Origin: an uncultured Lentisphaeria bacterium
GTDB lineage: Bacteria; Verrucomicrobiota; Lentisphaeria; Victivallales; Victivallaceae
Direction: 5' to 3'
NCBI GenBank assembly: GCA_949298075.1
Contig: CASFVA010000009.1
Location: 92,295-156,294, forward strand
DNA length: 64,000 bases
Shown: positions 1-64,000 of the stretch, piece after piece
How positions within the stretch are numbered: the stretch's first letter is position 1
Layout: every line of letters begins with the position of its first letter
Translations under genes and position numbers: made by a program
The notes under the pieces: generated by a model
Seen by the model: the letters and a program-made list of their open reading frames with translations, nothing else
What the model was told of the DNA's origin: nothing
The model's database searches: none

Positions 1-379
1 CGATGTCGTCGGAGGTGATTTTGAGTACTTTCATCGCCTTGCGGTCAGTGTTGACCACATAGCGTCCCCGGGGCAGAAACACCACGCCGCCGCCCGCCGC
101 TTCCGCCGCGTCGATGGCTTTCTGAATGCCGGGAATGTCATCGATGTCGTCATCGGGTTTCGCACCGTAATCGGTGACGTTGAACACCGTCGTCCGGCGG
201 ATTTCGGGAGCCCGGGCCCCCGCCCGGTAACCGGCGTAGGAAAAGTCCGGAAGCGTCGAAACCTTACCCGCCGCCTGATCGCGCTTGAATTCCTGAAAAA
301 GCTTCGACTCCGCCGAGACGGCATCCGGGCCGAGTCCGGCCAGCAGCGCACCGGCCAATCCCAATGTCAAAAACTTCAT
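1..379 (-). CDS. Pectate-lyase-fold secreted protein, N-terminal part (cut by window edge)
   Basis: The first 126 codons of a minus-strand gene that runs off the left edge. It starts MKFLTLGLAG with a signal peptide ending near AVSAE, preceded by GGAG five bases before the ATG. The mature part contains FNVTDYGAKPDDD and GGGVVFLPRGRYVV, the hallmark opening of the pectate-lyase-3 / parallel beta-helix domain, so a secreted polysaccharide lyase or glycosidase is likely; the substrate cannot be read. It is a close tandem paralogue of the gene at 532-2589: by eye about 13 differences in some 104 aligned residues from the signal cleavage site onward. It lies 152 bases downstream of that gene on the same strand, so the two probably share expression. 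Family call is good; completeness of the gene is unknown. Confidence 0.8.
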   Translation of the reverse strand, partial: MKFLTLGLAGALLAGLGPDAVSAESKLFQEFKRDQAAGKVSTLPDFSYAGYRAGARAPEIRRTTVFNVTDYGAKPDDDIDDIPGIQKAIDAAEAAGGGVVFLPRGRYVVNTDRKAMKVLKITSDDI

Positions 380-531
380 TTATTCTCCATTTTCTGCCCG
401 CAGACAGAGTTGCTGGCAGCCGGGCTGCCAAATTGAAAACCAGAATTAAAATCAGGCGGGACCTTCGGGTCTCTCCACCGGAAACCTGACCCGCCGCCCA
501 GTGCCGCCGGCCGTCCCGGAACCGCTCCGGA

Positions 532-2589
532 TCAACGCCGGCTGAGCGGCACCCACAGTCGGATTTCCAGCCGCCGGCCGTCATCCCTGACTTCGGCGGT
601 CTTCAGTTCGCCGCCGAGAATTCCCGTCATCCACTGCGCCGCGGCGAACCAGGGCGCCGAGTCGAGTTTGACCCGCTTTTTGCCCAGCGGACCCGAGGTG
701 AGTATGATTTCCGCCCCCGGCACCCCGCCCCGGGCTTCCGCCCGCGCGGAAATGGAGTTTCCGGACTTGGTGTTCTCCCGCGCCAGCACGTTCATGAGCA
801 TGTACACCGTGTGCGCCAGCATCACGTGATCCCCGGTGAAAGCCAGTTTTTCCCGGTTCGGAACGAACTTGAACGGCACCGTACCGTACATGAAAAGCGA
901 TAATTCGCACTGTTCTGCGATCAGTTCGTCCAGATCGCCGGTTTCAACGTACTGATAGCCCCGGGTGGAACGGGTTTTAAAGTCAAAGTGCTCCGGAATT
1001 TTCACCGTCTTCATGGCTTTTGCGGTCGCCCTGGCCTCGTCCACCCACTCCGGCAGCCGCCCCAGCCGCAGCGCCAGCTGGGCCTCGTAGAGCGACTCCG
1101 GCTCCACCGGACTGCCCTGCGACTCCATCACCCCGACGTGGCCGGGTTCGAAGGTCGCCTTCTCGCCGTGAAATCCCACGATGACCGGATTGACAAAACG
1201 GTTGTTTTTACCCCGCTTCCAGAAATCGTAATGAATTCCGGGCGCGGTGTTGCGGAAGTTCCACAGCACCAGTCCCGGCAAATGCTGGGGATAATCCCGC
1301 AGACCGCCGGATGAACTGATCCGGCCTCCGGAGTTGCAGTCGTACAGAGAAAGATAGGGGCGCCCGGCATGACTGTCCGGAGCTCCCTCGCTGTCGCAGC
1401 GCCAGAACACCGTGCCGACGCTCCCCCACGACACGCTCGGGCCATGAGTATATCCGGCCCGGTCGTCAAAGAATCCGCCCAGCAGGCCGTAGTTGAAATA
1501 GGTTGACCGCGGAATGTGATGTCCGGAATTGCCGACCGTAACCAGATTCATCAGCGTCGGATAACGCGACAGCGACACCTGCACCACCTGATTGGCGTCC
1601 ACAAACACACAGCGCCGCACCCAGCTCGAATCCGTTCCTTTCATTTTGACGAATGCCCAGCCGACGTCGTCCCGGTCGCTGCGATGGTGATAATAGGGGG
1701 CATAGGAATTGCCCACAAAGAGAATGTCTTCGATCCCGACGTTTTCAATCGGCTTGAACTCGTAAAGCGCCCAGCCCATCTCCGGATTCAGATCATAGCG
1801 CAGCGGCTCCTCGAAAGTCACCCGGTTGCCGCTGACGGCGGCGATCCGGTGCAGTTCGGCGGAGGGCGCCCGGTTTTCGGTAGTGGTCTTCCACTCCGGC
1901 TCCAGCTGATACGGTTTCATCAGCTCTTCAATGACCGCCTTGTTGATCACGCCGAGCGCCACGAAATCCCCGGCCCGCAGCTTCGAGGCGTCATCCACGG
2001 TGATTTCAAATCCGCCCCGCGGCGCCGGAGACGCCAACCCCGCCAACCGGGGCTGTTTCAGAAAATGCCGGCGGTCGGCGATTTTGCTGCGCAGATTGAA
2101 CAGTGATTTTTTGAGGTGCATCCGGGTGGGGTCGTTCATGTCGCCGTTGCGGAAGGCATGCACCTGATGAATCACCGTACCGTCCGCCGATGCGCCCTCG
2201 CCTTTGATCACAATATCGCTGGAGGTGACGTTGATCTCCTTGACGGCCTTGCGGTCAGTGTTGACCACATAGCGCCCCCGGGGCAGAAACACCACGCCGC
2301 CGCCCGCCGCTTCCGCCGCGTCAACGGCTTTCTGGATGCCGGGGAGATCATCGATGTCGTCATCGGGTTCAGCTCCGTAATCGGTGACGTTGAACACCGC
2401 AGTCCGGCGGATTTCGGGAGCCCGGACCCCCGCCCGGTAGCCGGCGTAGGAAAAGTCCGGAAGCACAGAAACTTTATTCGCCGCCTGATCGCGCTTGAAC
2501 TCCTGAAAAAGCTTCGACTCCGCCGAGACGGCATCCAGGCCGAATCCGGCCAGCAGCACACCGGCTGCTCCCAAGGTCATCCAATTCAT
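532..2589 (-). CDS. Secreted pectate-lyase-fold (beta-helix) protein
   Basis: 685 residues with a signal peptide (MNWMTLGAAG to about AVSAE). Residues about 60-125 carry FNVTDYGAEPDDD and GGGVVFLPRGRYVV, typical of the pectate_lyase_3 N-terminal turn of a right-handed beta-helix; the middle has the repetitive aromatic/glycine texture expected of helix coils (GNSGHH, SEGAPDSHAGRPYLSL). A C-terminal region from about 500 (PEHFDFKTRSTRGYQYVE onwards) is extra and may be a DUF4955-like module, recalled rather than searched. The likely role is extracellular glycan cleavage. The start overlaps the stop of the upstream DUF4886 gene by four bases (ATGA), implying translational coupling. A paralogue lies directly downstream (1-379). 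Enzyme activity and catalytic residues cannot be assigned. Confidence 0.8.
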   Translation of the reverse strand: MNWMTLGAAGVLLAGFGLDAVSAESKLFQEFKRDQAANKVSVLPDFSYAGYRAGVRAPEIRRTAVFNVTDYGAEPDDDIDDLPGIQKAVDAAEAAGGGVVFLPRGRYVVNTDRKAVKEINVTSSDIVIKGEGASADGTVIHQVHAFRNGDMNDPTRMHLKKSLFNLRSKIADRRHFLKQPRLAGLASPAPRGGFEITVDDASKLRAGDFVALGVINKAVIEELMKPYQLEPEWKTTTENRAPSAELHRIAAVSGNRVTFEEPLRYDLNPEMGWALYEFKPIENVGIEDILFVGNSYAPYYHHRSDRDDVGWAFVKMKGTDSSWVRRCVFVDANQVVQVSLSRYPTLMNLVTVGNSGHHIPRSTYFNYGLLGGFFDDRAGYTHGPSVSWGSVGTVFWRCDSEGAPDSHAGRPYLSLYDCNSGGRISSSGGLRDYPQHLPGLVLWNFRNTAPGIHYDFWKRGKNNRFVNPVIVGFHGEKATFEPGHVGVMESQGSPVEPESLYEAQLALRLGRLPEWVDEARATAKAMKTVKIPEHFDFKTRSTRGYQYVETGDLDELIAEQCELSLFMYGTVPFKFVPNREKLAFTGDHVMLAHTVYMLMNVLARENTKSGNSISARAEARGGVPGAEIILTSGPLGKKRVKLDSAPWFAAAQWMTGILGGELKTAEVRDDGRRLEIRLWVPLSRR

Positions 2590-3560
2590 TTCTTCTGTCC
2601 TTTCTGCTCACCGCCGGCAGTGACCTGCCGGTAGTTTTCCACCGCCTGCTGAGCGCAACTGCGCAGAAAGGCGGCCTCTCTGCGGCTTAATCCGGAGGGT
2701 GTGTATTTTATTTCCGTGGCCGGGACTCCGAACAGCATCGAATACCACACGGCGGCCTGCAGGTAAGCCCCGCGGGCGTTGAGGTGAATGGTGTCCACCC
2801 GGAGCTGACGGGGACCTCCGGGGTTTTCCGGATCCCGACGCCAGACGGCCGCGCCCACCGGATCGTTGGATGGCGGCGGCAGTTCCGGATCCTTGAGCCG
2901 GGCCAGCGCCTCCGCCGCCGGAGGGGTGAGATCCAGAGTGGTGGTTTTGCGGTAGATCGCCACCGCATCACCGACCGGAATCACCCGCAACCGGTATTGT
3001 CCGGCCAGTTGGGCATAGGCGCGACTCAGGCGGCGGTGCATTCCGGCCTGATCGAATTTCCACTTCGCCAGCCGGGGATTGTCGGGACGGTAAGCCCACG
3101 TCTGATGGACAAGGATTTCCGCCTGCGGCGCGTTGGCCCGGATGTAGGAAATCAACCGGTCGGCATAGGGCTGGTAAGTTGAATAATCCCAGCTGGCATG
3201 ACTGGCCTGCTGAATGGTGATGATGTCCCATTTCTCGCGCCGGATCAACTCCGGCAGGTTGCCTTTTTCAGTGATCTGGTTGCGGCCCGGATCGCCGAAG
3301 CGGGTTACAATCCGATAGGGGGCGAGCTCCGGAGAGGTCAACCCGGCTTCAAGATTGTTCCAGTGCCGTTCGAGGGGACAGCCGCCGATATAAGCGTTGG
3401 TGAGCATCAGCCGATGCTCGGGATCCTTGCGCACCATCGACGGCAGGTACGTCAGCACCGATTGGGAGAAGCTGTTGCCGATCATCAACACCTTGAGCTC
3501 GGCGGCGCCAACGCCGCACCCCAGCGCACTTGAAATCAATACTGCGGCCATTTTATTCAT
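2586..3560 (-). CDS. DUF4886 / SGNH-fold hydrolase, secreted
   Basis: 324 residues. After a signal peptide (MNKMAAVLISSALG to about GAAE) the protein reads LKVLMIGNSFSQSVL, the block-I GNSFS nucleophile motif of DUF4886 and SGNH-like esterases. Near the C-terminus DTIHLNARGAYLQA supplies the D-x-x-H catalytic block V. WDIITIQQASHASWDY fits the block III region. A role in removing acyl groups from glycans before or alongside the downstream beta-helix enzymes is an inference from the ATGA-coupled gene order. The ribosome-binding site is weak (GGGGA-rich, about 11 bases upstream). It is the first gene of the three-gene minus-strand unit, with a plausible promoter at 3624-3652. Confidence 0.8.
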   Translation of the reverse strand: MNKMAAVLISSALGCGVGAAELKVLMIGNSFSQSVLTYLPSMVRKDPEHRLMLTNAYIGGCPLERHWNNLEAGLTSPELAPYRIVTRFGDPGRNQITEKGNLPELIRREKWDIITIQQASHASWDYSTYQPYADRLISYIRANAPQAEILVHQTWAYRPDNPRLAKWKFDQAGMHRRLSRAYAQLAGQYRLRVIPVGDAVAIYRKTTTLDLTPPAAEALARLKDPELPPPSNDPVGAAVWRRDPENPGGPRQLRVDTIHLNARGAYLQAAVWYSMLFGVPATEIKYTPSGLSRREAAFLRSCAQQAVENYRQVTAGGEQKGQKK

Positions 3561-3623
3561 GATTGAAGAAAAATCCCCATGTATGCCGGCGATTGAGTCG
3601 CCACCGGTTTCGTTGTTTCTGTT

Positions 3624-3652
3624 ACGATAACCCGGACTGACGATTTTTTCAA
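3624..3652 (-). promoter_or_regulatory. Putative sigma-70 promoter for the DUF4886 / beta-helix unit
   Basis: Read on the minus strand: TTGAAA (3647-3652), 17-base spacer, TATCGT (3624-3629). It lies 64 bases upstream of the DUF4886 start. The -10 element is weaker than at other promoters in the window. Confidence 0.4.
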
Positions 3653-3770
3653 CAGTCAGGGGGCGACAAAGTGTTCTATGCTGAATTCGTCACGTTTCAG
3701 CCGTGAACGCGGTGCAGTTCCATGGAGACTTTGGAAAAGTGTTTCAGAAACCCGGTCATAAAACTGCCGG

Positions 3771-4004
3771 TTATCTGAGCGGCGGCGGCACATTCCCACG
3801 TTCAACCGATGCCGGCGCCACCGGAATAAATCCCCGGACTTCACTGCTTTGTTCCGTCGGTTCCGCCCTCATCGAATGGCGCGGCGGCCGACCGGGATGG
3901 TCGGCCGGATACACCACCTGCGGCGGACGCGGCGATTCCGAAGCGCACCCGGTCAGAACCGCTGCCGCGACTGCCGGAATCCAGAACATCATTCTGATTC
4001 TCAT
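3771..4004 (-). CDS. Small putative lipoprotein
   Basis: 77 residues: a short hydrophobic signal followed by a lipobox (VLTGCAS), then a Pro-rich, low-complexity tail ending VPPPLR. The start is supported by GGAG overlapping the stop of the upstream AraC gene, with only seven bases between the genes, so it is the last gene of the GT39-AraC-lipoprotein unit. It would be diacylglyceryl-modified at Cys and anchored to the membrane. No domain is recognised and no function is proposed. It may be lineage-specific. Confidence 0.6.
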   Translation of the reverse strand: MRIRMMFWIPAVAAAVLTGCASESPRPPQVVYPADHPGRPPRHSMRAEPTEQSSEVRGFIPVAPASVERGNVPPPLR

Positions 4005-4011
4005 TTTTCCA

Positions 4012-4920
4012 TCACTCCGTTAAATTGGTTCCAGAACCTGTTCCGGAACCGTTATGCCGACGCCGTTCCCGCCGCCACCGGCCGGGCGAACACCCGAACC
4101 GGGCCAGGAAGGCGCGGTGAAAATAACTGACATCCCGGAACCCCGACTCAAAACCGATCAGCTCCACCGGATCATCCGTCTCCAACAGGCGTTGGGCGGC
4201 ATGATCAAGCCGCCGCTGTTTGAGGTCGCGCATGACCGTGCCGCCGCCGGACGCCCGGTAGCACCGGGCCAGATGCCCGGCGCTCACCCCGAATTCGGTG
4301 GCCAGTCCGGAAAGCGTCAGCGCCTCGTTCCAACCGGTTTCAATCCGGTAACGGACCCGGCCGGCCAGATCCTCCGGCGCCGTGCGGTCCCGTCCGGCGA
4401 CCTCCGCCCGGGCCAGACCGACCAGCAGTTCCAGCAACTGAAGCCGCAGCATGAACCGCCGGTGAGGACGCCGGCGCAGATACTCATCTTCCATACTCCG
4501 CAGCAGCGGCTCGGCGGCGACGTCGGAGGCGACATAAAGCGGAACTTTGTCCCGCTGATGAAACGTGTCGGAGAAAATGGAGAAAAAATTGCGGTCGTCC
4601 CGCAGCTCCCGCAATTCCGCGGCGATGAATTCCCGGGCAAACAGAATGTTGTAAAGCTCCATCCGTCCCGATTTGATGTCATACCCGGTCACCGCACCGG
4701 GATGCACCAGCAGCAGATGCCCGGAACGGATCGGATAACGCAATTCGTCAATCAGAAAATCCCCGCAGCCGTCAATGATGTAACTCAGTTTCCAGAATTC
4801 CCGCCGGAAACGCCGCCCGGCATGAAATTCCCGGCCGTCATTGACCACATGGCGCAACGCAAACGGAAAACCCGCACTGAAGAAATCAGCGCTCCGGAAC
4901 ACCGTGATTTCCGCCGTCAT
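4012..4920 (-). CDS. AraC-family transcriptional regulator
   Basis: 302 residues. The N-terminal half (about 1-170) has a cupin-like sensing domain (FWKLSYIIDGCGDFLI, GHLLLVHPGAVTGYDI). The C-terminal hundred residues form the double helix-turn-helix: LSGLATEFGVSAGHLARCYRA and the second helix pair ending with the family signature FRDVSYFHRAFLARFGCSP. GGGAG precedes the ATG and the start overlaps the stop of the upstream membrane-protein gene by four bases. Such regulators in this kind of genome usually control nearby sugar genes, but here it is coupled to a GT39-like membrane protein, so the target is not obvious. The effector is unknown. Confidence 0.9.
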   Translation of the reverse strand: MTAEITVFRSADFFSAGFPFALRHVVNDGREFHAGRRFRREFWKLSYIIDGCGDFLIDELRYPIRSGHLLLVHPGAVTGYDIKSGRMELYNILFAREFIAAELRELRDDRNFFSIFSDTFHQRDKVPLYVASDVAAEPLLRSMEDEYLRRRPHRRFMLRLQLLELLVGLARAEVAGRDRTAPEDLAGRVRYRIETGWNEALTLSGLATEFGVSAGHLARCYRASGGGTVMRDLKQRRLDHAAQRLLETDDPVELIGFESGFRDVSYFHRAFLARFGCSPGRWRRERRRHNGSGTGSGTNLTE

Positions 4921-6608
4921 CTCAGCAGCTCCCGGAGCCGTTTTTCCGCTTCCAGACGCAGATTTTCCGGGACCCCCTCTTCCAGCGCCCGGTGCAGGTA
5001 GGCTTCCGCCAGCTCAAGCTGTCCCAGCTCCTGGGCCGTCAGCGCCCTCAGAAAGCAGAATCGGCCGGCCAGTTCCGGAATGTCATTTTCATCGACCCTT
5101 TCGAAAAACCGCTCCGCCGCTTCCCACTGGCCCATTCCCATCTGAGCGATGCCGCCGTAATAACAGAGCAGCGACGGCGGCACCCGGCCGGCCGCCATGC
5201 CCTCGTCGACCACCGCGGCCATGGCTTCCGGATCATGCCGGTCATAGGCCATGGCAATCAGCCGCTCCGCCGCCGCGGTGTTCGTGAAACCGCCGGCCTC
5301 CCAGGCGTAACGGTAGTACTTTTCGGCGTTGGCGGCATCCCCGCCGGCCGCCAGCGCCGCGCCCCAGGCGACAAAATCCGAGGACCGCAAATACGACTCC
5401 GGTTCGGGATCCCAATGCCGCCAGCCGGCAAACACTGCCGCAACCAGCAGAACTCCCGCCGCCGTCCGGCGCCACGAGACCGGACGCCGCAGCCAGTCGC
5501 CCGGAAGTTCCGCCGCCAGCAGAATCAGATAAGGCGCCAGCATCAGCCGGTAGCGTCCTATCGGTTCCCGCACGCAGAGCGGCAGCACCAGCAGGACGAC
5601 CGGCATCAGCAGAATCCATGCCCGCCGGCGCGACCGGCCGGCCGCCAGCAGCCAGAACAGCCCGGAGGCCGCCGCCGGCAGCAGAACCGCCGGGCCGGGC
5701 AGCCAGTCCAGCAATGGAAACTCCCGGCATAAAAAATAATAGTTCAGATTCTCCGGCAGTTCCAGCACGCTGAACAGCCGCGGAATTCTTGCCGCCATGC
5801 GTCCCAGAACCGTCAGCCAGACGCCCGGATCAGCCGGCGGAACTCCGCCCGCCGCCGGCGAAGCGGCGGCCGCCTCAGGCAGGTTGAATTCAAGAGAATA
5901 AGGCAACACATTGAAAAACGCATTCCAGTATCCGGCCAGCACACCGTTGAAAAGCAGAGCCGTCCCCCAGACCAGCAGCATGCCGCCGGCACAGCCGCCC
6001 CAGCACCGCCAGAACCGCCGCCGGCACACCACGGCCACCCAGACCAGCGCCCCAAGCGCCAGCGGAAGCGCGGCCGGACGGCCGACCGCCGCCAGTCCGA
6101 GCGCCGCGCCGGCCGTCAGCAGCTCGTTCGGACCGTATCCGCGGTCGCGTGCCCGGACCAGAGCCCAGAAGCCCAGCAGCGTCAGATTGATTACCACCGC
6201 ATCCTGGAGCACGGCAAACTCGTAGATCAGAAACGGTCCGTACAGTGCGTAAAACCCCCCGGCCAGCAGCGCCGGACACCGCCGCCGCCATATTCGCAGG
6301 GCAATATCGGCAGTCAGCACCGCGCCCAGGACCCCGAGCAGGGCCTGCACGGCCACCACCGCCAGCGGAGCATGCTCAAACCCGTTGAAAGCCCGCACCG
6401 CCGCGACTATGAACCGGTGGACAACAAAAAGCGGCGGGAATTCACCATTGTCCCATTCCGCGAAACGCAGCATGGTCTGCATGTCCAGTCCCGGCACCAG
6501 GTGGTAATTCCGGAACGGGGAACCGGCATAACTCCAGCCGAACGCCAGCCGCACCGCAAGAGCGGTTGCCGCCACGCACCATAAAATTTTCCGGTCGGTT
6601 TTTATCAT
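4917..6608 (-). CDS. GT39-like polytopic membrane glycosyltransferase with C-terminal TPR region
   Basis: About 563 residues from the start MIKTDRK, chosen because AGGTG lies eight bases upstream; a longer frame to 6659 has no such support. There are roughly ten hydrophobic segments. The first external loop carries LDMQTMLRFAEWDNGE, the acidic loop expected of the PMT/ArnT class, in which lipid-linked sugars are transferred from the outer face of the membrane. The last 140 residues are soluble and helical with TPR-like periodicity (NAEKYYRYAWEAGG, AERFFERVDEN, LELAEAYLHRALEEG). The substrate is unknown. It is translationally coupled to the downstream AraC gene and is probably driven from 6663-6691. 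Confidence 0.75.
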   Translation of the reverse strand: MIKTDRKILWCVAATALAVRLAFGWSYAGSPFRNYHLVPGLDMQTMLRFAEWDNGEFPPLFVVHRFIVAAVRAFNGFEHAPLAVVAVQALLGVLGAVLTADIALRIWRRRCPALLAGGFYALYGPFLIYEFAVLQDAVVINLTLLGFWALVRARDRGYGPNELLTAGAALGLAAVGRPAALPLALGALVWVAVVCRRRFWRCWGGCAGGMLLVWGTALLFNGVLAGYWNAFFNVLPYSLEFNLPEAAAASPAAGGVPPADPGVWLTVLGRMAARIPRLFSVLELPENLNYYFLCREFPLLDWLPGPAVLLPAAASGLFWLLAAGRSRRRAWILLMPVVLLVLPLCVREPIGRYRLMLAPYLILLAAELPGDWLRRPVSWRRTAAGVLLVAAVFAGWRHWDPEPESYLRSSDFVAWGAALAAGGDAANAEKYYRYAWEAGGFTNTAAAERLIAMAYDRHDPEAMAAVVDEGMAAGRVPPSLLCYYGGIAQMGMGQWEAAERFFERVDENDIPELAGRFCFLRALTAQELGQLELAEAYLHRALEEGVPENLRLEAEKRLRELLR

Positions 6609-6662
6609 GTCTTTCACCTGGTCCGCCGTCCCGCTTCCCAATCCGGCGGGGCTGCGCAACTA

Positions 6663-6691
6663 AATATATTTCACCCCGGTTTTTTTTGCAA
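6663..6691 (-). promoter_or_regulatory. Putative promoter for the GT39-AraC-lipoprotein unit
   Basis: On the minus strand TTGCAA (6686-6691), 17-base spacer, TATATT (6663-6668). It is arranged back to back with the alaS promoter, the two -35 boxes being only seven bases apart. Confidence 0.6.
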
Positions 6692-6698
6692 GCCGAGC

Positions 6699-6727
6699 TT
6701 GAAAAATACGGGGCCGGCCAGTATAGT
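6699..6727 (+). promoter_or_regulatory. Putative alaS promoter
   Basis: TTGAAA (6699-6704), 17-base spacer, TATAGT (6722-6727). It lies 55 bases upstream of the chosen alaS start, which argues against a longer alaS frame beginning at 6699. Confidence 0.6.
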
Positions 6728-6782
6728 AAGACATTTATTTAAACGTGGCGTCAATACCATACCCCATGAGGTGAACATAAAG

Positions 6783-8567
6783 ATGAAAGCAGCAGAAATC
6801 CGCCGTAAATACATCGACTTTTTCAAGAAACACGGACATCAGGAAATCCGCAGCGCCTCCCTGATTCCCGACAATGATCCGACCTGCCTTTTCACCACCG
6901 CCGGGATGCATCCGCTCGTGCCCTACCTGCAGGGAGCCAGACATCCGGCCGGGCGCCGGCTTACCGACTTTCAGAAATGCATCCGCACCGGCGACATCGA
7001 CGAAGTCGGCGACGCGGTGCACCTCACCTTTTTTGAAATGCTGGGAAACTGGTCGCTCGGCGACTACTTCAAGGCGGAAGCCATCCGCTTCAGCTTTGAA
7101 TTTCTCACCTCGGAGGAACAGCTGGGCATTCCGGTCAGCATGCTGGCGGTAACCGTATTTGCCGGCGACGCCGACGCCCCTTTCGACGCCGAGGCCTACC
7201 GGCTGTGGAATGAACTGGGAATTCCAGCCGAACGCATTGCAAAACTCGGCAAAAAAGACAACTGGTGGGGACCGGCCGGCACCACCGGTCCCTGCGGTCC
7301 TGACACTGAAATGTTCTACTGGACCGGTCCCCTGCCGGCGCCGGCGGTGTTCGATCCGGCCGATAAACGCTGGGTGGAAATCTGGAACGACGTGTTCATG
7401 GAATACAACAAAACCGCCGAGGGCACCTACGAGCCCCTGGCCCAGCGCAACGTCGATACCGGTATGGGACTCGAACGGGTCACCGCCGTGCTGCAGGGAA
7501 AGGCGAGCTGTTATCAGACGGAAATCTTTGAACCGCTGTTTGCCGCGCTGGACCGGGTCCGCGGGGCGGCGGCACCGGCCGGTGACCGCACACCGGGCGA
7601 GCGCATCATCGTCGATCACCTGCGGGCCGCCACATTCATCCTCGCCGACGGCATCACGCCGGGCCGGGTTGACCAGCCTTACGTGCTGCGCCGCCTGATC
7701 CGCCGGGCGATCCGCGAAGGACGCAAACTGGGCATTGCCGGCCCGTTTGCGGCGGAAGTCGCACAGGCGGTGATTGACCAGCTTGGCGACGTTTATCCGG
7801 AACTCCGGGAACAGCGTGAAGTTATTATTTCCGAACTCGATCGCGAAGAAAAACTGTTTGCCGCCACGCTGGAAAACGGCACCCGGGAATTCCAGAAACT
7901 GATCGACCGGGTTCCACCCCACATTGCCAGAAAAGTGATTTCGGGGAAAAACGCTTTCAACCTCTACGAAACTTACGGTTTCCCGATCGAACTGACCGTG
8001 GAAATGGCTCGCGAGCAGGGGTTTGAAGTCGATCTGCCCGGCTACCGGGAGGCTTACCGGCGGCATCAGGAACTTTCCCGCGCCGGGGCCGAACAGAAAT
8101 TCAAGGGCGGACTGGCCGACCACAGTGTGGCCACGGCCCGGCTCCATACCGCCACCCACCTGCTTCAGGCGGCATTGCGCCGGGTGCTCGGCGACCACGT
8201 CGAACAGCGCGGCAGCAACATCACCGCCGAACGGCTGCGCTTTGACTTCTCCCATCCGGACAAAGTCACTCCGGAGCAGCTGGCCGAAGTCGAAAAACTC
8301 GTCAACGCAGCCATTGCCGGCAACCTCCCGGTGGAGTGCCGCGAAATGTCGGTCGAGGAAGCCCGGAAAACCGGAGCTATGGGTTTGTTCGGCAACAAGT
8401 ACGGTGAAGTGGTAAAAGTCTACCGCATGGGCGACGTCAGCTGCGAGATCTGCGGCGGCCCCCATGCCGCCAACACCGGTGAACTGGGCGGTTTCAAAAT
8501 TCTCAAAGAGGAAAGCTCCAGTCGCGGCGTCCGCCGCATCAAGGCGGTCATCACGCCCCGGGACTGA
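6783..8567 (+). CDS. alaS: Alanine--tRNA ligase, short form lacking the C-Ala domain
   Basis: Charges tRNA-Ala with alanine. The start MKAAEIRRKYIDFF is preceded by GAGGTGA and matches the usual family start. The class II catalytic core occupies about 1-250 (FTTAGMHPLVPYL, GPCGPDTEMFYW), followed by the tRNA-recognition region and an editing domain with zinc motif HTATH near 455 and CGGPHAANTGELGGF near the end. The protein stops at 594 residues, right after the editing domain; typical bacterial AlaRS is about 875 residues and carries a DHHA1-type C-Ala domain, absent here. A compact family of this length is known, so this is probably a natural variant rather than a truncation. The STAS gene follows after 31 bases. 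Confidence 0.93.
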   Translation: MKAAEIRRKYIDFFKKHGHQEIRSASLIPDNDPTCLFTTAGMHPLVPYLQGARHPAGRRLTDFQKCIRTGDIDEVGDAVHLTFFEMLGNWSLGDYFKAEAIRFSFEFLTSEEQLGIPVSMLAVTVFAGDADAPFDAEAYRLWNELGIPAERIAKLGKKDNWWGPAGTTGPCGPDTEMFYWTGPLPAPAVFDPADKRWVEIWNDVFMEYNKTAEGTYEPLAQRNVDTGMGLERVTAVLQGKASCYQTEIFEPLFAALDRVRGAAAPAGDRTPGERIIVDHLRAATFILADGITPGRVDQPYVLRRLIRRAIREGRKLGIAGPFAAEVAQAVIDQLGDVYPELREQREVIISELDREEKLFAATLENGTREFQKLIDRVPPHIARKVISGKNAFNLYETYGFPIELTVEMAREQGFEVDLPGYREAYRRHQELSRAGAEQKFKGGLADHSVATARLHTATHLLQAALRRVLGDHVEQRGSNITAERLRFDFSHPDKVTPEQLAEVEKLVNAAIAGNLPVECREMSVEEARKTGAMGLFGNKYGEVVKVYRMGDVSCEICGGPHAANTGELGGFKILKEESSSRGVRRIKAVITPRD

Positions 8568-8598
8568 AACCGGGGTTTCCGGCAGGGGGAGAATACAA

Positions 8599-9102
8599 AT
8601 GAAGGAAAACGATCTTATCATCACCAACCGGGGCGACTCCTACAGCGTGCGGGTGGCGGGTCGGGCCAACTTTGAATACGCCACGCCGCTGCGTGAACTG
8701 GCCAAAACCACGGAACGCTTCACGGAATTCCGGATTGATCTGGCCGACTGCGTCGCCATGGACAGCACCTTCATGGGTGTGCTCACCATGCTGGCTCTGA
8801 AAGCCAAATCCTTTCAAGTCAAGGTAGAGCTTTTCAACGCCTCGGAAGTGCTCCGGAAGCTGCTCAAGGATCTCGGCGTCGCCAAGCTGTTCGTTTTCAG
8901 GGAGGGCAAATCCGGTGCGGAAGCCGAATCCGGAACCGCGGGGAAGCCGACCGACATGCTGACCCTGGCCGAAACGGTGGCCGAAGCCCACCGGTCGCTG
9001 GCCGAGGCGGAATCGGCCAATGCCGAACGTTTCAAGGATGTCATCAAATTTGCGGAATCCGACGTTGAGCGACTCCGCGGCAAACAACCCCCGAAACCCT
9101 GA
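8599..9102 (+). CDS. STAS-domain protein (anti-sigma factor antagonist type)
   Basis: 167 residues, start supported by GGGGGAG seven bases upstream. Residues about 5-105 form a STAS domain with the phosphorylation loop VAMDSTFMGVLTML; Ser56 occupies the position phosphorylated in SpoIIAA-like antagonists. The last 60 residues are Ala/Glu-rich and helical, possibly a coiled coil (TVAEAHRSLAEAESANAE), which is an addition to the minimal family. Partner-switching control of an anti-sigma kinase is the usual role, but no kinase or PP2C phosphatase gene is adjacent. A lipoprotein gene follows after 13 bases. Confidence 0.8.
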   Translation: MKENDLIITNRGDSYSVRVAGRANFEYATPLRELAKTTERFTEFRIDLADCVAMDSTFMGVLTMLALKAKSFQVKVELFNASEVLRKLLKDLGVAKLFVFREGKSGAEAESGTAGKPTDMLTLAETVAEAHRSLAEAESANAERFKDVIKFAESDVERLRGKQPPKP

Positions 9103-9115
9103 GCGCGTTCAGCTT

Positions 9116-9793
9116 ATGAACAACTGTCCTACGTCATTGTTGGCCGGCAGCGCTCTGCGGGGCGGAGCCCGGCCGGTACGGCACCTGGCGGGGTTGACGC
9201 TCCTGCTCATGGCGACATTGACCGGATGCGTCACACCGCGGATCACCGACACCGCCCGCAGCGCGATTGAGCAGAACCTGCTCGCCACCGCGGCGGAACG
9301 GGCGGTGAAGATGATGGACTTTTCCGAATTCAAAAACAAAAAAGCCACGATGGATTATTCCCAGCTTGCCACCCAGGTTGACAAGGAATACATCATGGCC
9401 GTGTTTGAAACCCATTTGGGCAACAACGGCGTCAAGGTCGTTACCAATGCCGACAACGCCGAGATCAGAATCAAGCTGTTCTGCGGAATTTTCGCGGCCG
9501 ACGATACCAAATTTGAAATCGGTACGCCCGAATTGCCGATTCCGGTGCCGTACACGGACCTCTCCTTTGCCATTCCGGCATTGTCGCTTTTCCAGAAAAT
9601 CAACCGCAGCGGCTACTGCCGAATCGGTGCGGCGGTATACGATGCCAAAACCGACGATTTTCTCAAGTCATTTACCGGAATCAATACTAAAACTGAATAC
9701 AACAACTGGGTGCTGATTTTGTTTTTCCCGTTTACTACCACTGATCTGGAATTGGTTGATTCCGGGGAATCCCAGTTTCACTTCTTCAATTGA
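9116..9793 (+). CDS. Putative lipoprotein
   Basis: 225 residues from the chosen start MNNCPTSLLAG; GAGCG lies upstream at modest spacing, so the start is not certain. A hydrophobic stretch leads to the lipobox TLTGC, followed by TPRITDTARSAIEQNLL and a domain with alternating beta-strand texture. It resembles the DUF6655-like lipoproteins of planctomycetes, recalled from memory and not verified. It is probably membrane-anchored with an extracytoplasmic domain. It ends 164 bases before the esterase pair and sits 13 bases after the STAS gene, with which it may be cotranscribed. Function unknown. Confidence 0.7.
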   Translation: MNNCPTSLLAGSALRGGARPVRHLAGLTLLLMATLTGCVTPRITDTARSAIEQNLLATAAERAVKMMDFSEFKNKKATMDYSQLATQVDKEYIMAVFETHLGNNGVKVVTNADNAEIRIKLFCGIFAADDTKFEIGTPELPIPVPYTDLSFAIPALSLFQKINRSGYCRIGAAVYDAKTDDFLKSFTGINTKTEYNNWVLILFFPFTTTDLELVDSGESQFHFFN

Positions 9794-9957
9794 CCCGGCA
9801 CCGGTCAGCCGGACGGTGAGCCAACCGGTCAATGCCGGCTGTCAGGCTTTTGACGCTTTGGTCAGAACTGCTGATGCCGCATGAGGGATGACTTTCCCGC
9901 CGGCAAAAGCGGGCTGAGACAATACAAAATGCAAAGAGTTAAGGAAAGGGAAAGATC

Positions 9958-11307
9958 ATGGGATTGAAATGGACAGCCGCACTTGCAGCACTGTGCATCG
10001 CCGCCGTTTCCTGGGCGGAAAATTACGTGGTTGAGGCCGTCACCGACAAACCCGATGCCTTTTACAGGAGCGGTGAAACCGTCAAAGTCAAAGTAGTGGT
10101 CAAAGACAAGAACACCGGCAAGGTGGTATCCGGACAGAAGCTGAAATATGAAATCGGCGGCGACGGTATCGCGTCCAAACGCGGCACCTTCACTTCTGCG
10201 GAAGAACCGGCCGAATTTTCCGCAAAACTGGATAATCCGGGCTGGCTGCGGTTCCAGTTCAATCTGCTCGACGCCGACGGCAAGCCGATCATGCAGGAGA
10301 AGAAGAGCGGCGCCCGGACCTACAAAACTCCGGTGGGCGGCGGGGTCGGCGCCATGTTCGATCCTGAAAAGATTATCAACACCCAGCCTGAACCAGCTGA
10401 TTTTGATGCATTCTGGGCTGCGCAGCGGGCCGAACTCGACAAGGTTCCGATCAAGGCGGTCCGGACTCCGGAACCCGACCGGATCCCCAAAAAACTCAAA
10501 GGGAAAGTTGATCTCTACGACGTCAAGGTCGACTGTGCCGGCGGCATGCCGGTTTCCGGCTACCTGGCCATCCCGGCGGGAGCCAAACCGCGCAGTCTGC
10601 CGGCAGTGGTGAGTTTCCACGGCGCCGGAGTGCGTTCCGCCAATCCCGGCGTCGCCAGCACCGCCGCCGCGCTGAACTGCATCGCCATGGATGTCAACGC
10701 CCACGGCATTGAAAACGGCAAACCCCAGGATTATTACACCGACCTCGAGCGGGGCAAACTCAAAAATTACCGCAGTTTCGGTTGCGACAACCGGGACACC
10801 GTCTACTTCAAAGGCATGTATCTTCGGGTGATGCGGGCGCTTGACTATGTCAAATCGCTGCCCGAATGGGACGGAAAAATCCTGGTCGTCACCGGTGGAA
10901 GCCAGGGCGGCGGTCAGACTATCGCCGCCGCGGCGCTGGATCACGATGTGACGTTCGCTTTCGCCGCCGTTCCGGCCCTCAGCGAACACTCCGCCTGGAT
11001 GGAAAAACCGGCCCGCCGCCCCGGGTGGCCCCGCTTCATCAGCATGGGCAAAACTCCGGAAGAAAAGGAGAAAATCTCCAAAGCCGTCGCCTACTATGAC
11101 AACATTTATTTTGCCAGGCGCATCAAGTGCCCGATCATGCTCAGCACCGGGTTCATGGACTTCACCTGTTCGCCGTCGAGCGTCTACGCGGTTTACAACA
11201 ACATTCCGGGAGAAAAGAAAATTTTCACCTTCCCCTCCGGAAATCATTCCTGCACGGGGAACCGCACCTCCATTGAGCGCAACAACTACCTGAAATCAGT
11301 GCGCTGA
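9958..11307 (+). CDS. Secreted CE7-type acetyl esterase (acetyl xylan esterase family), copy 1
   Basis: 449 residues with a signal peptide ending near SWAEN. Residues about 20-125 form an Ig-like beta domain (YRSGETVKVKVVVKD), followed by a CE7 alpha/beta hydrolase. The nucleophile elbow is TGGSQGGGQ with Ser315. STGFMDFTCSP provides the acid Asp region and FPSGNHSC the His, so the triad looks complete. CE7 enzymes deacetylate xylo-oligosaccharides and related compounds; the real substrate is an inference. The start has a strong GGAAAGGGAAAG leader. A diverged paralogue follows after 22 bases. Two related enzymes in tandem suggest different acyl-sugar preferences. Confidence 0.85.
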   Translation: MGLKWTAALAALCIAAVSWAENYVVEAVTDKPDAFYRSGETVKVKVVVKDKNTGKVVSGQKLKYEIGGDGIASKRGTFTSAEEPAEFSAKLDNPGWLRFQFNLLDADGKPIMQEKKSGARTYKTPVGGGVGAMFDPEKIINTQPEPADFDAFWAAQRAELDKVPIKAVRTPEPDRIPKKLKGKVDLYDVKVDCAGGMPVSGYLAIPAGAKPRSLPAVVSFHGAGVRSANPGVASTAAALNCIAMDVNAHGIENGKPQDYYTDLERGKLKNYRSFGCDNRDTVYFKGMYLRVMRALDYVKSLPEWDGKILVVTGGSQGGGQTIAAAALDHDVTFAFAAVPALSEHSAWMEKPARRPGWPRFISMGKTPEEKEKISKAVAYYDNIYFARRIKCPIMLSTGFMDFTCSPSSVYAVYNNIPGEKKIFTFPSGNHSCTGNRTSIERNNYLKSVR

Positions 11308-11329
11308 AGCAACAGGAGGCAGACCAACC

Positions 11330-12673
11330 ATGCGCATGAGCTGCTTTTTGCTTTCGTCCGCGATGCTGCTGGCCTGGCAGCTGACTGCAGAACCGGTATT
11401 CATCGGTTCGACCGACCATCCTGACGGTGTGTACAAAACCGGAGAGCCGATCAAACTGAGCCTGTCTCTGGTTGAAAACGACCGTCCGGTTATCGGACGC
11501 AAAGTCAGATACCGCCTCGAAGGCGGCGACGAGGGAAAAAAGTCCGGGACTTTCACCACCGGAACGGAACCGTTTCAGATTGAAACGCGCCTTTCGACTC
11601 CCGGGTGGGTGCGCTGCCTGGTCACGCTCCTTGATGAGAACGGCAAACCCTACCGGCGCCAGGTCAACGGCGTATCCCGGACGCTGACCGGCGGCGTCGG
11701 CGCGGTGGCGGCGCCGGAAACTTTTGACGCCGCACTGCCCGAACCCGCCGATTTCGATGCGTTCTGGCAGGAGTGCCGCAAAGAGCTGGCGGCGGTGCCG
11801 GTCCGGGCCGAGCGCGTGCCGATCGAGGTGACCGGTACGCTCCGCGATAAAGTTGAATTGTTTGACGTCAAGGTGGATTGCCCCGGCGGGAAACCGGTCT
11901 CGGGATACCTCGCCGTACCCCGGACCGCACCCGGCACGGCCCCGGCGGTGGTGTTCTTCCACAGCGCCGGAGTGCGCAACAGCGTCCGCCGCCACCAGCT
12001 GGCCGCCGAGCTCAACGCGATTGTGCTGGACTACAACGCCCATGGCATTGAAAACGGGCAGCCCCAGGCCTACTACAACGAACTGAAAAACGGTGCTCTG
12101 CACGATTATGTGTTTTTCGGATCCGAATCCCCGCAGACCAGTTACTTCCGGGGCATGTTCATGCGGGTGATGCGGGCGCTGGAATACGTGAAGTCCCTGC
12201 CGGAATGGGACGGCCGCAATCTGATCTGCTTTGGCGGCAGCCAGGGTGGAGCCCAGATTCTGGCCGGAGCCGGGCTGGATTCCGACGTCAATCTCATCCT
12301 CTTCCGGGTGCCGGCCATGTGCAACAACTCGGCTCTGCGGGGCCAGCCGCGCTACCGGCCGGGCTGGCCGTTTTTCGGCCAGACCGCCCATCCGAAGATA
12401 CTCAACACAGCGCTGTATTTCGACGGCGTGTATTTCGCCCGGCGGATCAATCCGAAGTGCGAAGCTCACATCACCGTCGGACTGGCGGACACCACTTCGC
12501 CGCCGCCGGGAGTGTACGCCGCATTCAACCGCATCCGGTCGAAGGACAAACATATTTACCCGGACCCCGATGGCGAACATGTCAGCACTGAGAACCGAAT
12601 GCTGATGAAGCGACTGAAATCTTTTATCCGGGAAACCCGGTCCGGGGCGGCTCCCGGCGCCGAATCCCGCTGA
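11330..12673 (+). CDS. Secreted CE7-type acetyl esterase, copy 2
   Basis: 447 residues, start preceded by AGGAGG. It has the same architecture as the neighbour: signal peptide (to about LTAEP), Ig-like domain with the matching YKTGEPIKLSLSL segment, then a CE7 hydrolase with FGGSQGGAQ (Ser304), VGLADTTSPPPGVY (acid region) and DGEHVSTEN (His). The two copies share layout and many short blocks (PEWDG, RVMRALEYVKSL, MALKTGSPR-equivalent NAHGIENG) but are well diverged, so the duplication is not recent. It is followed after 18 bases by ddh, with which it is likely cotranscribed although no metabolic link is obvious. Confidence 0.85.
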   Translation: MRMSCFLLSSAMLLAWQLTAEPVFIGSTDHPDGVYKTGEPIKLSLSLVENDRPVIGRKVRYRLEGGDEGKKSGTFTTGTEPFQIETRLSTPGWVRCLVTLLDENGKPYRRQVNGVSRTLTGGVGAVAAPETFDAALPEPADFDAFWQECRKELAAVPVRAERVPIEVTGTLRDKVELFDVKVDCPGGKPVSGYLAVPRTAPGTAPAVVFFHSAGVRNSVRRHQLAAELNAIVLDYNAHGIENGQPQAYYNELKNGALHDYVFFGSESPQTSYFRGMFMRVMRALEYVKSLPEWDGRNLICFGGSQGGAQILAGAGLDSDVNLILFRVPAMCNNSALRGQPRYRPGWPFFGQTAHPKILNTALYFDGVYFARRINPKCEAHITVGLADTTSPPPGVYAAFNRIRSKDKHIYPDPDGEHVSTENRMLMKRLKSFIRETRSGAAPGAESR

Positions 12674-12691
12674 TTTTTCAAGGAGAAGCAA

Positions 12692-13690
12692 ATGACAAAA
12701 ATTCGTGCTGCCGTCGTCGGTTACGGCAATGTCGGGCGCGGCGTTATGGCCTCCATCCGCAACAATCCTGATTTTGAACTGGCCGGAGTGGTCAGCCGTT
12801 CGCCGGAGCGGGTGAAAAAAGCGGTTTCCGGGATCCCGGTGATGAAGCTTGACAATCCCTCCGCCTGGATCGAGGCCCTGCGTCCGGATGTGGCAATTCT
12901 CTGCGGCGGCTCCAAGGACGATCTGCCCAGGCAGGGACCGGAACTCTGCCGCCACGTCACCACGGTGGACAGTTTCGACAACCACAGCCGGATTCCGGAA
13001 TATTTCGCGGCCATGAATGAAAACGCCACCGCCGCCGGCAAGGTTGCCGTCATTTCAACCGGCTGGGATCCGGGGATGTTTTCACTGCAGCGGGTGCTGG
13101 CCGGTGCTTTCATGCCAGGCGCCCGTGCCTACGGCTTCTACGGGCTCGGTCCAAAGGGCGGCCTCAGCATGGGCCACAGCGACGCTCTGCGCACCATTCC
13201 CGGTGTCCGGGACGCCCGACAGTACACCCACGCGGTACCCGATGCCATTGAACGGGTGCGCAAAGGCGAAAACCCGGTATTCGAACCCGGCGACATGCAC
13301 ACCCGTGAGTGCTTTGTCGTACTGGAGCCGGACGCCGATCCCGCCGCCGTCACCAAAGCCATCATGGAAATGCCGGGCTACTTCGCTCCGTATCAGACCA
13401 CAGTGAACTTCGTCACTCAGGAGGAACTGGATCAGCAATACCAGGGCTTCCCCCACGACGGTCTGGTGGTGGCCGCCGCCGTAACCGGCAACGGCAATCC
13501 GGCGCTGACCGAATACCGCTGCCTCTGGGGCAGCAATCCGGAAGCAACCGCCAACATTCTGGTCGCTCATGCCCGGGCTGCGGTGCGTCTGCAGCGCGAA
13601 GGGCGCAGCGGAGCTTTCACCATCCTTGACATTCCGCCGGCCTATTTCACCACGCTGTCGCGGGATGAACTGCTCAAACACTGGATGTGA
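12692..13690 (+). CDS. ddh: meso-Diaminopimelate D-dehydrogenase
   Basis: 332 residues, close to the family length of about 320-330. Catalyses reversible NADPH-dependent conversion of tetrahydrodipicolinate and ammonia to meso-diaminopimelate, bypassing several steps toward lysine and peptidoglycan cross-links. The Rossmann N-terminus reads AAVVGYGNVGRGV, with the NADP-selective Ser-Arg stretch VVSRSPERV. Family blocks STGWDPGMFSLQR, GLGPKGGLSMGHSDA and NFVTQEELDQQYQGFPHDG are all present. AAGGAG sits upstream of the ATG. It closes the alaS-to-ddh group at the bidirectional terminator 13711-13743. Confidence 0.95.
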   Translation: MTKIRAAVVGYGNVGRGVMASIRNNPDFELAGVVSRSPERVKKAVSGIPVMKLDNPSAWIEALRPDVAILCGGSKDDLPRQGPELCRHVTTVDSFDNHSRIPEYFAAMNENATAAGKVAVISTGWDPGMFSLQRVLAGAFMPGARAYGFYGLGPKGGLSMGHSDALRTIPGVRDARQYTHAVPDAIERVRKGENPVFEPGDMHTRECFVVLEPDADPAAVTKAIMEMPGYFAPYQTTVNFVTQEELDQQYQGFPHDGLVVAAAVTGNGNPALTEYRCLWGSNPEATANILVAHARAAVRLQREGRSGAFTILDIPPAYFTTLSRDELLKHWM

Positions 13691-13710
13691 GCTGATCACC
13701 GCAGAAAAAA

Positions 13711-13743
13711 GGAGGATGGCAGAACTGCCATCCTCCTTTTTTT
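13711..13743. terminator. Bidirectional rho-independent terminator between ddh and murG
   Basis: A 12-base perfect stem (13711-13722 with 13725-13736; the innermost pair probably opens) is flanked by six A on the left and seven T on the right. It can stop both ddh (plus) and murG (minus), which converge here. Confidence 0.92.
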
Positions 13744-13751
13744 CCGTCGCA

Positions 13752-14894
13752 TCAGCGGCGGCCTCCGGCGGCGGATTCAAGTTGCTCCGCCATGAGTTCC
13801 AGCATCGCCCGGGCCGCACCGGGACGGGCCAGCTGAGCCACGGTCGCCGCCCGCTGGCGCCACCGTTCCGGTGTTTCGAGAAAATCCCGCACCAGGGCGG
13901 CGGCGCGTTCGACCTCAAATTCGGCATTGTCCACCCGGACCGCCCCTCCGGGTCCGGCCAGGTAATCGGCGTTATCGCTCTGGTGATTCTCCGCGGCGTA
14001 GGGATAGGGAATCAGCACCGCCGGTCGGCCGAAGAGCGCCAGTTCCGCCACCGAACTGCCGCCGGACCGGCTGAACACCAGATCGGCGGCACCGAGAAAC
14101 CAGTGCATGTGTTCATCGGATTCCAGCAGCAGAAACGGAAAATCCGCATCGCCGTAAATCCGCCGGGGTTCCTCGGCCTTGCCGCGACCGGCCAGATGCA
14201 GCACCTGGAAATCATTCCGATCCAGTCCGGCCAGGGCCTCAGGAAGAATCCGGTTGAAAATCGCCGCCCCCTGGCTGCCGCCGAAAATCAGAATGGTCGG
14301 CCGCTCCGGCTCCAGACCGGCGTCAAAGTGGAGATTCAACGCCGCCAGCGCCTCGGCACGGGTGATGTTCCGCGCCGCCTCCAGTTCCGGACGCACCGGC
14401 ATGCCGCAGACCTTCACCGGACAGCGGCAGGAAGCTCCGTTGACCGGTGGAAATCCCGCCCCCAGCGCCAGCGCCCAGCGACTCAGCAGCCGGTTGGCCA
14501 GTCCGATCCGGGCATTGCCGTCATGCAGAAAAACCGGAACGCCGTTCCGGCGGGCCGCCCAGATGGCCGGAAGCGAGGCAAAAGAACCCATGCCCAGCAA
14601 AGCCTGCGGCTGAAAGCTCCGCAATTCCTTCCGGGAATCCCGGATGCCTTGCCGCAGTCCGCGCAGAAAACGCCAGGGGTGTTTCTTCCAGGACGGCATG
14701 CGGGGCAGAACCACCGCCGGCACACCATGTTTTTCCGCGGCCGCCCGCTGCGCCTCGGAATTGACTCCGGACAACAGCAGCAGCACTTCGCCCCCACCGG
14801 ACTGAAACTGCCGGGCAATGCTCAACCCGGGATAAAAATGTCCTCCGGTGCCGCCGCAGGTCACCGCCAGCCGTTTGAATTCAAAGTCAGCCAT
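13752..14894 (-). CDS. murG: UDP-GlcNAc--MurNAc-pentapeptide-undecaprenol GlcNAc transferase
   Basis: 380 residues from the start MADFEFKRL, which has GGAGGAG upstream and lies one base after the ftsW stop. Converts lipid I to lipid II on the cytoplasmic face of the membrane. The N-terminal Rossmann domain has the glycine-rich loop TCGGTGGHFYPG; the C-terminal domain has ILIFGGSQGAAIFN and the UDP-GlcNAc site around RSGGSSVAEL and LIPYPYAAENHQ. Length is normal (E. coli 355). It is the last gene of the tsaD-to-murG group, directly after ftsW and the UDP-sugar pyrophosphorylase gene, so donor synthesis, lipid II synthesis and polymerisation are encoded together. Confidence 0.96.
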   Translation of the reverse strand: MADFEFKRLAVTCGGTGGHFYPGLSIARQFQSGGGEVLLLLSGVNSEAQRAAAEKHGVPAVVLPRMPSWKKHPWRFLRGLRQGIRDSRKELRSFQPQALLGMGSFASLPAIWAARRNGVPVFLHDGNARIGLANRLLSRWALALGAGFPPVNGASCRCPVKVCGMPVRPELEAARNITRAEALAALNLHFDAGLEPERPTILIFGGSQGAAIFNRILPEALAGLDRNDFQVLHLAGRGKAEEPRRIYGDADFPFLLLESDEHMHWFLGAADLVFSRSGGSSVAELALFGRPAVLIPYPYAAENHQSDNADYLAGPGGAVRVDNAEFEVERAAALVRDFLETPERWRQRAATVAQLARPGAARAMLELMAEQLESAAGGRR

Positions 14895-14895
14895 A

Positions 14896-16113
14896 TCAGT
14901 TCTCCTCCGACAACCGGTCCTGCCGGATCCGATTCCACAAGTTGCGCATGAATTTGTCGGCGTAATCCGGCTCAACCGTGTCGACCGCGATGGAGACCAG
15001 CAGACCGACCATAGTCAGACCGACCACCAGATTGCTGCCTCCGTAACTGATGAACGGCGCCGGCATGCCCTTGGTGGGAATGCTTCCGGACACCACCGCC
15101 AGATTGATCGCCGCCTGCAGGGTGATGCCGCAGGTAATCGCAAACCCCAGCAACAGTCCGAGCCGTGATTCCGACCGGAGCGCGATGCGCAGGGCGAAAA
15201 AACCGAAAAGCAGGTAACAGATCACCACCACCGCCATGCCGCACCAGCCCAGTTCCTCACCGACCACGGCGAGAATGAAGTCAGTGTGGGCCTCGGGCAG
15301 ATATTTGGCTTTCATCCGGCTGGCCATGAAACCGACGCCGAACCAGCTGCCGGATCCCAGTGCCATAAGCGAGGTCCAGAGCTGATATCCCTCATCCTGA
15401 TTGACCTTTTCGGGATTCAGATAACTGGTAACCCGCGACAACCGCTCGGGATCGAACAGCCAGACGTACACCCCGATCAGCACCGCCCCGATCGGCGGAA
15501 TGACAAAATACCGCCAGTACAATCCGGCCACCATCAGCGTAAGAAACGCCATGGACGAAATCAGCAGCGTGGTTCCGAGATCCTTGCCGAGCAGAACCCC
15601 GCCAATCACCAGTCCGGCGCCGGCCGCCAGCGGCAGCAGTCCCCTGCGGCTGCGCAGCTCGCTGAATGTGCGGATGTTTTCGCTGCAATACCTGGCGACA
15701 AAGAGCGCCACGGCCAGTTTGGCAAATTCCGATGGCTGCAGGGAAAAGCCGCCGATCCGGATCCAGCGGTTCGCCCCGTTGATCGGATCAAAGCAGAAAC
15801 GGGCCACCAAAAGCAGCAGAAAACTGCCGCCCATCAGGAATGGACTCCAGGCGGCCAGCCGACGGTACCCCAGCGCGAACACCACCGCGCCGGAAACAAC
15901 GCCTCCGGCCACCCAGATCAGCTGGTTGCGGAAATACTTGGCTCCGGCCACACCGTAGCTGGCCGAGTAGAGCATGGTCAGCCCGAACACCACCAGCAAG
16001 GCGGTGATCAGCAGCAGCCCCTGCGCCGCGGCCAGAGATCCGGAACCGGATCCGGCCGGCTCGAGCCGGACCGCCGAACCATGCAGACCGCCGCCGCCCG
16101 TCACCGCCGCCAT
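14896..16113 (-). CDS. ftsW: Septal SEDS peptidoglycan glycosyltransferase FtsW
   Basis: 405 residues with about ten membrane segments. It polymerises lipid II at the division septum together with a class B PBP. Diagnostic motifs: ANRWIRIGGFSLQPSEFAK, the catalytic loop AHTDFILAVVGEELG, and GMPAPFISYGGSNL. A 30-residue Gly/Ser-rich cytoplasmic N-terminal extension precedes the first helix. It starts one base after the pyrophosphorylase stop, with a weak ribosome-binding site, so coupling is likely. Position next to murG supports FtsW rather than RodA. The second SEDS protein at 26468-27598 has an altered catalytic loop. Confidence 0.94.
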   Translation of the reverse strand: MAAVTGGGGLHGSAVRLEPAGSGSGSLAAAQGLLLITALLVVFGLTMLYSASYGVAGAKYFRNQLIWVAGGVVSGAVVFALGYRRLAAWSPFLMGGSFLLLLVARFCFDPINGANRWIRIGGFSLQPSEFAKLAVALFVARYCSENIRTFSELRSRRGLLPLAAGAGLVIGGVLLGKDLGTTLLISSMAFLTLMVAGLYWRYFVIPPIGAVLIGVYVWLFDPERLSRVTSYLNPEKVNQDEGYQLWTSLMALGSGSWFGVGFMASRMKAKYLPEAHTDFILAVVGEELGWCGMAVVVICYLLFGFFALRIALRSESRLGLLLGFAITCGITLQAAINLAVVSGSIPTKGMPAPFISYGGSNLVVGLTMVGLLVSIAVDTVEPDYADKFMRNLWNRIRQDRLSEEN

Positions 16114-16114
16114 G

Positions 16115-17539
16115 TCAGTCCAGCACCACTTCGCCGCCGCGGGGCAGCGTCACGGCATGCCCGGCCGCATAGGCCCGGGCATCATCGGAATCCAGCACCG
16201 CTTCCGGAGCAATTTCAATTTTGACGTCGGCCTGGCCGTCGGCCGTGCGGGGTACCTCGACTCCGGCGGCTTCAAGCCAGCGGGCGTTGCGCTCGACCAG
16301 CATGGTGCGGCAGCTTTCGGCCGAGTCAACGCCGGTGGCATTCTTGGTGGGGGCGAAAACCGATTTGCGGTCCCCTTCCAGAACCATCACCCGCCCGGCC
16401 AGCGGCAGCGCGTCGAAAATGAACGACTCCAGCTTGACTCCGTTGGGCTCAGCCGGAGTGACTTTCTCTCCCCGGTCGTTGATGTACGGGATTTTCTTAT
16501 CCGCCCGATGCCAGGGCAGCTTGAGCGAACCGCCGGCAGTGAGGTGGGCAATGAAATCCCGGGACAGCAGATGAATCGCCGGAGACCCGGCAATGAAGGC
16601 CAGAGAGCCATCCGGATTGCGTTTTTCGGCCAGTTCAGGAGGCAGATCGCTGTATTCGATAATCTGAACCCGCCCCTCCGAGACGCAGAAATTGCCAAGT
16701 TTTTCAAAGGGTCCGGTTTTGGCCAGCATGATGGCGCTCATTTCGGAGCGCTCCAGGTCGTGCAGACCGATGAACAGCGGATCGACCACCGGCACCAGCG
16801 GATTGTCCACCTGGAAGTACGACAGAATCGATACGCCCTCGTCAAACATCCGGTCAAGCGCTCCGGATTTGCGCAACGCCAGCAGAGTGCCGCCGTGCCC
16901 GTCAGGAGACAGCGACAGCGAATCCGGAGCCGCCAGCAGCAGCCTGCCGTCGTAACCGATGGCAGGCATGGTGCCCTGGGTGAAGAAAAACACCCGGTGC
17001 GGATCAAGCCCGAAGAAATCATGCTGACGGAAAAATTCCTCCGTGGCGGCACGGTTGAGCAAACTGGTCATGATGTACCAGGTGATCGGCGCACCGTACT
17101 TCTCGCCGGCCCGCCTGATGCCGCCGGCGAAATATGCAAACAGCGAACGGTCGGTGACCGGACCGATCGGATAGGTTCCCTTGGGACCGTCAAATCCCAG
17201 CCGGGTCCCCTGTCCTCCCGCCACCGTGAGGCAGGAAACTGCGCCGGCCCGCAGCAGCTCCTCGCCGCGGGCCCTGGCCCGCTGGTAGTAAACCCCCTGG
17301 ACCGAGTCGGCCGGATGAAGCGGGAAATACGGCGCCGGACCCAGATCGGGAGGAATTTCGATCCGGGGCCGCCGCAAAACGTATTCGGCGATCAGCGTCT
17401 CCAGCTCCTTGAAATCCAGCGCGGACAGCTGATCCAGCAGCCGGCGCTGTCCGGATTCGTCCAGCTGATCGAAAAAGCGCAGCACATGCTCCTGACCGGC
17501 GTCAGCAACCGCCCGGCGCAACTCCGGAGTGATTTCCAT
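16115..17539 (-). CDS. Eukaryote-type UDP-N-acetylglucosamine (UDP-sugar) pyrophosphorylase
   Basis: 474 residues, start MEITPELRRAV with GGAGG nine bases upstream; longer frames are unsupported. It belongs to the UDPGP/UAP family, which makes UDP-GlcNAc (or a related UDP-sugar) from UTP and the sugar-1-phosphate. The nucleotide loop LTVAGGQGTRLGFDGPKGT, the substrate region TSLLNRAATEEFF and YFQVDNPLVPVVDP match UAP1-like enzymes, not the unrelated GlmU. Its place one base ahead of ftsW and two genes ahead of murG suggests it feeds UDP-GlcNAc to peptidoglycan synthesis; that role is inferred. UDP-glucose or UDP-galactose specificity cannot be excluded. Confidence 0.88.
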   Translation of the reverse strand: MEITPELRRAVADAGQEHVLRFFDQLDESGQRRLLDQLSALDFKELETLIAEYVLRRPRIEIPPDLGPAPYFPLHPADSVQGVYYQRARARGEELLRAGAVSCLTVAGGQGTRLGFDGPKGTYPIGPVTDRSLFAYFAGGIRRAGEKYGAPITWYIMTSLLNRAATEEFFRQHDFFGLDPHRVFFFTQGTMPAIGYDGRLLLAAPDSLSLSPDGHGGTLLALRKSGALDRMFDEGVSILSYFQVDNPLVPVVDPLFIGLHDLERSEMSAIMLAKTGPFEKLGNFCVSEGRVQIIEYSDLPPELAEKRNPDGSLAFIAGSPAIHLLSRDFIAHLTAGGSLKLPWHRADKKIPYINDRGEKVTPAEPNGVKLESFIFDALPLAGRVMVLEGDRKSVFAPTKNATGVDSAESCRTMLVERNARWLEAAGVEVPRTADGQADVKIEIAPEAVLDSDDARAYAAGHAVTLPRGGEVVLD

Positions 17540-17603
17540 AACAACAATTCCTCCCTGTATGAATATTGAATAATCCGGCTTATGCCGCCGGATCAGCACC
17601 TGT

Positions 17604-18983
17604 TCAATCCCTGCCGGTTCCGGCCGCATCCCCGGACCGGCGGCGGCATTCCGCAACGGCAAGCCGCAACGCCGCGCCGCGGTCGGCCAGCTCACCGCCC
17701 AGCTGACGATCGTAAATCCAGTCCAGCACCGGACGGAAATCCGGCCCCGGCCGGAGTCCGGCCGCCACCAGGTCGCGACCCCGCACCCACGGTTCCGGCA
17801 GGACTCCGGTTGCGGACGAATCGTACTCCCGCAGCCGGTCGAGCAAAAAGACAAATCCCTCCATTTTGCCGTGGCAGGAGAGACAATCAACCCGGTGCAG
17901 CTCCAGTTCAGAGCTGAAATACGTTCCACCCAGCAGCCGGCGCAATTTGGCCGGACGCATTTCCCGCACCGCCGCCATGCGCATGTGGCCACGCACCACC
18001 TCCGCCACCGCGTCACGGTCGGCAGCGGAAAAACGCAGCCGGTCCCCAATCTCAGCCACCAGGTCGGCTCCAAGTTCCTCGTGCCCGAAAAAGCGGATCC
18101 GGCCACCTTCAGTCCCGGAAACCCGGAAAGTTCCGGGTTTGCCGACGTCATGAAGCAGGACACTCCAGGCCGTGATGGGATCCGGGTACGCCAAATGTTC
18201 CAGCATCAGCATGGTATGCTCGAACACGTCGCCCTCGGGATGAAACTCCGGCGGCTGCGCCACCCCTCTCTGCGCCGCCACCTCGGGCAACACCGCCGCC
18301 AGCAGTCCGAACTCCTGAAGCATCCGGAATCCGGCGGCGGGACGGGGACCGAGCAAAATCGCCTCCAGCTCCAGACGTATGCGTTCGCCGCTGATCCGGG
18401 CGGCCAGCGGCGCCAGTTCGACCAGGGCCCGCCGGGTTTCAGGATCGATCTCAAAGCCGAAACGGGCGGCAAAACGCACTGCCCGCAACATCCGCAGGTA
18501 ATCCTCGCGGAAACGCTCTGCGGGCCGGCCCACCGTGCGCACCACGCCGCGACTCAGGTCGGCCAGACCGCCGACCCGGTCGTCAATCTCTCCGGTGAAG
18601 GGGTTGCAGAGCATGGCGTTGATCGTAAAATCCCGCCGCAGCACATCCTCGCCGGGATCGTCGGTATAACGCACGTCCCCGGGATGACGGCCATCCATGT
18701 AGTTGCGCTCCATCCGGGCCGTGGCCACCTCAAACTCAAAGCCGTCAATCCGGATCAGCGCCACACCGAAGCTCGCTCCCACCATCCGGCAGGAGTCGAA
18801 AAATTCCGGCATCCGGTCGGGCGGCATCGTGGTCATCACGTCAAAGTCATGCGGCTTGCGCCCCATTACCAGATCCCGCACCACCCCGCCGACCAGGGCG
18901 GCAGCGTAACCGGCTTCGTTGATCCGGCGGATTATTTTCCGTACCGCGACCAGTTCCGGCAGTTCCGGCAGTTTGATTTTCAT
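17604..18983 (-). CDS. cca: CCA tRNA nucleotidyltransferase / poly(A) polymerase family with HD domain
   Basis: 459 residues from MKIKLPELPELV, with GGAGAAAG upstream. It adds or repairs the 3'-CCA end of tRNAs. The class II nucleotidyltransferase head has LVGGVVRDLVMG and the metal pair in HDFDVMTT; RRDFTINAM and EDYLRMLRAVRFAARFGF are the neck motifs. A C-terminal HD domain is present (WSVLLHDVGKPGTF). The HD domain and poly(A)-polymerase-type head leave open whether it adds the whole CCA or only part. The one tRNA gene in the window encodes its own CCA, so repair may be the main job here. Confidence 0.92.
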   Translation of the reverse strand: MKIKLPELPELVAVRKIIRRINEAGYAAALVGGVVRDLVMGRKPHDFDVMTTMPPDRMPEFFDSCRMVGASFGVALIRIDGFEFEVATARMERNYMDGRHPGDVRYTDDPGEDVLRRDFTINAMLCNPFTGEIDDRVGGLADLSRGVVRTVGRPAERFREDYLRMLRAVRFAARFGFEIDPETRRALVELAPLAARISGERIRLELEAILLGPRPAAGFRMLQEFGLLAAVLPEVAAQRGVAQPPEFHPEGDVFEHTMLMLEHLAYPDPITAWSVLLHDVGKPGTFRVSGTEGGRIRFFGHEELGADLVAEIGDRLRFSAADRDAVAEVVRGHMRMAAVREMRPAKLRRLLGGTYFSSELELHRVDCLSCHGKMEGFVFLLDRLREYDSSATGVLPEPWVRGRDLVAAGLRPGPDFRPVLDWIYDRQLGGELADRGAALRLAVAECRRRSGDAAGTGRD

Positions 18984-19008
18984 CTCTTTCTCCGCAAGGC
19001 TGGCGAAA

Positions 19009-19647
19009 TCAGAGGTGCTTGATGTATTCGACAAATTCGGTAAACGACGCAACTTCGATATCCGGACGCTCCCCTTTCGGATCGCCGAAGCCGTAACGCG
19101 CCAGCGCCCGGCGGAACCCGGCCCGGCGGCCGGCTTCAAGGTCGGTGTAATGATCGCCGAGAATCCAGCAGTCCCCGGGAGAGAATCCGTACCGGCCCGC
19201 CAGGGCATTCAGCGCATCGGGTTCCGGTTTGAGCGGATAATCGTCGTCCCCCCCGATGACATCGTTGAAAAACTCCGCCACCCTGAGTCCGGAGAGAATC
19301 CTGGCCGTGGCCGCGGCTGGCTTATTGGTGACCACCGCCAGCTTGACGCCGTCGAGCCGGAGCGCCCGCACCCCGGACGCGACCCCGGGGTAAAGCGTGG
19401 TGGTGTCAATCAGGTGATCCGCGTAAAAAGCCTTCATGCGGCGCAGCGCTTCGTCAAAATCCACTTCGCTGTCGGCGATCGACCGCCGGACCAGATTGGC
19501 CACGCCGTTGCCGACAAATCCGACAATGCGTTCGGCACTCAGCGGTTCCAGGCCCATGGATCCGCGCATCTGATTAACCGCTCCGGCCAAATCCAGCCGG
19601 GAATCGATCAAAGTTCCGTCCAGATCAAACGCAATGAGTTTTACCAT
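19009..19647 (-). CDS. gph: HAD-family phosphoglycolate phosphatase-like hydrolase
   Basis: 212 residues, typical for Gph. Motif I is AFDLDGTLIDS with the nucleophile Asp, motif II VVTNKP, motif III/IV GDDDYPLKPEPDAL and ILGDHYTDLEAGRRAG; a small helical cap lies between. It would remove phosphoglycolate or a similar small phosphate ester in the cytoplasm. It sits 25 bases before cca and 63 after tsaD in a run of same-strand genes, and is probably cotranscribed. Substrate specificity in HAD phosphatases cannot be settled from sequence. Confidence 0.85.
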   Translation of the reverse strand: MVKLIAFDLDGTLIDSRLDLAGAVNQMRGSMGLEPLSAERIVGFVGNGVANLVRRSIADSEVDFDEALRRMKAFYADHLIDTTTLYPGVASGVRALRLDGVKLAVVTNKPAAATARILSGLRVAEFFNDVIGGDDDYPLKPEPDALNALAGRYGFSPGDCWILGDHYTDLEAGRRAGFRRALARYGFGDPKGERPDIEVASFTEFVEYIKHL

Positions 19648-19710
19648 GTCAAACCACTTTCATCTTGGAATCCGGAAAACTTCCGAACCGTTCCGGACTC
19701 CGGGTTGTCG

Positions 19711-20799
19711 TCAATCGGCTTCCGGACTCAGAAACGGCACCCGGCTGATCGCCGGCAGCCTGGCAAAACCATCCAGGTCGGCCGCAGCGAAATCACCCCG
19801 CCGGAAACTGTGCCAGCCCAGGCCGCCCACCATCGCCGCATTGTCAGTGCAGTAGCGGGGAGGTGCGATGCGCAACCGGAGTGTTCCGGGCAGACGTTCA
19901 GCCATGATCCGCCGCAATTCACTGTTGCAGGCGACGCCGCCGGCGACCACCACCGTACCGGGATGGTACTCCCGCACGGCGGCCAGCGTCTTGCGCACCA
20001 GAACATCCACCACAGCGTACTGGTAGGAGGCCACGGTGTCGCGCAGCAATTCCGGCGGCAGTCCGCCATCGGGACCGGCATGGCGCCGCACATGATAGAG
20101 CAGGGCGGTTTTGATGCCGCTGAAACTGAAATTGTAACGATTTTCCGGAGCCAGCGCCTTGCCCGCCGCTCCGGTGAGCGGACGCGGAAAGTCAAAGCGC
20201 TCCGGGTTTCCGCCCTCGGCAGTACGCTGCATGACCGGTCCCCCGGGATACCCCAGGCCGAGCAGCTTGGCGCCCTTGTCGAGCGCCTCGCCCGCCGCGT
20301 CATCAATCGTGCTGCCCAGGCAGCGGGCCGTGCCGTCACGGTTGATCAGCAGCAGCGAAGTATGTCCGCCCGACACCACCAGCGCCAGCAGCGGATAAGT
20401 GGCGGCGTCGGTCAGCGCTGACGCGCCGTCATCGAGAAAAGCCCCGTAAATGTGGGCAATGAAGTGGTTGACCCCGATCAGCGGCAGCCGGTGAGCCGCG
20501 GCCAGTCCCTTGGCGTAATTGATGCCGACCAGCAGCGCCGGCATCAGGCCGGGGCCCTGGGTGACAGCCACCGCGTCGATGTCGCTCATGGCCGCACCGG
20601 CAGTGCGGAGCGCCGCCTCCGTCACCGGAGTGAGCGCCTTGAGGTGCTCGCGGGCCGCCAGTTCCGGCACAACTCCGCCGTGAACGGCGTGCTTGGCGAT
20701 CTGGGAGGCGACTTCGCTGGACAGCACTTCGAAACCGTCGCGAACCACCGCCACCGCGGTTTCATCGCAACTGGATTCGATGCCTAAAATCAGACTCAT
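19711..20799 (-). CDS. tsaD: tRNA N6-threonylcarbamoyladenosine transferase
   Basis: 362 residues from MSLILGIESSCDET; AGGAG lies upstream. It transfers the threonylcarbamoyl group to A37 of ANN-decoding tRNAs with TsaB and TsaE, which are not in the window. The ASKHA-fold start GIESSCDETAVAVV, the metal motif HFIAH, VSGGHTSLLL, KGAKLLGLGYPGGP and VVAGGVACNSELR are all present. It heads the tsaD-gph-cca-pyrophosphorylase-ftsW-murG group, driven by the promoter at 20824-20852. tsaD and cca both concern tRNA maturation. Confidence 0.96.
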   Translation of the reverse strand: MSLILGIESSCDETAVAVVRDGFEVLSSEVASQIAKHAVHGGVVPELAAREHLKALTPVTEAALRTAGAAMSDIDAVAVTQGPGLMPALLVGINYAKGLAAAHRLPLIGVNHFIAHIYGAFLDDGASALTDAATYPLLALVVSGGHTSLLLINRDGTARCLGSTIDDAAGEALDKGAKLLGLGYPGGPVMQRTAEGGNPERFDFPRPLTGAAGKALAPENRYNFSFSGIKTALLYHVRRHAGPDGGLPPELLRDTVASYQYAVVDVLVRKTLAAVREYHPGTVVVAGGVACNSELRRIMAERLPGTLRLRIAPPRYCTDNAAMVGGLGWHSFRRGDFAAADLDGFARLPAISRVPFLSPEAD

Positions 20800-20823
20800 G
20801 ACAAGTATACTCCTAATTTTCCT

Positions 20824-20852
20824 AATATACCGCCGGGCCGCCCCTTTTTCAA
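20824..20852 (-). promoter_or_regulatory. Promoter of the tsaD-to-murG group
   Basis: Minus strand: TTGAAA (20847-20852), 17-base spacer, TATATT (20824-20829), 24 bases upstream of the tsaD start. Confidence 0.7.
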
Positions 20853-20933
20853 GCCTGCCGGCCCCGGTACAGCCGGCGGAATTCACCGCCGGCCTGAGCC
20901 GCGGAAATCCGGGACCGACCGCCGACGCGGAAC

Positions 20934-20964
20934 AAAAAAAACCGGCGGCCCCGCGGCCGCCGGC
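20934..20964 (-). terminator. Rho-independent terminator of the ABM-domain gene
   Basis: Nine-base GC stem (20942-20950 with 20955-20963, CCGC loop) followed on the minus strand by eight T. It lies 32 bases after the stop of the gene at 20996-21289 and before the tsaD promoter, so it separates the two units. Confidence 0.88.
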
Positions 20965-20995
20965 CAAAGAGAAAAGCGTCTGCCGCCGCTTTGGA

Positions 20996-21289
20996 TCATC
21001 CGATCGGAGCGAGCACTTTCACTTCGCTGCCGCAGCGCAGATCCTTGATCGCGGCCCGGTAAGCCGCCATGTGCGCACTGTCAAGATGGGCTTTGAGCGC
21101 CGCCTCGGACTCCCAGGTTTCGACAATGAAAACAAAGGGATCATCGGCCGCGGCGCCAACCGGGCGGCACACTTCATAGCGGATGCATCCGGCCTCGGCC
21201 CGGACCGTCGGAACATTGCCGTTGAGCACAGCCAGAAATTTTTCCATGCAGCGGGGCTTGATCTCGGCGCGGGCGATGACGTGAACCAT
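20996..21289 (-). CDS. Antibiotic biosynthesis monooxygenase (ABM) domain protein
   Basis: 97 residues from MVHVIARAEIK; AAGGAG precedes the ATG by nine bases. It is a single dimeric alpha/beta-barrel ABM domain: ARAEIKPRCMEKFLAVL, CIRYEVCRPV, FVFIVETWESEAALKAHL and HMAAYRA match the family that includes YgiN-like quinol monooxygenases. The usual role is cofactor-free oxidation or stress-related turnover of quinol-like compounds; the substrate here is unknown. It appears monocistronic with its own terminator. The next upstream gene on the same strand is the AraC regulator at 21383-22252, 93 bases away. Confidence 0.88.
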   Translation of the reverse strand: MVHVIARAEIKPRCMEKFLAVLNGNVPTVRAEAGCIRYEVCRPVGAAADDPFVFIVETWESEAALKAHLDSAHMAAYRAAIKDLRCGSEVKVLAPIG

Positions 21290-21382
21290 GATTTCAAACT
21301 CCTTCAAAGTTGGTGCGGTCCGAACCGGCGGACCGGCGTTGACGGACAATGCCGATGTACGGCTCACATAATATAGCACGCC

Positions 21383-22252
21383 TCAGCCGGAACGGCCAGC
21401 GCTCCGGAGAGCGAAAAGCGAGCTTTCGCGCCGGTATTCGCCCGGCGTGCGTCCGGTATGTTTTTTGAAAAAACGCGAAAAATAATACTCATCGCTGAAA
21501 TTGAGCCGCCGCGCCGCCTCGCGCAGCCGGAGCCCCGGTTCCAGCCTCAGCAGTCGTTCCGCCCGGGCGACCACCGCCAGCTCAATGTGCCGTTTGAGTG
21601 TGATTCCGCAGGTCCGGGAAAAATCCCGGGAAAGCCGGTCCCGGGAGAATCCGAACCGTTCGGCCAGTTCCGCCACAGTGGTGCGGCCGTCCGCCGCCGT
21701 GCCGAGGTGACGCAGCAGGGCGGCGTATTTTCCGGGAACCGTCGCCTCCGGAGCCGGTTCGCTCGTCATAATCCGGGCGACGGCCCGGTAAAGCACCGCC
21801 CGGGCGGCGCAGATCCGGACTGCCTCGGGACCATCGCCGGTGACGGAGCAGATCAGGGCGTGATCCGCGGCATCGCATTCCAGCTCCCTCACGCCCCGGG
21901 CCGAAGTCACCGGCAACGGTCCGAATTCCGGATCGTTCCGGAAAAAATGAAACGAGACAAACCGCGTCGACGCCCGGAAATGGAATTCCATATCCGCCGC
22001 CGCCGCCACAAAATAGGACCACCCCGGCCGCATTGCCAGACGCTGGCCGGTGCTGTGACAAATCAGCTCAGACCGGGGCTTGCCCGCCGCCGTAACCACA
22101 AACAGCCGGTTGAACCAGTGCGTGTTGCGGCCGGTCCAGTCGAAGGCGGCTTCCGCCGCTTCCAGAAATTCAAAAGAAACCGCGTTGAGTTCAGCCAGGC
22201 TTCCCACACACGAACGCTTGCCCTGAAACCGCCCGCCACCCGCCGGTGCCAT
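21383..22252 (-). CDS. AraC-family regulator divergent from GH116
   Basis: 289 residues; start ATG at 22252 with AGGAGGTGA upstream. Residues about 15-165 form a cupin-like sensor; residues about 185-285 hold the DNA-binding domain with TVAELAERFGFSRDRLS and the signature FSDEYYFSRFFKKHTGRTP. It is divergently transcribed from the GH116 gene across 155 bases that contain an 18-base perfect palindrome, so it most likely controls that gene in response to a sugar. Whether it activates or represses cannot be read. Confidence 0.92.
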   Translation of the reverse strand: MAPAGGGRFQGKRSCVGSLAELNAVSFEFLEAAEAAFDWTGRNTHWFNRLFVVTAAGKPRSELICHSTGQRLAMRPGWSYFVAAAADMEFHFRASTRFVSFHFFRNDPEFGPLPVTSARGVRELECDAADHALICSVTGDGPEAVRICAARAVLYRAVARIMTSEPAPEATVPGKYAALLRHLGTAADGRTTVAELAERFGFSRDRLSRDFSRTCGITLKRHIELAVVARAERLLRLEPGLRLREAARRLNFSDEYYFSRFFKKHTGRTPGEYRRESSLFALRSAGRSG

Positions 22253-22353
22253 CAATCACCTCCTGCCGGGATTTCCGGACGCGGCCCGGAGAAAAAGCCG
22301 CGCAAAATTACCGGATTTCACCATAAAAATACATTTTATTTTATATTTTTCAC

Positions 22354-22371
22354 GTTATAATATATTATAAC
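22354..22371. promoter_or_regulatory. 18-base perfect AT palindrome between AraC and GH116 genes
   Basis: GTTATAATATATTATAAC is its own reverse complement and carries a TATAAT on each strand (22356-22361 plus, 22364-22369 minus). It could be overlapping divergent -10 elements or a dimeric regulator site. It sits in a very AT-rich block inside GC-rich DNA, 36 bases before the GH116 start. Confidence 0.6.
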
Positions 22372-22407
22372 ACAACTTAAAAATACAAATTAATCCCGGA
22401 AAAAATC

Positions 22408-25053
22408 ATGCGTTACGCCAAATCGCGAACCTCTCAGATCTCCTTCCCGCTCGGCGGCATCGGTGCCGGATGCATCGCGCTGGCCGGCAACGGACGGCTG
22501 GTCGACTGGGAAATTTTCAACCATCCGAACAAAAACAGCGCCAACGGACTGACCCACTTCGCCATCCGCGCCGAACGCAACGGCGCCGTCATCGACTGGC
22601 GGCTGCTTCTGGGCGACCTGCCGCCGCCATACACCGGGGAAAACGGCGACGGACGACTGTTCAAGGGATTCGGCTGGGGTCCGTGTGGCGAGAGCCTGGC
22701 CGGACTGCGCCACTTCCGCAAACACAACTTCAGCGGAGAATTTCCCCGGGCGCGAATCGAATTTCAGGGCGAACCGGAATTTCCCGCCTCCGCCGCGCTG
22801 GAGGCCTGGAGCATTTTCATACCGGGCAACTCCCTGGATTCCTCCCTGCCGGCCGCCTGTTTCGAGATCGAACTCACCAACACCTCAAACGCCGCCACCG
22901 ATTACACCGTCGTCGCGGTACTGGGCAATCCGTTCCCGGGACCGGAGCGCTTCAACCGGCTCGATCCCCGGAGCCTCACCGTCAGCCGGCGCGGCGATCC
23001 CGACGCTTTCGACGCCGGCGACCTTACCATCGGCTTCGCGGACGAAGGCGATTTTTCCGGACAGGAATATCTGCAACGCGGCGGCTGGCGGGATTCACTG
23101 GAGGCCTATCTCAACGATCTCCGGCGCGGCGGATGCTTTGTCAACCGTTCCTACGCCGCCGGCGACTGTCCGCCGCCGGGCTGTCAGGATCACGGCCTCA
23201 TCGCCCGCCACTTCACGCTTCAACCCGGCGAAAGCCGCCGCACCCCCCTGGTAATCACCTGGAGTTTCCCCAACTGCCGCAATGACGGCACCATGGGCAG
23301 TCCGGAACTGGCCGCGGCCGCCGGAATTCCCAATCGCTGGAAAAACTTCTACGCGGTTCAATGGCCGGATTCCGCCGCCAGTTTCGCCTGTGTCCGATCC
23401 AATTACAAACGCCTGCGGCGCGACACCATGCAGTTTCACGATTCGCTGTTCTTCAGCTCTCTGCCGCGCTGTTTCATCGAGGGCATTTCCGCCAATCTCG
23501 CCGTGCTCAAATCCCCCACCTGTCTGCGGCTGGAAGACGGCACTTTCTACGGCTGGGAAGGCTCCGGAGTCCGGTCCGGAAGCTGCCACGGGTCATGCAC
23601 CCATGTCTGGGGATACGCGCAGGCTCTGGCGTTTCTTTTCCCTGATCTGGAACGCAGCATGAGGGAGTCTCACCTCAAATACAGTGTGGACCGGCTCGGC
23701 GGCAGCCATTTCCGGCTCGTACTGCCGCCGGGAGTACATGCCGACACCACATTTCACCGTCCCTGCGCCGATGGACAGTTCGGCGAGGTCATGCGCTTCT
23801 TCCGGGACTGGAAACTTGACGGCGATTCCGAACGGCTGTGCCGCTGGTGGCCGACGCTCCGCAAAACCATCGCCTATGCCTGGAATCCGGACAATCCCGA
23901 CCGCTGGGACCCCGATGCCGGCGGCGTACTCACCGGCCGCCAGCATCATACCCTGGACATGGAACTCTTCGGCCCCAATTCCTGGCTGACCGGTTACTAC
24001 ATCGGGGCCCTGCTGGCAGCGGAGCAGCTGGCCGCCGCCGCCGGCGACGCACCCTTCGCCGCCCGGTGCGCGGACCTGGCCCGGCGCGGCCGGGAATGGG
24101 TGGAGCGTCACCTGTTCAACGGCGAATATTTCATTCAGGCCATCGACCTCGCCGACCGTTCGCTGCTCAAGCCCTTCCCGGATGCCGACCATGCGGGAGA
24201 TTCGGCTCAGCCCGGCGGCTACTGGAACCGCTCCGCCGGCGAAATCCAATACCAGATCGGCGACGGCTGCGCCATCGACATGGCGGTCGGGGATTACTTT
24301 GCCCGACTCTATGGCCTCGGACCGGTCTATGACGACGCCAAAGTCCAAAGCGCCCTGCGCGCCATTTTCAAATACAATTACCGTTCCATGCGCGATGTTG
24401 ACAACTCCTGGCGGATGTTTTCACTCAACTCCGAAAGCGGAGTTCTGATCTGCACCTGGCCCGATGGCACCCGCCGTCCCGCCACTCCGCTCACCTATCA
24501 CAGTGAAACCATGACCGGTTTTGAATGGACTTTCGCAGCTCATCTCGCCGTTTTCGGGCTGTGGAAAGAAGCCGCCGTTGTCGTCAAGGCCATCCGCGAC
24601 CGCTACGACGGAGTCCGGCGCAACCCCTGGAACGAAATCGAATGCGGCAGCAACTACGCCCGGAGTCTGGCTTCTTACGGTTTGATTCCGGCCGCCGCCG
24701 GCTTCAGTTTCGACCTCGTCCGGGGGAGGATCGGCTTCAGGCCGACTGTCCGCTCCCGCCGCTTCGCCTCGTTCTGGAGCATCGGTCCCGCCTGGGGACG
24801 GATTGAAACCGGACCCGGCAAACTCCGTCTCGAAGTCGATTTCGGCGAACTCGAACTCCGGGAACTCGCCGTGACGGTTCCCCCCGGATCTCCCCGCCTC
24901 AACGGCCGGCCGCTCAACGGGACGGAAGTCACTGCGGACGGAATCCGGTTCACGACCGGAATCCGGCTCCGGGCCGGCGACCGGCTGGAAATCATCCGGG
25001 CCGGACGCCGGACAACCGCTGGCCGCAGTCGACCGGCAGCACCGCACCGGTGA
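22408..25053 (+). CDS. GH116-family glycosidase (GBA2-like, beta-glucosidase type)
   Basis: 881 residues. The N-terminal beta-sandwich starts FPLGGIGAGCIALAGNGRL, the GBA2_N hallmark; the C-terminal (alpha/alpha)6 domain carries GSCHGSCTHVWGYAQALAF, MTGFEWTFAAHLAVFG and RRNPWNEIECGSNYARSLAS, all conserved in GH116. Members hydrolyse beta-glucosides, beta-xylosides or GlcNAc-ides with retention. No signal peptide is evident, so it probably acts on imported sugars in the cytoplasm. There is no strong ribosome-binding site beyond GGAAAAA before the ATG. Its last 62 bases overlap the end of the opposite-strand SDR gene. The divergent AraC gene is its likely regulator. Confidence 0.9.
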   Translation: MRYAKSRTSQISFPLGGIGAGCIALAGNGRLVDWEIFNHPNKNSANGLTHFAIRAERNGAVIDWRLLLGDLPPPYTGENGDGRLFKGFGWGPCGESLAGLRHFRKHNFSGEFPRARIEFQGEPEFPASAALEAWSIFIPGNSLDSSLPAACFEIELTNTSNAATDYTVVAVLGNPFPGPERFNRLDPRSLTVSRRGDPDAFDAGDLTIGFADEGDFSGQEYLQRGGWRDSLEAYLNDLRRGGCFVNRSYAAGDCPPPGCQDHGLIARHFTLQPGESRRTPLVITWSFPNCRNDGTMGSPELAAAAGIPNRWKNFYAVQWPDSAASFACVRSNYKRLRRDTMQFHDSLFFSSLPRCFIEGISANLAVLKSPTCLRLEDGTFYGWEGSGVRSGSCHGSCTHVWGYAQALAFLFPDLERSMRESHLKYSVDRLGGSHFRLVLPPGVHADTTFHRPCADGQFGEVMRFFRDWKLDGDSERLCRWWPTLRKTIAYAWNPDNPDRWDPDAGGVLTGRQHHTLDMELFGPNSWLTGYYIGALLAAEQLAAAAGDAPFAARCADLARRGREWVERHLFNGEYFIQAIDLADRSLLKPFPDADHAGDSAQPGGYWNRSAGEIQYQIGDGCAIDMAVGDYFARLYGLGPVYDDAKVQSALRAIFKYNYRSMRDVDNSWRMFSLNSESGVLICTWPDGTRRPATPLTYHSETMTGFEWTFAAHLAVFGLWKEAAVVVKAIRDRYDGVRRNPWNEIECGSNYARSLASYGLIPAAAGFSFDLVRGRIGFRPTVRSRRFASFWSIGPAWGRIETGPGKLRLEVDFGELELRELAVTVPPGSPRLNGRPLNGTEVTADGIRFTTGIRLRAGDRLEIIRAGRRTTAGRSRPAAPHR

Positions 25054-25705
25054 TGGAATCGTTGCTCAGCAGAAACGCCACCGCATCGGCCAGGTCATCG
25101 GGCTCCACCCGGCGGCCGAGCGGCACCGTCGCCAGCGTACGGAGCATTCTGGAGTGTTCCAGGCCGACCGGCGGAATCATCGGTCCCGGCGCCACCGCGT
25201 TGACCCGGATTCCATCCGCCGCCCGGGACAGGGCGAACTCCAGCGTGGATTCCAGCAGCTTCAGCCGCGAGGCGAGGTAATCCGAAACCGGCGGTTCCGG
25301 ATGCAGGACCTCCTGATCCAGCACGTTGACAATCGCTCCGCCGCCCGTCCGGCCCGCGCAATAACGCCGCATCAGCGTCAGCGGAGCCAGATAATTGATC
25401 CGGTCATAGCGCCCGGCGGCGTCCGCCCCGGTCAGCCGGTAGGCCGAAGCATTGTTGACCAGCAGGTCCACCGGCCCCGCCGCGTCGTACAACCGGTCGG
25501 CCGCTTCCGGATCAGCGAAATCGTACCCCGCCAGCAGCCGGTGTCCGGCGCCGGGCAGTTCCGCCAGCAATTCCCCGCCAGCCGCCGCCGCGGTATGACA
25601 GTGAATCAGCAGCACCGCGCCCCGGCCAGCCAGACATTTTGCAATGACCGCACCGATCCGCCGCGCTCCGCCGGTCACCAGTATCCGCTGTCCAGCCAGA
25701 TTCAT
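24992..25705 (-). CDS. SDR oxidoreductase resembling pteridine reductase / FolM
   Basis: 237 residues. The cofactor loop is VTGGARRIGAVIA, of the TGxxRRIG type seen in PTR1 and FolM, and LLVNNASAYRL is the NNAS motif. The catalytic Ser is replaced by an acidic segment (NVLDQEVLHP), as in pteridine reductases, but the YxxxK motif reads YLASR, with Arg in place of the Lys. It ends with the SDR tail NDSITGAVLPVDCGQ. A role in reducing dihydro-pterins or folates is plausible; the Lys-to-Arg change makes normal catalysis uncertain. It is convergent with, and overlaps by 62 bases, the GH116 gene. Confidence 0.8.
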   Translation of the reverse strand: MNLAGQRILVTGGARRIGAVIAKCLAGRGAVLLIHCHTAAAAGGELLAELPGAGHRLLAGYDFADPEAADRLYDAAGPVDLLVNNASAYRLTGADAAGRYDRINYLAPLTLMRRYCAGRTGGGAIVNVLDQEVLHPEPPVSDYLASRLKLLESTLEFALSRAADGIRVNAVAPGPMIPPVGLEHSRMLRTLATVPLGRRVEPDDLADAVAFLLSNDSITGAVLPVDCGQRLSGVRPG

Positions 25706-25730
25706 AATCGCAACTTGTCACCTTTCACGC

Positions 25731-25759
25731 TTGCATTTTCCGCCGCCGCATACTATATT
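25731..25759 (+). promoter_or_regulatory. Promoter of the pseudopilin gene
   Basis: TTGCAT (25731-25736), 17-base spacer, TATATT (25754-25759), 32 bases before the ATG at 25792; an AAGGAG ribosome-binding site follows. Confidence 0.65.
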
Positions 25760-25791
25760 CTCACGCAACGATCAAATCAAGGAGTTCCGTC

Positions 25792-26358
25792 ATGAAAAAA
25801 ACTTTTCGTTTCACTCTGGTCGAGGTTCTCGGCGTCATCGTGCTTATCAGCATTGTCGCCGGACTCGGTTTCGCCGGTTACAGTTACGCCATGAACTCAG
25901 CCAAGGAGTCCAGCACCAGCTCGCTGATCAAACGGCTCGAAGCCGGGCTCGACACCATCCGGGTCAAGCACGGCTACTACCCGGTCAGCACCGGTCCGGG
26001 CAAAGAAAGTCCGATCAAAGTGGAAATCGACAGCAACAACATATTTGAAAGCATCGACTTCGGCGGCACCGAAATCAGCAAAACCAAAAATCCTGAACTT
26101 TTCAAAACTTTTATCAAAATCGTCGAACCGGACTTCATTGTCAAACACACCACCCGCATCGGATCCTCCACCGTGCTGACAGATGCCTGGGGCGGCGTAA
26201 TCCGCTACTGCTCGCCCGGCGTTATCAATGCATCCAAATATGATCTCATCGCTCCTGGCGCCGACGGTCTCTACGGCAAAAACAAAAAGGCCAATACCAA
26301 CGGTCTCAGCTTCGAAGATTACCGCGACAGCGACGACATCACCAACTTCGCCCTCTGA
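25792..26358 (+). CDS. Type II secretion GspG-like pseudopilin
   Basis: 188 residues. The N-terminus MKKTFRFTLVEVLGVIVL is a class III prepilin signal and hydrophobic helix with the conserved Glu at +5 after Phe, but the residue before the Phe is Arg rather than Gly; RFTLxE-type leaders are common in Lentisphaerota. The C-terminus has the GspG pattern LTDAWGGVIRYCSPG and KYDLIAPGADGLYG. After processing it would be anchored in the inner membrane and built into a pseudopilus or act as a surface protein. No other secretion genes are nearby; it has its own promoter and faces the SEDS cluster tail to tail. Confidence 0.85.
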   Translation: MKKTFRFTLVEVLGVIVLISIVAGLGFAGYSYAMNSAKESSTSSLIKRLEAGLDTIRVKHGYYPVSTGPGKESPIKVEIDSNNIFESIDFGGTEISKTKNPELFKTFIKIVEPDFIVKHTTRIGSSTVLTDAWGGVIRYCSPGVINASKYDLIAPGADGLYGKNKKANTNGLSFEDYRDSDDITNFAL

Positions 26359-26426
26359 ATCCATCCGGCCGGTCCGGCGGCAGAACCGCGGCAAGCCAGA
26401 ATTCCACGCCGCTGACCGGCAGAGAT

Positions 26427-26447
26427 AAAACCGCCGCAGAGAGCGGC
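26427..26447 (-). terminator. Possible terminator of the SEDS cluster
   Basis: Minus strand: five-base GC stem (26433-26437 with 26443-26447) followed by GG and four T, 21 bases after the stop of the SEDS gene. The U-tract is short, so confidence is modest. Confidence 0.4.
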
Positions 26448-26467
26448 AGGGGAAATCACCCGCCGGA

Positions 26468-27598
26468 TTATCCCGGCTGCGATGTGCCATTTTCGTCTGG
26501 CGGCGCCTGGTGTGAAACGGCTTTCAGCGCACTGAGCATCATTCCGAGCAGCAGTCCGCACCCGGCAAAAGAGCTTCCGCCGTAGCTGATGAGCGGCAGC
26601 GTCAGTCCGGTCGGCGGCAGCAGGCAGAGATTGACGCTGACATGCACCAGCGTCTGCAGCGCCAGCAGCGCCACCGCGCCCATGGCAAAAAGCCGGGCAT
26701 CGTCGGGCAGCGGCCGGATAAGCGCCGCCCGGGACGGCACCGCCACCAGAAACACAAACAGCAGAACCACCACGGTGCCGCCGGCCAATCCCAGCGTTTC
26801 CATCAGCGTGGCAAAAGCCGAGTCGTTGTAGGGCAGCGGAAGATAAGCGTTGCTCCAAAGTGCATTGCCGAGCTTGGAGCCGAAAATCTGGCCGCGCGCT
26901 ATCGCCAGCTCGAACTGCCGGACATGCCAACCGCTGCCCAGCGGATCCGATTCCGGATCAAGAAACCCCGTGAGCCGGCGCATGGCATAGGGGTGAGTCA
27001 ACACAAATCCGGCGGCGGCGACCGCCGCCGCGACCAGTACTCCGCCCACCACCCGCACCGGAATTCCACCGAGAAAAAGAACTGTGACCGCCAGCGCCGC
27101 GTAAACGGCGGCCGTTCCCATATCCGGCTGCAGCCCCACCGGAACCAGCCAGGCCAGCGCCGCCAACACCACCAGCCCGCCCCGGCGGAAAGCGGACCCG
27201 GGTCCGGTAAAAATCCGTACCAGCGCCAGCAGATAAAGCGGTTTGGCCAGTTCGCTGGGCTGGAGCGTCACGCCGCCGAACCGGAACCATCCGCACATTC
27301 CGTTGATCCGCACCCCCCAGAACAGCAGCAGCACCAGAGGAATCAGTGAAAGCACCGCCAGCACCGCAGCATAACGCCGGTAAAAACTGAAGTCAAGGCG
27401 GGCAGCCACCGCCAGCACCGCCAGTCCGATCAGGAAATTCCGGAGCTGCAGCAAAGCCAGCATAGTCGGCCCCCGCTCGCCGCTCTGACTGCTTATGATG
27501 GTTAGCAGTCCGAACAAACCGAGCATGAACGCCAGCCCGAACACCGCCGCATCAACGCCGCCGAATCCGTTTTGCTTCTGACAACGCACATCACTCAT
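26468..27598 (-). CDS. Second SEDS-family glycosyltransferase (RodA/FtsW-like)
   Basis: 376 residues from MSDVRCQKQNG, about ten membrane segments. Family motifs are MCGWFRFGGVTLQPSELAK and LTLPLISYGGSSF. In the catalytic loop the usual HTDF...GEELG appears as YNDSAFATLMETLG: the Asp and the first Glu align, but His-Thr before the Asp and the second Glu are lost. It would polymerise lipid II if active. The start overlaps by four bases the stop of the gene encoding an isolated PBP pedestal domain, so the two are translationally coupled and presumably form a complex. Not the main FtsW, which is at 14896-16113. Confidence 0.88.
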   Translation of the reverse strand: MSDVRCQKQNGFGGVDAAVFGLAFMLGLFGLLTIISSQSGERGPTMLALLQLRNFLIGLAVLAVAARLDFSFYRRYAAVLAVLSLIPLVLLLFWGVRINGMCGWFRFGGVTLQPSELAKPLYLLALVRIFTGPGSAFRRGGLVVLAALAWLVPVGLQPDMGTAAVYAALAVTVLFLGGIPVRVVGGVLVAAAVAAAGFVLTHPYAMRRLTGFLDPESDPLGSGWHVRQFELAIARGQIFGSKLGNALWSNAYLPLPYNDSAFATLMETLGLAGGTVVVLLFVFLVAVPSRAALIRPLPDDARLFAMGAVALLALQTLVHVSVNLCLLPPTGLTLPLISYGGSSFAGCGLLLGMMLSALKAVSHQAPPDENGTSQPG

Positions 27599-28284
27599 TT
27601 CCGGACGCCCTCCCCGTCGGCCAGCCGGAACGGCACCGTGACATCGCGCCCCGGCGTCGCTTTGCTGAGCAGCCGCCAGCTGGACGGAATCCACCGGCGA
27701 TAGCGGTCGAGCATTACTGAAAACCGCCCGGGGCTGCCCCGCAGTTCCCGGTCATACTCCAGCTCCCACCCGGAAACTCCGGTCACCGCACCACCGGAAC
27801 CAACCGTCACCGCTCCAACCCGGTCACGAAGTCCGGGCACCGCCGCGACAATCCGCTCCACCCGGCTCCGGATCCGGAGCCCGGACTCCTCCCGCAGCAG
27901 CGGTTCCAGCGCCAGCAGCTCAGCGGCGTCAAGGTGGCGCAGCACCGCGGCACCCGGCCGGAAATTCAGACTGGCAGCCCGCTCCGGCAGGATTTCCGCC
28001 AGCCTTTTGCGCAGAGATTCCTCCATCGGCGCCTCGTCCGCCGTGCTCCAGAGATCGAAATAACGTTCGCTCCAGGCCAGGGGCACCCCGTCCCGGTCCA
28101 GCAGCCGCCCCCGCGCCGCCGGAATTGCCGGTTCAATCCGGGCCAGACGCTCGCCAACCCCCAGATAGAAGTCCCGGCCCGGCACCGCCAGGTAATAGGC
28201 TCGGAAAAAAGCCACCGCCACCCACAGGGCCAGCGCGACCAGCAGCCAGCGGAAACGAAGTGTCATTTCCCGGTTATCCGCCAT
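27595..28284 (-). CDS. Class B PBP pedestal (dimerisation) domain without transpeptidase domain
   Basis: 229 residues. One N-terminal membrane helix (RWLLVALALWVAVAFF) is followed by the typical class B PBP opening IPAARGRLLDRDGVPLA. GVSGWELEYDRELRG with FSVMLDRYRRWIP and PGRDVTVPF matches the end of the PBP dimerisation region, where a normal PBP2/FtsI goes on to a transpeptidase with SxxK, SxN and KTG motifs. Here the protein ends about ten residues later and the next gene starts in an ATGA overlap, so the domain is missing by design, not by a nearby frameshift. In known systems the pedestal activates SEDS enzymes; an activating subunit is the inferred role. Confidence 0.8.
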   Translation of the reverse strand: MADNREMTLRFRWLLVALALWVAVAFFRAYYLAVPGRDFYLGVGERLARIEPAIPAARGRLLDRDGVPLAWSERYFDLWSTADEAPMEESLRKRLAEILPERAASLNFRPGAAVLRHLDAAELLALEPLLREESGLRIRSRVERIVAAVPGLRDRVGAVTVGSGGAVTGVSGWELEYDRELRGSPGRFSVMLDRYRRWIPSSWRLLSKATPGRDVTVPFRLADGEGVRK

Positions 28285-28333
28285 CGTCGTTCACTCCCCG
28301 CTCCACCGCCCGGCCGGAAATCCGCCATGCGGT

Positions 28334-29950
28334 TCACCGTTCCCCGGCCGCCTGATGCAGCAGGTTGCAAAGCAACTGGTAGTTGAGCGGCATGTTGAGA
28401 CACCAGACCCGGCCCTGCCCCACCAAACGGCGGAACTGCTCCTCGCTGAACTGCGAGGCGATTACAACCAGAGGCAGCCTGCGGCCGGCCAGGCGGCGCA
28501 GCCGGGCCGGAAGTTCGTCAGGATCAAAGGCGGTTTCAATCAGAATCACCGCATCGCAGGATTCGGCGGCCACCGCCTTTTCCAATTCACCAACCGTTTT
28601 GAGGAGCCGGCTGTCAACTCCGGAAGCGTTCAGCAGCCGGGCGTAAACATCCGCTTCGCCAACGTCGTCGTCGCAGATCATCACCCGGAGCCGCCGGGTC
28701 CCTGACACCGTGGTCAGGCGAGGATCATCACCGGGGATCATTCCCGAGGAAACCGGACGGGTCTCGGTGCTGAAGTCACTCTTTTCCGTCACTGACGCCG
28801 ACGACGGCAACCGGAACCTCACCACCGTGTGCGATTCAGCATCGCTGCCGACTTCCAGCCGGCACCCGATCCGTCCGGCGATGTCCCGCACAATACCCAG
28901 GCCCAGCACGCCGCTGCCGGCTTCCGGCGGACAAGCGAAATCCTCGTCCGCAACGGCGAGCATGGCGTTGAATTTCTCGGCCAGGTTTTCACGGCACCCC
29001 GAACCGCCGGAATCCCTCACCTCAAACACCACCTGGCGGTTCTCGACAAAACATCCGAACTTCACGGCTCCGCCCGCGGCCGTGGCCCGCCCCACCGCAC
29101 GGATCAGGATGTTCATAAGCTGGAACAGCAGCTCGCGGTCAATCCGCAGCCGGTCCGGAACGCCCGAAGAGTAACGGGTCGAAAATCCCACTTCCCGGAA
29201 TCCCAGCGGCATCTTGCAGCGATTGACCAGGTCCCGGATGAATTCCGCAGTCAGAAATTCGTCGTCATGAGGATTGCGCCAGCGTTCCCGGTCCAGCCGG
29301 CTCAGATCGAACACCTGTTCGATTTCCCGCGACAGCGCACCCACTTTGCGCAGCAGACGCAGCTGCAGTTCGGCCCGCTCAGCATTGGCTCCGCCGGAAT
29401 CGCGGCTCAACACCTGGTACTCCAGCAGCGCCAGGGCCTTGATCATGCCCAGTGAACGCCGGGTTTCCGGCAGCATCCGCGATACGATGCTGAGCTGCAG
29501 TCCGTCGTAGCGTTCGATTTCCAGGCGTTGCTCCACCTCCCGGGCCAGACCGATCTTGAATTTGCGCGCAAGGTTCTGCTGGCGGTCCCGCAGGGAGTTG
29601 AGCGCGACATACAGTGACCGGACTTCGTCATCGGTGATCTGCGCGGTGGAGAGCGCCCCCACCTTGTCGCCGGCGGCCAGAGCGGTCGCAAAGCGCTCCG
29701 CCTCCAGCACCGGACGCAGCACCCGCCGCAGAATAATCCACATGAGCACCGAAGTCGCCAGCATCCAGCACAGCAGCGCCCCCAGCATGATCGCCAGAAA
29801 CAGATCCTCGGGGTCTCCGCTGCTCAGCACACGGCTGAGATAGGGCAGCCGGGCCCCGTAAAGACACGTCAGCGCCGTGGCTCCGCCGACGGCGGCGACC
29901 AGACAACCCGGAAAAACAACCGACCAGGCAATTTTAGTTGTGACCCGCAT
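28334..29950 (-). CDS. Degenerate membrane hybrid histidine kinase (HAMP, pseudo-DHp, HATPase, pseudo-receiver)
   Basis: 538 residues. Two membrane helices (about 10-30 and 52-75) are followed by a HAMP-like linker with LRRVLRPVLEAERF. The helix that should carry the phosphoacceptor reads SRMLPETRRSLGMI, which aligns with the usual MSHELRTPLNAI but has Pro161 in place of His; no His occurs in this helix. The HATPase-like domain keeps VRDSGGSG and LGLGIVRDIAGRIG but has a weak N-box. The C-terminal receiver keeps the acidic pocket CDDD (427-429) and Ser499, but the phosphorylated Asp is Glu472 and the conserved Lys is Asn519. It probably signals by conformation or binding. It precedes the pedestal gene by 49 bases. 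Confidence 0.8.
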   Translation of the reverse strand: MRVTTKIAWSVVFPGCLVAAVGGATALTCLYGARLPYLSRVLSSGDPEDLFLAIMLGALLCWMLATSVLMWIILRRVLRPVLEAERFATALAAGDKVGALSTAQITDDEVRSLYVALNSLRDRQQNLARKFKIGLAREVEQRLEIERYDGLQLSIVSRMLPETRRSLGMIKALALLEYQVLSRDSGGANAERAELQLRLLRKVGALSREIEQVFDLSRLDRERWRNPHDDEFLTAEFIRDLVNRCKMPLGFREVGFSTRYSSGVPDRLRIDRELLFQLMNILIRAVGRATAAGGAVKFGCFVENRQVVFEVRDSGGSGCRENLAEKFNAMLAVADEDFACPPEAGSGVLGLGIVRDIAGRIGCRLEVGSDAESHTVVRFRLPSSASVTEKSDFSTETRPVSSGMIPGDDPRLTTVSGTRRLRVMICDDDVGEADVYARLLNASGVDSRLLKTVGELEKAVAAESCDAVILIETAFDPDELPARLRRLAGRRLPLVVIASQFSEEQFRRLVGQGRVWCLNMPLNYQLLCNLLHQAAGER

Positions 29951-30080
29951 AATTTTCTGTCATGACGTTGGTTTTCACGATCCACTGCCGCGCCGGCCGC
30001 CGGAACTGCAACCGGAGTGACTGCGCCTACCCGGCCGGACCGCGGTTTTGTCCGGATCACCAGTCCGGACTCATCCTTAT

Positions 30081-30109
30081 AATGTACATGTTGATCGCCG
30101 GTTTTACAA
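30081..30109 (-). promoter_or_regulatory. Possible promoter for the pseudo-kinase / pedestal / SEDS cluster
   Basis: Minus strand: TTGTAA (30104-30109), 17-base spacer, TACATT (30081-30086), about 130 bases upstream of the pseudo-kinase start. Both boxes are one or two bases off consensus. The rest of 29951-30140 shows no gene. Confidence 0.35.
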
Positions 30110-30140
30110 CCTCCGGCGGTTCCGCCGGTTCCGGCCTGAT

Positions 30141-30818
30141 TCACTCCACCGGAAGCCAGCGCCGGTATTCAGCCCGGAGTTCGCGAACTTTAGCCTCCAC
30201 GTCGGCCGCCTGGGTGATTTCCGTAACCATCGCCAGCACCCGCGCTCCGGCGCCGATCAACTCGCCGAAACGGTGTTTTTTGACGCCGCCCATGACCGAG
30301 AACGGCAGTCCGATCCGCGGAGCAATCGCGCCGATCGCCGCGACCCCGAGTGCCGCCATCGGCAGCGACTTGGTCGCCGTCGGATAGATCGGTCCGATGT
30401 TGATGCAGTCGGCTCCGGCCTCCCGGGCGGCCAGCGCCTCGGCCAGATTGTGGGTCGAATTGCCAATCCACAGATCAGGCGCAACCGACCGCGCCGCCGG
30501 CACCGGCAGATCGTCCTGCCCCAGATGAACCCCGTCGGCATTTGCCGCCAGCGCCACATCCACGCAGTCGTCAATCATCAGCAGCACACCGTAACGATTG
30601 GCAATCGGGCGGCAGATGCAGGCCAGTTCGTACAGATATTTCGCCCCTTTGAGCTTCTCGCGCAACTGAATTATCCGGATTCCGCCCGCCGCCGCCGCCT
30701 CAAAAATTTCCGGCACCGGGCGATCCAGACAGAACTCCGACGAAATCACCAGATAAAGATCGGCCGACCGGAACACCGCGCCGCGCTCACTCCGGCCGGC
30801 AAATACTGACTTCTCCAT
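30141..30818 (-). CDS. thiE: Thiamine phosphate synthase
   Basis: 225 residues, start with GAGGTG upstream. It joins HMP-pyrophosphate and thiazole phosphate into thiamine phosphate. TIM-barrel motifs of ThiE: IIQLREKL, LMIDDCVDVALAANADGVHLGQ with DDL after it, IGNSTHN (where most have GxSxH), and CINIGPIYPTATKS followed by the phosphate-binding GGV region (SVMGGVKKHRF). It is alone here; thiC is 12 kb away at 43476. It lies 52 bases downstream of the zinc-ribbon gene and may be the tail of the clpC group. No TPP riboswitch is seen upstream. Confidence 0.93.
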   Translation of the reverse strand: MEKSVFAGRSERGAVFRSADLYLVISSEFCLDRPVPEIFEAAAAGGIRIIQLREKLKGAKYLYELACICRPIANRYGVLLMIDDCVDVALAANADGVHLGQDDLPVPAARSVAPDLWIGNSTHNLAEALAAREAGADCINIGPIYPTATKSLPMAALGVAAIGAIAPRIGLPFSVMGGVKKHRFGELIGAGARVLAMVTEITQAADVEAKVRELRAEYRRWLPVE

Positions 30819-30870
30819 GAAACACCTCTTTCGTCAACCGCAGGACGCCGACTCCGCCGGACCGTGCGAT

Positions 30871-31233
30871 TCATTTTTTCGCCTCAAAATTCCGGCAGGA
30901 CGCCATGGGATCGGTATCCCCGCCGGACCGTCCGCACACCAGCCGGAACGGGCTGGCAATCAGGTGGCGGCAATTGCAGCAGAAATCCCGCCCGGAGCCG
31001 TCGTCCAGCACCGCCGCTTCCGTCTTTTCCTCACCGCCCAGCAGCGCGGACAGCCGCTGCCGCGCCCCGGACTCCGGGTCCGGAGCTTCCGGTTCGGGTT
31101 CTCCCAGTTTTGCCCCGCACAGCGCGCAGACCAGCTTCCCGCCGGTCACCCGCCAGCCCTCCATCTCCGGAACGCTCTTGACCACACTGAGTCCGCCGCA
31201 ATGCGGACAATTCACCATCGAACCGGCTTTCAT
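30871..31233 (-). CDS. Small zinc-ribbon protein
   Basis: 120 residues, likely cytoplasmic. An N-terminal ribbon is formed by CPHC and CALC about 26 residues later, then an acidic Pro/Glu linker (EPEPEAPDPESG), then a second cysteine set (FCCNCRHLIASPFRLVCG and a final Cys before FEAKK). Two metal sites suggest a binding or adaptor role; no enzyme domain is present. The start overlaps the metallophosphoesterase stop by four bases, so it is coupled to clpC-metallophosphoesterase translation. Function unknown. Confidence 0.7.
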   Translation of the reverse strand: MKAGSMVNCPHCGGLSVVKSVPEMEGWRVTGGKLVCALCGAKLGEPEPEAPDPESGARQRLSALLGGEEKTEAAVLDDGSGRDFCCNCRHLIASPFRLVCGRSGGDTDPMASCRNFEAKK

Positions 31234-32201
31234 CTTTTTATCTCCATAATCCGGATGTCATGCAGCGGCTCAGGACGAACCGCCCGCCCCGGACTCCGCA
31301 GCGTCAGCACCACCACCTCGGGCGGACAGAGCAAACGCAGCCTCAGGCGGTCTCCGCCCAATCCGCTGGTAACGTAAACCCGCCGCTGCTCCAGCCGGTG
31401 CAGTCCGATTTCAAACAGCAGCCTCAGCCGTCCTCCGGGGGGATCGTCACCGCCCTCCTCGGGCTCCCACTGGCGGTTCCGGAACAGCGCCGCCCGGAAA
31501 TCACCGAAATACGGCAGCCGGACCTGGCCGCCATGAGTGTGTCCGGACACCATCAGCACGTTGCGTTCCGGCGGGACTTCGAGAATCAGCCGCGGATTGT
31601 GGGCGAGTACCAGCGTGAACGCGGTTTCCGGAATTTCTTCCACGGCCCGGCTGAAATCCGGCGCACCGGTCTCAAAATCGGCCAGGCCGGCCACATGAAA
31701 ATCCTGTCCGCGCCAGTTCAACCGGCAGGACCGGTTGGCGAGCAGCACCACCCCGGCCAGGGACAGCGCCGACTCCACCAGATCAGTACCGTGCCACATC
31801 TCGTGGTTGCCGCTGACCGCATACACCCCGAGCGGAGCCGTAAAACGCCGGAAATACGCCGTGATCTCCGGAAAACTTCCGGTGTCATCCCGTCCCCTCC
31901 GTCCCCTGACGTAGTCGCCCAGCAGGCAGATCAAATCCGGCCTGGCGGCGGTGATCGCCGCCGCTGCCTGATCCAGCAGTTCCGGAGACGGCGGATCCGG
32001 AAACGCATGAAAATCACTGAGCAGCGCCACCCGGAGTCCATCCAGTTCCGGCGGCATCCCGGCCAGTTCCACTTCCGCCGAACGGATCCGGAGCCGTTCC
32101 GGCTCCACCAGTACCATCCACAGCAGAAGAAGAAGAAGCGCCGCAGCCATAACCGCGCCGGCCCCGGTCAGCGCCGCCGCGGTTTTACCGTTTTTTTTCA
32201 A
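31230..32201 (-). CDS. Membrane-anchored calcineurin-like metallophosphoesterase
   Basis: 323 residues. One N-terminal membrane helix (AVMAAALLLLLLWMVLV) is followed by a metallophosphoesterase domain with the full metal motif set: LLSDFHAF, LLGDYVRG, VSGNHEMW, and VSGHTHGGQVRLP. It resembles YkuE-type enzymes acting at the membrane, some of which cleave UDP-diacylglucosamine in lipid A synthesis; which reaction applies here is unknown. The start appears to be TTG at 32201, inside the last codons of clpC (17-base overlap); a downstream start at the M before AAALLLL is possible. The next gene overlaps its stop. Confidence 0.85.
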   Translation of the reverse strand: MKKNGKTAAALTGAGAVMAAALLLLLLWMVLVEPERLRIRSAEVELAGMPPELDGLRVALLSDFHAFPDPPSPELLDQAAAAITAARPDLICLLGDYVRGRRGRDDTGSFPEITAYFRRFTAPLGVYAVSGNHEMWHGTDLVESALSLAGVVLLANRSCRLNWRGQDFHVAGLADFETGAPDFSRAVEEIPETAFTLVLAHNPRLILEVPPERNVLMVSGHTHGGQVRLPYFGDFRAALFRNRQWEPEEGGDDPPGGRLRLLFEIGLHRLEQRRVYVTSGLGGDRLRLRLLCPPEVVVLTLRSPGRAVRPEPLHDIRIMEIKR

Positions 32202-34707
32202 TCTTGCCTTTCGGTTTTCCCGGGAAAAACAGTATCTTCTGATTGTCCAGCTCCACTTTGACCGAACCGGCGTTGTTCAGATCGCCGCGCAGCAGCTCGT
32301 CGGCCAGCGGATCCTCAATGTACCGCTCCACCGCCCGTCGCAGCGGACGTGCGCCGTACTCCGGCTCGTAGCCCCGGTCGATCAGGAAGTCCTTGACATC
32401 ATCGGAAACCGCCAAAGCCAGACCACGTTCCTCAAGCCGCCGGGCCAGCTTGTCAAGCTCAAGATCGACAATCGCCACCAGATCCTGCCGGGTCAGCCGC
32501 CGGAACACCACAATGTCATCCACCCGGTTGATGAATTCCGGCTTGAACACCCGCCGGGCCGTTTCCAGCAGTTTTTCGTCGGAACGCCGGTTTTCCTCCG
32601 CCGCGTCGCCGCCGAAACCGAGCGTGCCGCCGCGCGAAAGCTGCTCAGCCCCAACGTTGCTGGTCATAATGATGATGGTGTTGCAGAAATCAATCCGCCG
32701 CCCGAGCGTATCGGTGATCCGCCCTTCCTCCAGAATCTGCAGCAGCATGTGCATGACATCCGGGTGGGCTTTTTCAATCTCATCAAACAGCACCACCGAA
32801 TAGGGCCGCCGTCTCACCCGTTCAGTCAGCTCACCACCCTCGCCGTGACCGACATAGCCCGGCGGCGAACCGATGAGCCGCGACACGTTGAATTTTTCCA
32901 TGTACTCGGACATGTCAACCTGGATCAGAGCATCGGCGTCACCGAACATGAATTCGGCCAGCGCCTTGGCCAGCAGCGTCTTGCCCACCCCGGTCGGCCC
33001 CAGGAAAATAAATGATCCGATCGGCCGGTCGGGGTTTTTGAGATCGGCCCGCGACCGCCGCAGCGCCCGGGAAATAATGCCGATGGCGGCATCCTGGCCG
33101 ATCACCACTTTTTTTAGTTCGCTCTCCATGCGAAGCAGTTTGGCGTTCTCGCCCTCCGACATCTGCTGCAGCGGCACGCCGGTGAGTTTGGCAACCACTG
33201 CGGCAATGTCCTGGGGCGTAATCAGGGTGCGCTGCTTCTCGCACGCATCACGCCAGGCTTCGCGCTGCTGATCGATTTCGCGCTTGAGTTCGCGCTCGGT
33301 GTCGCGCCACCGGGCCGCATCTTCGAAATCCTGCGCATCGATCGCCTTTTCCTTGGCCTGGCGGGCCGCCGCGATCCTCTCCTCGGTTTCCCGGGTGTCG
33401 GGCGGCCGGATCATGCCTTGAATCCGGGCCCGCGCCCCCGCCTCATCCATGACGTCAATCGCCTTGTCCGGCAGAAAGCGTCCGGAAATGTAGCGGTCGG
33501 CCAGCCTGACCGCCGCCTCCAGCGCACCTTCGGCATACTCCACATGGTGGTGTTTCTCGTAGGTCGGCTTGAGTCCTTTCAGAATCAGAATCGAATCAGC
33601 CACGCTCGGCGGATTGACCATCACCGGCTGGAACCGCCGCTCCAGCGCGGCATCCTTCTCAATCCCCTTGCGGTATTCGTCAAGAGTGGTGGCGCCGACA
33701 CACTGCAGTTCGCCCCTGGACAGGGCCGGCTTGATGATGTTGGCGGCATCCATGGCGCCCTCGGCGCCGCCGGCTCCGACGATGGTGTGAAGTTCGGCGA
33801 TGAACAGAATAACCTTGCCCGAGTTGCGGACCTCGTCGATCACCGCCTTGATCCGTTCCTCAAACTGGCCGCGGTACTTGGTACCGGCCACCATCAGCGG
33901 CAAATCAATCGCAAAAATCTGCTTGTCGGCCAGCAGCTCCGGCACCCGTTTGGCCACAATGGCCTGGGCCAGCCCTTCCAGAATGGCGGTCTTGCCGACG
34001 CCGGCCTCGCCGATCAGCACCGGATTGTTCTTGGTCCGCCGGCAGAGAATTTGAATGACCCGCTCAATTTCATCGGCCCGGCCTATGACCGGATCCAGCT
34101 CGCCTTTGGCGGCCAGTCCGGTCAGATTGCGACCGAAGGCGTTGAGCGCCGGCAGCGGATCTCCGGCAGCGGCTCCGCCGCCCTGAAAATTCTCTCCGCC
34201 GCCGGGATCGGAACCGCCGGACTCCGCGGGTTCCTCGCCAGGAAGGTAATCCGGATCCAGCGTCTTGATAACGGTGCGGCGCACCTCCTCGACGTCAATG
34301 CCCAGATTGCGCAGGATCCGCGCCGCCTGGCTGCCGCCTTCCCGCAGCAGCGCCAGCAGCAGGTGTTCAGTGCCGATGAAATTGTAGTTCATCGCCTGGG
34401 CTTCCTGAATCGCCAGTGCGAAAATCTTTTTCATGCGCGGCGTGAGCGGCAGGGCTCCGGCGGTCTGGGTGGCGGCGCCGACGCCGCAGGTTTTCTCCAC
34501 CTCCAGCCGGAGCTGCTGAAGGTTGAGCCCCAGCGATTTGAGCACGCTGACCGCCACCCCCTCGTCGAGGGCGATGATGCCCAGCAGCAGATGTTCACTG
34601 CCGATATGGTCGTGATTGAACCGCTCCGCTTCCTGTTTGGCCAGCAGCAGCACCTGCCGGGCCCGCGGAGTGAGATTGCCGAATTGGTTATGTTCAGAGT
34701 TGTCCAT
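32185..34707 (-). CDS. clpC: ClpC-type AAA+ unfoldase of the Clp protease
   Basis: 840 residues, with AGGAGGT before the start. It unfolds proteins and feeds them to ClpP. Two Clp_N repeats (about 10-150: [38 protein letters not shown]), AAA1 with GEAGVGKT, a UVR segment ([19 protein letters not shown]) typical of ClpC, AAA2 with [16 protein letters not shown] and [13 protein letters not shown], and a ClpP-docking LGF in GGTLGFGG. In AAA1 the Walker B segment reads [13 protein letters not shown], where Asp normally precedes Glu, so that Asp is Ala. Promoter at 34740-34768. Confidence 0.95.
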
Positions 34708-34739
34708 ACTGGGTGACCTCCTCTCTCCTTAAGGTGATT

Positions 34740-34768
34740 AATATAACGCGACGAAACCGGCCTGTCAA
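34740..34768 (-). promoter_or_regulatory. clpC promoter
   Basis: Minus strand: TTGACA (34763-34768), 17-base spacer, TATATT (34740-34745), 33 bases before the clpC start. A near-consensus sigma-70 promoter; no CIRCE or CtsR-like repeat was noticed. Confidence 0.75.
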
Positions 34769-34770
34769 TC

Positions 34771-34799
34771 TTGACCGCCGCCCTCCGGCGTGGCATATT
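34771..34799 (+). promoter_or_regulatory. mnmA promoter
   Basis: TTGACC (34771-34776), 17-base spacer, CATATT (34794-34799), 29 bases before the mnmA ATG. It lies back to back with the clpC promoter. Confidence 0.55.
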
Positions 34800-34827
34800 A
34801 AATAAAACACAGTTTCAGGAGAACAAT

Positions 34828-35892
34828 ATGACAGCACGAAAATCCGCTCCGGCGCCCGCCGTCGTCGTTGCGATGTCCGGCGGAGTTGACTCCTCGGTCG
34901 TCGCCGCCCTGGCGGTTCAGCGCGGCTGCCGGGTCATCGGTGCAACCCTGAATCTGTCGGAGGACGAAACGCCACCCGATCCGGCGGCGGCCCGGATCGC
35001 GGCCCGGCTCGGCATTGAACACCATTACCTCGACCGCCGGAGGGCTTTCCGGGACCGCGTGATCGTACCGGCCGCTCTCGAATATGCCGCCGGCCGCACT
35101 CCCAACCCCTGCTGTGAATGCAATTTCGCGCTGAAATTCACGGAATTGCTCGATTTTGCCGCTCAAACCGGTGCAGAAAAGGTGTTGACCGGTCATTACG
35201 CCAGACTGGATACCGCTTCCGGGAAGCCGGTCCTGAGCCGGGGAGCCGACCGCCGCAAGGACCAGAGCTATTTTCTCTACCGGCTGACTCCGGACCAGCT
35301 GCACCGGATCGATTTTCCACTGGCGGAGCTGGATAAAGCCACCGTCCGCCGGCTTGCCGCCGCAGCCGGACTCGAGTGCGCCGAACGGGCTGACAGTCAG
35401 GATGTCTGCTTCGCCGTTCCCGGCGAAAACTGCGGTGAAACTCTGCGCCGCCGGGCCGGACTGCCAGCCCGGACCGGACGCTTTCTCCACGCCGGACGGG
35501 TGGTCGGCACCCACACCGGAGTCCACCAGTTCACCATCGGCCAGCGGCAGGGCCTCGGCGTCGCCCTCGGCCGGCCCGCCTACATCGCCGCCATTGATCC
35601 GGACTCCGGCGACATTGAACTGGTCACGGAACCCGGACCGCTGTTCAGCCGGTCGTTCCGGATCACCGATCAGAACTGGCAGGGCGAACCGCCGGAAGGC
35701 GGCCAGTACGAGGTCCAGGTGCGCTACCGGAGTCCGGCAGTGCCCTGCCGGATTGAACCCGGCGACGGATTCAGCCTGATCTTTCCCGCCGTGCCACTCC
35801 GGGCGGTAACTCCGGGTCAGGCCGGTGTCATCTACCGGGGCGACCGCCTCATCGGAGGCGGCGTCATTACCGGAGTCGAACCATGCTGCTGA
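34828..35892 (+). CDS. mnmA: tRNA-specific 2-thiouridylase
   Basis: 354 residues; the start MTARKSAPAPA has CAGGAG upstream. It thiolates U34 of Lys, Glu and Gln tRNAs. The PP-loop is VVAMSGGVDSSV. The catalytic cysteines are Cys98 (in NPCCECNFALKF) and Cys194 (in DSQDVCFAVPGE). HQFTIGQRQGLGVALG and the C-terminal beta-barrel follow. Length is normal. It overlaps rlmH by ten bases, so two RNA-modification genes form one unit. Confidence 0.96.
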   Translation: MTARKSAPAPAVVVAMSGGVDSSVVAALAVQRGCRVIGATLNLSEDETPPDPAAARIAARLGIEHHYLDRRRAFRDRVIVPAALEYAAGRTPNPCCECNFALKFTELLDFAAQTGAEKVLTGHYARLDTASGKPVLSRGADRRKDQSYFLYRLTPDQLHRIDFPLAELDKATVRRLAAAAGLECAERADSQDVCFAVPGENCGETLRRRAGLPARTGRFLHAGRVVGTHTGVHQFTIGQRQGLGVALGRPAYIAAIDPDSGDIELVTEPGPLFSRSFRITDQNWQGEPPEGGQYEVQVRYRSPAVPCRIEPGDGFSLIFPAVPLRAVTPGQAGVIYRGDRLIGGGVITGVEPCC

Positions 35893-36323
35893 AACTGATT
35901 GCCGTCGGCCGGCTCAAAGACCGGGCGCTCGCCGGAAAATGCGCCGATTACATCCGGCGCCTTACCGGCGGCGGACGCAAATTCGAACTCGTCGAACTGC
36001 CAGACTCCGGCGTTGAAAGCGAAGGCGACGCCATGCTCCGCGAACTCGACCGTGAACGCCACAGCGCCATAGTGGTGCTGACCGAGGAGGGACGGGAATT
36101 TTCCAGCCTCGAACTCGCCCAGTGGCTCCGGAAGCTCGACCGTAAAGCGGTGTTCATCATCGGCGGCCCTTTCGGCATCGCCCCTGCCGTGAAGCGGCGG
36201 GCCGACCTGCTCTGGTCGCTCTCACGCCTCACGTTCCCCCATGAAATCGCCCGTCTGCTCTGTGTCGAGCAGCTTTACCGCGCCGCCGACATCGCACGGG
36301 GGGGGAGCTACCACCACCAGTAA
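35883..36323 (+). CDS. rlmH: 23S rRNA (pseudouridine1915-N3)-methyltransferase
   Basis: 146 residues (family about 155). SPOUT-fold methyltransferase that modifies helix 69 of 23S rRNA. Motifs: KLIAVGRLKDRALAGKCADY, VVLTEEGREFSSLELAQWL, the cofactor knot FIIGGPFGIAPAVK, and the C-terminal LTFPHEIARLLCVEQLYRA. CCGGAG within the end of mnmA serves as ribosome-binding site. Its usual C-terminal His/Tyr tail ends here as GGSYHHQ, giving a complete protein. Confidence 0.95.
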   Translation: MLLKLIAVGRLKDRALAGKCADYIRRLTGGGRKFELVELPDSGVESEGDAMLRELDRERHSAIVVLTEEGREFSSLELAQWLRKLDRKAVFIIGGPFGIAPAVKRRADLLWSLSRLTFPHEIARLLCVEQLYRAADIARGGSYHHQ

Positions 36324-36378
36324 CCGGATTAAGCTTTCCGGTCCGCGGCCGGAGCGGTCAGGCGGCTTTCCGGCGCGG

Positions 36379-36407
36379 TTGCAAAATCCGGCAACCGGTG
36401 TTATATT
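36379..36407 (+). promoter_or_regulatory. Promoter of the GH5-like gene
   Basis: TTGCAA (36379-36384), 17-base spacer, TATATT (36402-36407), followed by a GGAGG ribosome-binding site before the ATG at 36437. Confidence 0.65.
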
Positions 36408-36436
36408 GCCACCAATTCCAATAACCGGAGGCCGCC

Positions 36437-39400
36437 ATGCTCAATCGCCATATTATCCGGACAGCACTGCTGCTGTCGCCGCTCTGCCATCTCTTCGCCT
36501 GGCCCGCAGGAATTGAGGTTGATCCGGCCAATGGTTCGCTCACCGTTGGCGAACTCTCCGCCGCAGTTCAGATTTTCAATCCGGAGTGGAGGATCACCCA
36601 CCAGCGCAAACACCTGGAGTCCCCGGCTCCGAACTATCCGAAAACCGGAGAACGCAGCTACGAGTACCGCGGCGTTTACCCGACCGAAGCCGGCGGAAGC
36701 TTTCTTTTCAGTGAAACGGTGACCCAGACCGCACCGGATGCCATCACCGCTGAATTCAAACTCGCGGCCCGGAAGGAACCGGTGCCCTGCAAGCTCATCG
36801 CCCTGGTCATCAATCTGCCCCTTGAACAGTTCGCCGCGGACAATCTTAAAATCAACCGGAAACCAATCCGTCTTGAACAAAGCCGAACCTTCAAAAAAGT
36901 CCGGGAAGTCGAGCTGATCCACCAGGGCTGGCGCCTGGTCTTTTCCGGCGATTTCAGCGTGGCGCTGGCCGACCAGCGCCAGTATAAAATGCAGAGTTTC
37001 GCCCTGCGTTTTTTATTTTCACCGCAATCCGGAAACATCCGCGAAAGCAACCTGAAACTGCGGATCACCTCATCCGCGTTCGGCATGTCCCCCCTCGCGC
37101 CGGAGCCCGGCGCCGCCCCCGGAATCCTGCGCGGAGCCGAAGCCGCCGCCGCCCTCAAACGGGTCGGACACCCCGGCGGCAACTGGTCCTGCGGCGGCAT
37201 CCGGTTTGAGCTGCCCGCCAAATCCTGTCCCGACCGCGCAGTACTGCAAATCGGCGACGGCAGAGAGGTCCGTCTGAGCGTTCCGCCTGACAGCGGACGC
37301 CAGCTTTACCTGCTCCACCGGGCGGAACCCGGCGCCCGCCCCCGCATCGAAGCGGTCTGCGCCGATGGCTCAGTCCAGGGCATCGAACCGGCCGCCGGCC
37401 GGGATTTCGGGTTTGACAATCCGCCGGTGCGACTTGCCAATGCCGCGGTGGCGGCGGCGGGCAAAGAACGTACGCCGCTGTACCTCAGCATGTTTGACCT
37501 GTCCGGAGAACCGACGGAAATCAAACTCGCCAACACCGGCAGCAGTTCCTGGCTGGTGACCGGAATCACCGTTGCCCGGAACCGGGTGACCGTCGATAAA
37601 CTCCCCAGCGTGACTTTTTTCGACGTCGACCGGAACTGGGCGCCGCTGGATCGCTGGCTGCCGGCCCGGCCCGGATCGGTACTGGACTTTTCCGGATGGA
37701 ATGACGCTCCCGCCGGTAAATACGGCCGGATCATCACCGACGCCGACGGACACTTCATCACCTCTGATCCGCCGCGCCGCCGCCAGCGTTTTTTCGGCGC
37801 CAACCTCTGCTTTTCCGCTCACACCCTGGCAAACGCCGACGCTGAAAAACTCGCTTACGAACTGGCATCACTCGGCTACAACGCAGTGCGGTTCCACCAC
37901 TTCGACAATCAGCTCGCCATCGACGCCAACCATTTTGACGCTTATCAGCTCGACCGCCTCGATTATCTCTTCCACTGCATGAAAAAACGCGGAATCTATG
38001 TCACCATCGACCTTTATTGCAGTCGGAAACTGCGTCCGCATGAACTGCCTGACGCCCCTCTGCGGGAGGGATTCGCTCTCAAAGCCCTGACTCCGGTGTC
38101 GGCGGCGGCCCGGGACAACTGGAAATCTTTCGCCCGGCAGCTGCTCACCCACGTCAATCCCTACACCGGCCTGAGCTGGGGCGAAGATCCGGCGCTATTC
38201 GGAGTCTCTCTGCTCAACGAGAGCATTGCCTTCGTAAACCTTAAAGATGAAAAACTCGCCCTGTACCTGGAAAAATACCGGGACTGGCTCGTGCGGAATA
38301 AAATGCCGGTGCCCGACCCGCTCCGCCCTGAAGGTGAATCGTTCACGAGATTCATCATCGCCGCTGAAAAGGCCAAAACCGCTGAACTGAGCAGTTTTCT
38401 GCGCAATGAACTCGGTTACCGCGGCCTCATCACCGAATACAATTACGGCGTGGCGCCGCTGCTGGCCGAACTGCGCGCCGATCTCGCCTGGGTTGACATG
38501 CATACCTACTGGGATCACCCGAAATTCACTCCGGGACGCCGCTGGAGTCTGCCCTATCTCCACCATCAAAAAAGCGCCATTCTCTCCGAAACCGGTGCTC
38601 CGCTGACTATCGCCCGCACCCGCATGTTCGGCAAACCGTTCACCGTCAGCGAGATCAATTACGTCTATCCCAACGCCTACCGGGCGGAATCCGGTCCGCT
38701 GGTCGGCGCGGTCGCCGGCTTGCAGGACTGGGATGGCGTCTTCCGTTTCGCCTGGGCCCACAGCGATGACACCGTCCGCCACGAGCGCGGTCCGGAACGT
38801 TTCAATATCGCAAACGATCCCCTCTCCCAGCTCGCCGAGCGGGTCACCGGACTGCTGTGGCGGCGCGGAGCGGTGTCTCCGGCTCCGGGCCTGCTCGCCT
38901 GGCCGTATTCAGATGACGATTTCAAGGGCATCAAAACTTTCGCCAGCAATAAAATCCCCGCCGATTTTGAACGTCTGGCCCTGTTCTGCCGGATCGGACG
39001 TCTGCCGGCCGACGGCAGCTTTGAAGGAGTCAAACCGCTGGATCCGGCCGGTTTTCCGGATCGGATGCCGGCGGTCAGCAAGTTTCTGAATGCGGCGGCC
39101 GAGACCTCCGAAACCGGTGAAATTGTCCGCAACCTGACCGGGAAATCCCTGCGGGTGGTCACGCCCGCCGTCGAAAGCCTCGCTTTTCATCACGGCGCCC
39201 TCTCCGGACACCACCTGCTGGTATTCGACGGCACTCCGGGATTTCAGGTGGTGACCGCCGCCGCGCTCGACGACAAGCCGCTGGCGGAGAGCTCCCGGAT
39301 TCTGGTCATCCATCAGAGCGACGTGCTCAACCGCCAGATCCGCTTTGCTTCGGCAGACCGCAAAATCGTGGAGGACTGGGGAGACAATCAGGCCGGACTG

Positions 39401-39631
39401 CTGATCCGCCGTGCCACCGCCACCGCCGAACTGAATCTGACGGATCCCGCCGCCTGCCGGGTGGAGGCGCTCGCTCCCGACGGCAACGTCAAAGGAACGA
39501 TTCCAGTCCAGACCGGCAAAAACTTTCTGCGCTTCCGGCTGGACACCTCACAACTCGGAGGAACCATGCTTTATCTGGTATCACGACCGCAGCCTGACGG
39601 TGCCGGGGCTGCCTCCGGACCGGAAAATTAA
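36437..39631 (+). CDS. Large secreted clan-A glycoside hydrolase (GH5-like)
   Basis: 1064 residues with a signal peptide (HIIRTALLLSPLCHLFAW). The first 420 residues are beta-rich. A TIM-barrel domain starts near 440 (RRQRFFGANLCFSAHTLA; GYNAVRFHHFDNQLA). Glu595 in SLLNESIAF fits the acid/base after strand 4, and Glu739 in FTVSEINYVYPNAYRAE fits the strand-7 nucleophile; VDMHTYWDHP lies between. The C-terminal 300 residues look like accessory beta domains. Such proteins cleave beta-mannans, beta-galactans or other marine or plant glycans; substrate not readable. It is followed by a heparinase II/III-like lyase gene. Confidence 0.75.
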   Translation: MLNRHIIRTALLLSPLCHLFAWPAGIEVDPANGSLTVGELSAAVQIFNPEWRITHQRKHLESPAPNYPKTGERSYEYRGVYPTEAGGSFLFSETVTQTAPDAITAEFKLAARKEPVPCKLIALVINLPLEQFAADNLKINRKPIRLEQSRTFKKVREVELIHQGWRLVFSGDFSVALADQRQYKMQSFALRFLFSPQSGNIRESNLKLRITSSAFGMSPLAPEPGAAPGILRGAEAAAALKRVGHPGGNWSCGGIRFELPAKSCPDRAVLQIGDGREVRLSVPPDSGRQLYLLHRAEPGARPRIEAVCADGSVQGIEPAAGRDFGFDNPPVRLANAAVAAAGKERTPLYLSMFDLSGEPTEIKLANTGSSSWLVTGITVARNRVTVDKLPSVTFFDVDRNWAPLDRWLPARPGSVLDFSGWNDAPAGKYGRIITDADGHFITSDPPRRRQRFFGANLCFSAHTLANADAEKLAYELASLGYNAVRFHHFDNQLAIDANHFDAYQLDRLDYLFHCMKKRGIYVTIDLYCSRKLRPHELPDAPLREGFALKALTPVSAAARDNWKSFARQLLTHVNPYTGLSWGEDPALFGVSLLNESIAFVNLKDEKLALYLEKYRDWLVRNKMPVPDPLRPEGESFTRFIIAAEKAKTAELSSFLRNELGYRGLITEYNYGVAPLLAELRADLAWVDMHTYWDHPKFTPGRRWSLPYLHHQKSAILSETGAPLTIARTRMFGKPFTVSEINYVYPNAYRAESGPLVGAVAGLQDWDGVFRFAWAHSDDTVRHERGPERFNIANDPLSQLAERVTGLLWRRGAVSPAPGLLAWPYSDDDFKGIKTFASNKIPADFERLALFCRIGRLPADGSFEGVKPLDPAGFPDRMPAVSKFLNAAAETSETGEIVRNLTGKSLRVVTPAVESLAFHHGALSGHHLLVFDGTPGFQVVTAAALDDKPLAESSRILVIHQSDVLNRQIRFASADRKIVEDWGDNQAGLLIRRATATAELNLTDPAACRVEALAPDGNVKGTIPVQTGKNFLRFRLDTSQLGGTMLYLVSRPQPDGAGAASGPEN

Positions 39632-39762
39632 TGCCCGGTCTGCTGGCGAAGTATTGCGAACATGCTATATTATTTAGAAATACCCGGAAAACGAACCATC
39701 AGAAAAACACCGCCGGCGGACAGCCGCCGGTCAATCTGAAACAGCAACGGAAACCTGTATTC

Positions 39763-41658
39763 ATGAAACAAATTCTGATCACTACTCTGACCGCCGCGTG
39801 CATTGGCACTCAGCTCTGTGCCGAAACCCCTTTTCCGCCGGCCCGGGCCGACCAGGTTGAACCGGAGGATATGAAACGGCTTCAGACCGAACATCCACGG
39901 CTGTTTCTCACTGATTTCAAACTGCTGACCGACAATTATCACAACACCGGACCGGGACGAAAAATCGGCGACCGCGTCATCCATAACGCCGAGCTGCTGC
40001 TGAAAGTCGCACCGGAAAAGCGGCACAAAACCGGCCGCCGGCTGCTCACGGTTTCGCGCAATGTCCTCCATCGCATCACCAACCTCGCGGTTGCCTCCCG
40101 CCTCACCGGCGACCGCCGCTTCATTGACCGCGCCCGTCAGGAACTCCTGGCCGTCTGCGCCTTCAAAGACTGGAATCCCGACCATTTTCTCGATGTGGCT
40201 GAAATGACGCTCGCAGTCGCCATCGGCTATGACTGGCTGTATGAATTCCTGACGCCGGATGAACGCGAAACCATCGCCGGCGCCATTGTCAACCTCGGGC
40301 TCAAGCCATCCCTGAAAGGCAAAAACTGGTGGGTGAACGGCACCAATAACTGGTGCCAGGTCTGCCATGCCGGCATCACCGCCGGAGCTCTCGCGGTCTG
40401 GGAGCGCGATCCGGAACTCGCCCGCGCCATCATCAACCGGGCCCTGGCCAACATTCCCCGGGTAATGAACATCTCCTACTCCGGAAACGGAGCTTATCCG
40501 GAAGGCTGTGGCTACTGGAGTTACGGCACCAATTACAATGTGGTGCTGATCGCCATGCTTGAGGCCGCATTCGGCACCGCTTTCGGGCTTGGCGACTATC
40601 AGGGACTGCCCGCCAGCGGCGACTTCATTCAGGCCTGCAGCACTCCGTCGCGTCACGCCTATTCCTACGCCGACAACGGCCGCGCCGATCCCGGATTCAC
40701 CTTCGCCACGCTCTGGATCATCAGCCGCTACAACAAACCGCAGCTTTTCAACCACAATCTGGAGTCACAATTCAGCAAGTACGTGTCCGACCGACCCCGC
40801 CAGGTCCGGCATTCCCAGCGTCTGCTCCCGCTGGCGGTGATTTACGCCGACCGGCTCCCGGAAGCGGCGGCCACCGACGGACCGACGCTCTACAGCAGCG
40901 GGGCGGAGGCCAAAGTGCCCCTGGTTATCATGCGCAGCGACTGGTCCCGAAATTCCTCCTGGCTGGGCATGAAAGGCGGCATCGCCGGCGCCAGCCACGG
41001 CCACATGGATTCCGGCAGTTTCACCGCCGAAATCAACGGAGTCCCGGTGGCCATTGACCTGGGGGCGGAAAATTACAACAAAATCGAACAGCTCGGCCTC
41101 TCTCTCTGGGACCTCAAACCCGGCAGCGACCGCTGGAAAATTTTCCGGATCGGAGCAGAGAGCCACAACATCGCCCGGTTCGACCGCGCCGTTCCGGACG
41201 TCACCGGCCGGGGTGAACTGGCCGGAATCAGCGAAAATGCCGACGGCTCCCGTTCCGCCTGCTTTGACCTCGCCGCACCGTACAAAGGCCAGGTGACGTC
41301 ATTCATCCGCACCGGAACCCTGCATAAAGACGGCTCCGTCACCATCACCGACCGGATCAGCGGCGCCCGTCCCGGAGCACTCTATTCCTGGCAGCTGTGC
41401 ACCCCCCTCGAAGTCGAAGCCATCCAGGACAACATCATCACGCTCAAGGGTCCTTCCAGCCGCCGCTTCATGCTGACCGGCGTTCCGGAATCCGGCCGCT
41501 GGCGGGCAGTGCCGGCCACAGAGCTGATGCAGCCGTACGATGCGCCCAATCGCGGCGTTTCCATGCTGTATTTTGAACTCAAAACTCCGGGATCAGGCGA
41601 GCTGGAAACTCGAATCGATCTGAGCGAGATTGCTAAGAAAACGGCTTCCCAATCCTGA
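39763..41658 (+). CDS. Heparinase II/III-family polysaccharide lyase
   Basis: 631 residues from MKQILITTLTAAC, a signal peptide; the ribosome-binding site is weak (ACGGAA). The N-terminal half is an alpha/alpha toroid: HPRLFLTDFKLLTDNYH, DWNPDHFLDVAEMTLAVAIGYDWLYE, and NNWCQVCHAGITAGALA. The C-terminal half has the heparinase II/III beta-sandwich hallmark ASHGHMDSGSFTAEINGVP with AIDLGAENY, where the His is a likely metal or catalytic ligand. It probably eliminates at uronic-acid linkages of an acidic glycan, outside the cell or in the periplasm. The neighbouring GH5-like enzyme suggests a shared polysaccharide target. A TATATT at 39666-39671 might be its own weak promoter. Confidence 0.82.
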   Translation: MKQILITTLTAACIGTQLCAETPFPPARADQVEPEDMKRLQTEHPRLFLTDFKLLTDNYHNTGPGRKIGDRVIHNAELLLKVAPEKRHKTGRRLLTVSRNVLHRITNLAVASRLTGDRRFIDRARQELLAVCAFKDWNPDHFLDVAEMTLAVAIGYDWLYEFLTPDERETIAGAIVNLGLKPSLKGKNWWVNGTNNWCQVCHAGITAGALAVWERDPELARAIINRALANIPRVMNISYSGNGAYPEGCGYWSYGTNYNVVLIAMLEAAFGTAFGLGDYQGLPASGDFIQACSTPSRHAYSYADNGRADPGFTFATLWIISRYNKPQLFNHNLESQFSKYVSDRPRQVRHSQRLLPLAVIYADRLPEAAATDGPTLYSSGAEAKVPLVIMRSDWSRNSSWLGMKGGIAGASHGHMDSGSFTAEINGVPVAIDLGAENYNKIEQLGLSLWDLKPGSDRWKIFRIGAESHNIARFDRAVPDVTGRGELAGISENADGSRSACFDLAAPYKGQVTSFIRTGTLHKDGSVTITDRISGARPGALYSWQLCTPLEVEAIQDNIITLKGPSSRRFMLTGVPESGRWRAVPATELMQPYDAPNRGVSMLYFELKTPGSGELETRIDLSEIAKKTASQS

Positions 41659-41663
41659 TCTGA

Positions 41664-43400
41664 ATGCGGGAAACACTGTTTATGGACACCTTTCGGCTCA
41701 CCCGGTTCAGCGGCAGCCCCCGGTTTCAACTGGGGGCGGCGGCGGTTTTCGCAGTGCTGATTTTCTTCGTGAACCTCGGCAGCGACGGCATGTACGCCCC
41801 CCAGGAGGGACGCACCGCCATCATCACCCGCAACATGCTGATCAGCCACAATTACCTGGATATGACCGTGCCCGGCGGCGTACCCTATGAAAAACCGGTC
41901 GGGCACTACTGGCTGTGTCTCCCCCTTGCCGCCGCATTCGGCCTGGACGGCGAGCCGGTCACTTCGGCTTCGGAATGGGCGCTGAGACTGCCCTCGGCTC
42001 TTTCGGCACTGATCGCCGTAGCGGCGGCCGCCGTTCTCGCCGCCCGGATTTACGGAACCCGGTGCGCCGCCATCACCATGGTGGTGCTCAGCTCCATGGC
42101 CACTTTTGCCAACCTCGGCCGCGTTGCCCACATCGATATGCCGCTGGCCGCCGCCTACATTCTGGCGATGCTCTGCCTCTATCTGGGATATTTCGAACGG
42201 CGTCGGGCCAATGCGTGGCTGTACGGCTTTTATGCCCTGCTCGGCTGGGGCATGGTGCTCAAAGGACCGGTGCCGGTGATTCTGGCCGGGCTGACCGTGC
42301 TGCTGATGGCCATCCGGGAGCGATCCTGGCGGATGCTTCTCGACCTGCGCCCTTTTTCCGGTGCGCTGGTGTTCCTGGCGGTGGCCCTGCCCTGGTATGT
42401 GGCGGAAAACTTCCGGACCGACGGTGCGTTTTTCAATGAATTCATCATCAACCAGAACCTCCGCCGCTTCACCGGAATCGGATCCACCTACCGCAACGGC
42501 GAGCGGATGTCGTATTTCTACTATTTCCCGAAGCTCTTCGCCGGCGCCCTGCCATGGTCGATCTTTCTGGTGATCGGAGTGATTGCCATGTTCAGGCGGG
42601 TGATCCGGCTGCAGTTCCGGCGGGAAAGCTGTTATCTGATTTTCATGGTCGCGGGAGCTTTCGTCTTCTTTTCGCTCTCGGCCCTCAAACGCGGTGACTA
42701 CCTGCTGCCGATTTATCCGGCTCTGGCCATCCTCATTGCCCGCATCATCGAACTCGGAGCGGAACGTCTGCCGGCCCTGCACCGGGGCTGGATCGCGGTC
42801 TGGGGCGCCATTGCCGCCCTGCTGGCGGCGGCGACCGTGCTCATTCTGACCGGAGTCATCGGCAACGTCGGAACCAAGGTCGCCAACCGGGAATGGCGGT
42901 TCATGTCCCGGCGCGACGGCATGAACACGGTAATGTTCTGTGATTTTGCCGTCGAACACGCCGCGCTGCTGATCGCAGCGGCGGCTGCGACCGCACTTCT
43001 GCTGCTGATCTTCGGGCGGCTGCTTGCCCGCCGGCGCAATTTCGCGGCTTTCGCGCTGCTGGCGGTGCTGGTACTGGCGCTTTTCAGCTTTTACCACGCG
43101 GTGCTCCAGCCCGGCACCGATCGTCTGAAAACGGTCAAGCCGCTGGTGCGCGAAGCGGCGGCGCTGCTGCCGCCGGGAGCCCGGGTGCTCTACCTGGGCG
43201 ACTTCAACACGGAGCTGATTTATTTTGTCAATCATCCCTACGGCACCAGTCCGGAGGAAATTTCCGGCGTCGACTTCATTTTTGCCACCCCGGAATGGTT
43301 TGCGAGCCAGTCTCCCGCATTCCGGACCGCCTGGAGTGTGCGCCTGGTCACTCCGGAGGGACACCATTACCCGGCGGTGCTGCTGTGTCGGGTGAAATGA
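41664..43400 (+). CDS. GT39/ArnT-like membrane glycosyltransferase
   Basis: 578 residues, about twelve membrane segments; a start at MDTFRL (41682) is equally possible because neither has a strong ribosome-binding site. The first external loop contains MYAPQEGRTAIITRNML, with the acidic residue needed in this class, and VPYEKPVGHYWLCLP, the usual KPPL-YWL region. It is likely to move a sugar from undecaprenyl phosphate to lipid A, a protein or a surface polymer. The C-terminal soluble domain begins near 480. It starts five bases after the lyase stop and ends exactly one base before the thiC -35 box. Confidence 0.85.
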   Translation: MRETLFMDTFRLTRFSGSPRFQLGAAAVFAVLIFFVNLGSDGMYAPQEGRTAIITRNMLISHNYLDMTVPGGVPYEKPVGHYWLCLPLAAAFGLDGEPVTSASEWALRLPSALSALIAVAAAAVLAARIYGTRCAAITMVVLSSMATFANLGRVAHIDMPLAAAYILAMLCLYLGYFERRRANAWLYGFYALLGWGMVLKGPVPVILAGLTVLLMAIRERSWRMLLDLRPFSGALVFLAVALPWYVAENFRTDGAFFNEFIINQNLRRFTGIGSTYRNGERMSYFYYFPKLFAGALPWSIFLVIGVIAMFRRVIRLQFRRESCYLIFMVAGAFVFFSLSALKRGDYLLPIYPALAILIARIIELGAERLPALHRGWIAVWGAIAALLAAATVLILTGVIGNVGTKVANREWRFMSRRDGMNTVMFCDFAVEHAALLIAAAAATALLLLIFGRLLARRRNFAAFALLAVLVLALFSFYHAVLQPGTDRLKTVKPLVREAAALLPPGARVLYLGDFNTELIYFVNHPYGTSPEEISGVDFIFATPEWFASQSPAFRTAWSVRLVTPEGHHYPAVLLCRVK

Positions 43401-43429
43401 TTGACAAATCTCCCCGTCGCTGATATATT
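43401..43429 (+). promoter_or_regulatory. thiC promoter
   Basis: TTGACA (43401-43406), 17-base spacer, TATATT (43424-43429). Only 46 bases separate the -10 from the thiC ATG, too little for a TPP riboswitch, and no THI-box motif is present. Confidence 0.8.
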
Positions 43430-43475
43430 ATCAGATTGACTGAAACGTTCATTCTTTGCAGTTTAAGGAAATCGC

Positions 43476-44777
43476 ATGTCTACCCAGAACACCACGCAGC
43501 TGTTGCGTGCCGCCGCCGGCGAAATCACTCCGGAAATCGCCCGGGTGGCTGAACTGGAGTACCGGAGTCCGGAAGAGGTCCGCGCCGGAGTAGCCGCCGG
43601 CCGCATTGTGATTCCGGCCAATATCAACCACCAGTCGCTGCAGGCCGTCGGCATCGGCCGGCTGCTGCGCACCAAAATCAACGCCAACATTGGCAATTCG
43701 GCGCTGTCAAGCTGTCCGCGCCAGGAGCTGGAAAAACTTCATAACGCGCTGAAATACGGCGCTGACACCGTCATGGATCTCAGCACCGGCGGCGACCTTG
43801 ATCTGATCCGCAGCCGGATCATCGCCGCCAGTCCGGCCCCGATCGGCACCGTACCGGTCTACGAGGCGCTGGCGGCGGCGGGCGGCGCTGAAAATCTCAC
43901 CGACGACCTGATCCTTGACGTGATTGAAAAACAGGCCAGGCAGGGCGTCGATTACATCACCATTCACTCGGGCATTCTGCTGCGCCATCTGGATGCGGCG
44001 CGGGACCGGATGCTGCGCATTGTCAGCCGGGGCGGTTCGATTCTGGCCCGCCGTATGCGCGAAACCGGTGTTGAAAATCCCTTTTACCGCAATTTCGACC
44101 GCATTCTGGAAATCTGCCGCCGCTACGACGTGACGTTGTCGCTGGGCGACGGCATGCGGCCGGGCTGTCTGGCCGATGCCAGCGACCGGGCGCAGTTCGC
44201 CGAACTGGAAGTGCTGGGCGAGCTGGTGCGCCGCAGCCGGGCCGCCGGAGTCCAGGCCATGGTCGAGGGGCCCGGGCACATTCCGATGGATGAGATCGAA
44301 ATGAACATGAAACGCGAACAGGAACTCTGTGACGATGCGCCGTTTTATGTACTCGGACCGGTGGTGGTGGACTGCGCCCCGGGTTACGACCATATTTCCA
44401 GCGGCATCGGAGCGGCTATGGCCGCAATGCACGGCGCCGCCATGCTCTGCTACGTCACGCCCAAGGAGCACCTCGGACTGCCTAATGCCGAAGATGTCCG
44501 CAACGGCGTCATTGCCTACAAGATTGCCGCTCATGCCGCGGATATCGCGCTCAAACGACCGCATGCCCGGGACCGCGACGACGCCATCAGCCGCGCCCGT
44601 GCCGATTTCGACTGGGAGCGCCAGTTCGAATACGCGCTGGATCCCGACCGGGCCCGGGAGCTGCGCGCTGAAGCCCTGGCCGAAAGCGGCAAACCTGCCG
44701 ACCATGATCAACACGCCCAGTACTGCACCATGTGCGGTCCGGACTTCTGTTCAATGCGAATCAGTAAAGAGCTGTGA
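43476..44777 (+). CDS. thiC: Phosphomethylpyrimidine synthase
   Basis: 433 residues, the short form without the long N-terminal extension of E. coli ThiC. A radical-SAM enzyme that rearranges aminoimidazole ribotide to HMP phosphate, the pyrimidine of thiamine. Conserved blocks: [56 protein letters not shown] and [13 protein letters not shown]. The C-terminal iron-sulfur motif is CTMCGPDFC (Cx2Cx4C). AAGGAA precedes the start. It is monocistronic between the promoter at 43401 and the terminator at 44801. Oxygen-sensitive chemistry fits an anaerobe. Confidence 0.97.
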
Positions 44778-44800
44778 CCGCCGGCCGGCGGCATGAGAAA

Positions 44801-44840
44801 ACCGTCCGTTCCGGATGCCCGGAGCGGACGGTTCGTTTTT
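44801..44840 (+). terminator. thiC terminator
   Basis: A 14-base stem with one G-T mismatch (44801-44814 with 44819-44832, ATGC loop) followed by TCGTTTTT. It lies 24 bases after thiC and before the end of the convergent DUF1015 gene. Confidence 0.85.
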
Positions 44841-44859
44841 ATCCGGAGTTGCGCCGTCC

Positions 44860-46092
44860 TCAGAAGTTGTGTGAAACCAGACCGTCGCGCAGCTTGGGTT
44901 CAAACCAGGTCGATTTCGGCGGCATGATCTCGCCGGCGTCGGCAATCGCCATCAGCTGATCGACCGTGACCGCGTGCAGAGAAAAGGCCACGGCGTGGGA
45001 ACCGTCGTCCACCAGGCGCATCAGCTCGCCCACCCCGCGGATCCCGCCGATGAAATCAATCTCGGGACTGGTCCGGGGATCGGCAATCCCGAGTACCGGC
45101 GCCAGTACCCGTTCCTGCAGCCAGCTCACGTCCAGTCCGCCGATCACACCGAGCGCCGCGACTTCAAACTTCGGCACCGCCAGATACCACTGACCGGGCA
45201 GATAGAACTTGAATTCACCGGGTCGGGCCACTTCGCCGTCACCAGCCGGCGTCACGGTGAACTGTCTGCGCACTTCGTCGATGAACTCCGCGGGGGTGTG
45301 GCCGTTGAGAGTCCGAACCGCCCGGTTGTAGGGCATGATCAGCAGCTGGTCGGCCGGAAACGCCACCGCAAGGAAATAGTTGTAGTCCTCGTGTCCGGTA
45401 TGCCCCGGATTGCGTGGAGCACATTCCGCCGCGGTCCGCGCCGCCGCAGCGCTGCGGTGGTGGCCGTCGGCGATATAGAAACACGGCACTGCGGAGCTGA
45501 ACAGCGCCGACAGCGCCCGGCTCGCCGCCTCGTCAAGCCGCCACAGCGTATGGCGGACACCGTCGGGAGCCACAAAGTCAAACAGCGGATCCTTTTTGAC
45601 TTCAGCGCCGACCAACCGGTCGATTTCGGGCCGTCCCCGGTAGGTAAAGAACGCCGGACCGGTGTGCGAGCGCAGGGTCATGACGTGCCGGGTGCGGTCG
45701 TCCTCCTTGTCGGCCCGGGTCTTTTCGTGCTTTTTAATCACTCCGGAACGATACTCGGCAGCGGAAGCCGCACCGATCACGCCGGTCTGTCCGCGCCCGT
45801 TCATCTCCAGGCGGTAGACATAGAGATGCTCGGCCGGATCGAGCCGCAGCGGCGCTCCTGAGCAAATCCGTTCAAACGCCCGCCGGGCCTGCTCATAAAC
45901 CCGGTCGTCGTGCAGGTCGATTCCCGGCTCCAGATCGATTTCCGGACGCGAAACGTGCAGAAAAGACCACGGATTTCCTTCCGCCAGTTTCGCCGCTTCG
46001 GCGGTGTTGACCACATCGTAAGGTACAGCGGAAACCTGCGCGGCAAGTTCCGGCAGCGGGAGCAATCCGTGAAACGGCAGCAGTTCAGCCAT
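44860..46092 (-). CDS. DUF1015 family protein
   Basis: 410 residues, the usual length for this family. Recognised by PFHGLLPLPELAAQVSAVPY, GVIKKHEKTRADKEDDR, ADGHHRSAAAART and the late LIMPYNRAVRTLNG. The His/Asp-rich cluster ADGHHR suggests a metal or nucleotide-processing site, but no biochemical function is established to my knowledge. GAGAGGA precedes the ATG. It has its own promoter (46143-46170), is divergent from the DUF3793-flavodoxin unit and convergent with thiC. Confidence 0.9.
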   Translation of the reverse strand: MAELLPFHGLLPLPELAAQVSAVPYDVVNTAEAAKLAEGNPWSFLHVSRPEIDLEPGIDLHDDRVYEQARRAFERICSGAPLRLDPAEHLYVYRLEMNGRGQTGVIGAASAAEYRSGVIKKHEKTRADKEDDRTRHVMTLRSHTGPAFFTYRGRPEIDRLVGAEVKKDPLFDFVAPDGVRHTLWRLDEAASRALSALFSSAVPCFYIADGHHRSAAAARTAAECAPRNPGHTGHEDYNYFLAVAFPADQLLIMPYNRAVRTLNGHTPAEFIDEVRRQFTVTPAGDGEVARPGEFKFYLPGQWYLAVPKFEVAALGVIGGLDVSWLQERVLAPVLGIADPRTSPEIDFIGGIRGVGELMRLVDDGSHAVAFSLHAVTVDQLMAIADAGEIMPPKSTWFEPKLRDGLVSHNF

Positions 46093-46142
46093 GGCTTCAT
46101 CCTCTCATAAACAGTTTTGACATCCGTTTTTGTTATTGAATT

Positions 46143-46170
46143 AATATACCGCTTCCGGCGTTTTTTGCAA
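46143..46170 (-). promoter_or_regulatory. Promoter of the DUF1015 gene
   Basis: Minus strand: TTGCAA (46165-46170), 16-base spacer, TATATT (46143-46148), 51 bases before the start. Confidence 0.6.
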
Positions 46171-46223
46171 CACCCCGACCCGCAGCCGGATATTCAACCG
46201 GGCAAATGAAAAAAATCCAAAAA

Positions 46224-46241
46224 AATTAGGATACACTAATT
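46224..46241. promoter_or_regulatory. Candidate metalloregulator operator upstream of DUF3793-flavodoxin
   Basis: AATTAGGATACACTAATT: six-base inverted arms (AATTAG/CTAATT) around six central bases, overlapping the first bases of the -35 box at 46240. Geometry and TTAG/CTAA arms recall DtxR/IdeR-type sites. A related ATTA-N8-TAAT repeat lies in the promoter of the DtxR-family gene (52773-52788). Confidence 0.4.
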
Positions 46242-46267
46242 GACAAACGGATCAATCCGGCTATATT
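46240..46267 (+). promoter_or_regulatory. Promoter of the DUF3793-flavodoxin unit
   Basis: TTGACA (46240-46245), 16-base spacer, TATATT (46262-46267). The leader to the ATG at 46351 is about 75 bases and ends with GAGGAGG. Confidence 0.75.
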
Positions 46268-46350
46268 ATAGGCAGGAAGAAATTCCGGCCTGCTTTCCGG
46301 ACGGTGAAAGCAGGTTTTTTAAAGGCAACTGAATTAGAGGAGGCTAATAA

Positions 46351-46989
46351 ATGCCGGCTGCCATCTGCGAAAGCCATCGCAAGGAACTGCTCCGTTTCCT
46401 GCTGCTGAAAACCGCGGCGGTCCGGAACGGCGTGAAGCCGGGGGAGCTGCTCCGGGTCCGGCATTGTTACTCCGCCCGCAATGCCGGGGGGTTCCAGTTC
46501 TGCCTTTACCGGAAGGAGATCTTCGACCTGCTCAGACTTGATTACCTTGAACTGCGCACCGAATCTGACAGCTCGCTGGTCCTGTTCTACCACCCGTCAG
46601 GACTGGCCGACGCACTTGCCTGTCCGGAAAACCGGGCTGTGCTCCGGCAATGCGGATATGCTGAAAACGCTTCACCCGCCGACCGCCTCGCCGAACTGAA
46701 ACGTCGGTTCAGCTCCGGAAAACTGCCGCACGAAGTCGGCGTTTTCATCGGTTATCCGGCCAAGGACGTCGCCGGGTTCATGGCCGATCTCCCGCGCACT
46801 CCGGTGCACCGCGGCGACTGGCAGGTGTTCGGGGACGCCCGGGAATCGCTGCGCCGCATGGCCCTTTACCGGAGGGTGGAACGGGCCGCCCGGAGCCTGC
46901 TTGACGTCTGCGAAGATCTGCCGACTTTTTTCGACCGGATCACCCGGCTCAACTTCAATTTCAACTCAAGGAGTCCGATAAATGGATGA
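46351..46989 (+). CDS. DUF3793 family protein
   Basis: 212 residues, start preceded by GAGGAGG. The family segments HEVGVFIGYPAKDVAGFM and FCLYRKEIFDLL identify DUF3793, a family often found beside flavodoxin genes in anaerobes. Its role is unknown; a link to iron-limited electron transfer is suggested only by context. It overlaps the flavodoxin start by eight bases, so it is translationally coupled. Upstream lies a strong promoter with a candidate metalloregulator site. Confidence 0.85.
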   Translation: MPAAICESHRKELLRFLLLKTAAVRNGVKPGELLRVRHCYSARNAGGFQFCLYRKEIFDLLRLDYLELRTESDSSLVLFYHPSGLADALACPENRAVLRQCGYAENASPADRLAELKRRFSSGKLPHEVGVFIGYPAKDVAGFMADLPRTPVHRGDWQVFGDARESLRRMALYRRVERAARSLLDVCEDLPTFFDRITRLNFNFNSRSPING

Positions 46990-47467
46990 AGTCAAAGTAA
47001 TTTACGGCAGCACCACCGGAGCCACCGAGGCCGCCGCCCGGCAGATCGCCGCCGCGTTCGGCACCGAACCGGTCAACATCGCCGCCGCGGTACCGGAAGA
47101 TTTTCAGGCTGAGCTGCTGATTCTCGGCACCTCCACCTGGGGGTTCGGCGAACTTCAGGATGACTGGATCACCGGAATTGAGCTGCTGGGAAGTCTCGAT
47201 CTTTCCACCAGCCGGGTCGCCGTCTTCGGTCTCGGTGATCAATGCGGTTTCAGCGACACCTTCGTCGACGGCATGGGACAGCTGGCCGAACGCGCCGCCG
47301 CCGCCGGAGCCCGGCTGGTCGGGGCCACGCCTTCCGCCGGCTACCGGCATAACGCCTCGGCGGCGGAGCGGGACGGAAATTTCTGCGGACTCGCTCTGGA
47401 CGATACCAATGAACCGGAGAAAACCCCGGAACGGATTTCCGCCTGGGTGGAACAGCTGAAAGGCTGA
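46982..47467 (+). CDS. Flavodoxin
   Basis: 161 residues, similar to long-chain flavodoxins. FMN-phosphate loop YGSTTGATEAAARQI at the N-terminus; isoalloxazine-stacking loops TSTWGFGELQDDW and GLGDQCGFSDTFVDGMG. It is a one- or two-electron carrier that replaces ferredoxin when iron is short. AAGGAG lies inside the end of the DUF3793 gene. The feoA-feoB genes follow after 255 bases on the same strand, supporting an iron-responsive cluster. Confidence 0.93.
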   Translation: MDEVKVIYGSTTGATEAAARQIAAAFGTEPVNIAAAVPEDFQAELLILGTSTWGFGELQDDWITGIELLGSLDLSTSRVAVFGLGDQCGFSDTFVDGMGQLAERAAAAGARLVGATPSAGYRHNASAAERDGNFCGLALDDTNEPEKTPERISAWVEQLKG

Positions 47468-47722
47468 TTCCGGAGAGCACGCACGTACAGCTTCTCCCCG
47501 ATCCGGCGGCGCCCACCCCCTGCAGCGCCGTCGGAAAGGGGAGCGGTTTTGACATCAAACTGAACCAGGGGGAAACCGGAGAACGGCTCCGGTAACAGCG
47601 GCCGCGGTCCGCGAAAGGACTCGGGCCGGCCGCCGCCGGTGCGGCGTCCGGCAAAACGGCGCCTCCGCGGCATTCAAACGTCCGGCTCCGCGGCCGGCGC
47701 TCAACTTGAACAGGGGGAAAAC

Positions 47723-48046
47723 ATGCTTGAACTTAAAGAGAACTCCGGGAAACCCGGTATGGAAAACACCCGGCGCCACAGCTCCGAAACACCGTCAGGA
47801 GCCGCCGGACTTTCGCTGGCGGAACTGCCGGTCGGCGCCACCGCCACCATCATCAAAGTCATGCCGGGCATGCGCGGGCGTCAGAAATTCGCCGACGTCG
47901 GACTGGTCGCCGGCACCGAACTGCTCATGGAGGCCCACGCGCCCTTCGGTGGACTGCTCCGGGTCAAAGTCATGGAAACCAGCATGGCGCTGCACCGCGA
48001 CGACGCAGCCAACATCATGCTCACGCGCGGAGAGCAGTCCAAATGA
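47723..48046 (+). CDS. feoA: FeoA-like ferrous iron transport protein
   Basis: 107 residues from MLELKENSGK, chosen because CAGGGGGAAA precedes it; a start at MENTRRH is also possible. After about 30 poorly conserved residues comes the SH3-like FeoA domain: LAELPVGATATIIKV, QKFADVGLVAGTELLM, APFGGLLRVKVM, and SMALHRDDAANI. FeoA is a small cytoplasmic partner of FeoB. Its stop overlaps the feoB start by four bases (ATGA). The N-terminal extension is longer than in minimal FeoA. The preceding 255 bases contain no recognisable gene. Confidence 0.92.
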   Translation: MLELKENSGKPGMENTRRHSSETPSGAAGLSLAELPVGATATIIKVMPGMRGRQKFADVGLVAGTELLMEAHAPFGGLLRVKVMETSMALHRDDAANIMLTRGEQSK

Positions 48047-50346
48047 AAAAACGGTTCACCATTGCTCTGGCCGGCAATCCCAACTGCGGAAAAACCTGCA
48101 TATTCAACGCGCTGACCGGGGCCCGGCAGCATGTCGGCAACTATCCAGGCGTCACGGTGGAAAGCAAATCGGGACGGTTTGAACTTGCCGGGCGGGAAAT
48201 TGAGCTGATCGACCTGCCCGGAGTCTATTCTCTCTCCTCCAGTTCTCCGGAAGAGGAGGTGGTGTTCAGAGAGCTGACCCGTCCCGGCATCGATCTCATC
48301 GTGAACGTGGTTGATGCCACCATTCCCCAGCGCAGCCTGTACCTCACCACCCAGCTGGCGGAGCTGGCCATCCCCATGCTGATCGCCCTCAACATGAGCG
48401 ACGACGCCGCCCGCAAAGGGCTGAAATACGACTTGCCGAAGCTCGAACAGTATTTCGGTTCTCCGGTCGTGCCGACCGTCGGCTGCAAAACCGGCGGAGT
48501 CCGGCCGCTGCTGGAAAAACTGGCCGAAATCGCCGGTCATCCGGAACGGCACCGCGCCCGCCAGCTTTCCTACGGTCCGGACATCGACGACGCCGTCAAC
48601 ACCGTCGCCGCCGCCATCGACGCGCTCGGTCTCAAACGGTTCCGGCATATTCCGGCACGCTTCTTCGCCGTCAAGCTCCTGGAACGCGATTCCAGTGTCC
48701 GGCGCATTGCCGATTTCGCACCGGCGCACCCCGAAGCCGAAGCGCAAATCCGCCATCTGCAGGACAAGCACGCCATCGAGACCGATACCTTCATGGCCGA
48801 CCGCCGCTACGCCATGCTGGCCGGCGCCTGCCGCGGCGCCATCATCGCAACCGGAGAACGGCGCCGCGAAATCTCCGACAAAATTGACGTGGTCATGACC
48901 AATAAATACATCGGATTGCCACTCTTCTTTCTGATTATCTATCTTACTTTCTGGTTCACTTTCACCGCGGCCGATCCCCTGATGGGATACATCGAGACGG
49001 GATTTGCCTGGCTGACCGACGCCGTCAAGGCCGGATGGCCGGACACCGTGTTCCCCTTCCTGCGCAACCTGGTGGCCGACGGTGTGATCGGCGGCGTCGG
49101 AGGCGTACTGGTGTTTCTGCCGAACATTCTGTTTCTCTTTTTCGCCATCGCGCTGCTGGAGGACTCAGGCTACATGGCGCGCGCCGCATTCGTCATGGAC
49201 GGCGTCATGCGCAGGTTCGGCCTGCAGGGCCGCTCCTTCGTTCCGCTGGTGCTGGGGTTCGGCTGCTCGGTGCCGGCCATCATGGCCACCCGGACCATCG
49301 AATCCGAACGCGACCGCAGGGTGACCATTATGGTCCTGCCCCTGATGAGCTGCAGCGCCCGGCTGCCGATTTACGCGCTGATAATTCCGGCTTTTTTTGC
49401 CGAACGGTATCAGGCGGTCATGATGTGGCTGATCTATCTGATCGGAGTGGCGGTCGCCCTGACGGCGGCCCGGATTCTCAAATCGACCCTCTTCCGCGGC
49501 GACGGCGAAATCTACCTGATGGAACTGCCGCCTTACCGCATGCCTACTTTCCGGAGCCTCATGCTGCACATGTGGGATCGGGGAAGAATGTATGTCCGGA
49601 AGGCCGGAACCATCATTCTGACCGCCAGCGTCATCCTCTACGTCTGCAACACCTGGCCGGAAAAGCGCGAATTTTCCAAAGACTATGCCGCCGCTGCCGC
49701 TGAAGCCCGGCGCGCCGGGGCCCTGACCGATGCGCAGATCGCAGTTCTGGAGGCTTCCGGCCGCCTGACTCCGGAACAGCTGGAGGCCGTCAGATCCGAC
49801 CGGATGCTGCCGCCCGGATCCCGGGAAGCATTCGTCGATCCCGGTCCGACCGCCGCTCAGGCGGCGGTGCTGAACGCCGCGCAGGCGGCGGACGACGCCA
49901 TCGCCCGACTGGAAAATGAAAAACAGGCCGAGCTGATGGAATACACCATCTCAGGACGCATCGGTCACGCCCTGGAGCCGCTGTTCCGGCCGATCGGATT
50001 TGACTGGAAACTCACCACCGCCTCCATCGGGGCACTCGCAGCCAAGGAGGTGTTCGTCTCGCAGCTTGGAATTCTCTACGCCGAGGGCCAAACGGATGAA
50101 GAATCCGTGCCGCTCCGGGAGCAGCTGATCCGGAATTACACCCCGCTGCAGGCATTCTGCATCATGGTCTTCTGTCTGCTGTCCATTCCATGCCTGGCGA
50201 CGCTGGCGATCATCCGGCGGGAACTGAATTCCCGGGTGTATCCGGTCATCGAGGCCGCCGGACTGTTCACGCTGGCCTACGTCGCCGCCCTGGTCGTTTA
50301 CCAGACGGGTACGCTTCTGCAGATCGGCGTCCGGATGATTCAGTGA
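48043..50346 (+). CDS. feoB: Ferrous iron transporter FeoB (copy 1)
   Basis: 767 residues. N-terminal G domain: G1 GNPNCGKTCIFN, G2/G3 GNYPGVTVE and IDLPGVYSLSS, G4 NMSDDA. Then a helical GDI-like region and eight or more membrane helices with the paired gate motifs GFGCSVPAIMATRT and MSCSARLPIYALI. An insertion of about 90 residues, rich in Ala and Glu (EFSKDYAAAAAEARRAG onwards), lies between membrane halves and is larger than in copy 2. It imports Fe2+ across the inner membrane. Coupled to feoA by a four-base overlap. Both FeoB copies have Ser where many have Asn or Gly in the gate motifs. Confidence 0.95.
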   Translation: MKKRFTIALAGNPNCGKTCIFNALTGARQHVGNYPGVTVESKSGRFELAGREIELIDLPGVYSLSSSSPEEEVVFRELTRPGIDLIVNVVDATIPQRSLYLTTQLAELAIPMLIALNMSDDAARKGLKYDLPKLEQYFGSPVVPTVGCKTGGVRPLLEKLAEIAGHPERHRARQLSYGPDIDDAVNTVAAAIDALGLKRFRHIPARFFAVKLLERDSSVRRIADFAPAHPEAEAQIRHLQDKHAIETDTFMADRRYAMLAGACRGAIIATGERRREISDKIDVVMTNKYIGLPLFFLIIYLTFWFTFTAADPLMGYIETGFAWLTDAVKAGWPDTVFPFLRNLVADGVIGGVGGVLVFLPNILFLFFAIALLEDSGYMARAAFVMDGVMRRFGLQGRSFVPLVLGFGCSVPAIMATRTIESERDRRVTIMVLPLMSCSARLPIYALIIPAFFAERYQAVMMWLIYLIGVAVALTAARILKSTLFRGDGEIYLMELPPYRMPTFRSLMLHMWDRGRMYVRKAGTIILTASVILYVCNTWPEKREFSKDYAAAAAEARRAGALTDAQIAVLEASGRLTPEQLEAVRSDRMLPPGSREAFVDPGPTAAQAAVLNAAQAADDAIARLENEKQAELMEYTISGRIGHALEPLFRPIGFDWKLTTASIGALAAKEVFVSQLGILYAEGQTDEESVPLREQLIRNYTPLQAFCIMVFCLLSIPCLATLAIIRRELNSRVYPVIEAAGLFTLAYVAALVVYQTGTLLQIGVRMIQ

Positions 50347-50355
50347 CCTTTCCAA

Positions 50356-50404
50356 CCGGAAGGGGTTCCGGCGGTTCCACACTCCGCCGCCGGCCCCCTT
50401 CCGG
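50356..50404 (+). other. Long stem-loop after feoB
   Basis: Ten-base outer arms (50356-50365 and 50395-50404) and inner arms (50369-50374 with 50384-50389) form an extended GC hairpin ten bases after the feoB stop. There is no T-run, so it is not a classic terminator; it may protect the mRNA 3' end or attenuate readthrough into the DUF1501 gene. Confidence 0.5.
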
Positions 50405-50434
50405 ATTTCACCTCAACCAGAAAGGACAAACTCC

Positions 50435-51748
50435 ATGAACCGCCGGGAATTTATCAAAGCCGGACTCACGCTGGGCGCCCTGGGAGCGGTCTCGCGCCTG
50501 TCCCCCGCTTTTGCGGGTCTGGATGTCCCGGCTGAATTGCGCACCGCAGGTCCGGCCCGAGCCGTCATCGAACTCTGGATCTGGGGCGGGCCCTGCCAGC
50601 TGGAGGCCTTCGACCCCAAACCGGACGCCGGAGCCGACATCAACGGCGGACACGGCGCCATCCCCACCGCGGCGGACGGCGTGTTCATCAGCGACTATCT
50701 GCCCAAATTGGCCTCGCAGGCGGACAAGTTCTCCATCATCCGTTCCATGACGCATCCGCTGCGCGCCCATGAGTCGGCAACTTACCTCATGCAGACCGGG
50801 CGGCTGCCGGGCGGCGGCGTCACCTATCCGGCCATCGGAGCGCTGCTGGCGATGCTCAACGCCGGCAAAGTCCGGCACGGACTGCCGCCATACGTGGCCC
50901 TCACCACCGGCAAAGGGCGATTTTCCGAGTGCGGTTTTCTGGGGGACCGCTACAGTCCGTTCGCCACCGGCGGCAATCCGGCGGCAGCCGACTTCAGGGT
51001 TGATGGCTTCACTCCGCCGGGCGGACTCACACCGGAAGCTCAGGAGCGGCGGCTCCGGCTGGCCGCACAGCTCGACCTGCTGGGCGAAGAGCTGGAGCCG
51101 TCTCATCCGGAGTTTGCCGCATTCGACCGGGCCGGGACTGAAGCCGCAGCTGTGATGTCCGGACCGGCGGCGGCGGTATTCAATCTCAAACTCGAACCGG
51201 CCGAAGTCCGGGAACGCTACGGAATGAACCGGTTCGGACAATCCTGTCTCACGGCCCGGCGTCTGGTGGAAGCCGGAGTGCCCTACGTCACCATCAACGC
51301 CTCCGGCTGGGATACCCACAAGCGCCACTTTGAAACCCTCGACCGCATCGCGCCTGAAATGGATGGCGCCGTCGCCGCGCTGCTGGATGACCTCCACCGG
51401 CGCGGACTGCTCGACACCACCCTGGTCTGGTGGTCCGGGGAGTTCGGACGCACCCCCCGAATTGACCGCCAGGAACCCTGGCAGGGCGGACGCAATCACT
51501 ACAGCGAGTGCTTCTGCGCCATGGTGGCCGGCGGCGGTTTCGCCGGCGGACGGGTGGTCGGCGAGTCGGACGCCGTCGCCGGGCGGGTGATCTCCCGTCC
51601 AGTCACTCCCGGCGACCTGCTGGGCAGTCTGTATGAGCGGTGCGGAATCAATCCCGACCGGAGCTTTCCCAGGAATCCGCTGGGCCTCACCGAACCGATC
51701 CTGCCGCCGGGCAATCCCGGACACCGACTGCGGGAACTCTATCTCTGA
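50435..51748 (+). CDS. DUF1501 family protein with Tat-like signal
   Basis: 437 residues. The N-terminus MNRREFIKAGLTLGALGAV is a twin-arginine-like export signal. DUF1501 blocks: ELWIWGGPCQLEAFDPKPD, IIRSMTHPLRAHESATYLM, CLTARRLVEAGVPYVTINA, SGWDTHKRHFETL, and LVWWSGEFGRTPRI with GRNHY. The fold is alkaline-phosphatase/sulfatase-like and the protein is exported, but no reaction is established. In planctomycetes these genes usually pair with a DUF1553 or DUF1800 partner, absent here. AAAGGA precedes the start; it lies 88 bases after feoB. Confidence 0.9.
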   Translation: MNRREFIKAGLTLGALGAVSRLSPAFAGLDVPAELRTAGPARAVIELWIWGGPCQLEAFDPKPDAGADINGGHGAIPTAADGVFISDYLPKLASQADKFSIIRSMTHPLRAHESATYLMQTGRLPGGGVTYPAIGALLAMLNAGKVRHGLPPYVALTTGKGRFSECGFLGDRYSPFATGGNPAAADFRVDGFTPPGGLTPEAQERRLRLAAQLDLLGEELEPSHPEFAAFDRAGTEAAAVMSGPAAAVFNLKLEPAEVRERYGMNRFGQSCLTARRLVEAGVPYVTINASGWDTHKRHFETLDRIAPEMDGAVAALLDDLHRRGLLDTTLVWWSGEFGRTPRIDRQEPWQGGRNHYSECFCAMVAGGGFAGGRVVGESDAVAGRVISRPVTPGDLLGSLYERCGINPDRSFPRNPLGLTEPILPPGNPGHRLRELYL

Positions 51749-51785
51749 CCCGGAACCGATCCGGCGGTTCCGGAGCCGCGCCGCC

Positions 51786-52595
51786 TCAGGGGATCAGATC
51801 TCCGAAGCGGGAACGAAGCACCCGCATAACCCCATCCTCGTCGTTGGAGGGAGCGCTGAACCGGGCCGCCGCTTTCACATCGGGATGGGCGTTGGCCATG
51901 GCATAACCGTAAGTGACCGCCCTGAGCATCTCCAGATCGTTCGGATAATCGCCGAAGGCCATGCACTGATCGGGCCGCAGTCCCAGCAGCTTCCGGAGCC
52001 GGGTAATCGCCACGCCCTTGTTGACTCCGGGCGCCATGAAATCCAGCCAGCGCCGCTCAGCCAGTGTAATCGCCAACCGGCCCCGGAACCGGTCCAGCAG
52101 CGGCAGACAGTTCGCGGCCGCGTCAATGCGGTCGAACACTGCAATTTTCACCACATGGTCCTGCGCCAGCGCCGCCGCCAGCGGCGATTCGACTTCCCGG
52201 CGCTCTTCATAGTAGAGCGGAATGTTGCGGGCGGCTTCCGGCTCCGGCGGTCGGATGTAGGCGGCGCGGATACCGCACAGCACCACTGAAGCCGTGGAAA
52301 TGGTGTCGATGATCCGGACCGGTTCGGCCAGCAGCTCCGGATCAATATCGTGATGAAACAGGTTGCATCCGCCGTCAAAGGCCAGCGCTCCGTTTTCGCA
52401 GATGAACATGAGCCGGTCCTGAAGCGGCCCGAAAAGCTTTTTCAGATTGAAATACTGGCGCCCGCTGGCAATGACCACCCGGATGCCATGCCGGTGAAGC
52501 GCCTCCACCGCCTCGAAGAAGCCGGAGGGCACCCGCTTGCGGCTGTCGAGCAAAGTGCCGTCCAGATCAACGGCAATCAGTTTGATGTCCTGCAC
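51786..52595 (-). CDS. Cof-type HAD phosphatase (HAD-IIB)
   Basis: 269 residues. Motif I AVDLDGTLLDSRKRV, motif II VVIASGRQYFN, the substrate-side FICENGALAF, and motif III/IV NKGVAITRLRKLLGL with MAFGDYPNDLEMLR are the complete Cof/YbiV pattern. The type IIB cap lies between about 85 and 185. These cytoplasmic enzymes hydrolyse sugar phosphates, FMN or PLP; the substrate here is unknown. It has its own promoter (52667-52695), divergent from the DtxR-family gene. Confidence 0.9.
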   Translation of the reverse strand: MQDIKLIAVDLDGTLLDSRKRVPSGFFEAVEALHRHGIRVVIASGRQYFNLKKLFGPLQDRLMFICENGALAFDGGCNLFHHDIDPELLAEPVRIIDTISTASVVLCGIRAAYIRPPEPEAARNIPLYYEERREVESPLAAALAQDHVVKIAVFDRIDAAANCLPLLDRFRGRLAITLAERRWLDFMAPGVNKGVAITRLRKLLGLRPDQCMAFGDYPNDLEMLRAVTYGYAMANAHPDVKAAARFSAPSNDEDGVMRVLRSRFGDLIP

Positions 52596-52666
52596 CGGTT
52601 CCCCTTTCTCCGGCGGCCCGTCTGAAATGCCGGACCGCAGTCAACTCTGGTTTGCAAACAACTCAT

Positions 52667-52695
52667 AATATAATCCGCTGTTACGCTGAAATCAA
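52667..52695 (-). promoter_or_regulatory. Promoter of the Cof-type phosphatase gene
   Basis: Minus strand: TTGATT (52690-52695), 17-base spacer, TATATT (52667-52672), about 70 bases before the start. Confidence 0.6.
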
Positions 52696-52746
52696 CGCCG
52701 CCGGCCCGGTCCGCGCCGTTTTGACGGCACTGCAGAATCAATCAGG

Positions 52747-52775
52747 TTGAAAAGCGGCGCTCCCGGAATTATATT
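52747..52775 (+). promoter_or_regulatory. Promoter of the DtxR-feoB unit
   Basis: TTGAAA (52747-52752), 17-base spacer, TATATT (52770-52775), 55 bases before the ATG at 52830. A second TATAAT at 52783-52788 lies inside the adjacent inverted repeat. Confidence 0.65.
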
Positions 52776-52788
52776 ATACCACTATAAT
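52773..52788. promoter_or_regulatory. Candidate autoregulatory site of the DtxR-type regulator
   Basis: ATTATACCACTATAAT: inverted arms ATTATA/TATAAT around four bases, starting inside the -10 box and covering the expected transcription start. It shares an ATTA-N8-TAAT frame with the site at 46224-46241. A bound dimer here would block transcription. Confidence 0.4.
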
Positions 52789-52829
52789 TTGTTGCAGAGA
52801 CCAATCCCCTTGCCCGGAGTTTGTATCGT

Positions 52830-53531
52830 ATGATTGCCCGGAACGCCGCCATATCCAGCAGTCTGGAAGACTATCTCGAGGCCATAGCCGAAATCATCGA
52901 GAAAAACGGCCACGCCCACACCAAAGACATCGCCGATCACCTCGCCGTCACCATGCCGTCGGTTACTAACGCGCTGCAGTCGCTCGCCGCCCGCGGCCTG
53001 ATTGCCTACCACTCCCACGCCCCGGTGACGCTGACCAGCTCGGGAGCGGAACGGGCGGCGGTGATCCGCCGCCGCCACCAGACTCTGAAACGCTTCTTCG
53101 CCGATTTGCTTAAGCTGGAGGGAGAGGAGCCGGATCTCGCCGCCTGCCGCATTGAACACGTGATCGGCGAAACCGTGCTCTCCCGCCTCGCCGCCCTGGC
53201 CGAAGCCATCGGCGAACGCGAGGACTGCGCCGGCCTCCGGGAATATCTCGCCACCACCATGCCTCAGATTCATCCGGATTCCGAGCTGGACATGCAACTG
53301 GTATCACTCGATCAGCTGCCGACCGGCCGGCGCGGCGTGATTTCCAAAGTCGCGGAAAATCTGCGCGGCATTAAAAAATTCGCCGACCTCGGGCTGGTAC
53401 CCGGCACGCTGATCCAAAAGGAGGGTCGGGCGCCGTTCGGCGATCTGCTGCGGGTCCGGGTGATGGGCAGCAGCCTGTCGCTGCGCGCCCGGGACGCCAT
53501 GTACATCTGGGTCAAACCTATGGAGCCGTAA
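52830..53531 (+). CDS. DtxR/MntR-family metalloregulator with C-terminal FeoA domain
   Basis: 233 residues from the ATG at 52830 (GGAG ten bases upstream; a TTG at 52821 is too close to it). N-terminal winged helix: SSLEDYLEAIAEIIEKNGH, TKDIADHLAVTMPSVTNAL and SLAARGLIAYH. The dimerisation and metal-binding domain follows (RRRHQTLKRFFADLL, CRIEHVIGETVLSRL). The last 75 residues are an SH3-like FeoA domain (LDQLPTGRRGVISKV, FADLGLVPGTLIQKE). It should sense Fe2+ or Mn2+ and control iron uptake. The second feoB starts six bases after its stop. Confidence 0.92.
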   Translation: MIARNAAISSSLEDYLEAIAEIIEKNGHAHTKDIADHLAVTMPSVTNALQSLAARGLIAYHSHAPVTLTSSGAERAAVIRRRHQTLKRFFADLLKLEGEEPDLAACRIEHVIGETVLSRLAALAEAIGEREDCAGLREYLATTMPQIHPDSELDMQLVSLDQLPTGRRGVISKVAENLRGIKKFADLGLVPGTLIQKEGRAPFGDLLRVRVMGSSLSLRARDAMYIWVKPMEP

Positions 53532-53537
53532 GCCGCC

Positions 53538-55682
53538 ATGCCGAACCGATATTTCCGCGTGGCGCTGGTCGGCAATCCCAATTGCGGCAAAACCACGATC
53601 TTCAATTATCTGACCGGAACGCACCAGCATGTCGGGAACTATTCCGGAGTTACCGTCGAGCGCAAGAGCGGTTACTGCCGGCTGGACTCCGGAAAAACCG
53701 TCGAAATCATCGACCTGCCCGGAGTCTACAGCCTCTCGGCCGGCTCTCCTGAAGAGCGGGTCGCCTTTGAGGAACTGGTCACCGGGGACATCGACCTCAT
53801 TCTCAATGTCATCGACGCCGGCAATGCCCAGCGCAACCTTTATCTGTCCACCCAGCTGGCGGAGCTGGAAATTCCGATGCTGCTCGACTTCAACATGATT
53901 GACGACGCCGAACAGCGGGGACTGCGGTTCGACTTTGAAAAATTCCAGCATTTTCTGGGCAGTCCGATCGTCGCCACCTCCGGAGTGAGCGGCCGGGGAC
54001 TGCCGGAACTGAAACGCAAACTTCTCGAACTGGCTGAAACCGCCACGCCCCGGCTGCCGATCAAACCCAAATACGGCCCCAAAATCATGCAGGCCATTGC
54101 CGAGCTGTCGCCCCGGATTGCCGCAGTGAAAACCGCCGGCCTCGCCCGGCTTTCCGAGCGTTCCATTGCCATAAAACTGCTGGAAAACGATCCGCTGGTG
54201 TGCGAACGTCCGGAGTTTGCACCGCTGCTGCCAGAGGTGGCCGACTGGCGGGAACGCATCGCCATCCGCAACGGCATCGGCAGCGAAGCCCTGATGGCCG
54301 ACTGCCGCTACGGACTCATTGCCGGAGCCTGCCGCGAAGCCATAAGCGTCAGCCACGACGGGCGCCGTCAGCTTTCCAACCTGATCGACCAGGTGGTGAC
54401 CAACCGCTTCTTCGGCGTTCCCATCTTTCTGCTTATCATGTACCTGGTGTTCTACTTCGCATTCACGGTTGGCGAGTACCCCATCCACTGGATGGAATAC
54501 GGCATCTCGGCCATTGCCGCCGGGGTAGACGCTCTGTGGCCGGCCGCCGCCGGAGAGTTTCTGCGCCGGCTGATCGTCGAAGGCATTATCGGCGGAGTCG
54601 GCGGTGTGCTGGTGTTCCTGCCCAACATCGTGCTGCTTTTCGCCGCCATCGCATTTCTTGAAGGCACCGGTTATATGGCGCGCGCGGCCTTCGTCATGGA
54701 TGGCTTCATGCACATCTTCGGGCTGCACGGGAAGAGTTTCATTCCGATGATCCTTGGCATCGGCTGCTCGGTTCCGGCCGTGATGGCCACCCGGACCATT
54801 GAGTCCGGGCGCGACCGGCTCATCACGATTCTGGCGCTGCCGTTCATGAGCTGCAGCGCCCGGCTGCCGATTTATGTGCTGCTGACGCAGGCGTTTTTCT
54901 CCGAACACCAGGCGGCGGTGACCATGCTCATGTATCTGATCGGGGCGGCGGTGTCGCTGGGAGCGGCCCGGGTGATGAAGTCCACGCTGTTCCGGGGGGA
55001 TGGCGAGGTGTTCGTGATGGAACTGCCCCCCTACCGTCTGCCGACGCTGCAGAGCATTTTGATTCAGATGTGGGAACGGGCGGTCATGTATCTGCACAAG
55101 GCCGGCACCCTGATTCTGACCGCCTCCATCATCATGTTCCTGCTCAACAGTTTTCCCGTCAATCCGACGGCGGAAAGAAACTTCAGCGCCGCCGCCGCAC
55201 AGTTGGAACGCGCCCCTCTGTCCGTTGAAGCCAGGAATATACAGCTCAGCCGGCTGAAGGCGCAGCGCAATGCGGCGATGCTGGAGTATTCCGCCGCCGG
55301 CCGGCTCGGCAAAGTCCTGACGGTGGTACTGAGGCCGGCCGGCTTCGACTGGCGGACCAGTTCGGCACTGGTGGGCGCGGTGGCCGGCAAAGAGCTGTTT
55401 GTGGCACAGCTTGCCGTGCTCTATTCAATCGAAAGCTCCGACTCGGCCGCCGGACTGGAACATCTGCTCACGGCATTGCGTAGCGACTACACGCCGCTGC
55501 AGGGATTCTCCGTGATGCTGTTCTGCCTGCTCAGCATGCCCTGCCTGGCGACGGTGGCAGTGGTCAGGCGTGAGACCAATTCATGGCGCTGGCCGTTGTT
55601 TCAGGTGGTGATGTTCACCCTGATCGCGTATGTGATCGCTCTGGCATTCTACCAGATCGGACTCCAGATAACCGGCATCTGA
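53538..55682 (+). CDS. feoB: Ferrous iron transporter FeoB (copy 2)
   Basis: 714 residues. G1 GNPNCGKTTIFNYLTG, G2 GNYSGVTVERK, G3 IDLPGVYSLSAGSPEE, G4 FNMIDD. Gate motifs GIGCSVPAVMATRTIES and MSCSARLPIYVLL are present, as is the C-terminal VGAVAGKELFVAQLAVLY. It is shorter than copy 1 mainly because the mid-protein insertion is small. No separate feoA gene is adjacent; the FeoA domain is fused to the regulator just upstream, whose gene is six bases away. Two FeoB proteins may differ in metal preference or expression conditions. Confidence 0.95.
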   Translation: MPNRYFRVALVGNPNCGKTTIFNYLTGTHQHVGNYSGVTVERKSGYCRLDSGKTVEIIDLPGVYSLSAGSPEERVAFEELVTGDIDLILNVIDAGNAQRNLYLSTQLAELEIPMLLDFNMIDDAEQRGLRFDFEKFQHFLGSPIVATSGVSGRGLPELKRKLLELAETATPRLPIKPKYGPKIMQAIAELSPRIAAVKTAGLARLSERSIAIKLLENDPLVCERPEFAPLLPEVADWRERIAIRNGIGSEALMADCRYGLIAGACREAISVSHDGRRQLSNLIDQVVTNRFFGVPIFLLIMYLVFYFAFTVGEYPIHWMEYGISAIAAGVDALWPAAAGEFLRRLIVEGIIGGVGGVLVFLPNIVLLFAAIAFLEGTGYMARAAFVMDGFMHIFGLHGKSFIPMILGIGCSVPAVMATRTIESGRDRLITILALPFMSCSARLPIYVLLTQAFFSEHQAAVTMLMYLIGAAVSLGAARVMKSTLFRGDGEVFVMELPPYRLPTLQSILIQMWERAVMYLHKAGTLILTASIIMFLLNSFPVNPTAERNFSAAAAQLERAPLSVEARNIQLSRLKAQRNAAMLEYSAAGRLGKVLTVVLRPAGFDWRTSSALVGAVAGKELFVAQLAVLYSIESSDSAAGLEHLLTALRSDYTPLQGFSVMLFCLLSMPCLATVAVVRRETNSWRWPLFQVVMFTLIAYVIALAFYQIGLQITGI

Positions 55683-55697
55683 GAGAATAAGGCTGAG

Positions 55698-56348
55698 ATG
55701 AGCACTGCCGAACTCATGGAAGACATCCGCGCGCTGGTGGCGGTAAAGCTGGCCGATCATGACGGCTGCCACGATTTCGACCACACCATGCGGGTGCTGG
55801 CCAACGCTGAACTCCTGCTGCAGGAGCTGCCCGAAGCCGACGCCCTGATCGTGCGTCTGGCGGCGCTCCTGCACGATTATGCGCGACCGGAGGAACACGC
55901 GGTCAAAGGCCGGGTGTGTCACGCCCGGCTGGGGGCGGAACTGGCGGAGTCGCTGCTGACGGCGAAGGGGGTGGAACCGGAAACGGTGTGCCGAATCGCC
56001 GGTGCTGTGCGGAGCCACCGCTACCGGGGCCGGGTGGCTCCGGCCGACCTGGAGGCCAAAATTCTGTACGATGCCGACAAACTGGATTCCCTGGGAGCGG
56101 TGGGCATCGGCCGGGCCTTTCTGTTTGCCGGCCGCGTTGGAGCGCGGCTGCACAATCGCCGCGAAGAGGCGCTGGCGGGCAGTGAATACAGCCGGGAGGA
56201 CACAGCCTACCGGGAATTTCTGGTCAAACTCAACAAGCTTCCCGGAGTAATGAAAACGCTGCCGGGACGGCGTCTGGCCCGGGAACGTCTGGCTTACATG
56301 AGGGAGTTCTTCGACCGCCTGAATGCTGAGACCGGACAGTCGGACTGA
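55698..56348 (+). CDS. HD-domain phosphohydrolase (YpgQ/YedJ type)
   Basis: 216 residues; metal ligands are read from HDGCHDFDHTMRVLANA (first His), LAALLHDYARPEE (the HD pair) and the later YDADKLDSLGAVGIGRAFLF (Asp). The pattern matches small COG1418 proteins, some of which are nucleotide pyrophosphohydrolases. Cytoplasmic; the true substrate is unknown. AAGG precedes the start, 15 bases after feoB copy 2, so it is part of the same unit, though no link to iron is apparent. Confidence 0.88.
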   Translation: MSTAELMEDIRALVAVKLADHDGCHDFDHTMRVLANAELLLQELPEADALIVRLAALLHDYARPEEHAVKGRVCHARLGAELAESLLTAKGVEPETVCRIAGAVRSHRYRGRVAPADLEAKILYDADKLDSLGAVGIGRAFLFAGRVGARLHNRREEALAGSEYSREDTAYREFLVKLNKLPGVMKTLPGRRLARERLAYMREFFDRLNAETGQSD

Positions 56349-56468
56349 TGGGGTCCGGGACAAAAAATCCGCCATCGCCTTGCTTTTCCGATAGACTGGT
56401 GATACTATATAGCTGTGGCTGGAACAACGCCGCCATGGAGCAGAAGGCATTCCAACAAGGAGGTCGCG

Positions 56469-57362
56469 ATGTTTTGTTCAAAATGTGGTAAAGAGCTTCC
56501 GGATGACGCGGTAAAATGCGATGCCTGCGGATCTGTATTGAAACCGGCCGCCATCGTTGAACTGGTCAGCGCCAAAAGTTCCCTGCTCAACCAGTGGATT
56601 GATTGCGGCCTGAATTATCTGCGCAAGTTGCCATTTGAAAAAATGGTCAACGCGTTGGAAAACCTGATTTCCCGGATCGGCGTTTTCTCGTTTTACCTGC
56701 TGGGCCTGGTCGGGCTGGTCGGCGGACTGATCACTGCACTGCATTATGAGTCGCTGCAGGGATTATGGATTGGCCTCGGCTGGCTGCTGCTCTGCATTCT
56801 TTTCGCCTATTTCGGAACCAAACTGCTGCAATCGATCAAGGCGCTGGTGCTCAGTACCAACAGTCTGTTTTCCTCCCAGTCGCTGCTGGACTGTATCACG
56901 GTGCTGCTGCTGCTGAGCGGACTGGCGGCGCTGGCGGCAGGAATTTACCTGTCTTTTGACACCTCGGACGGCACCCATTTCTGGTACGGACTCATCGGGG
57001 TTTTCATGGCGGAGTTTGGAGCAGTCTGTTCTCTGGCGCCGCAACTGGTTTCCACCGAGGCGGGGATAGCCTGTTCACCGGGCGAGGAACTGATCGGTCT
57101 GGGAACGTTTTTCATCAAGATCATGCTGCGGATGCTTCCTTTCATTTGGTGCATTGGGGCCCTGCTGACCATGATTTATGTCATCATCCATCTGGGTTCG
57201 GACAACGTCGGCGAACATATCATGACGGGCTTCTCGACAACAATTGTGCTGGGACTGCTGCCGCTGGCGTATTATCTCGGGTTTTTGCTGTATTACTTTG
57301 TCATCGACCTGGCTCGGGCGGTGCTTTCGCTGCCGGGCAAGCTGGATCGCCTGAACAAATAA
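56469..57362 (+). CDS. Zinc-ribbon multi-pass membrane protein
   Basis: 297 residues from MFCSKCGKELPDD, with a perfect AAGGAGG upstream; longer frames are unsupported. The first 30 residues form a zinc ribbon (CSKC and CDAC). About six hydrophobic segments follow (FYLLGLVGLVGGLITAL, GLGWLLLCILFAYFG, CITVLLLLSGLAALAAG, IGVFMAEFGAVCSL, MLPFIWCIGALLTMIYVI, VLGLLPLAYYLGFLLYY). The function is unknown; proteins with a cytoplasmic zinc ribbon ahead of a membrane domain are common and poorly described. It has its own terminator at 57380-57406. Confidence 0.8.
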   Translation: MFCSKCGKELPDDAVKCDACGSVLKPAAIVELVSAKSSLLNQWIDCGLNYLRKLPFEKMVNALENLISRIGVFSFYLLGLVGLVGGLITALHYESLQGLWIGLGWLLLCILFAYFGTKLLQSIKALVLSTNSLFSSQSLLDCITVLLLLSGLAALAAGIYLSFDTSDGTHFWYGLIGVFMAEFGAVCSLAPQLVSTEAGIACSPGEELIGLGTFFIKIMLRMLPFIWCIGALLTMIYVIIHLGSDNVGEHIMTGFSTTIVLGLLPLAYYLGFLLYYFVIDLARAVLSLPGKLDRLNK

Positions 57363-57379
57363 GGTATTGAAACCGAATC

Positions 57380-57406
57380 GGCGCGTCCGACGGACGCGCC
57401 TTTTTT
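57380..57406 (+). terminator. Terminator of the zinc-ribbon membrane protein gene
   Basis: Ten-base perfect GC stem (57380-57389 with 57391-57400; the tip pairs open to form the loop) followed by six T, 17 bases after the stop codon. Confidence 0.9.
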
Positions 57407-57531
57407 GTTCCCGTTGGCGGTGGACGCGAGTAAAGCAGAAGCGGCTCCGGAAGGCGATCGGATTATAAATTGCGTTTACCGCCCGGAGTCCGATAAAAAG
57501 GGCTCCCAGCCAAAAAAAAACAGAAATCAGC

Positions 57532-57559
57532 TTGAAAAAAACCTGATCCGGTGTATATT
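57532..57559 (+). promoter_or_regulatory. tRNA-Pro promoter
   Basis: TTGAAA (57532-57537), 16-base spacer, TATATT (57554-57559), 11 bases before the mature tRNA 5' end. Confidence 0.65.
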
Positions 57560-57570
57560 GATAGAATGAT

Positions 57571-57649
57571 CGGGATATAGCGCAGCCTGGTTTAGCGCGT
57601 TTGACTGGGGGTCAAAAGGTCGAGAGTTCGAATCTCTCTATCCCGACCA
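57571..57649 (+). tRNA. tRNA-Pro (anticodon GGG)
   Basis: Complete cloverleaf: acceptor stem CGGGATA (57571-57577) with TATCCCG (57639-57645), anticodon loop CTGGGGG giving GGG, T arm GAGAGTTCGAATCTCTC, and an encoded ACCA 3' end. The D arm begins TAGCGCAGCCTGG, typical of proline tRNAs. Confidence 0.95.
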
Positions 57650-57665
57650 TTTTAAGCCCATGATA

Positions 57666-57706
57666 ATCAGCGAGTTGCAAAAATGCAAAAACTCGCTGAT
57701 TTTTTT
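57666..57706 (+). terminator. Terminator after tRNA-Pro
   Basis: Eleven-base stem (57666-57676 with 57690-57700), an inner TGCA/TGCA pairing, and six T directly after. It is 16 bases from the tRNA 3' end. Confidence 0.9.
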
Positions 57707-57762
57707 GCCTTTGTTGCCGGTTGAAAATATTTGATTTGATCGTCGTTACAACTGTTCACAGT

Positions 57763-57936
57763 TCAACTTTTCGGCTGCTTCCGCAGCTTCGTTAGCAAGT
57801 CTCCCATCCGCGCGGCATTGCTTCCGACCGCCGCTGGTGCCAATCCGGACGTCATGGTCTTGCCAAGCCGTACCGTGCTCGTCTTTTCACCGGTTTGCCC
57901 GCAACATTCTCGCGCGGCTTCACTCCGGCTGACCTG
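57763..57936 (-). pseudogene. Open reading remnant in frame behind the LacI stop, next to tRNA-Pro
   Basis: Directly after the LacI stop codon (57937-57939) the same frame stays open for 57 codons to a TGA at 57763-57765. The translation contains RECCGQTGEKTSTVRLGKT and ends LLTKLRKQPKS, a basic tail with protein-like composition but no start codon of its own near the stop. It could be the C-terminal remnant of an integrase-like or other gene displaced by insertion of the LacI cluster beside the tRNA, or a chance open frame in GC-rich DNA. The remainder of 57707-57762 holds nothing recognisable. Confidence 0.25.
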
Positions 57937-58926
57937 TCACCGTCCACACGACGGAATGGCAACACTGGACCGGTCACACAGCAGGTAATCCACCAGTGTG
58001 TCCCGGCAAACCGGATCGCCGGAAATCAGCTTTTCCAGCGCCTCAAAAGCCCGGCTGGAAAGCTCGGTGAAGTTCTGGCAGACCGTAGTCTGCGGCGGCG
58101 AGAAAAATTCCGACACCCCCACCATTTCCCAGGTGATCAACGAAAAATCTTCCGGCACCCGGAAACCGCAGACCTCCAGCGAGTGGCGCACCGACGCCGC
58201 CGCGCTTTCACCGGTGTTGATAATCGCCGTGACGCCGCACTCCGCCATCCGCAGCACCGTCCCGTGAAGCAGCCTCACCAGCGATCCCGGAATGCCGCCA
58301 TCCTGCACAGACTCGACGCAGAAGCCGAGATGGAGTGTCTGCATCATTCGTTCAAACGCCTCATACCGGGTTCGGTTGCAGTAGGATTCCGGATCTCCGT
58401 TGATGATCATCCCAATCCGGCGGTGACCATAGCCGACCAGATGGCTGACCGCCAGGTTCACCGCCTGGAATTCATTGGAAAACACTGAGTAAACCCGATC
58501 GATATGACGAGCCGAATCATTGATGCAGATCATCGGCAGATTGCGGCTCGAACCAATCTCTTTGGCCAGATGGTTGTTGAAGTCGAACGAGATCACCCCC
58601 TCCACCGCCCGTTCGTTCAGGAGTTCAATCTGATCCGACGAAATAATCTCCAGCCACCAGTGCCGGCGGATCGCCTCAAGGCGCAGTGCATTCAAAACGT
58701 TGATCGAATACCAGCCGAGTGTGGTCCTGCACTCCGGCAGAATCAGGGCAATGATCCGCCGGGGCGGCTTCTGGCGGTACCCCACCTGCCGGGCTGCCTC
58801 GAACACCCGCGCCGCCGTTTCCGGATTCACATGCGCCCGATGGTTCAATGCCCGCGAAACCGTTGAGGCATTCACTCCTGCCAGTTCAGCGATTTGTCGG
58901 ACTCCGTTTTCACTTTTTCTGCGCAT
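57937..58926 (-). CDS. LacI-family transcriptional regulator
   Basis: 329 residues from the ATG at 58926 (GGAG ten bases upstream; GTG two codons earlier is possible). The N-terminal helix-turn-helix is VRQIAELAGVNASTVSRAL with the hinge helix TAARVFEAARQVGY. A periplasmic-binding-protein-like sensor follows (IIALILPECRTTLGWYS, AVEGVISFDFN, VSHLVGYGHRRIGMIING, AIINTGESAAASV). It is divergent from the GH130-GH36-dehydratase operon across 191 bases holding a TGCAAAATTTGCA palindrome, so it is the likely local regulator, with an oligosaccharide or sugar inducer unknown. Confidence 0.92.
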   Translation of the reverse strand: MRRKSENGVRQIAELAGVNASTVSRALNHRAHVNPETAARVFEAARQVGYRQKPPRRIIALILPECRTTLGWYSINVLNALRLEAIRRHWWLEIISSDQIELLNERAVEGVISFDFNNHLAKEIGSSRNLPMICINDSARHIDRVYSVFSNEFQAVNLAVSHLVGYGHRRIGMIINGDPESYCNRTRYEAFERMMQTLHLGFCVESVQDGGIPGSLVRLLHGTVLRMAECGVTAIINTGESAAASVRHSLEVCGFRVPEDFSLITWEMVGVSEFFSPPQTTVCQNFTELSSRAFEALEKLISGDPVCRDTLVDYLLCDRSSVAIPSCGR

Positions 58927-58984
58927 AAACACCGGTCTCCGCCAGTTAACATATCATCGCAGGCGCGGGATTGCCACCATTTGT

Positions 58985-58997
58985 TGCAAAATTTGCA
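58985..58997. promoter_or_regulatory. Candidate LacI-family operator
   Basis: TGCAAAATTTGCA is a perfect palindrome with a single central base, in the intergenic region between the LacI gene and the GH130 operon. On the minus strand a possible LacI-gene promoter (TGGCAA, 17 bases, TATGTT) lies just downstream, so autoregulation is plausible. Confidence 0.5.
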
Positions 58998-59038
58998 TTC
59001 TTTTGCTTTTTATTGCTGAAAACAACCGGAGCTCCAGC

Positions 59039-59066
59039 TTGTCCCCTTATGTAAATCCGTTATATT
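59039..59066 (+). promoter_or_regulatory. Promoter of the GH130-GH36-dehydratase operon
   Basis: TTGTCC (59039-59044), 16-base spacer, TATATT (59061-59066), 51 bases before the GH130 start and about 40 bases downstream of the palindrome at 58985. Confidence 0.55.
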
Positions 59067-59117
59067 TTGTATCTGAATTACACTTGCCGACAACATCAAA
59101 CCTTCAAGGAGAATACC

Positions 59118-60077
59118 ATGCCGGAAAACTTCAAATCAATCCTGGTTCGAAACGAGCGCAATCCCCTGTTCCGTCCGGAAGATTTTCCTTACGGCGCGGC
59201 AGACCAGGTCTTCAATCCCGGTCAGGTGATGACTCCGGACGGCCGGACCATCCTGCTGCTGTCAGTCCTGATGCGCAATGAGAAATTTGCCCGCTGCCAT
59301 GTGGCGGAAAGCCGCGACGGCCTCCATTTCGACATCCATGAAGAACCGCTTTTCAAAGTTGACGAAGCCAAACGTTTCGGCGAACTCGATTTTCATCCGA
59401 TTGACTGCCGGGTCACCTGGTTTCCGGAGGACCAGTGCTATTACATTATGCGGCCGGCCAACTCCGGCTGGGGATGCTGCGCCCTGCTTTACCGCACCAC
59501 CGATTTTCGCTCCGCCGAACCGATAGAAATCATTGCCCTGCCGCACAACCGGGTGCCCTGCCTCTTCCCGGAAAAAATCGACGGCCAGTATGTCCGGCTT
59601 GACCGCCCCTACAGCCTCGGCGCCCCCTACGAAAAGTCCTGGGCGAACATCTGGATTTCCCGTTCACCCGACCTGATTCACTGGGGTGAATACCGGCCAC
59701 TGATTCAACGCGGCTTCATGCCGTGGAACAATCTGAAAATCGGCCCCACCGTGCCGATCAGAACCGAAAAAGGCTGGCTTGAAATCATCCACGGCGTCCA
59801 GAACACCTTCTGCGGATTCCGCTACAGCCTGGGAGCTGTACTGCTCGATCTCGAAAATCCGGAAAAAATCACCGGCCGCATGAACCGCTATCTCCTCACA
59901 CCGGAAACTGAATACGAACACCTCGGCGTCATACCAGAAGTGGTGTTCGCCACCGGTGCAATCGCCGACTTCAAAACCCGGGAACTGCGCGTCTACTACG
60001 GCGGAGCCGACACCACCATCAACCTCGCAACCGGCAATCTCGACGAAATCGTCAACGGGTGCCTTGAAGGAATTTGA
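59118..60077 (+). CDS. GH130-family glycoside phosphorylase
   Basis: 319 residues from MPENFKSILVR, with AAGGAG upstream. It is a five-bladed beta-propeller family that phosphorolyses beta-mannosides. Conserved features: NPLFRPEDFP, VFNPGQVM, HPIDCRVTWFPEDQCYY, KIGPTVPIRTEKGWLEIIHGV and the C-terminal RVYYGGADTTINLA. No signal peptide, so it is cytoplasmic and would produce mannose-1-phosphate (or a related sugar phosphate) from imported oligosaccharides. It begins an operon with GH36 and an enolase-superfamily gene, under the LacI regulator. Confidence 0.9.
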   Translation: MPENFKSILVRNERNPLFRPEDFPYGAADQVFNPGQVMTPDGRTILLLSVLMRNEKFARCHVAESRDGLHFDIHEEPLFKVDEAKRFGELDFHPIDCRVTWFPEDQCYYIMRPANSGWGCCALLYRTTDFRSAEPIEIIALPHNRVPCLFPEKIDGQYVRLDRPYSLGAPYEKSWANIWISRSPDLIHWGEYRPLIQRGFMPWNNLKIGPTVPIRTEKGWLEIIHGVQNTFCGFRYSLGAVLLDLENPEKITGRMNRYLLTPETEYEHLGVIPEVVFATGAIADFKTRELRVYYGGADTTINLATGNLDEIVNGCLEGI

Positions 60078-60081
60078 AGCC

Positions 60082-62259
60082 ATGAGTATTTTAATCGACC
60101 GTTCCGGCAACCGTTTTCTTCTCACGGCCGGCAACATGAGCTATGCATTCGAGGTGCAGGCAGACAGCCGGATGATCAATCTATACTGGGGCGCTAAACT
60201 CGACCGCGCCGACGACCTCCCCGACGCCGGCGACCGGCAGTGGCACCGCCACTGTCCCGACCGTCAGCTGGAGAGCAGTCTGCAGGAGTACCCCGCCTTC
60301 TACGGCGAATACTACCATGAGTGCGCCTTCAAAGCGGAATATGCCGACGGCGTGCGCGGTTCAAATTTCCGCTTCACCGGCAGCCGGCTTCAGCAGAAGT
60401 CCGATCATGAACTTCTGGAGATCACCCTCAAAGAGAAAAATCATCCGCTTACCGTCAAACTCTTCTACCGCGTCTGGCCTGAACTCGAACTCATCGACCG
60501 CTGGAGCGAGATCATCAACGATGCCGACGCTCCGGTGGAACTCGAAAACTTCGCTTCTGCGGTCTGGCAACTTCCGCCCGCTCCTGTTGACTGGCGCCTG
60601 ACCCACCTCTCCGGACATTGGGGCAAGGAAGCAATACCCGACCGGATCCCGATGACGCCCGGAAAATTCATCATGGAAAGCCGTACCGGCCTGTCAGGTC
60701 CTTTCGCCGTGCCGTATTTTGCACTCGACAGCGGAGACGCCGGTGAACTCACTGGGGAGGTATTCTTCGGCACGCTCCACTGGAGCGGCAACTGGAAAAT
60801 CACCGTCGAACGTGATTCCTACGACCATACCGCCGTTTTCGGCGGCATCCACGATTTCGACAACCGTATCCGCCTCACCCCGGGTGAAATCTTCACCACT
60901 CCGGTCTTTTCCGGCGGCTGGAGTCCGGCCGGTTTCAGCGGCGCGAGCCAGGTGCTCCACCGCTACCAGATGCGCCATGTGCTGCCGCCGGCGATCGCCG
61001 CACGGCCAATGCCGGTGATTTTCAATTCCTGGGGCTGCATCAATATCCACGTCAATGAGGAGAACATTCTGCGTGCGGCAAAGCTCGCCACCCGGATCGG
61101 CACAGAAATCTTCGTGATCGACGACGGCTGGCAGCACGCGCTCGGAGACTGGTTTCCCGATCCGGTCAAATTTCCCAACGGCCTCAGGCCGGTCATCGAA
61201 ATGGTCCGTTCACTCGGCATGGAGTTCGGCCTCTGGGTCGAAATCGAATCCTGCGAACTGGCGAGCGACCTCTACAAAGCGCATCCGGAATGGACAATGC
61301 GGTACCCGGGACAAGCCCCCTTCACCCGCTGCCGCGCCGACGTCGACCGCACTTCGGTCATGCTGAATCTCGCCCGGCGTGACGTGGCTGAATACCTGTA
61401 CCGGCAACTTCACGAACTGGTCTCGGAAACCGGAATCAAGTACCTCAAACTCGACATGAACTGCTTCGTCAGCTCCCCCGGCTGGGGCGACCTGCCGCCG
61501 GACCAGCAGGGCAGAATCTGGATTGACTATGTATACAACCTCCACTGGATCTTCGGACAGCTCAGCGCCGACTTCCCCGAACTGCTGATGGAAAACTGCT
61601 CATCGGGCGCCTCCCGGGCCGACCTCGCCATGACCCGCTTTTTCGGTCGCATGAACCGCAGCGACAATCAGGACGCGCTCGACATGCTCAAACTTCACGA
61701 AGGGTTCACCATGGTCAACCCGCCCCGAATGGCCGGCGGAGCCTGCCACATCAGCGATTCGATGTACCACGTCAATCACCGCACGACGCCGATGCAGTTT
61801 CAGGCGTACTGCGGCATGCTGGGTTCCCTCGCCTGCGGTAAGGATCTGACGCGCTGCACCGAAGCGGAACTTGCCGAAATCCGGAGTTACACTGATCTCT
61901 ACAAGAAACTGCGTCACGTCACCAACTTCGGCGACTTCTACCGACTCGCCAGTCATCGCGAACACCCGTGGGCGGCATTTGAGTATGTCGCGCCGGACCG
62001 TTCCGAAGCGGTGGTGTTCCTGCTCGGCGGCTCAATGCAGTTCGCCGACGCGGTCCCGCCGTTGAAACTGGTCGGACTCAAACCCGATGCGCTCTACGAA
62101 ATCACCTGCTACGGGGAAAAAGCACCGGAAGGCGATTCCGAACGGCAATTCCATTATCATCCGGTTTCCGGCCGCGGCACGGCCAATGTCGGAATTCCGG
62201 CCGAACTCTACGGAGACTTCGACTGCCGGATTTTCCATCTGAAAGAGGCAAGACCATGA
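60082..62259 (+). CDS. GH36 alpha-galactosidase family enzyme
   Basis: 725 residues from MSILIDRSGNRF, AAGGAA upstream, four bases after the GH130 stop. N-terminal beta-sandwich to about 300, then a TIM barrel (FNSWGCINIHVNEENI, FVIDDGWQ, FGLWVEIESCELASDLY). Nucleophile Asp458 in KYLKLDMN and acid/base Asp528 in MNRSDNQDALDM; the 70-residue spacing equals that of characterised GH36 enzymes. ENCSSGASRADLAM is also typical. Cytoplasmic, likely to release alpha-galactose from oligosaccharides. With the GH130 phosphorylase this suggests use of galactomannan-like fragments, an inference. Confidence 0.93.
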   Translation: MSILIDRSGNRFLLTAGNMSYAFEVQADSRMINLYWGAKLDRADDLPDAGDRQWHRHCPDRQLESSLQEYPAFYGEYYHECAFKAEYADGVRGSNFRFTGSRLQQKSDHELLEITLKEKNHPLTVKLFYRVWPELELIDRWSEIINDADAPVELENFASAVWQLPPAPVDWRLTHLSGHWGKEAIPDRIPMTPGKFIMESRTGLSGPFAVPYFALDSGDAGELTGEVFFGTLHWSGNWKITVERDSYDHTAVFGGIHDFDNRIRLTPGEIFTTPVFSGGWSPAGFSGASQVLHRYQMRHVLPPAIAARPMPVIFNSWGCINIHVNEENILRAAKLATRIGTEIFVIDDGWQHALGDWFPDPVKFPNGLRPVIEMVRSLGMEFGLWVEIESCELASDLYKAHPEWTMRYPGQAPFTRCRADVDRTSVMLNLARRDVAEYLYRQLHELVSETGIKYLKLDMNCFVSSPGWGDLPPDQQGRIWIDYVYNLHWIFGQLSADFPELLMENCSSGASRADLAMTRFFGRMNRSDNQDALDMLKLHEGFTMVNPPRMAGGACHISDSMYHVNHRTTPMQFQAYCGMLGSLACGKDLTRCTEAELAEIRSYTDLYKKLRHVTNFGDFYRLASHREHPWAAFEYVAPDRSEAVVFLLGGSMQFADAVPPLKLVGLKPDALYEITCYGEKAPEGDSERQFHYHPVSGRGTANVGIPAELYGDFDCRIFHLKEARP

Positions 62260-63419
62260 AAATCACCCGTATCGAACCAGTACTTGTCGGCGCGCCCACT
62301 CCGGGATGCGGATTACTCTCCACCCGGAACTATTTCTACATTCTCGTTCATACCGACGAGGGAATCACCGGTCTCGGCGAAGCAACGCTCGAAAGCCACG
62401 ATGACTCCATTCTCGGTGCACTGCGCGATCTCGAAGGCCTGATCATCGGGCAGGATCCGACCCGGGTCAGCCATCTCATGCAGATTCTGATCCGCCAGCG
62501 CTTTTGGAAAGGCGGCGTGGTCAAGGCTTCCGCCATCTCGGGCGTCGAACTCGCCTGCTGGGATATTCTCGGAAAATCACTCAACCAACCGGTCTGGAAG
62601 CTGCTGGGCGGCGCAGTCCGCGACAGGATCCGCGTCTACGCCAACGGCTGGAGCGGCGGCGCCACCGATCCGGCGCTCATCCGCGACAAAGCACAGGAGG
62701 CGCAGGCATACGGATACACCGCCTTCAAGTTCAGCCTGGCGATTCCAAGCTGGCCGCTGCACGACAGCGAGACGACCCGCCGGGTTGCAAAGGCGGCGGA
62801 AACAGTGCGTGACGCAGTCGGTCCCGATGCCGCCATCTGTTTCGACGGACATGGCCGCTACGACTCCAACCTCGCCATCCAGATCGGCAAAGCGCTGGAG
62901 CAATACGACCTCATGTTCTTCGAGGAACCGGTCCAGCCGGAGGACGAAGATGGCATGCTCCGCGTCGCTCGCAGCGTCAACATTCCGATCGCGGCGGGCG
63001 AACGGCTCACCCGGCCGCAGGAGTTCCGGCGGCTGATTGAAAACCGGGCGATTTCGATCGCCCAACCTGACCTCGCCCACTGTCACGGTTTCAGCGAGGG
63101 GATCAAAGTGGCGCATCTTGCCGAGGCGTTCGACGCCTTTGTCGCGCCACATTGCCCGATGAGTCCGGTTATCACGGCGATTTCGCTCCACCTCGACGCG
63201 ATCGCGCCGAATTTCCTCATACAGGAGCGGCTCTTCCTCAGCGACTGGCGAAATGAAGTTATCACCGAACCGCTTCAGGTGAAGGAAGGCTTCATCGATC
63301 TTCCCCGGAAACCCGGCTGGGGAATCCAACTCGATGAAGAATTGATCCGCAAACATCCGCGTATCGTGGCTGAAACGCCCCGGCTCTTTCGTCCCGACGG
63401 CGCGGTCTGCGACTGGTAA
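62256..63419 (+). CDS. Mandelate racemase / enolase superfamily sugar-acid dehydratase
   Basis: 387 residues, coupled to GH36 by an ATGA overlap. N-terminal capping domain with TRNYFYILVHTDEGITGLGE; barrel with metal ligands in CFDGHGRY (Asp), FFEEPVQPED (Glu) and PIAAGERLTRPQEF (Glu), and the His-containing loop VAPHCPMSPV. The DGHGR motif recalls DFHGR of galactonate and gluconate-type dehydratases. It would dehydrate an aldonate to a 2-keto-3-deoxy acid. No sugar dehydrogenase that would make the aldonate is in the operon, so the physiological substrate is open. Confidence 0.88.
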   Translation: MKITRIEPVLVGAPTPGCGLLSTRNYFYILVHTDEGITGLGEATLESHDDSILGALRDLEGLIIGQDPTRVSHLMQILIRQRFWKGGVVKASAISGVELACWDILGKSLNQPVWKLLGGAVRDRIRVYANGWSGGATDPALIRDKAQEAQAYGYTAFKFSLAIPSWPLHDSETTRRVAKAAETVRDAVGPDAAICFDGHGRYDSNLAIQIGKALEQYDLMFFEEPVQPEDEDGMLRVARSVNIPIAAGERLTRPQEFRRLIENRAISIAQPDLAHCHGFSEGIKVAHLAEAFDAFVAPHCPMSPVITAISLHLDAIAPNFLIQERLFLSDWRNEVITEPLQVKEGFIDLPRKPGWGIQLDEELIRKHPRIVAETPRLFRPDGAVCDW

Positions 63420-63716
63420 AAAGATTCCTCACCGCCAATCAGTTCAACCGTCAGGCCCTGCCGGTCACCGGCGGAGCAGCCGGTCCCGGCAGGATGTGAT
63501 CCGCCGGCTGCTCGCCGCCGTAGACGGCCTGCGGGGCTGCCGCCAAAGCACAATGACGCCAACCGGAACGCCGCGGCGGGGATCATCGCCGAGCGGGTCG
63601 GGAAACACTGAAATCTGCGGTCTGGGAAGGAAAGGCCCGAGCTGGAGCATCATTCGGTTTTCACGCAGAACGGAACTTTGGCGCAGGCCGTTTTTCTTCA
63701 GCCGGCTTTACCCGGA
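63420..63716 (+). other. Intergenic stretch without a supported gene
   Basis: Nearly 300 bases between the dehydratase operon and the next minus-strand gene. The first part is rich in GC inverted repeats (GCCGG and CCGGC arms around 63455-63520) that could form a terminator-like structure but lack a T-run. Short frames on both strands show no recognisable protein. Confidence 0.4.
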
Positions 63717-64000
63717 TTACAGTTTCCGGATCACCCGGCCGCCACCGGCCAGAAAACGGTCCATGTTGAGATTCACCTCCGACGGTCCCGGGAAGCGGAA
63801 TCCCTTCGGCAGGCGGCGGATTTCCAGTTCCAGCCCTTTGAACACCGGCGTCAGGTCGCCGGGAGACAATCCGGCGGCCGCCAGAATTCTGGAGTTGTCC
63901 ATCACCCGGTTCAGCATGCGGTCATAGATCAGCTGCCGGGTGGCCCAGGTGGCGTTGTTCCAATAGATGGCCTTGAAGGCCTCGAGATCGACCGTCCAGG
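63717..64000 (-). CDS. C-terminal part of an unidentified protein (cut by window edge)
   Basis: The last 94 codons of a minus-strand gene that begins beyond the right edge. The frame is open from the edge (starting near WTVDLEAFKAIYWNNATW) through MLNRVMDNSRILAAAGL and FKGLELEIRRLPKGF to the stop after GGGRVIRKL. The composition is protein-like and the frame is in good codon register. I do not recognise the family. It faces the dehydratase operon tail to tail. Confidence 0.6.
   Translation of the reverse strand, partial: WTVDLEAFKAIYWNNATWATRQLIYDRMLNRVMDNSRILAAAGLSPGDLTPVFKGLELEIRRLPKGFRFPGPSEVNLNMDRFLAGGGRVIRKL

What the first reader, a model, noticed from the sequence alone, without database searches (positions are those of the whole stretch)
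26468..29950. Three-gene cluster: pseudo hybrid-kinase, transpeptidase-less PBP pedestal, and a second SEDS polymerase
Sequence shows an ordered minus-strand set: a membrane protein with the outline of a hybrid histidine kinase but lacking its phosphoacceptors, a single-span protein that is only the pedestal of a class B PBP, and a SEDS glycosyltransferase coupled to it by an ATGA overlap. Established knowledge: SEDS enzymes need a class B PBP pedestal for activity, normally fused to a transpeptidase. Inference: this is a dedicated polymerase-only glycan machine whose activator has shed cross-linking and whose control comes from a phosphorylation-independent sensor. I know of no described system of this form.
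Basis: partly seen in the sequence, partly recalled or inferred. Interest (0 to 1): 0.78.

Follow-up and report, generated by a model that had tools for sequence, protein, structure and literature searches.

The report
Third cell-wall polymerase without cross-linker
Many bacteria of the class Lentisphaeria carry, besides the two usual wall-building enzyme pairs, a third pair whose partner protein keeps the part predicted to switch on the polymerase but has no cross-linking domain, so this machine likely makes wall-type sugar chains that it cannot tie together itself.

Summary
On the minus strand lie a hybrid-kinase-like protein without phosphoacceptors (KIN), a 229-aa class B PBP pedestal with no transpeptidase (PED), and a SEDS polymerase (SEDS3) overlapping PED by ATGA. 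The genome also has the canonical sets (mraZ-rsmH-ftsL-ftsI, ftsW-murG, mreC-mreD-PBP2, rodA), so this is a third pair. Pedestal-only frames occur in 59 of 98 sampled genomes of the class (Lentisphaeria by its named members, Victivallis vadensis included) and in 0 of 190 others of the phylum. SEDS3 lies directly downstream in 35 of 37 loci, forms its own clade (support 100) apart from FtsW and RodA, and keeps the catalytic Asp in 36 of 36, but has class-specific cavity changes at positions where substitutions inactivate E. coli FtsW. Outside the window's family the operon is led not by KIN but by a second mraZ, a new ~90-aa bitopic protein, PED, SEDS3, headed by 10-bp-spaced TGG repeats (likely MraZ boxes). 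KIN is a family-level neighbour. Class A PBPs were not found in 56 of 60 relatives. Best reading: a dedicated polymerase-only SEDS synthase (inferred); substrate untested. New variant of a known kind.

The parts
26468..27598 (-). SEDS3: third SEDS glycosyltransferase of the genome, 376 aa from the ATG in the ATGA overlap; own clade beside FtsW and RodA
   Evidence: Pfam PF01098 1.1e-64; NCBIfam matches to ftsW (214 bits) and rodA (211 bits), both below their cut-offs of about 337; tree support 100; catalytic Asp kept
27595..28284 (-). PED: single-span class B PBP pedestal with no transpeptidase domain, 229 aa
27595..27598 (-). ATGA overlap: end and stop of PED, start codon of SEDS3
   Evidence: sequence; an ATG or GTG start at the same -4 spacing is possible in 21 of 35 linked loci, window included (my count of the list)
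28334..29950 (-). KIN: membrane pseudo-hybrid histidine kinase (TM, HAMP-like, DHp-CA, receiver-like) without His, Asp or Lys of the phosphorelay
   Evidence: next to PED in 7 of 37 loci
14896..16113 (-). canonical FtsW (followed by murG 13752-14975), for contrast; not part of the unit

Best explanation
PED and SEDS3 likely form a dedicated glycan-polymerising complex in which the pedestal would switch on the polymerase while no transpeptidase is attached, so that strands would be made without built-in cross-linking. The genes, the missing domain, the class-wide pairing and the kept catalytic residues are shown here; complex formation, activation and polymer product are inferred from the known RodA-PBP2 and FtsW-FtsI complexes. 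The unit most likely arose from a duplicate of the division block mraZ-(ftsL)-ftsI-ftsW, lost the transpeptidase once, and was kept in a lineage in which class A PBPs are rarely found, where it would act as an extra polymerase whose strands are cross-linked by other enzymes (all inferred). Control is inferred to be by a dedicated MraZ paralogue at 10-bp-spaced repeats and by a small bitopic membrane protein; in the window's own family the pair has left that operon and KIN, likely a phosphorylation-independent input, stands upstream in part of the members.
For: PED without transpeptidase in 37 of 60 genomes and in 59 of 98 class genomes against 0 of 190 outside (my count of listed rows at E <= 1e-20 with frames under 400 aa). 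Where unlinked, SEDS3 is still in the genome in G040, G309 and G311. SEDS number follows PED: 3 or more SEDS rows in 30 of 37 PED genomes, 2 or fewer in 20 of 23 without (rows can be fragments). SEDS3 one clade, support 100; W102, Q111, P112, E114, D159, D262, E270 and S340-G343 of E. coli RodA in 36 of 36. PED one clade, support 99, against only 5 bPBPs. Canonical sets in the own genome. GT51 in 4 of 60 relatives (1 of 29 near-complete ones), control found in 10 of 14 genomes. mraZ2 in front of PED on the same strand in 15 of 37 loci and mraZ2 near PED in 12 of 20 further genomes; TGG repeats of 3 or more units before 27 of 30 mraZ2 genes against 176 of 20,000 random windows. Pedestal as activator of SEDS: passages of PMC6207328 and PMC8765783.
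Against: No biochemical evidence. SEDS3 differs at cavity positions where substitutions inactivate E. coli FtsW: A135 is Met (35 of 36), R137 is Gly (36 of 36), R243 is Ala/Val/Ile (36 of 36) (mutants in PMC8765783, passages), so activity on lipid II is not assured; R243 is however Gln in 17 of 18 RodA, so that position varies among SEDS enzymes. PED occurs without neighbouring SEDS3 in L072, L180, L182, L183, L199 and L200; in G310 (L182) only two SEDS, FtsW- and RodA-type, were found, and family f9 (L199, L200) could not be checked genome-wide. PED was not found in 23 of 60 relatives, so the unit is dispensable for many. The 4 genomes that have class A PBPs also have PED, so there is no sign of one replacing the other. 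PED-SEDS3 complex structure was not predicted.
Confidence: 0.6

Rival explanations
1. SEDS3 is a polymerase for another lipid-linked sugar (modified lipid II or an exopolymer precursor); the transpeptidase was lost because the product has no peptide to cross-link.
For: Class-specific changes in the central cavity (A135M, R137G, R243A/V/I in FtsW numbering) next to an otherwise kept catalytic core; NCBIfam scores SEDS3 below the ftsW and rodA cut-offs.
Against: The conserved neighbours that I identified are mraZ2 and a small membrane protein, a division-type setting; the neighbourhoods were not annotated exhaustively. W138, Q147, D197, R246, D297, Y379, G380 and G381 are kept in 36 of 36.
Confidence: 0.2
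2. The pair does not polymerise: it is a regulatory pseudo-synthase that binds lipid II or division proteins and tunes FtsW or RodA.
For: Cavity changes at positions that are dominant-negative in FtsW; MraZ-type regulation.
Against: The catalytic Asp and E270 are invariant in 36 of 36 SEDS3, which a silent enzyme would not need; pN/pS of SEDS3 0.14-0.36 in 8 pairs.
Confidence: 0.1
3. PED-SEDS3 works inside the ordinary division machine, lending extra polymerase to FtsW-FtsI and borrowing the FtsI or PBP2 transpeptidase.
For: mraZ-(bitopic protein)-PED-SEDS3 mirrors mraZ-rsmH-ftsL-ftsI; nearly all the relatives have two intact bPBPs.
Against: No fusion or domain linking PED to a transpeptidase was seen; the small protein (three examples) has no Pfam match over a cut-off and none to FtsL.
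Confidence: 0.15
4. Decaying duplicate or assembly artefact.
For: Patchy presence: PED not found in 23 of 60 relatives.
Against: The isolate genome of V. vadensis DSM 14823 and the single-contig genomes G036, G128, G186 have it; conserved reading frames and purifying selection.
Confidence: 0.02

Closest known systems
FtsW-FtsI and RodA-PBP2 (SEDS plus class B PBP synthases)
   Same: SEDS family and catalytic residues; single-span pedestal fold as in P. aeruginosa FtsI (8bh1, 25hr) and T. thermophilus PBP2 (6pl5)
   Different: No transpeptidase domain; separate SEDS clade; class-specific cavity changes; gene order pedestal then SEDS, in many genomes behind its own mraZ
Class A PBPs (GT51 polymerase plus transpeptidase)
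   Same: Would serve as an extra polymerase beside the Rod and division machines (inferred)
   Different: Unrelated polymerase; here no transpeptidase; GT51 found in only 4 of 60 relatives
dcw cluster head mraZ-rsmH-ftsL-ftsI
   Same: MraZ first, a small bitopic membrane protein, then the PBP-type gene
   Different: PBP without transpeptidase, SEDS directly behind, no rsmH between mraZ2 and PED; the true dcw head is elsewhere in the own genome
Pseudo-histidine kinases such as DivL and RetS
   Same: DHp-CA fold; solved DivL and RetS kinase regions are among the best fold matches of KIN
   Different: KIN also carries a receiver-like domain without its Asp and sits beside a wall polymerase; its function is unknown; DivL and RetS biology is recalled or from a search listing only

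Membership tests
SEDS glycosyltransferase (FtsW/RodA/SpoVE) | PF01098 match over its cut-off | tested here: met
   219 bits, cut-off 26.4
SEDS glycosyltransferase (FtsW/RodA/SpoVE) | catalytic Asp (E. coli RodA D262 / FtsW D297) and conserved cavity residues | tested here: met
   D262, W102, Q111, E114, D159, E270, S340-G343 in 36 of 36; but A99, R101 and F263 are changed and R243 of FtsW is replaced
SEDS glycosyltransferase (FtsW/RodA/SpoVE) | lipid II polymerisation | not testable with these tools
   needs purified protein
FtsW or RodA proper | position in the FtsW or RodA clade; equivalog score | tested here: not met
   separate clade, support 100; 214 and 211 bits against cut-offs of about 337, though the genome's own FtsW also falls short at 306, so the score alone proves little
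Class B penicillin-binding protein | PBP dimer / pedestal domain behind one membrane span | tested here: met
   PF03717, PDB profile, fold
Class B penicillin-binding protein | transpeptidase domain (PF00905) | tested here: not met
   frame ends before it and SEDS3 follows at once; no PF00905 match at this place, the own bPBPs are on contigs C66 and C69
Hybrid histidine kinase | phosphoacceptor His, receiver Asp and Lys | tested here: not met
   Pro161, Ile471, Met520; His absent in 41 of 41 aligned rows, receiver Asp present only in 5 unlinked rows
MraZ-controlled operon | mraZ gene in front and tandem repeats upstream | tested here: met
   for many relatives, not for the window: repeats of 3 or more before 27 of 30 mraZ2 genes; the window has none; the own mraZ2, with repeats, is on contig C24
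MraZ-controlled operon | MraZ binding to the repeats | not testable with these tools
   needs a binding assay

The most novel reading that the evidence does not exclude
Lentisphaeria evolved a third class of SEDS machine, MraZ2-controlled, in which a transpeptidase-free pedestal drives a polymerase with a rebuilt catalytic cavity to make a glycan that is never cross-linked by its own synthase: a wall or envelope polymer unlike the sacculus peptidoglycan made by RodA or FtsW.
Probability: 0.3. Interest if true: 0.88.

Novelty: new variant of a known kind. Interest (0 to 1): 0.76.

Why it matters
SEDS polymerases are thought to need a class B PBP both as activator and as cross-linker. Here nature has separated the two roles: the pedestal is kept for what looks like activation alone. 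That makes a standing question directly testable, namely whether a pedestal without transpeptidase is enough to run a SEDS enzyme, and it offers a small natural system for structure and assays. It also suggests how a lineage in which class A PBPs are rarely found could keep an extra polymerase, and adds a MraZ paralogue with its own likely operator and a new membrane protein family. Such a synthase would be expected to be blind to beta-lactams (inferred).

Tried and rejected
Rejected: truncated or misassembled FtsI (isolate and single-contig genomes, conservation). Rejected: PED runs into a transpeptidase in relatives; the one very long frame (666 aa, L041) extends upstream and PED lies at its end. 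Several PED rows count one stop inside the match; in G016, G006 and G026 it is the gene's own stop at the end of the match, the others were not resolved one by one. Rejected: a stand-alone transpeptidase partner; the third PF00905 hit of the own genome (C44, 302 aa) reads by eye as a class D beta-lactamase-like protein. Rejected: KIN as a constant partner (7 of 37). Tried: natural PED-SEDS3 fusions; none among the 120 listed of 770 SEDS3 relatives, 231-410 aa. Tried: simple replacement of class A PBPs; the 4 genomes with GT51 also have PED. Recalled guess corrected: I expected E. coli PBP2 L61 to fall in the conserved RG..D..G..LAW motif; by alignment it lies about eight residues before it and is not conserved in PED. 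The repeat scan covers only loci in hand. The third SEDS of G002 (L157) is very divergent and has no PED beside it. Trees are quick searches with SH-aLRT support; the pedestal tree has only 5 bPBP rows because 5 of the 8 bPBP loci given to the script failed its motif filter, it uses 25 of 37 PED rows, and it warns of long branches. Four near-duplicate SEDS3 rows and L157 were dropped before the SEDS tree; L157 also before the residue counts. Search for the small protein: 16 chosen loci, filtered by length and hydrophobicity, 16 found.

Literature: searches; no listed title or abstract start describes a transpeptidase-free pedestal paired with SEDS; subscription papers and preprints are mostly not held. 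Passages only were read of PMC8406291, PMC5147048, PMC6207328, PMC10449877, PMC8765783, PMC8475190. That E. coli MraZ boxes are 10-bp-spaced TGGG repeats is recalled; PMC8475190 says that MraZ boxes lie upstream of the E. coli dcw cluster and that those of Mollicutes are direct repeats of another sequence.
Full report
What is there. The minus strand of the window carries, in order, KIN (28334-29950), PED (27595-28284) and SEDS3 (26468-27598). PED matches the PBP dimer domain and SEDS3 the FtsW/RodA family over their cut-offs; KIN gives kinase, HAMP and receiver-like matches below theirs. PED and SEDS3 overlap by ATGA; a start at the same -4 spacing is possible in 21 of 35 linked loci.

It is a third pair. 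The own genome has three SEDS genes, two bPBPs with dimer and transpeptidase domains, mreC-mreD-PBP2 on C66, rodA on C58, mraZ-rsmH-ftsL-ftsI on C69 (names by my reading of the translations), and ftsW-murG in the window itself.

It is conserved. PED was found in 37 of 60 genomes, own included. With a profile, 288 genomes of the phylum were searched: by my count of the listed rows, 59 of 98 class members have a short frame (under 400 aa) at E <= 1e-20, and 0 of 190 others do; the best full-length bPBP scores 8e-22 (the list is cut near E 4e-11, the per-genome best values are complete). pN/pS is 0.09-0.54 for PED and 0.14-0.36 for SEDS3 in 8 pairs each.

It is a pair. SEDS3 follows PED on the same strand in 35 of 37 loci; of the other two one contig ends (L057) and in the other (L072, genome G040) SEDS3 lies on another contig and falls inside the SEDS3 clade. 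In 16 named loci 13 are linked; of the three unlinked genomes two keep SEDS3 elsewhere and one, G310, showed only FtsW- and RodA-type genes. In 20 further genomes 18 are linked; the two exceptions are one family, f9; the sets overlap in part. Genomes with PED mostly have three or more SEDS rows (30 of 37), those without mostly two or fewer (20 of 23). Of the three exceptions among the latter, G007 has SEDS3 at the first base of a contig while its KIN contig ends just behind KIN, G017's third row is below the cut-off, and G002 has a divergent SEDS.

SEDS3 is its own kind. In a tree of 69 SEDS proteins 32 SEDS3 rows form one side of a branch with support 100; FtsW and RodA of the same genomes form groups with 99 each. 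The catalytic Asp, E270, W102, Q111, P112, E114, D159 and S340-G343 (E. coli RodA numbers) are in 36 of 36; R101 is Gly in 36, A99 is Met in 35, F263 is Ser in 36. In FtsW numbers A135, R137 and R243 are replaced; A135 and R137 are kept in the FtsW and RodA of the relatives (one RodA has Ser at 137), while RodA has Gln at 243. Substitutions at these places (A135T/V, R137H, R243H/L/P/S) are dominant-negative in E. coli FtsW (PMC8765783, passages). So the enzyme looks alive but rebuilt.

The wider operon. In 15 of 37 loci a mraZ gene stands upstream of PED on the same strand (a 16th locus, L050, has one in opposite orientation). Between them lies a gene for a protein of about 90 aa with one membrane span and a similar C-terminal part, found in the 16 loci looked at, which include L068, where mraZ was not seen. 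Three examples have no Pfam match over a cut-off. In 20 further genomes mraZ2 is near PED in 12, in other orders of the class too; the small protein was recognised in 6 of those 12, some weakly. mraZ2 is a paralogue: the dcw mraZ of the own genome is elsewhere. In the own genome mraZ2 and a small-protein gene sit together on contig C24, apart from PED (small protein there at E 1.8e-4).

A likely operator. Upstream of mraZ2, TGG recurs every 10 bp: three or more units in 27 of 30 genes against 176 of 20,000 random windows from the same loci, real sites included. In 77 loci, runs of four or more occur 22 times, each at a mraZ2 gene. The window has no run of three or more (0.9 expected in shuffles), so PED-SEDS3 there has likely left MraZ2 control.

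KIN. It stands next to PED in 7 of 37 loci, all in the own family; KIN relatives over 160 bits were found in 8 of 60 genomes, all with PED or, in G007, SEDS3. At the H-box no His is found in 41 of 41 aligned rows, which include distant unlinked relatives and some near-identical rows; the receiver Asp survives in five, all unlinked (three rows have no receiver there). The model resembles DHp-CA regions of WalK, ShkA, DivL and RetS. Thus a pseudokinase family wider than this locus; its role beside PED is inferred.

Background. GT51 (class A PBP) was found in 4 of 60 relatives, some of them incomplete assemblies, and in 1 of 29 near-complete ones; the control search rang in 10 of 14 known genomes. 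PMC8406291 (passages) reports class A PBP loss in parts of the PVC group; PMC5147048 (passages) notes that peptidoglycan synthesis had not been tested in Lentisphaerae.

Mechanism. Shown: genes, domain loss, pairing, clade, residues, repeats. Inferred: PED seats on SEDS3 and activates it as pedestals do for RodA and FtsW (PMC6207328, passages; PMC8765783, passages); strands are made without an attached cross-linker; others cross-link them or they stay uncrosslinked; MraZ2 sets expression; the small protein acts like FtsL. Against: the cavity changes, the six loci with PED and no neighbouring SEDS3, patchy presence, no activity data.

Verdict. New variant of SEDS-bPBP synthases, interest 0.76.

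Noticed in passing
L162-L169 and window 28334-29950: A histidine-kinase-like family without the phosphoacceptor His occurs in several families of the order, mostly unlinked to PED; some members keep an intact receiver Asp (L163, L165).
   Followed up: partly
L171:5869-6611: Own-genome mraZ2 plus a gene for the new bitopic protein, with four 10-bp-spaced TGG repeats upstream, apart from PED-SEDS3.
   Followed up: partly
L157:1486-2562: G002 has a very divergent third SEDS protein (PF01098 6.5e-32) beside a lipoprotein-like gene and no PED.
   Followed up: no
L109 (G000 C44, 302 aa frame): PF00905 hit that reads like a class D beta-lactamase (STFK motif by eye).
   Followed up: no
L176:1107-2108 and 5651-8092: In Victivallis vadensis two Ser/Thr-kinase-like genes (by eye) flank the KIN-PED-SEDS3 cluster.
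   Followed up: no
L041, L045, L048, L049, L050, L054: In one subgroup a transporter-like (MFS, by eye) gene stands directly upstream of PED and a conserved ~290-aa gene downstream of SEDS3.
   Followed up: no
window 25792-26358: Prepilin-like secreted protein gene (by eye) on the plus strand, converging on SEDS3.
   Followed up: no
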